A stretch of 16,697 nucleotides of DNA from Candidatus Heimdallarchaeota archaeon (lineage in GTDB: Archaea; Asgardarchaeota; Heimdallarchaeia; Heimdallarchaeales; Heimdallarchaeaceae). Position numbers and translations under genes: made by a program. Location of the stretch: contig DAOVRE010000006.1 of assembly GCA_030628305.1 (NCBI GenBank), positions 1 to 16,697 of the forward strand. Reading direction: 5' to 3'. Of the stretch, positions 1 to 16,697 are shown piece after piece. Each line of letters starts with the position of its first letter. The first letter of the stretch is position 1. A model generated the notes under the pieces. That model was not told the origin of the DNA. It searched no databases and worked only from the letters and a program-made list of their open reading frames with translations.

Positions 1-457
1 ACAGAACACTCATACCAGCTGCAGTACCACCAGCTGAACGTATTGGACCTGAATAATAAACTGCGAGATAATCAGTCCCATCATCATTCTGTTTAATCTT
101 GACCTTAGCGATACCCTCAATAGGAGCAGCAGTGATACTTTCGGTAATAACAGCAAGAGATGTACGTAAAGCTTGGTCTGCCAACATTTCTTTAGACCCT
201 TTAATCAATTGTTGATCACAAATTTCACCAGCAATTCTGAAAGCAACTTGTTCCCTAGATAGGTTCTGTTTCTCTAGCTCTCTGATTCTTACTCCTACCC
301 CTTCTGGACCAATCAAGCCTTCAACTCTATCAGCTATATCTTTAGCAATTGGTGTTTCGACATTAAGAGATGGATCTAATCCTTGCTTTCGAGCTTTTTC
401 AGCAATATTGTAAATTACATGTAATTGATCATTAAGACGGTCGAAATAATCTTGCAT
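1..457 (-). CDS. polD2: DNA polymerase D large subunit DP2, N-terminal part (runs off window)
   Basis: This is the catalytic large subunit of PolD, the replicative polymerase specific to archaea, which works with the small exonuclease subunit DP1. Only the first 152 codons are in the window; the family is usually over 1,000 residues. The protein begins MQDYFDRLNDQLHVIYNIAE, has the characteristic ADRVEGLIGPEGVGVRIREL stretch at about residues 42-61, and ends with the DP2 hallmark YYSGPIRSAGGTAAG at about 134-148. I chose the ATG at 457 because MQDYF begins the conserved N-terminal helix. The gene is divergent from a RuvC-like protein across a 144-base gap that contains a TATA-like element usable on both strands. 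Identification is by motif recognition and is firm; nothing can be said about inteins or later domains. Confidence 0.95.
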   Translation of the reverse strand, partial: MQDYFDRLNDQLHVIYNIAEKARKQGLDPSLNVETPIAKDIADRVEGLIGPEGVGVRIRELEKQNLSREQVAFRIAGEICDQQLIKGSKEMLADQALRTSLAVITESITAAPIEGIAKVKIKQNDDGTDYLAVYYSGPIRSAGGTAAGMSVL

Positions 458-530
458 ATTTATTGAGAGATTCTGATTCTGAGTGATTTGATTCACCAAT
501 CCGTTTTGGGCAATGTACGTGTAAACTTTT

Positions 531-542
531 TAACTTTATAAG
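531..542. promoter_or_regulatory. Candidate TATA box, readable on both strands
   Basis: The sequence around TTATAA (536-541) in ACTTTATAAGT is nearly symmetrical and lies between the divergent polD2 and RuvC-like genes. Read on the minus strand, a transcript would start near 510-515 and leave a leader of about 55 bases before polD2. Read on the plus strand, it would start near 565, which is downstream of the ATG at 551 and therefore favours the GTG at 602 as the start of the neighbouring gene. No transcription data are available; this is position and sequence only. Confidence 0.4.
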
Positions 543-601
543 TCTGTCAGATGCCAGTTTTGAGATGTAAATATTTTTTAATAGGAGAGCTTCGTTTAAC
601 T

Positions 602-1207
602 GTGATTAAGGTTACAATTGCGACTAAGAATTTTAGGTTTTTGTATACAGTTGAGAATATTCTTTCCAAAATAAATCTAATTAAAACTAATCACATTTTA
701 CCTGAGGAGTTTACAACTAATAACGTTGACGTTATTATTACGACTGAAACAGAGAAAAATGGTATCAAAAGCAACAAAACGTTCATACCAAAAGCTTTCA
801 ATTATTACTATCTCTTTTCCAACATTCTCCTTATTGCAGACAGCAAAAAGAAATTTGGTGAGGTGGTTGTTGGTATAGATCCTGGAGAAACTATAGGTTT
901 TGCCGTAATAGGAGAAGGAAAAACCATCATAGGTGTAGATGAGTTTTTTACTGCTGTTGATGCAGTAAAAGAGACCATTACAGTTTTTTTCAATGTTGAA
1001 ACAGACATCTTTAAGGTAAACATCGGTAGGGGCGGAGGGAAAATTAAAGAGGAAGTTATTAAGAGATTGAAAAGTATATTCCACGAAAAAATCCCCGTCA
1101 ATGTGATAAACGAAGATTTCACATCTCAAAATAAGAATCGTTTAACAGAAATTAGGTATAGCAAAAACATTAATGCTGCTCTTAATATCGCAAGTCGAGA
1201 GATTTAA
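602..1207 (+). CDS. RuvC/RNase H-fold protein of unknown function
   Basis: The protein (201 residues from the GTG at 602) looks like a small RNase H-fold nuclease or nuclease relative. After a roughly 85-residue N-terminal part there is EVVVGIDPGETIGFAVIGEG, the first strand with its catalytic-type Asp (residue 93) in the RuvC/YqgF/DUF460 style. Next come KVNIGRGGGK (about 138-147) and VNVINEDFTS (about 166-175), which resembles the second acidic strand of YqgF/RuvX. The C-terminal helix reads SKNINAALNIASRE, where resolvases normally carry Asp and this protein has Asn, so activity is uncertain. An ATG at 551 would add 17 residues, but a TATA-like stretch at 568-581 would give a nearly leaderless transcript at 602. 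It is divergent from polD2, which suggests a DNA replication or repair role by context only. Confidence 0.7.
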   Translation: MIKVTIATKNFRFLYTVENILSKINLIKTNHILPEEFTTNNVDVIITTETEKNGIKSNKTFIPKAFNYYYLFSNILLIADSKKKFGEVVVGIDPGETIGFAVIGEGKTIIGVDEFFTAVDAVKETITVFFNVETDIFKVNIGRGGGKIKEEVIKRLKSIFHEKIPVNVINEDFTSQNKNRLTEIRYSKNINAALNIASREI

Positions 1208-1297
1208 AAATGCTTTTGTAAACATCCCTAGTATACCAGCAAACAATTTGGTTTAAAACAAAGATTAAACGAATTTGTGTTTAGTTAGAAGCACTAG

Positions 1298-1341
1298 ATT
1301 CCAGCAAAATTGCAAAAACTGGAATATCTAAAAGTATTTAA
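1298..1341 (+). promoter_or_regulatory. Promoter with inverted repeat upstream of the MoxR gene
   Basis: The 203 bases between the RuvC-like and MoxR genes hold a TATA-like box TATTTAAA at 1334-1341, about 70 bases before the chosen ATG. Immediately upstream is a perfect 7-base inverted repeat, ATTCCAG (1298-1304) and CTGGAAT (1319-1325), separated by 14 bases. An inverted repeat next to the TATA/BRE region is a typical place for an archaeal activator or repressor site. CCAGCAAA also occurs twice (1236-1243 and 1301-1308). I see no RNA gene in the rest of this gap. Confidence 0.4.
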
Positions 1342-1410
1342 AACTTGGAAGATAAAGCTTATTGTTTCAAATTAATAGTTTGTTATAATGTTATAAGGAT
1401 AGAAATATCG

Positions 1411-2292
1411 ATGGAAGGCATTGTTAAACAGGATAAAACCATTGATGAGATGATTGAAGAAATCCAAAAGCAATTTAATATTGTTGGTAGACCAGCTGAA
1501 CTTAAGAAATGTTTAGCAGCAAAACTCGCTAACAGACATATATTGTTAGAGGGAGATGTTGGTGTGGGTAAAACCACATTGGCCCATGCACTAGCAGCTT
1601 ACTTTTCCCAAGATCTTGAAAGAGTAGATGGTGATGAAAGATACAGTTCTTCTAAACTAGTTGGTCATTTTGACCCTCCAATGGTAATTGAAAAGGGATA
1701 CGATTGGGATTCATTTGTCACAGGACCATTAACCAAAGCTATGCAACAAGGTGCCATTCTGTTCTTGAATGAATTGAATAGGATGCCAGAAGGCACACAA
1801 AACGTGCTTTTAGCTGCTATGGATGAGGGAATAATAATGATTCCAAAACTAGGCAAAGTTAAAGCTGTTGAAGGTTTCTTCATTGTTAGTGCAATGAACC
1901 CAGCGGAACTCGTAGCAACAACTCCTTTGAGTGAGGCTTTAAGAGATAGGTTCGTTTGGATAAGATTACAATATCAACCTGAAGAGGAAGAACAAAACAT
2001 TGTTCGTGTTCGAACAGGTATCAAGGATGAAAAAGTCATTAGTATGGCTGTAAAAATTGTTCGAGCAACAAGAGATTGGCCAGACCTGCGAAGAGGATCT
2101 TCCATCAGAGGAGCAATAGATTTAGCAGCAATAATTCGATTTCTAGAAGTAAATGACATTGAATCTTGGATCGATAGTGCAATAATGGCTTTAGCAACAA
2201 AAATCGAACTGGAAGATGGGGTTGAGAGTTTAGTAGAAGATGTAATTAAAGACATAGTCACTACCACTTTGCAAGATATGGATTTTTTCTAG
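1411..2292 (+). CDS. MoxR-family AAA+ ATPase
   Basis: This is a MoxR-type AAA+ ATPase of 293 residues, a class that usually acts as a chaperone with a VWA-domain partner to mature or remodel metal- or cofactor-bearing complexes. The Walker A motif GDVGVGKTT is at residues 48-56 and the Walker B ILFLNELNR begins at about 116, with Asn replacing the usual first acidic residue but keeping the catalytic Glu. Sensor 1 VSAMNPAE is at about 159-166, the arginine-finger region EALRDRFVW is at about 175-183, and a helical lid follows. I prefer the ATG at 1411 over a TTG at 1345, which would sit only a few bases after the TATA box; AAGGA at 1395-1399 may be a weak ribosome binding site. The VWA gene follows on the same strand. 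The stop codon is embedded in a slippery sequence (see 2283-2289). The substrate is unknown. Confidence 0.88.
   Translation: MEGIVKQDKTIDEMIEEIQKQFNIVGRPAELKKCLAAKLANRHILLEGDVGVGKTTLAHALAAYFSQDLERVDGDERYSSSKLVGHFDPPMVIEKGYDWDSFVTGPLTKAMQQGAILFLNELNRMPEGTQNVLLAAMDEGIIMIPKLGKVKAVEGFFIVSAMNPAELVATTPLSEALRDRFVWIRLQYQPEEEEQNIVRVRTGIKDEKVISMAVKIVRATRDWPDLRRGSSIRGAIDLAAIIRFLEVNDIESWIDSAIMALATKIELEDGVESLVEDVIKDIVTTTLQDMDFF
2283..2289 (+). other. Candidate -1 frameshift heptamer T_TTT_TTC at the MoxR stop
   Basis: In the MoxR reading frame the last codons are GAT TTT TTC TAG, so T TTT TTC has the canonical X_XXY_YYZ form and directly abuts the stop at 2290-2292. After a -1 slip, translation would continue CTA GAT GAG GAG GGG and onward without a stop into the VWA frame, passing through LDEEGDPFREDFQKPYVFRG before reaching the VWA ATG at 2352. 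I cannot see a clear downstream hairpin or pseudoknot, so this is a candidate only. Ordinary termination and re-initiation, or an indel in the T run, are the alternatives. Confidence 0.35.
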
Positions 2293-2351
2293 ATGAGGAG
2301 GGGGATCCATTCCGAGAGGACTTTCAAAAACCATATGTCTTCAGAGGAAAA

Positions 2352-3371
2352 ATGGATAAAAACAGACTTCTAGAAGCCGAAATTGTATCTGGAAAAAGAA
2401 ACCCTTCAGTTTATTCAAGTTTATCTGAAGGCATGAGTTATTATGAAATTAAAAAGCAAACTGAATTAGCTGTTGATGTTGATAATATGCCAGCTATTCA
2501 AGGCCTAGCTATTTCAAATAAATTCGCTGTTGCGGAAGCGTTAAACTCTAAGAAAGGTTATACGCTTGTTTCAAGAAGAGCATCTAAAGGCGACAGTAGT
2601 GCTCCTGAATTATTTTTTATGTTAAGGTCAGCTTTAGACGATAGAACGAGACCAATTTTTCGTCGGTTAGCAAGAAAAGTTATTTTAACAACCGCTTTTG
2701 GCGTTACAAGCCAAGGGATCAGGGGAGAAGTTTTTGAACAAACTGAATATGAGCCAGGTATAGATGAATTTGATATCGATGAAACGTTAGAAAGATTTCT
2801 GGAAAATAGAAGTAGAATCTTGAATACTGAAGACATTGTTAGTCTTGAGAGAAAGGAAAAACAAAAGACCGCAGTATTGATGTTTGATACTTCTGGTTCA
2901 TTGTATGGTGAACGATTCACAACAGCAGCTTTGACAGTTGCTGTGATGGCATACAACTTAGCACGAGATAATTTCAGCGTTGTAGTATTCAATACAAAGG
3001 CATATACTATCAAACGTATAAAAGAAAGGGTTAAGACAGACGAGCTAATTAATCGGATCCTTGAGAGCGATAGTGCAGGATATACTAATATTTCTGAAGG
3101 GTTGAAATATGGTGGTCTAGAACTCGAAAAAATCAAAAAGAGAAACAAATTTGGTGTTCTTGTTACCGATGGAGCTTTCAATAGAGGAGGCGACCCCCGA
3201 CCTTATCTAAAATATTTCCCTAAGCTTCATGTTTTAGCATTACCAAGTAAGCAAGATTGGGGAAGAAGAGTGTGTAAAGATCTTGCTAGACTCGGCAAAG
3301 GAAAGTTCTCAGAGGTTAACAGTTACAAGCAAATTCCTCGTATTCTCATGCGACTCCTTAGAGAGACTTAG
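2352..3371 (+). CDS. VWA-domain protein, partner of the MoxR ATPase
   Basis: The protein is 339 residues with a von Willebrand factor A domain in its C-terminal half. The metal-ion-dependent adhesion site is complete: DTSGS at residues 179-183, Thr at about 245 in GYTNISEGL, and Asp at about 273 in VTDGAFN. The N-terminal half (1-165) is a family-specific helical region that I do not recognise in detail. MoxR plus VWA pairs are a known two-component chaperone arrangement in which the VWA protein presents or selects the client. The ATG at 2352 is preceded by GAGG only 4 bases away. The same frame is open upstream to about 2265 and looks coding from 2289, yet it contains no ATG, GTG or TTG there, so the true N-terminus may be longer or supplied by frameshifting from MoxR. 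Confidence 0.85.
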   Translation: MDKNRLLEAEIVSGKRNPSVYSSLSEGMSYYEIKKQTELAVDVDNMPAIQGLAISNKFAVAEALNSKKGYTLVSRRASKGDSSAPELFFMLRSALDDRTRPIFRRLARKVILTTAFGVTSQGIRGEVFEQTEYEPGIDEFDIDETLERFLENRSRILNTEDIVSLERKEKQKTAVLMFDTSGSLYGERFTTAALTVAVMAYNLARDNFSVVVFNTKAYTIKRIKERVKTDELINRILESDSAGYTNISEGLKYGGLELEKIKKRNKFGVLVTDGAFNRGGDPRPYLKYFPKLHVLALPSKQDWGRRVCKDLARLGKGKFSEVNSYKQIPRILMRLLRET

Positions 3372-3375
3372 GGGG

Positions 3376-5394
3376 GTGCAAAATATCTCACCCAAAAGAA
3401 AGAAGAAAAAGAAAAATGTCCCTATTTTGGGTCCAAATACGCTTTTCTTCTGCGATAATTGTGCTTTACCAATCATCAAAGCTAGGAGTTGCCCTATTTG
3501 TGAAGGTCAAACTAAATTATTTCCTCTTACTCCCCCTTATGATGCTCGTCCTGCAATGAAGACGGATATTGTCCAGATTCGCAAACTTATCGCTGATAAT
3601 TTCGGTGACGATGTCGAAATAATAACAGAGGAAGATGTTGTTATTTTAAACCACGTTGGTTCAGAAGATTTCATGGATGAGATATTCCTCCAGAATTACA
3701 GTATTGGTGTTCGACGATTTGATATTGTCACAAATAGATGGATCATCAAACTTAGCAAAAATGGTTTATCGCTCTTAAACGGTAAATTTTCCAAGAGATG
3801 GGTCAAGGTTGGTGATGGAGCTGTTGATTATATCAAGAATGGAGCAAGTATTCTTATCCCTGGCGTTATAGATGCTGACCCAGACATTAAGATTGGTGAC
3901 TATATTGTTGTTATTAACAATAATGATGAAGTCATAGCAGGTGGGATTGCTCGTATAAATGAATCTGATAGAAAGAACATGGAAAAAGGTATTTACGCTA
4001 AAAACTACAAACCTGTCACTGAAAAATTTTCTGTTAAAAAGACCAAACTTTCCTGGGAGGAGATTGTTAAATGGAATCAATCTGAATTACAAAAAATTGA
4101 AAAAGAATCAGCTGATTTCATCATTAAAATCACAAACGACTTGCAATTACCTGTCTCTGTTTCTTACAGTGGTGGTAAAGATAGTTTAGTTACCCTTAAA
4201 CTTGTTATGGATGCCCTTCCTAACGAAGACATCAAAGTTCTTTTTGCCAATACTGGTATAGAGTTTCCTGAAACCATTAATTACGTTAAGGAAAGTAGCA
4301 AGCTTCTCAATTTCGAAGATAATTTGATTATTGAAAGTGTTTCTTCTGATCTTTTCTGGGAAGCTTTTTCTCGATTCGGTCCCCCTGGTAGAGATTTTCG
4401 TTATTGCTGCAAATTTGCCAAACTCGCTCCCATTCAGAAACTCATTGAACAGAATTTTCCTGAAGGCAAATGTGTTAGTTTTATTGGTCAGCGCAGATAC
4501 GAATCTTTCCAACGTTCTGTTACAAGCATTTGGCAGAACCAATACATCCCTAATCAGATCAATGTCTCCCCTATTCAGAATTGGACAGCTTTCATGATTT
4601 GGCTTTACATTTTTTGGAAAGATTTGCCTTATAATCCTCTTTACGACTATGGTTACGAGCGCATTGGTTGTTGGGCTTGCCCCTCGTCCAATTTAGCACA
4701 AATGCAAATCCTTGAAGAACATCATCCTAGTTTACACAATCAATTGTTTGAAGCTGTTAAGACTTGGAGAGAAGACAGGAACCTTCCCGAGGAATACTGG
4801 TCCTATGGTTTATGGAGGTTCAAGAGTTTGCCTAAGAAGATCAAAGACATTCTCCCCCCAAATTTTGAGGAAGGAAAACATTCCTATAAAGAAATGACGT
4901 TAACTTCTTTACAATTAGAGGAGAGTGGCTGTATAACACAACCTATAGCTGTTATTGGAGCATTTTCTAACAATGTTAAACTAGAGAAAGTGAATGAAGC
5001 ACTACCAATGATAGGGGAAGTGAAAACGAATCAACAAATGAACTACACAAGAATTACTGGGAAAAACTACTCAATAATACTATATGGGGATGGAACTTTT
5101 AAGATAAACTTCAAGGAAAAGGAAACGAGAACAAAAAAGGAAGTAGTAGAAGCTGTAAATGCGTTTGTATATACAATACTAAGAAGCATTGATTGCATTG
5201 GTTGTGGATTGTGTGTAGGGAAATGTAAAGAAAAAGCAATAAGAATAGATAGAGGAAAATTAGAAGTGAATAAACAACTCTGCAACCAATGCAAACAGTG
5301 TTTTGATGTATGTCCCATAGTTACAGTAGTAAATAAAGAAATAAAGAAAACCATTAGAGAAGCTATATGGTTAAAAAAGCAAGAAAATTACTAA
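3376..5394 (+). CDS. PP-loop PAPS reductase-family protein with zinc ribbon, PUA and 2x[4Fe-4S] ferredoxin domains
   Basis: This 672-residue protein (from the GTG at 3376, 4 bases after the VWA stop) combines several modules. After a Lys-rich start there is a zinc ribbon (CDNC at 26-29, CPIC at 39-42). A PUA-like domain follows at about 139-199 (VKVGDGAVDYIKNGASILIP), then the PAPS reductase/ATP pyrophosphatase domain with PP-loop SYSGGKDS at about 263-270. Cysteine motifs RYCCKF (344-345) and GCWACP (432, 435) resemble the iron-sulfur ligands of assimilatory reductases. The C-terminus has two ferredoxin cluster motifs, CIGCGLCVGKC (607-617) and CNQCKQCFDVC (636-646). PUA domains usually bind RNA, so RNA thiolation or a similar sulfur transfer is my inference rather than sulfate assimilation. 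A TTG start at 3283 would overlap VWA and adds nothing recognisable. Codon usage changes after about 4890. Confidence 0.88.
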   Translation: MQNISPKRKKKKKNVPILGPNTLFFCDNCALPIIKARSCPICEGQTKLFPLTPPYDARPAMKTDIVQIRKLIADNFGDDVEIITEEDVVILNHVGSEDFMDEIFLQNYSIGVRRFDIVTNRWIIKLSKNGLSLLNGKFSKRWVKVGDGAVDYIKNGASILIPGVIDADPDIKIGDYIVVINNNDEVIAGGIARINESDRKNMEKGIYAKNYKPVTEKFSVKKTKLSWEEIVKWNQSELQKIEKESADFIIKITNDLQLPVSVSYSGGKDSLVTLKLVMDALPNEDIKVLFANTGIEFPETINYVKESSKLLNFEDNLIIESVSSDLFWEAFSRFGPPGRDFRYCCKFAKLAPIQKLIEQNFPEGKCVSFIGQRRYESFQRSVTSIWQNQYIPNQINVSPIQNWTAFMIWLYIFWKDLPYNPLYDYGYERIGCWACPSSNLAQMQILEEHHPSLHNQLFEAVKTWREDRNLPEEYWSYGLWRFKSLPKKIKDILPPNFEEGKHSYKEMTLTSLQLEESGCITQPIAVIGAFSNNVKLEKVNEALPMIGEVKTNQQMNYTRITGKNYSIILYGDGTFKINFKEKETRTKKEVVEAVNAFVYTILRSIDCIGCGLCVGKCKEKAIRIDRGKLEVNKQLCNQCKQCFDVCPIVTVVNKEIKKTIREAIWLKKQENY

Positions 5395-5419
5395 AAAAAC
5401 AGTATCGAATATCATAACA

Positions 5420-5430
5420 TTTTTTTATAC
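5420..5430 (+). promoter_or_regulatory. T-run terminator of the PP-loop gene and TATA box of the LSM gene
   Basis: The 61-base gap holds a 7-base T run (5420-5426) that runs into TTTTATAC. The T run fits an archaeal intrinsic terminator for the gene upstream, and the TATA-like end lies about 28-30 bases before the ATG at 5456, which predicts a nearly leaderless LSM transcript. Confidence 0.45.
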
Positions 5431-5455
5431 AGACTTTGAGTTTGCTTTGATTATT

Positions 5456-5875
5456 ATGCCAGCAAACCCAAATCGTGAGTTTCTATTAGAATTAAGTGGA
5501 CTTCTTAATAAAAGAGTTAAAATTTTGTTGAACAATGAAAGAATCTATATCGGTGTTCTTCGAGGAATACAAGACAATAACTTAAATGTAGTTTTAGCAG
5601 ATGCTGACAGTAGTGGAGAGTATTATTATAGAGTTTTCATTACAGGTAGCAACATTGTTGAAATTACTTTAGCTGAAGAGCCTTTTGATTTATCAGGGCT
5701 AGCAAGCGAACTATCACAGATGTTCCAGCCTCAAAACGTAAAAGTTATTGAAGAAGCAGCAATTATTCAGGTGTTTGATAGGTTTACTGTTAGTGAAGAA
5801 GGTGTTAAAGGTACAGGACCTATCTCTGAAAGAATACAAAAGATATTTGATAAGTATAAAGCACAGACTGAATAA
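5456..5875 (+). CDS. Sm-like (LSM) protein with C-terminal extension, SmAP3-like
   Basis: The protein has 139 residues, about twice the length of a minimal archaeal Sm protein. Residues 10-75 form the LSM fold: LNKRVKILLNNERIYIGVLR (Sm1) with the conserved late Gly and D-x-x-N-N-x-N-V-V-L, then RVFITGSNIVEITL (Sm2). Residues about 80-139 form a second conserved domain, with FDLSGLASELSQMF, NVKVIEEAAIIQVFDRFTVS and VKGTGPISERIQKIF. This architecture matches the archaeal SmAP3 type, which assembles into rings and is presumed to bind RNA. I chose the ATG at 5456 rather than a TTG at 5447 because of the TATA spacing. It stands between two genes likely to modify RNA (the PUA-bearing PP-loop enzyme and TgtA), which fits an RNA-related neighbourhood. 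Confidence 0.85.
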   Translation: MPANPNREFLLELSGLLNKRVKILLNNERIYIGVLRGIQDNNLNVVLADADSSGEYYYRVFITGSNIVEITLAEEPFDLSGLASELSQMFQPQNVKVIEEAAIIQVFDRFTVSEEGVKGTGPISERIQKIFDKYKAQTE

Positions 5876-5893
5876 TACTCAATCTATAATATC

Positions 5894-5908
5894 TTTTTTT
5901 TATTATTT
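5894..5908 (+). promoter_or_regulatory. T-run terminator and TATA-like element before tgtA
   Basis: Eight T residues at 5894-5901 lead into TATTATTTT. The element lies about 27-35 bases before the ATG at 5932, which suits a leaderless start and probably also terminates the LSM transcript. Confidence 0.4.
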
Positions 5909-5931
5909 TGATTGACTCTAGGTGTAGAAAT

Positions 5932-7536
5932 ATGGACGAAATTGTAGCCACAGATTTGCATGGAAGATTAGCTAAAATCAAATTAGAAAAAGAAGACGTT
6001 ATAACACCAACTCTTTTACCTGTTTTAGATCCAAAAAACAATATTATATCAGCAGAAGAAATATCAAAGAAATTTGGTTTTAATTTCATTATCACTAGTG
6101 CATATCTATTTCTCAAACGATTTGGTTTACCTGATGATTCAATGAAAATCCACGAAATCATAGATTTTAGTGGTAATATCATGATGGATAGTGGCGCTTA
6201 CCAGATATTGGCTTATGGAGATGTAGACATAGATCCCCTTCTTTCATTAGAGATTCAAAGCAAATTAGGAACAGATGTTGGCGTAATTTTAGATGTTCCT
6301 ACTCCTCCAACTGATAGCTTTCAACAAGCTAGCCAAAAAGTAGATGAGACTATAAAACGTATTGATATTTCTCTTGAACACGTTAAAAATCATCCAGAAA
6401 CAAAATGGACACTCCCTATACAAGGTGGAAAAAACACTCAACTAATTGATAGATATATAGATGAAGTATCAGACAAAGGGTATCTAGATTTTTTTAAATT
6501 CTATGCTCTTGGAAGTGTAGTTCCCATAATGTCGCAATATGACTATGTTTCACTCTTTTCGATGATACAAACAGCGAGAAGAAAACTACCATACAACATA
6601 CCATTTCATCTCTTTGGTGCTGGTCACCCCATGATATTTCCATATATAGTAGCTTTAGGATGTGACACATTTGATAGTGCAGCTTACGTTCTCTATGCTA
6701 AAGAAAACCGTTATATGACATCTAGGGGAACTTACCACCTTTCAAATCTTATTGAACTACCATGTAATTGTGAAGTTTGTTCAAAATGGACTTCAAAGGA
6801 ATTACAAGAATTGGATAAAGAGGAAAGAGTTCGCAATTTATCTTTGCATAATCTCGCCACATCATCAGCTGAAATTAAGCAAATACGTGTTTCTTTAAGA
6901 GAAGGAAGGCTGTGGGAATTAATTGAACAAAAAGCTAAGTCACATCCTGCATTATTCAAAGCTTTCAACTATATTCTAAAAAACACTGAGAAATCTTATT
7001 GGGAACTTCTAACACCAATCACCAAGCAAGTTGGATTAAAGATATTTGACGAATTTTCATATTATCGACCTGAATTTACAAGATCAAGAAGAAAGATTAT
7101 CGAAAATTTCAGTCCACAAAGCAATCAAATGTTATTATTCTTAACCTCAGGTAGAAAGAATCCAATTGAATTACTATTTGCAAACGAAAATCTAAAGAAA
7201 ATTATCCAACAAGAATCAGAGAAAGTTGATGTTGGAATATTTTTGCCTTTCATTGGGGTTCTTCCTTCAGAATTAATTGAGACGTTCCCATTTAGTCAAT
7301 ATGTCTTTTCTAATGTTATTTCTAAGAATTTAATGGAATTAGTAAATATTGATGTTGAGAGATTTATTAAAGAAATGAAGTACGAAAAAATTATACTTTG
7401 CCATGTTGATTCAGGGAAAGAATTCATGAATCACATAAAAACAACCGAGAATCTAATATATAAAACTGTAAAAGAAGTACAATTAACTAGTCTTAAAGAT
7501 CTTTATAAGAAAAACAAATTGAATACTGAAAGCTAG
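5932..7536 (+). CDS. tgtA: Archaeosine-type tRNA-guanine transglycosylase
   Basis: TgtA exchanges guanine at position 15 of tRNA for preQ0, the first committed step of archaeosine. Numbering from the ATG at 5932 (534 residues), the catalytic domain has MDSGAYQI (Asp 86), DVGVILDVPTPP (about 115-126), GAGHP (about 229-233) and the nucleophile motif FDSAAYVLYAKENRYMT (Asp 248). The zinc site is PCNCEVC (Cys 278, 280, 283) plus His 306. The C-terminal part includes VGIFLPFIGVLPSELIETFP (about 435-454), similar to the domain shared with archaeosine synthase. Archaeal TgtA usually ends in a PUA domain at about 580 residues; I do not recognise one here, so this form seems to lack it. A TTG at 5908 would add eight residues but falls on the promoter. 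Confidence 0.92.
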   Translation: MDEIVATDLHGRLAKIKLEKEDVITPTLLPVLDPKNNIISAEEISKKFGFNFIITSAYLFLKRFGLPDDSMKIHEIIDFSGNIMMDSGAYQILAYGDVDIDPLLSLEIQSKLGTDVGVILDVPTPPTDSFQQASQKVDETIKRIDISLEHVKNHPETKWTLPIQGGKNTQLIDRYIDEVSDKGYLDFFKFYALGSVVPIMSQYDYVSLFSMIQTARRKLPYNIPFHLFGAGHPMIFPYIVALGCDTFDSAAYVLYAKENRYMTSRGTYHLSNLIELPCNCEVCSKWTSKELQELDKEERVRNLSLHNLATSSAEIKQIRVSLREGRLWELIEQKAKSHPALFKAFNYILKNTEKSYWELLTPITKQVGLKIFDEFSYYRPEFTRSRRKIIENFSPQSNQMLLFLTSGRKNPIELLFANENLKKIIQQESEKVDVGIFLPFIGVLPSELIETFPFSQYVFSNVISKNLMELVNIDVERFIKEMKYEKIILCHVDSGKEFMNHIKTTENLIYKTVKEVQLTSLKDLYKKNKLNTES

Positions 7537-7558
7537 TACAGATTCAAAGGCAAACGAG

Positions 7559-7566
7559 TTTTTATA
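7559..7566 (+). promoter_or_regulatory. TATA box for the 7594 gene
   Basis: TTTTTATA at 7559-7566 lies about 30 bases upstream of the ATG at 7594, the spacing expected for a leaderless archaeal transcript. Confidence 0.45.
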
Positions 7567-7593
7567 GTATTGTAAGTATAAATAATTAGTATC

Positions 7594-8532
7594 ATGACAA
7601 ATAATTCTGTAAGTGATAAATTAGTTCCTGGTAAAACAATTGAATATATCGAAGGAGAGATTTTATCGATAAAGTTGAGCCAATGGGGAGTTATAGGTCA
7701 GCTAAGAACAGATTTTGGGATATATGATTACAAATTAAAGGAGCCTGAAATGGCAAAAAGAATTCTTGTTGGTATGAAGTTAGAAATAAGTAATGGGTTT
7801 TGTGTTAAAAGTAAAAGCAATAAAATTGTTATTACTGACGGAAAATTTGGTAAAATTAATGTAGGAATAAGAATAGAGGACCATTACCACACTGAGAAAA
7901 ATATAGATATACTACTGACAGGCAATGTAAAGAAATTTAATCAGATAGGGGGGAATTTAGAGGTAGAATTAGAGCTTAGTTATCCAGCTCAAGTAATTAG
8001 AAAGTTTTCAATACCTCTGCAAAAAGAAGAAAATGATTTTGATTTTGCACAAAAATTAGAGAACTCTGCTAATAAAATCATAAGAATAGAAATGGAAAAG
8101 AGTCAGCGAAACGCTGTTTGTTCTATAGAGATACTATCAAAAGACCATTTTTGGTATAGGTTTGAAGAACTAAAGGATGGAAAATTAGAGAATATTACCT
8201 ATTTTTCTCAATTAATAAAGAAACAGAGGGAAGTGGTTGAAGAGTATATTAGAACATTTACCGAACTTCTTTTCAACTTAGGTAAAGATTTGTCAAAAAC
8301 TACTTTAATATCGCTTAGTAACTTGATAAATTCAAAAATTTATGTTGCTGAAGTTAAATTCCCTTATACTTTATTAATATCGGAGAATGATATTGTAAAT
8401 TATCTTGATACTATGCTAGAGTTTAGTAGAAATTTTATCTATGGGTCTGATGTTGTAACACAACCAGATGACTTGTTGACTCTGATAAATAATTTCTTTC
8501 CACCATATGGATTGAAAACAAACAATAATTGA
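7594..8532 (+). CDS. Uncharacterised protein with possible OB-fold domains
   Basis: I do not recognise this 312-residue protein by family. Residues about 12-90 alternate short beta strands in an OB-fold-like order: YIEGEILSIKLSQWGVIGQL, then DFGIYDYKL, then a helix MAKRIL before GMKLEISNGF, and a last strand NKIVITDGKFGKINV. This is the pattern of RPA-like single-strand-binding domains. A second beta-rich block follows at about 105-180 (ILLTGNVKKF and VELELSYPAQVIRKFSIP). The C-terminal third (about 205-312) is mostly helical, with LINNFFPPYG near the end. There is no signal peptide and no membrane segment. It follows tgtA with its own promoter and converges on uS10. Nucleic-acid binding is an inference from fold impression only. 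Confidence 0.75.
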   Translation: MTNNSVSDKLVPGKTIEYIEGEILSIKLSQWGVIGQLRTDFGIYDYKLKEPEMAKRILVGMKLEISNGFCVKSKSNKIVITDGKFGKINVGIRIEDHYHTEKNIDILLTGNVKKFNQIGGNLEVELELSYPAQVIRKFSIPLQKEENDFDFAQKLENSANKIIRIEMEKSQRNAVCSIEILSKDHFWYRFEELKDGKLENITYFSQLIKKQREVVEEYIRTFTELLFNLGKDLSKTTLISLSNLINSKIYVAEVKFPYTLLISENDIVNYLDTMLEFSRNFIYGSDVVTQPDDLLTLINNFFPPYGLKTNNN

Positions 8533-8556
8533 ACAATTGTTAAAAAGAGGAATAAA

Positions 8557-8564
8557 CTTTTTTT
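8557..8564 (+). terminator. T-run terminator between convergent genes
   Basis: CTTTTTTT, with seven T residues at 8558-8564, follows the stop of the 7594-8532 gene by about 25 bases, in the 61-base gap before the convergent uS10 gene. A short palindrome AACAATTGTT lies at 8532-8541. A poly-T tract alone is sufficient for many archaeal terminators. Confidence 0.5.
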
Positions 8565-8593
8565 CGTTCTAATTCTTAAATGAACTTGGAATA

Positions 8594-8908
8594 TTATTTT
8601 CGTTCAATAGCAATTTCAATGTGTACATCCTCAGGAACATGAATCCTCATAAGAAGTCTCATACTCTTTTCTTCTGCATCCATATCGATAATTCTCTTAT
8701 GTAATTTCATTTCTAAATGATCATAAGTTGCAGTTCCATTTCCACAAGGAGATTTTCGAACTGGAATAACAATGCGTTTTGATGGGATTGGTATGGGTCC
8801 TCTAATACGTACTCCTGTTCTTTCTGCGATTTTTTGAATTTGATTACAGATTTTTTGTAGAGATTGTGGATCATTTCCTATCAATTTTATTCTTGCACGT
8901 TGAGCCAT
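8594..8908 (-). CDS. rps10: Small ribosomal subunit protein uS10
   Basis: The protein is 104 residues, the normal archaeal size. It begins MAQRARIKLIGNDPQSLQKI and has the uS10 signatures RIRGPIPIPSKRIVIPVRKSP at about 34-54, MKLHKRIIDM at about 67-76 and the C-terminal VPEDVHIEIAIERK. uS10 sits in the head of the 30S subunit. I place the start at 8908: AGGTG lies about 10 bases upstream in the message, and the in-frame extension (MLLLQKGVA) up to 8935 contains that site. In many archaea rps10 follows the EF-1A gene; here it lies on the minus strand next to a coiled-coil gene and opposite an EF-2-like gene. On the message strand its upstream gap (8909-9005) is T-rich and probably carries a terminator for the gene above and its own promoter. 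Confidence 0.95.
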   Translation of the reverse strand: MAQRARIKLIGNDPQSLQKICNQIQKIAERTGVRIRGPIPIPSKRIVIPVRKSPCGNGTATYDHLEMKLHKRIIDMDAEEKSMRLLMRIHVPEDVHIEIAIERK

Positions 8909-9005
8909 TGCTACACCTTTTTGTAAAAGCAACAAGTTTGTTTTAAGAAGATTTCGTTTTAAGTTTTGTAAAAATAAATAAACAACAAAAAGAAGTTAGA
9001 AAGAA

Positions 9006-9398
9006 TTATTGCGCAGTTTGATGGTCTAAGTTAGTTTCCAACCGTTTTACTCTCTCCTCAAGTATTTGTAATCTTTCCATTATACTAACTATTGTTTCTT
9101 CAATTGCTGACACTTCTGTTTGTTTATCTCTTGAAGCGGTAGCCACCACTTCTTTTAGTAGTATGGAAGCTTGTTCGGTGATGTTTTTGGTTATCTGATC
9201 AAGCAAAAACTCGTTTAAGTATAGATTAACTTCTGAGACTACCGATTTGATGTTATCAAATATCCCTCTTTCAGAAACATCTTTTACAAGTGTTTCAGCT
9301 TCTACTAATCCATCTAGTTTAATCTGTATCATCCATTGACCTTTATCGTTCATTAAAGCTATGGAATATCTAGTTCCAGGGATTTTTGTTTCATACAT
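9006..9398 (-). CDS. Small coiled-coil protein of unknown function
   Basis: This 130-residue protein is not one I recognise. The N-terminal third is a short beta-rich segment (TRYSIALMNDKGQWMIQIKL, about 9-28). It is followed by helices containing VSEVNLYLNEFLLDQITKNI at about 54-73. A C-terminal heptad-repeat coiled coil covers about 97-124 (IMERLQILEERVKRLE). No catalytic motif, signal peptide or membrane span is visible. The start at ATG 9398 is supported by GGTG about 10 bases upstream (GGTGTAATAACATG) and by a TATA-like TTTAATA further up. It is upstream of rps10 on the same strand, 97 bases away, and divergent from the EF-2-like gene, so a role connected with translation is possible by context alone. 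Confidence 0.75.
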   Translation of the reverse strand: MYETKIPGTRYSIALMNDKGQWMIQIKLDGLVEAETLVKDVSERGIFDNIKSVVSEVNLYLNEFLLDQITKNITEQASILLKEVVATASRDKQTEVSAIEETIVSIMERLQILEERVKRLETNLDHQTAQ

Positions 9399-9566
9399 GT
9401 TATTACACCATTTTTTCTTATTAAACTAAATTATTCCAGCAATATTAATCAAAGTCTTACTGCTAACTAATACTATAACTTTCAAATTTAAAACGTTTAC
9501 GGATTTACGTCTTTGATAATAATATCTCTGAGGGTAAATCTTTAAACTGTCGTATATTATAACAAT
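9399..9566. promoter_or_regulatory. Divergent promoter region between the coiled-coil gene and the EF-2-like gene
   Basis: These 168 bases have no open frame. For the plus strand, CTTTAAAC at 9540-9547 lies about 25 bases before ATG 9567, predicting a leaderless EF-2 transcript. For the minus strand, TTTAATAA about 25-30 bases before ATG 9398 and the GGTG ribosome-binding motif serve the coiled-coil gene. I saw no convincing operator-like repeat in between. Confidence 0.45.
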
Positions 9567-11567
9567 ATGCTCATGAGCAAATACGTAGAGAACGTGTCAT
9601 CTTCCATGCAAGATAAAGCAATGATACGTAATGTAAGTATTATAAGCCACGTTGATCATGGCAAAACAACTTTGTCTGATCATCTTTTACAAGCAGGGGG
9701 TTTGATTTCACAAACAATGGCAGGGACTGCAAGAGCACTTGATTACCTTGATGAGGAACAGAAAAGAGGAATAACTATCAAGACTGCTAATATATCTATA
9801 GTATACCAACATAACAATATTTCACATTTGATTAATCTAGTAGATACACCTGGTCATGTTGACTTCTCAGGAATGGTTTCGCAAGCATTACGTTTAGTGG
9901 ATGGTGCAATTATCGTAGTAGACGCTGTTGAGCAAATTATGGCTCAAACTGAATCAGTAATTAGGCAAGCGATGGGAGAGTGTCTACGTCCGATATTATT
10001 CATAAATAAGATTGATCGATTAATAAACGAGCTCAAATTGCCCAAAAAGGAGATAGAAGTTAGAATAAACAACATAGTTCAAATGGTTAATGAGTTAATA
10101 AATCAATATGCCCACGCTCAATTTAGAGAAAGGTGGAAGGTTAAATTTGATAATGGAACTGTAATAATTGGGTCGGCATTAAATGGTTGGGCAATATCAG
10201 CATATTCCAAAAATGCTCCCTTATTTGAGGAAATAATTAAACTACACTTGGAAAATAGTTCTAATGAACTGAAAATTAGTTTTCCTATAAAGGAATCAAT
10301 TCTATCTTCCATCATAGAAAACGTTCCTAACCCTAAAGATGCCCAAAAAGACCGTTATAAGCATATAACACAATTCATTGACCAGAAATCTGAGAAGGCA
10401 CTAATAGACTGTGATGATAAAGGTCCTACAATTTTATGTTTAGGGAAGCTATTGTATGAAGATAATAGAGGTTTAATCTCCGTTGTTAGAATCTTCTCAG
10501 GAACAATAAAATCAGGAAGTGTTCTCCTCAATAGAAGGACGGGGGAATCTTCTAGAGTTCAACAAGTTTGTATCTATAAAGGTCAGTCTCTTGTAAAACT
10601 AGATTCAGTTGGAGCAGGTAACATAGCTGTTCTTATTGGAGTTAAAAACGTCCAAATAGGCGATACTATTGTTGATAAAATAGATAAATTCCCTAACATT
10701 CTTTTTAAACAGATATCCTACCTTCAAGAATCAGTTATTTCTAGACGAGTGGAACCAAAAAAGGTATCTGATATACCAAAACTGTTGAAGTTATTGGATA
10801 TACTGGCATTAATTAAACCAAATTTCCACCATTCAACAGATGAGAATACTGGAGAGATGAAAATATTTGGTATTGGAGAACTTCAACTTGAAATTATAAT
10901 TGGTGAAATTGAAAAAAGTAGCATAAAAGTAAATGTTTCAGATCCAGAGGTAACTCTTGTTGAACAAATTGAAAAAGGAGTAATATTAACGAAACAAGAT
11001 CAGCTGGATTTACTACAAATCACTCTTGAATGCAAACCAACAACCCATATAGAAAAAGAATGCATATATTCAGACCATAGAGACAATTATCTAGTAATTG
11101 AGAATAAAATGGGAGGAGAAGAAGTGAATGATTTATTGAAGACAGGTTTTCGAAATGCGATTCTTAAAGGACCTTTACGAAGTTATTTGGTACGAAAACT
11201 AACCGTTATTGTTAAGGAAATTAAAGAAATCAAACCAAACTCTATTAGATATGAAATAATGATTCCTTTAGTAAGAAATGCAATTCATGAAGCTCTTATT
11301 GAAGGTAATGTAGGTATTTATGAACCGATTTATTTATTCTCAATCAATACGCCTCTTCATTATATGGGAGCTGTCTTAGTTGTGATTCAAAGATCCAATT
11401 GTGATATTTCCGAAACAGAACATCATGTTTTACGAACAATAATTAGTGGGGAAATAAGTGTAGAATCATCACTTCAAATAGCATCCGAATTAAGAGGAGC
11501 TTCTGAAGGTTACGCCTTTTGGCAATTTGAATTTCAAGGATATAAGAAAATAAAATCAAATAACTAA
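9567..11567 (+). CDS. fusA: Elongation factor EF-2 family GTPase lacking the diphthamide loop
   Basis: The protein is 666 residues, against about 730 for typical archaeal EF-2. The GTPase motifs are intact: SHVDHGKTT (27-35), switch I with LDEEQKRGITIKTANIS (61-77), DTPGHVDF (93-100) and NKID (147-150). Domains II-V follow in order, ending in MGAVLVVIQ and ASEGYAFWQFEFQGY. In domain IV the tip that normally reads about H-R-G-P/G-x-Q before I-P-A-x-R is replaced by PNSIRYEIMIPLVRNAI (557-573), so the histidine that becomes diphthamide is absent. EF-2 drives ribosomal translocation. This copy may be the sole EF-2 of a lineage without diphthamide, or the EF-2 paralog known from Asgard archaea. 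The ATG at 9573 is a possible alternative start; 9567 fits the TATA spacing. Confidence 0.92.
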   Translation: MLMSKYVENVSSSMQDKAMIRNVSIISHVDHGKTTLSDHLLQAGGLISQTMAGTARALDYLDEEQKRGITIKTANISIVYQHNNISHLINLVDTPGHVDFSGMVSQALRLVDGAIIVVDAVEQIMAQTESVIRQAMGECLRPILFINKIDRLINELKLPKKEIEVRINNIVQMVNELINQYAHAQFRERWKVKFDNGTVIIGSALNGWAISAYSKNAPLFEEIIKLHLENSSNELKISFPIKESILSSIIENVPNPKDAQKDRYKHITQFIDQKSEKALIDCDDKGPTILCLGKLLYEDNRGLISVVRIFSGTIKSGSVLLNRRTGESSRVQQVCIYKGQSLVKLDSVGAGNIAVLIGVKNVQIGDTIVDKIDKFPNILFKQISYLQESVISRRVEPKKVSDIPKLLKLLDILALIKPNFHHSTDENTGEMKIFGIGELQLEIIIGEIEKSSIKVNVSDPEVTLVEQIEKGVILTKQDQLDLLQITLECKPTTHIEKECIYSDHRDNYLVIENKMGGEEVNDLLKTGFRNAILKGPLRSYLVRKLTVIVKEIKEIKPNSIRYEIMIPLVRNAIHEALIEGNVGIYEPIYLFSINTPLHYMGAVLVVIQRSNCDISETEHHVLRTIISGEISVESSLQIASELRGASEGYAFWQFEFQGYKKIKSNN

Positions 11568-11812
11568 TATTTTTTATTGTCTATTTGAAGTTAATTAGAA
11601 AGTCTAAAATTTAGATATTTGAAATTTAGTATAAATATAGAATACTGAAATAATACGTGTAGAATACAGAAAGAATCAATGAAAGATATGGTGTTTCTAA
11701 TATAATTGAACAAAAGATAATATAGGTGGCTCAGAACTCAAGATCCTCAACATCAAGTTCAGTAAAGGGTTAGATTCGTCATTGCCAAATAAAAATACTA
11801 TGTCTTACTTTT
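11568..11812. terminator. Intergenic region between convergent genes, with T-run terminator
   Basis: The 245-base gap between the EF-2-like gene and the amidohydrolase gene begins with TATTTTTTATTG (T run 11570-11575), a likely terminator for EF-2. The rest is AT-rich with no open frame, tRNA-like cloverleaf or box C/D pattern that I could find. Confidence 0.4.
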
Positions 11813-13126
11813 TTATTTTCCCATTCCAGTAATAATTCTTTCAGAAATCTTTGAGCATTGCTCAAGTATTCTTTCTTTATTCAATGTTTTATGCTTCCTA
11901 TTTTCATAAACTATCTTGCCATTGATGATAAGATCTGTAACGTCTGAACTAGATGAAGAATATATGATATTAGATAAGATATTATTTTGAGGCCAGGAGT
12001 GACTCCTTTCAAGAGAGAGAATGGTGATATCGGCTATTGAATTATTAGAAATGCCCCTTGAGTCGACACCTAGAGCTTTCATACCATTAACAGTACCTAA
12101 TTGAAGTGTTTGTGAATTTTCTAGAACTTTAGGGTTGTTAGATTTATATTTCTGAAGCATTGCTGAAGTAGATATTTCTTCAAGCATCCCAAGATCATTA
12201 TTAGAGGCATTGCCATCTGTACCTACTGCAACATTAATCCCTAAATCAAGATAATTGTGAATCGGTGCAATCCCACTAGCCATCTTGAGATTAGATTGGG
12301 GGTTATGTAAAACAGTAAAGTCTGTTTCTTTCATAATCTTCCAATCGTTGTTTGAAGTATCTACACAATGAGCAGCCAAGATTTTACCCTTTGTTAAACC
12401 AAGTTTATGTATATATTCAATAGGTGACATACCAAAAATTTCTAGAGCCTCTTCAACTTCTCTTTTTGTTTCACTAAGATGAATATGGATTGGTAAAGAA
12501 TTCTTGAGAGCTAAATCCTTTACTTTGTGCATATAATCCTCTGGAACTGTATACGGAGCATGTGGTCCTATACCAAAATTAACTAATCGATTTTTGTTTG
12601 GGAATTTGCTGTTTAGTAGATTAGAAACATGTTTCCAAGTATTTTCAAGACTACCTGATTCCGGGGTATTATCAAAAACTGATGGACAAATTAACGCTCG
12701 TATTTTAGCTTCTTTCGCCGCTTTTTCGATAGATTCTGCGTAAAAGTACTGATCTATAAAACCTGATGATCCAGATTCAATCAATTCAAGACAACCCAAG
12801 AGAGTGCCATAGTAAGCATCCTCGGGAGTCATTTGACGTTCAAAGGGCCAAATGTAATCATTTAACCAAGTCATCAATTTTTCATTATCACAAATCCCTC
12901 TTAACAATGTTTCAGGAATGTGAGTATGTGAATTTACTAAGGAAGGAATTACAATGTGATTTTTGCGTTCTAGCTTGTCATGACCAGACACTAACTTCTT
13001 AACGTCCCCTGCTTTTCCAACCGCAACAATCTTATTATTTTCAATAAGAATGCCACCTTGTTTGATTACTTTATTGCAAGTTGATCCTGATACAATAAAC
13101 TTAGATTCAATAAATAACTCACTCAT
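11813..13126 (-). CDS. mtaD: Amidohydrolase, 5'-methylthioadenosine/S-adenosylhomocysteine deaminase type
   Basis: The protein (437 residues from ATG 13126) is a metal-dependent TIM-barrel deaminase of the TrzA/AtzB/MtaD group. Metal ligands and substrate motifs are in place: NSHTHIPE (His 67, 69), GIGPHAPYT (about 185-193), IHIHLSET (His 216, Glu 219), AAHCV (His 253), LHNPQSNLKMASG (about 273-285) and GTDGNASNND (Asp 304). The short N-terminal and C-terminal beta parts form the usual small sandwich domain. Family members deaminate adenosyl groups of MTA, SAH or 5'-deoxyadenosine, feeding methionine and SAM by-product recycling; the exact substrate cannot be read from the sequence. The GTG at 13132 is an alternative start two codons upstream. 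It lies 70 bases downstream of orc1 on the same strand but has its own TATA-like TTTTTAG upstream. Confidence 0.85.
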   Translation of the reverse strand: MSELFIESKFIVSGSTCNKVIKQGGILIENNKIVAVGKAGDVKKLVSGHDKLERKNHIVIPSLVNSHTHIPETLLRGICDNEKLMTWLNDYIWPFERQMTPEDAYYGTLLGCLELIESGSSGFIDQYFYAESIEKAAKEAKIRALICPSVFDNTPESGSLENTWKHVSNLLNSKFPNKNRLVNFGIGPHAPYTVPEDYMHKVKDLALKNSLPIHIHLSETKREVEEALEIFGMSPIEYIHKLGLTKGKILAAHCVDTSNNDWKIMKETDFTVLHNPQSNLKMASGIAPIHNYLDLGINVAVGTDGNASNNDLGMLEEISTSAMLQKYKSNNPKVLENSQTLQLGTVNGMKALGVDSRGISNNSIADITILSLERSHSWPQNNILSNIIYSSSSSDVTDLIINGKIVYENRKHKTLNKERILEQCSKISERIITGMGK

Positions 13127-13196
13127 TAGCACTCAGTGTGATTCTAAAAACTAAAAAGAAAAGTCTTTCCCTTCCCTGGAATAACAAATAAGTAGT

Positions 13197-14420
13197 TTAT
13201 ATTTCTTCTATATCAAAGATTTTTGACAATCTAAAGTCACTATCTAGTACTTCCCTTACCTGTTTGGATGAAACAGTTAGATGTATCCTTTTAGAGCGAC
13301 CATAACGTCCTTTGCTAATGACTTGAGCTGTAACAATTCCAAGCATATCTAACTCATTAATCAAATCTCCTACTCTTCTTGCTGTTAATTTATCTAATCT
13401 GACTAGCTTACAAATTTTATTGTAAATTTCGTAAACATCTCCTGTGGTGATTTCATCATTCTTTCCTTCACCGAGATAGATTGCCTGTAAAACTGCTTTT
13501 GTTTGAATTGGTAAAGATGTTAAAACCTCAACAACGGTGTTTCTTTCTATTACTTGTTGAGCTTTGCGTACATGAATTTCAGTAATCTTTTCTTCACCAT
13601 TACGCTCAACAAGTTCAGCTGCTACACGTAATAGATCAAGAGATCTTCGAGCATCTCCATGCTGCTGGGCTCCTATGGCCGAGCATAGATTAATTACTCC
13701 AAAATCAAGAACATCTTTGTGAAATGCTATTTTAGCCCTTTGTGTAAGAATATCACGCAACTGTTCTGCGGTATAGGGAGAAAAAACAATTTCCTCTTCG
13801 CTCAAACTACTTCTGATTCTTGGATCTAATACTTCCTTGAAGTTTACATCATTGGTGATGCCTATAATGCTGAGTTTTGAGAAATCTAAATCACTGTTCA
13901 TACGTGTTAAAATGTACAATGATTCAGTACTCTTTTTGTAAAGCATATCAACTTCATCAAGAACAGCAACATGAAGAGTATGAAGTTCGTCTAAAGCATC
14001 TCTAAACTTCTGATAGATGATATCAAAGTGCAAACCTGTAAAAGGAACATTAATTCCAACATCTTCACATAATTGTGTCAAAACACGATATTTTGTATCC
14101 ACGTGCTGACAATTCATATAACTGTATTTAAAAGATAAATTCCTTGAATCTGCTGTTGATTTTAATTTTGACAAGACTTGTTTAGTTACAGCTGTTTTCC
14201 CTGTTCCTGTTGTACCATAGATGAATATGTTAGAAGGTGTGCCACCTTTTAGAGAGGGGGCAAGAATTTTTGCTAACTCTTCAAACTTTTCGCCTCTATG
14301 AGGGAGAATATCAGGAACATGATGAGGACTAAGTACCTCTCTATTGGCAAATATGTTTGCGTCAGCATCCAGATATCTATCAAATATATCATCTATGCTA
14401 TCTGATGATTTTTCATCCAT
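13197..14420 (-). CDS. orc1: Orc1/Cdc6 replication initiator
   Basis: This 407-residue protein is an archaeal origin-binding initiator combining ORC and Cdc6 roles. The AAA+ domain has Walker A YGTTGTGKTA (68-77), Walker B VAVLDEVDML (151-160), sensor 1 GITND (187-191) and the arginine-finger and initiator-specific region VLDPRIRSSL (197-206). The C-terminal winged-helix domain (about 315-400) includes LTARRVGDLINELDMLGIVT, which in known structures contacts the origin box. The start is the ATG at 14420; there is no clear Shine-Dalgarno. A convincing origin recognition box lies about 1.2 kb upstream of the start (15618-15638), the usual arrangement of initiator genes beside the origin they serve. 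The 115-base gap to the winged-helix gene upstream holds no ORB-like sequence. Confidence 0.95.
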   Translation of the reverse strand: MDEKSSDSIDDIFDRYLDADANIFANREVLSPHHVPDILPHRGEKFEELAKILAPSLKGGTPSNIFIYGTTGTGKTAVTKQVLSKLKSTADSRNLSFKYSYMNCQHVDTKYRVLTQLCEDVGINVPFTGLHFDIIYQKFRDALDELHTLHVAVLDEVDMLYKKSTESLYILTRMNSDLDFSKLSIIGITNDVNFKEVLDPRIRSSLSEEEIVFSPYTAEQLRDILTQRAKIAFHKDVLDFGVINLCSAIGAQQHGDARRSLDLLRVAAELVERNGEEKITEIHVRKAQQVIERNTVVEVLTSLPIQTKAVLQAIYLGEGKNDEITTGDVYEIYNKICKLVRLDKLTARRVGDLINELDMLGIVTAQVISKGRYGRSKRIHLTVSSKQVREVLDSDFRLSKIFDIEEI

Positions 14421-14535
14421 TGGTTTCAGCTCGTTGCTACTATGATTTTCAAATGGTTGTTTAACTTTGTCGATAAATGACGTCTATAATGAACGTAAGT
14501 ACACTGAATTAAAGTAAGAGAAATCTAGTGTAAAT

Positions 14536-14850
14536 TCACGCTAATTTGAACAAAACCTTAGGTCTACCTCTTGTAGAGCGGGGGACAGATTCTTTTTTGA
14601 TGACGCCTTTGTTTATGAGTTTTGCCAAGTTATCATATAGAGTAGATCTAGGTATGTGTGTCATAGAGACAATTTGTCCTCTTGTAAGAGGGCCATTATC
14701 TGCAATAAGACTAATAAGAAGATTTTCTAATTCGATTTCATAATCAGTCTCATCAGAGTAAACATATACTCTTCTACTACTTATTACAACCCCTTGAATC
14801 TGTGATTTTTTGCTAATTTTCTTTGTCAATAGGTTCTTACTATGGGCCAT
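14536..14850 (-). CDS. Small winged-helix DNA-binding protein
   Basis: The protein is 104 residues. After a basic N-terminal tail (MAHSKNLLTKKISKKSQ) and a short beta segment, residues about 42-104 form a winged helix-turn-helix: LLISLIADNGPLTRGQIVSM, then the recognition helix HIPRSTLYDNLAKLINKGVI, and the wing SVPRSTRGRPKVLFKL. It would act as a transcription regulator or chromatin-associated factor. GAGTGATAAC just before the ATG at 14850 resembles the GGTGA-type ribosome binding sites used elsewhere in the window. It is on the same strand as orc1, 115 bases upstream, so control of orc1 or co-transcription with it is plausible but unproven. Confidence 0.85.
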   Translation of the reverse strand: MAHSKNLLTKKISKKSQIQGVVISSRRVYVYSDETDYEIELENLLISLIADNGPLTRGQIVSMTHIPRSTLYDNLAKLINKGVIKKESVPRSTRGRPKVLFKLA

Positions 14851-14982
14851 GTTATCACTCTTTGAATTTTTTTCTACGATGTTAGAGGATTTATGTCGAA
14901 TAAATAATTCAATATAACCTACAGAATATCAGAGTAATATCTAAGACTTTTTGTGAGTATGATTATATATACATGACTGAAG

Positions 14983-15330
14983 ATGGCAGTTAATAAAATA
15001 AACAATCTTAGAATTGATATATTAAATGCTATTAATGAAATCGAAAATCGTCTAGAGTTACTAGGAAGAAATGATACAATATTCGGTTTTGTTAGCTCGA
15101 AATACATCAAATGCGGAAAAGTAAATTGTAAGTGTGAACGGGGAGGACAATATATGCATGGACCTTACTACTATCTGCGAATGGAGCCTGAATACAAATA
15201 TAGTAGATATTTAGGTAAGAAGATACCATCAGCAATAACAGAAGGTATTGATATTGGAAAAAAGATCAAAAACTTAAGTGGAAAAAAGAAGAAACTATTA
15301 GAAGCGCTTGAAAACCTGGAAAATATCTGA
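14983..15330 (+). CDS. DUF6788-like small protein
   Basis: The 115-residue protein has a helical N-terminus (about 1-30) and then a compact core: FGFVSSKYIKCGKVNCKCER (about 34-53) followed by HGPYYYLRM and YSRYLGKKIP. The pattern of a Cys-Gly-Lys, Cys-x-Cys and HGPYYY is what I recall of the DUF6788 group, whose role is unknown; the cysteines at 43, 48 and 50 could bind zinc. A Lys-rich helix ends the protein. TATATATA lies at 14965-14972, rather close to the ATG at 14983, so the exact start of transcription is unclear. A T run follows the stop. It lies between the winged-helix/orc1 pair and the candidate origin. Confidence 0.7.
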   Translation: MAVNKINNLRIDILNAINEIENRLELLGRNDTIFGFVSSKYIKCGKVNCKCERGGQYMHGPYYYLRMEPEYKYSRYLGKKIPSAITEGIDIGKKIKNLSGKKKKLLEALENLENI

Positions 15331-15483
15331 CTTTTTTAAATACTAATTTCTTTAATATACTGATAAGCATTGCAAAATGTAATACGTAATAAATACAGCA
15401 TACACAATGAACACACCACTTCACACAGCATGAAAATTGGGCTAAAGACCACCTAATATGCACAGCTGTATGTAACAATTCTT

Positions 15484-15748
15484 TTGTGAATGGATGTGGG
15501 GATTCCGTTCACCCGTTTTTGAAAAGCTTGTGAACAGAAGATATCATCCGGCAAAAAAAGTAATGTGTTAATTCATGTGCTCAACATAAAAAATATTATT
15601 GTGAACAAAAAATCAAGACCCCTTCATTTCCACTGCAACTCGGTGTGTAACCCAAGAATCTGGTGTTCACAAGGTGTGAAACGTCTTAAACTGTAAATAA
15701 CTAAACAATCAGCCCATTATGCTACATTTCCTTTGGAGACATTCACAA
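15484..15748. repeat. Cluster of TTGTGAACA repeats in the origin region
   Basis: Exact copies are at 15528-15536 (plus), 15599-15607 (plus) and 15664-15672 (complement, TGTTCACAA). Partial copies are TTGTGAA at 15484-15490, GTTCAC at 15507-15512 and TTCACAA at 15742-15748, with TTCACA also at 15420-15425. Exact copies start 71 and 65 bases apart, roughly regular. They may be binding sites for the initiator or for another origin protein, or operators for the flanking genes. Confidence 0.7.
15618..15638 (-). other. Origin recognition box (ORB)
   Basis: Read on the minus strand, this contains GCAGTGGAAATGAAGGGGT. It matches the archaeal ORB pattern CAGTGGAAA followed after a few bases by a G-string (AAGGGG), the element bound by Orc1/Cdc6 in Sulfolobus, Aeropyrum and Pyrococcus. 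A weaker relative on the plus strand at 15484-15500 (TTGTGAATGGATGTGGGG) would point its G-string toward the same AT-rich centre, and AGGTGTGAAACG at 15672-15683 resembles a mini-ORB. Confidence 0.75.
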
Positions 15749-15921
15749 AAGAGGAGAAAAATCGGAAAAAAGAAAGCAATTATTGAAGAAGAAAAGAAGA
15801 TTGTAAAAGAACTTTAACTAAACAGTAGACTTAGGAGAATAGTTAAATAATTCCGTAAAAGAGGAGATTTAGCATAGAAGATGTTAAATTGTTTAATGTC
15901 ATGGAGTAGCAGGGTGAGATA

Positions 15922-16697
15922 ATGGTTAATTTTGATATAAAACTTTTAGAAGAATTATCTAATGAATTTGGTCCTAGTGGATTCGAATGGGAAGTTCAAA
16001 AGAAATTAAAGGAATATGTGAAAACTTATGCTGATCGGATACTACAAGATAGAACAGGTACACTGATTTTCACAGCGGATGGAGATGGAAACGGTCCAAA
16101 AATAATGATTGCAGGTCACGTTGATGAAATAGGGTTTCAAGTAGAAGCAATAACTAAGGAAGGTTATCTAAAGTTTCATCAATTAGGAGGATGGTGGGAT
16201 CAAACATTACTGTCACAGAGAGTGGTAATTAGAACAGTTGAAGGGGAAATGATACCAGGAATAATTGCTGCAAAACCACCACATGTAATTGAACCTGAAG
16301 AAAGGTCTAAGGTAGTTAAAAAAGATAAAATGTTCATAGATATAGGATGTTCGAACAAAGAAGAAGCAAAAGAGTTGGGGATAAGAATAGGAGATCCAAT
16401 AGCACCACATTCAATCTTTGAAATATGGGAAAGACCTAGAATAGTAGAAGGGAAAGATGGAAAATAAGATGAAAAAAGTACAGTAAAATTAGCTGTAGGG
16501 AAAGCTTTCGATGATAGAGTAGGAGCAGTAATAATTGCGGAGATAGTAAAGAAAATAAAAAAGGAGGGTATTAAACATCCAAACGTTATATATGGGGCAG
16601 CAACAAAACAAGAAGAAGTAGGGTTAAGAGGAGCAAGAACAGCAGCACAGATGTTAAAACCAGATATAGGGATAGCACTAGAAGTAGATATAGCAGG
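15922..16697 (+). pseudogene. M42-family aminopeptidase, interrupted by an in-frame TAA (runs off window)
   Basis: The first 181 codons give an M42 (glutamyl aminopeptidase/tetrahedral peptidase) N-terminus: LSNEFGPSGFEWEVQKKLKE, then IAGHVDEIGF with metal ligands His 66 and Asp 68, then the internal PDZ-like domain. A TAA at 16465-16467 stops the frame, but the same frame continues with GKAFDDRVGA (about 16501-16530), TKQEEVGLRGA with the catalytic Glu pair (16612-16617) and ALEVDIA up to the window edge, all conserved M42 motifs. No in-frame ATG, GTG or TTG follows the stop until 16648, so a split second protein is unlikely. The truncated product would lack most of the active site. The alternatives are a nonsense mutation, a sequence error or read-through. 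GGTGA four bases before ATG 15922 is a good ribosome binding site. Confidence 0.75.

Follow-up and report, generated by a model that had tools for sequence, protein, structure and literature searches.

We analyzed a 16,697 bp stretch of DNA from a Candidatus Heimdallarchaeota archaeon (hereafter the window), and its intergenic region at 15331-15921 is probably part of a chromosomal replication origin. The reading we favor, and regard as likely, is that this region constitutes one cis-acting module of a bipartite Orc1-1 chromosomal origin, with an array of TGTGAA sites that is probably bound by a second protein. An Orc1-1 ortholog, an origin recognition box (ORB) plus array at 20/20 loci, mobility independent of the neighboring genes, and a GC skew change in the complete genome of PR6 (G023; CP084167.1) all supported an origin. 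The initial annotation had called the region a chromosomal replication origin, which is still the best-supported reading, but it had the anatomy wrong, as there is one ORB and no AT-rich core between two ORBs. Because the region lacks such a core between inverted ORBs, we classified it as a module and not as a complete classical oriC.

Like Pyrococcus oriC, Sulfolobus oriC1, and haloarchaeal oriC1, the region is non-coding, contains an ORB with dyad half and G-string, and has an Orc1-1 gene nearby. It also shares with ORB/Orc1-type archaeal oriC a divergent ORB pair around an AT-rich core, here as a neighboring module. Unlike in those origins, one strong ORB lies inside a TGTGAA array, the window has no AT-rich core, the family of the window (f1, the Heimdallarchaeum family) has its core 2-6 kb apart from the ORB and array, and the host is an Asgard archaeon. 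Accessory repeats beside ORBs are also described for Haloarcula hispanica oriC1/oriC2, where they tune initiation (PMC4010727); those are G-rich inverted repeats with a downstream ORB cluster, whereas here the motif differs, the array lies on both sides of one ORB, and the system is known from sequence alone. In the portions of the literature available to us, we found no account of an Asgard chromosomal origin that resolves its sequence elements.

Anatomy of the intergenic region

The 17-bp ORB core CAGTGGAAANGAAGGGG was matched exactly on the minus strand at 15619-15635, the sole match in the window at up to three mismatches (0.10 expected; at this loose setting 20/200 shuffles had at least one match). 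An ORB matrix of 23 positions, whose training set included the window ORB itself, scored 35.0 bits at 15617-15639, and the next best place in the intergenic region scored 4.4 bits. The near-consensus ORB previously noted on the minus strand at ~15618-15636 was therefore borne out, and the region has the dyad half plus G-string of ORB-type archaeal origins. By the same matrix scan, this was the only ORB in 15331-15921. A degenerate ORB had also been proposed on the plus strand at 15484-15500, but we rejected it as a second ORB at -4.5 bits; the position is instead a TTGTGAAYR site of the array (site F), so that of the supposed inverted pair flanking a core only one ORB was present.

The AT-rich core ascribed to the non-coding region did not hold up either, since GC was 0.333 for 15331-15921 vs 0.337 for the window. 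Local values were 0.28 at 15531-15610, 0.23 at 15331-15410, and 0.25 at 15771-15850. The least stable 50-mers of the window fell outside the intergenic region, where the least stable 50-mer, at 15334 beside the DUF6788 gene, was at the 98.8th percentile. GC, stability, and the single ORB thus led us to reject the idea that ORBs flank an AT-rich core in this region. A core of this kind between inverted ORBs was found in a second module outside the window, at 13/13 f1 loci with flank.

Five TTGTGAAYR sites, all of those in the 16.7-kb window, spanned 15484-15748, with three on the plus strand left of the ORB and two on the minus strand right of it, facing the ORB from both sides. None of 1000 dinucleotide shuffles reached five sites in 270 bp (maximum 2); as we defined the motif with the sequence already in view, the weight of this result rests on relatives. 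The array consensus TGTGAA(C/T) has neither the GG nor the G-string of the ORB, although TGTGAA could conceivably be an ORB variant. The ORB-like dyad beside site A scored 2.7 bits in the window and 21-22 bits in L029 and L006, which are two copies of one genome (G004).

Table 1. Features of the orc1-1 locus and intergenic region in window coordinates, with the loci of an ORB-like site in f6.
Feature	Position	Strand	Description
orc1-1 (Orc1/Cdc6 initiator)	13197-14420	minus	407 aa; Pfam Cdc6_C, Cdc6_lid
HTH gene	14536-14850	minus	104-aa winged-helix protein, TrmB/MarR-like
DUF6788 small protein	14983-15330	plus	stays with HTH and orc1
Element H	15378-15408	unstranded	TGTAATACGTAATAAATACAGCATACACA on plus; among longest conserved blocks
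Array site G	15420-15425	plus	TTCACA
Array site F	15484-15492	plus	TTGTGAATG
Array site E	15528-15536	plus	TTGTGAACA; GTTCAC at 15507-15512 makes a spaced dyad
Element D	15548-15559	minus	TTTTTTTGCCGG; relatives read ATTTTTGTCG
Array site C	15599-15607	plus	TTGTGAACA
ORB	15617-15639	minus	GTTGCAGTGGAAATGAAGGGGTC; dyad half + G-string
Array site B	15666-15680	unstranded	palindrome TTCACA-NNN-TGTGAA, TTCACAAGGTGTGAA on plus
ORB-like dyad without G-string	15724-15739	minus	TCTCCAAAGGAAATG, directly after site A on the minus strand
Array site A	15740-15748	minus	TTGTGAATG, TGTGAAY
GTTCCA(C/G)TGGAAATnAAGGGGAG loci	L318, L319, L321-L325, L327		f6

Conservation of the ORB and array

ORB plus array were present in 20/23 f1 genomes, which are 20/20 of those with an assembled locus. 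The remaining three (G006, G010, G013) had only Orc1 paralogs of at most 28% identity, indicating that the orc1-1 locus is not assembled there. The window and each of the 20 genomes had an ORB and 6-9 TGTGAA/TTCACA sites (the two palindrome halves counted singly) inside 330 bp. An alignment of 21 rows including the window, in which rows L021 and L010 are the same genome, resolved conserved blocks A to H and the ORB with variable sequence between them. Within genus g1 of f1, array spacing was nearly fixed across ~360 bp, with site C at +34 relative to the ORB start and site E at +105/106 relative to the ORB, each in 18/18 g1 genomes listed. The GTATTACA core of element H was +247 to +283 from the ORB in 20/20 f1 genomes listed, and element D had no match in PR6.

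The composite pattern of palindrome and ORB, TTCACANNNTGTGAA-N(15-45)-GTGGAAA, occurred once each in 16/227 Asgard genomes, all of g1. The other 211 did not match, among them PR6 and G022 at the N(15-45) spacing, and a reversed-pattern control had no matches. A search of 27 genomes for the palindrome alone gave 24 places, including 17 at the ORB (reversed control, 7 places). It occurred at the ORB locus in 17/18 f1 genomes asked (exception G022) and was the sole genomic copy in 13 genomes. Complete PR6 (3.33 Mb), whose locus was seen before the palindrome pattern was fixed, had a single copy, no more than 100 bp from the ORB. Across the 1.2 Mb of PR6 sampled, TGTGAAY sites were densest at the ORB locus, with 7 in 350 bp vs at most 3 elsewhere. 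For the ORB itself, a loose search at 2 mismatches matched 48/56 genomes with a reversed control about as frequent, so we used exact matches alone: there was one each in 10/56 genomes, 8 in f1 and 2 in f6.

ORB plus array also occurred in two more families of the class, f5 and f6. An ORB of at least 17 bits lay upstream in 6/8 f5 orc1-1 loci, and in each of those six the strongest ORB had 5-8 copies of TGTGAA within 300 bp (P 6e-5 to 2e-9). The other two, G038 and G044, had no ORB of 17 bits on contigs that end within 3-6 kb. Twelve f6 loci were picked by ORB pattern with TGTGAA disregarded, and 4/12, one each in G043, G045, G050, and G052, had 5-10 copies of TGTGAA within 300 bp (P 2e-5 to 3e-12). 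The f6 locus L316 had a ATTTTTGTCGG element, the motif of element D, beside its ORB. The stretches searched from f2, f3, and f7 yielded no ORB of 17 bits.

The remaining 8/12 f6 ORB matches were of GTTCCA(C/G)TGGAAATnAAGGGGAG type without an array, and this second conserved ORB-like site was present once per genome in 8/9 f6 genomes. Separately, an Odinarchaeia record (L043 8220-8660) carried two strong ORBs separated by 417 bp upstream of orc1, together with a 35% identical HTH homolog, and is a further Asgard origin candidate.

A divergent ORB pair and the position of the locus on the chromosome

The matrix scan found a divergent ORB-like pair 152-159 bp apart in 13/13 f1 loci with enough flank. 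Core GC was 0.18-0.23, and pairs were aligned from five loci. The pair was 2.2-4.5 kb from the block of ORB and array in g1 and g2 and 6 kb from it in PR6, where the pair sits between homologs of the two genes flanking it in L021. In the 1.2 Mb of PR6 sampled there was one divergent pair of at least 28 bits at 148-162 bp, the one 6 kb from the block, with the 28-bit cut-off set after this pair was known. Homology would place the pair belonging to the window past its right end. Other families varied in arrangement. All 3/3 f4 genomes (L243 and L041 counted as one genome, G026) had a pair immediately upstream of orc1, its members separated by 166-170 bp and accompanied by 0-1 TGTGAA within 300 bp, and f5 had a pair in 3/6 loci, 243-245 bp apart. 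The four array-bearing f6 loci had a divergent pair 157-161 bp apart, located 163-173 bp from the main ORB (start to start). Also near the f4 pair, a different repeat, TGTAGTGTAAC and near variants, occurred on both strands (L089 7150-7400, L041 9550-9790); it may correspond in f4 to the TGTGAA array.

The modules are adjacent in the compact f6 arrangement, and we therefore read the two as one origin. Orc1-1 would bind the single strong ORB, as family knowledge and the ortholog suggest, and a second DNA-binding protein, most likely the nearby winged-helix protein, would occupy the TGTGAA(C/T) sites. Array and ORB, at nearly fixed distances over ~360 bp, would then build a defined nucleoprotein complex. 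Unwinding and MCM loading would most likely occur at, or jointly with, the second module, the divergent ORB pair ~157 bp apart with its AT-rich core, 2.2-6 kb away in f1 and ~0.17 kb away in f6. We infer this division of labor between the two modules from their observed anatomy.

The strongest competing explanation, which we consider rather improbable, is that the origin consists of the divergent pair only and that the window ORB and array form a regulatory site titrating or reloading Orc1-1, for which bacterial datA and DARS provide a model. The pair with its AT-rich core has the canonical anatomy and was present in 3/3 f4 genomes examined, all without the array, and the 2.2-6 kb between modules in f1 would suit a separate regulatory site. 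A regulatory ORB cluster has likewise been described downstream at Haloarcula oriC2 (PMC4010727). The 163-173 bp between adjacent modules in four f6 genomes fits one functional unit instead, and in f1 the window-type ORB outscored the pair members (30-42 vs 11-27 bits), albeit with a matrix trained on window-type ORBs.

The GC skew check proposed in the initial annotation gave a change near the locus in PR6, the one single-contig genome of the family, within ~0.17 Mb, but flat profiles in G053 and draft contigs. Using 60 stretches covering 36% of the PR6 genome, the lowest cumulative raw skew was at 2.25 Mb with close values over 2.12-2.28 Mb; it formed no clean V and tracked gene strand (correlation 0.72). 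A strand-corrected two-segment model placed a break between stretches centered at 2,145 and 2,165 kb, a precision that owes partly to denser sampling there. The PR6 ORB is at 2.1615 Mb, and the candidate origin coordinates are 2,155.4 and 2,161.5 kb. The log-likelihood gain was 77.0 and 0/300 permutations were as large, with the largest, 71.5, not far below. Thinning to one stretch per 50 kb moved the break to 1.99-2.05 Mb in three phases (0.12-0.17 Mb from the ORB), and leaving out stretches within 60 kb of the ORB moved it to 2.25-2.28 Mb, with 0-2/300 permutations as large in these subsets. The other break coincided with the contig ends or fell close to them, by the start of the deposited sequence, so the arms are unequal (~1.2 and 2.2 Mb). 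Counting against an origin here, the skew was flat in G053, an f5 genome in one contig with a listed completeness of 70% (24/200 permutations as strong), and there was no skew step at the ORB in draft contigs G012:C12 (7 stretches) and G002:C14 (9), nor a step in G007:C95 (2).

A site for chromosome segregation (centromere or parS-like) near the origin, with the ORB merely a neighbor, is an unlikely account of the array. Repeated sites with nearly fixed spacing at one locus near the skew change would suit it, as segregation sites are often near origins. The ORB lies within the array in three families, however, and none of the 12 window proteins scanned with Pfam matched a ParA/SegA-like family.

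Also against our reading, published complete genomes of Heimdallarchaeia, Lokiarchaeia, and Odinarchaeia were taken to suggest no bidirectional replication; bidirectional replication was inferred from skew for Freyarchaeia and Atabeyarchaeia (PMC11291895). The accessible text of the PR6 genome paper does not contain oriC, GC skew, or Orc1, and its one "origin of replication" is that of a mobile element (PMC8813620).

Orc1-1, the winged-helix protein, and the gene neighborhood

Orc1-1. The window Orc1 was 99% identical to that of the Heimdallarchaeota record HM4_B41, and its best PDB matches were 2qby_A (E 1e-110) and 2v1u_A; from the organisms of these structures, we take it to be closest to the Sulfolobus Orc1-1 type. 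Pfam and alignment to both structures identified AAA+, lid, and winged-helix domains with the GRYG wing, and the alignments covered the GRYG(K/R) segment that marks ORB binders. Genomes contained 2-4 Orc1/Cdc6 genes (14 genomes), so other origins may exist. We found no ORB or array at other orc1 paralogs in six 3.2-kb loci (L114-L119) or two 20-kb PR6 stretches (L166, L153), and rejected origins there for the stretches examined.

Winged-helix protein. The leading candidate to bind the TGTGAA array is the 104-aa winged-helix protein (HTH). Its NCBIfam matches (TrmB/MarR/Lrs14-like) were far below cut-off; its recognition-helix region and RGRPK wing were nearly invariant in nine f1 sequences, and a protein search returned 29 homologs, all at least 50% identical. 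The gene adjoins orc1 in f1. A homolog was present in 7/8 f5 orc1-1 stretches examined, and in G036, G040, G051, G054, and G055 (f5) the ORB and array lie between two divergent homologs (in G054 at C1:2716760-2718813). All 9/9 f6 genomes had a homolog 39-48% identical, found neither in the orc1-1 stretches examined nor within 1.5 kb of an ORB of at least 16 bits. The three f4 genomes gave one weak match (G026, E 5e-4), and matches were none or weak in f2, f3 (E 5e-4 and 9e-4), and f7 (G056, E 5e-8). Array and HTH homolog thus co-occur in f1, f5, and f6, and f4 has no array and an absent or weakly matched homolog; over four lineages only, this is correlation and not proof.

For WhiP of Sulfolobus oriC3, also a winged-helix protein, a role at an archaeal origin has been proposed. 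The window protein may be comparable as a candidate winged-helix origin factor but differs in being a single-domain TrmB/MarR/Lrs14-like protein of 104 aa. We tentatively extend our reading to several Heimdallarchaeia families, which might use a two-factor, two-module origin combining Orc1-1/ORB and a dedicated winged-helix protein/TGTGAA array with a movable AT-rich ORB-pair module. If true, the origin recognition complex in relatives of the eukaryotic host lineage would include a second subunit with sequence specificity of its own. The locus offers a precise, conserved candidate with complete-genome coordinates and a named candidate for the second origin-binding protein, and makes directly testable how relatives of eukaryotes choose replication start sites.

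Gene neighborhood. By Pfam, the window encodes an AAA/MoxR-type ATPase, an Lsm-like protein, ribosomal S10, an EF-2-like GTPase, an amidohydrolase, Orc1/Cdc6, the small winged-helix protein, DUF6788, and the start of an M42 peptidase; we also take 2-499 to be PolD DP2 and 2352-3371 a VWA protein. The initial annotation noted an orc1 gene ~1 kb away. The ORB is 1.2 kb upstream of the orc1-1 start, and two small genes that went unmentioned, HTH and DUF6788, lie between them. The cognate orc1/cdc6 gene is thus close by, at 1.2 kb in the window and ~10 kb in PR6. Gene order in annotated g1 and g2 loci was M42, block, DUF6788, HTH, orc1, with no M42 homolog matched in L022. The ORB-array block was inverted in place in L036 (g2). 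In complete PR6, of another genus, the block had moved ~10 kb, to between an Lsm-like gene and a large ORF taken for polD DP2, and HTH, orc1, and DUF6788 remained together. Four f6 genomes had the ORB block on a different contig from the HTH homolog and the best Orc1-1 match. The block therefore lacks the fixed position relative to a regulated gene start expected of an operator region, and with its inversion in L036 and relocation in PR6 it is not a neighbor's promoter.

These positions make ordinary transcriptional control of orc1, DUF6788, or M42, in which the winged-helix regulator would have its operators here and Orc1 a site for autoregulation, very improbable: an HTH gene at most 0.7 kb away and the two divergent HTH genes around the ORB in five f5 genomes would fit it, but the region receives the 3' end of DUF6788, HTH and orc1 are transcribed away from it, the PR6 block is 10 kb off next to other genes, the L036 block is inverted, and the block of four f6 genomes is not on the contig of the HTH homolog or best Orc1-1 match.

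Two other window ORFs were unusual. The M42 ORF (15922-16697) stops at 16467 after 181 aa, compared with 378 aa in the L021 relative, and is probably a frameshift, an assembly error, or a broken gene. The ORF at 551-1207 on the plus strand, beside the putative polD DP2 start, had no Pfam match at 0.001 and carries a VVGIDPGETIGFAVI stretch that, in our estimation, recalls the RuvC/RNase H fold.
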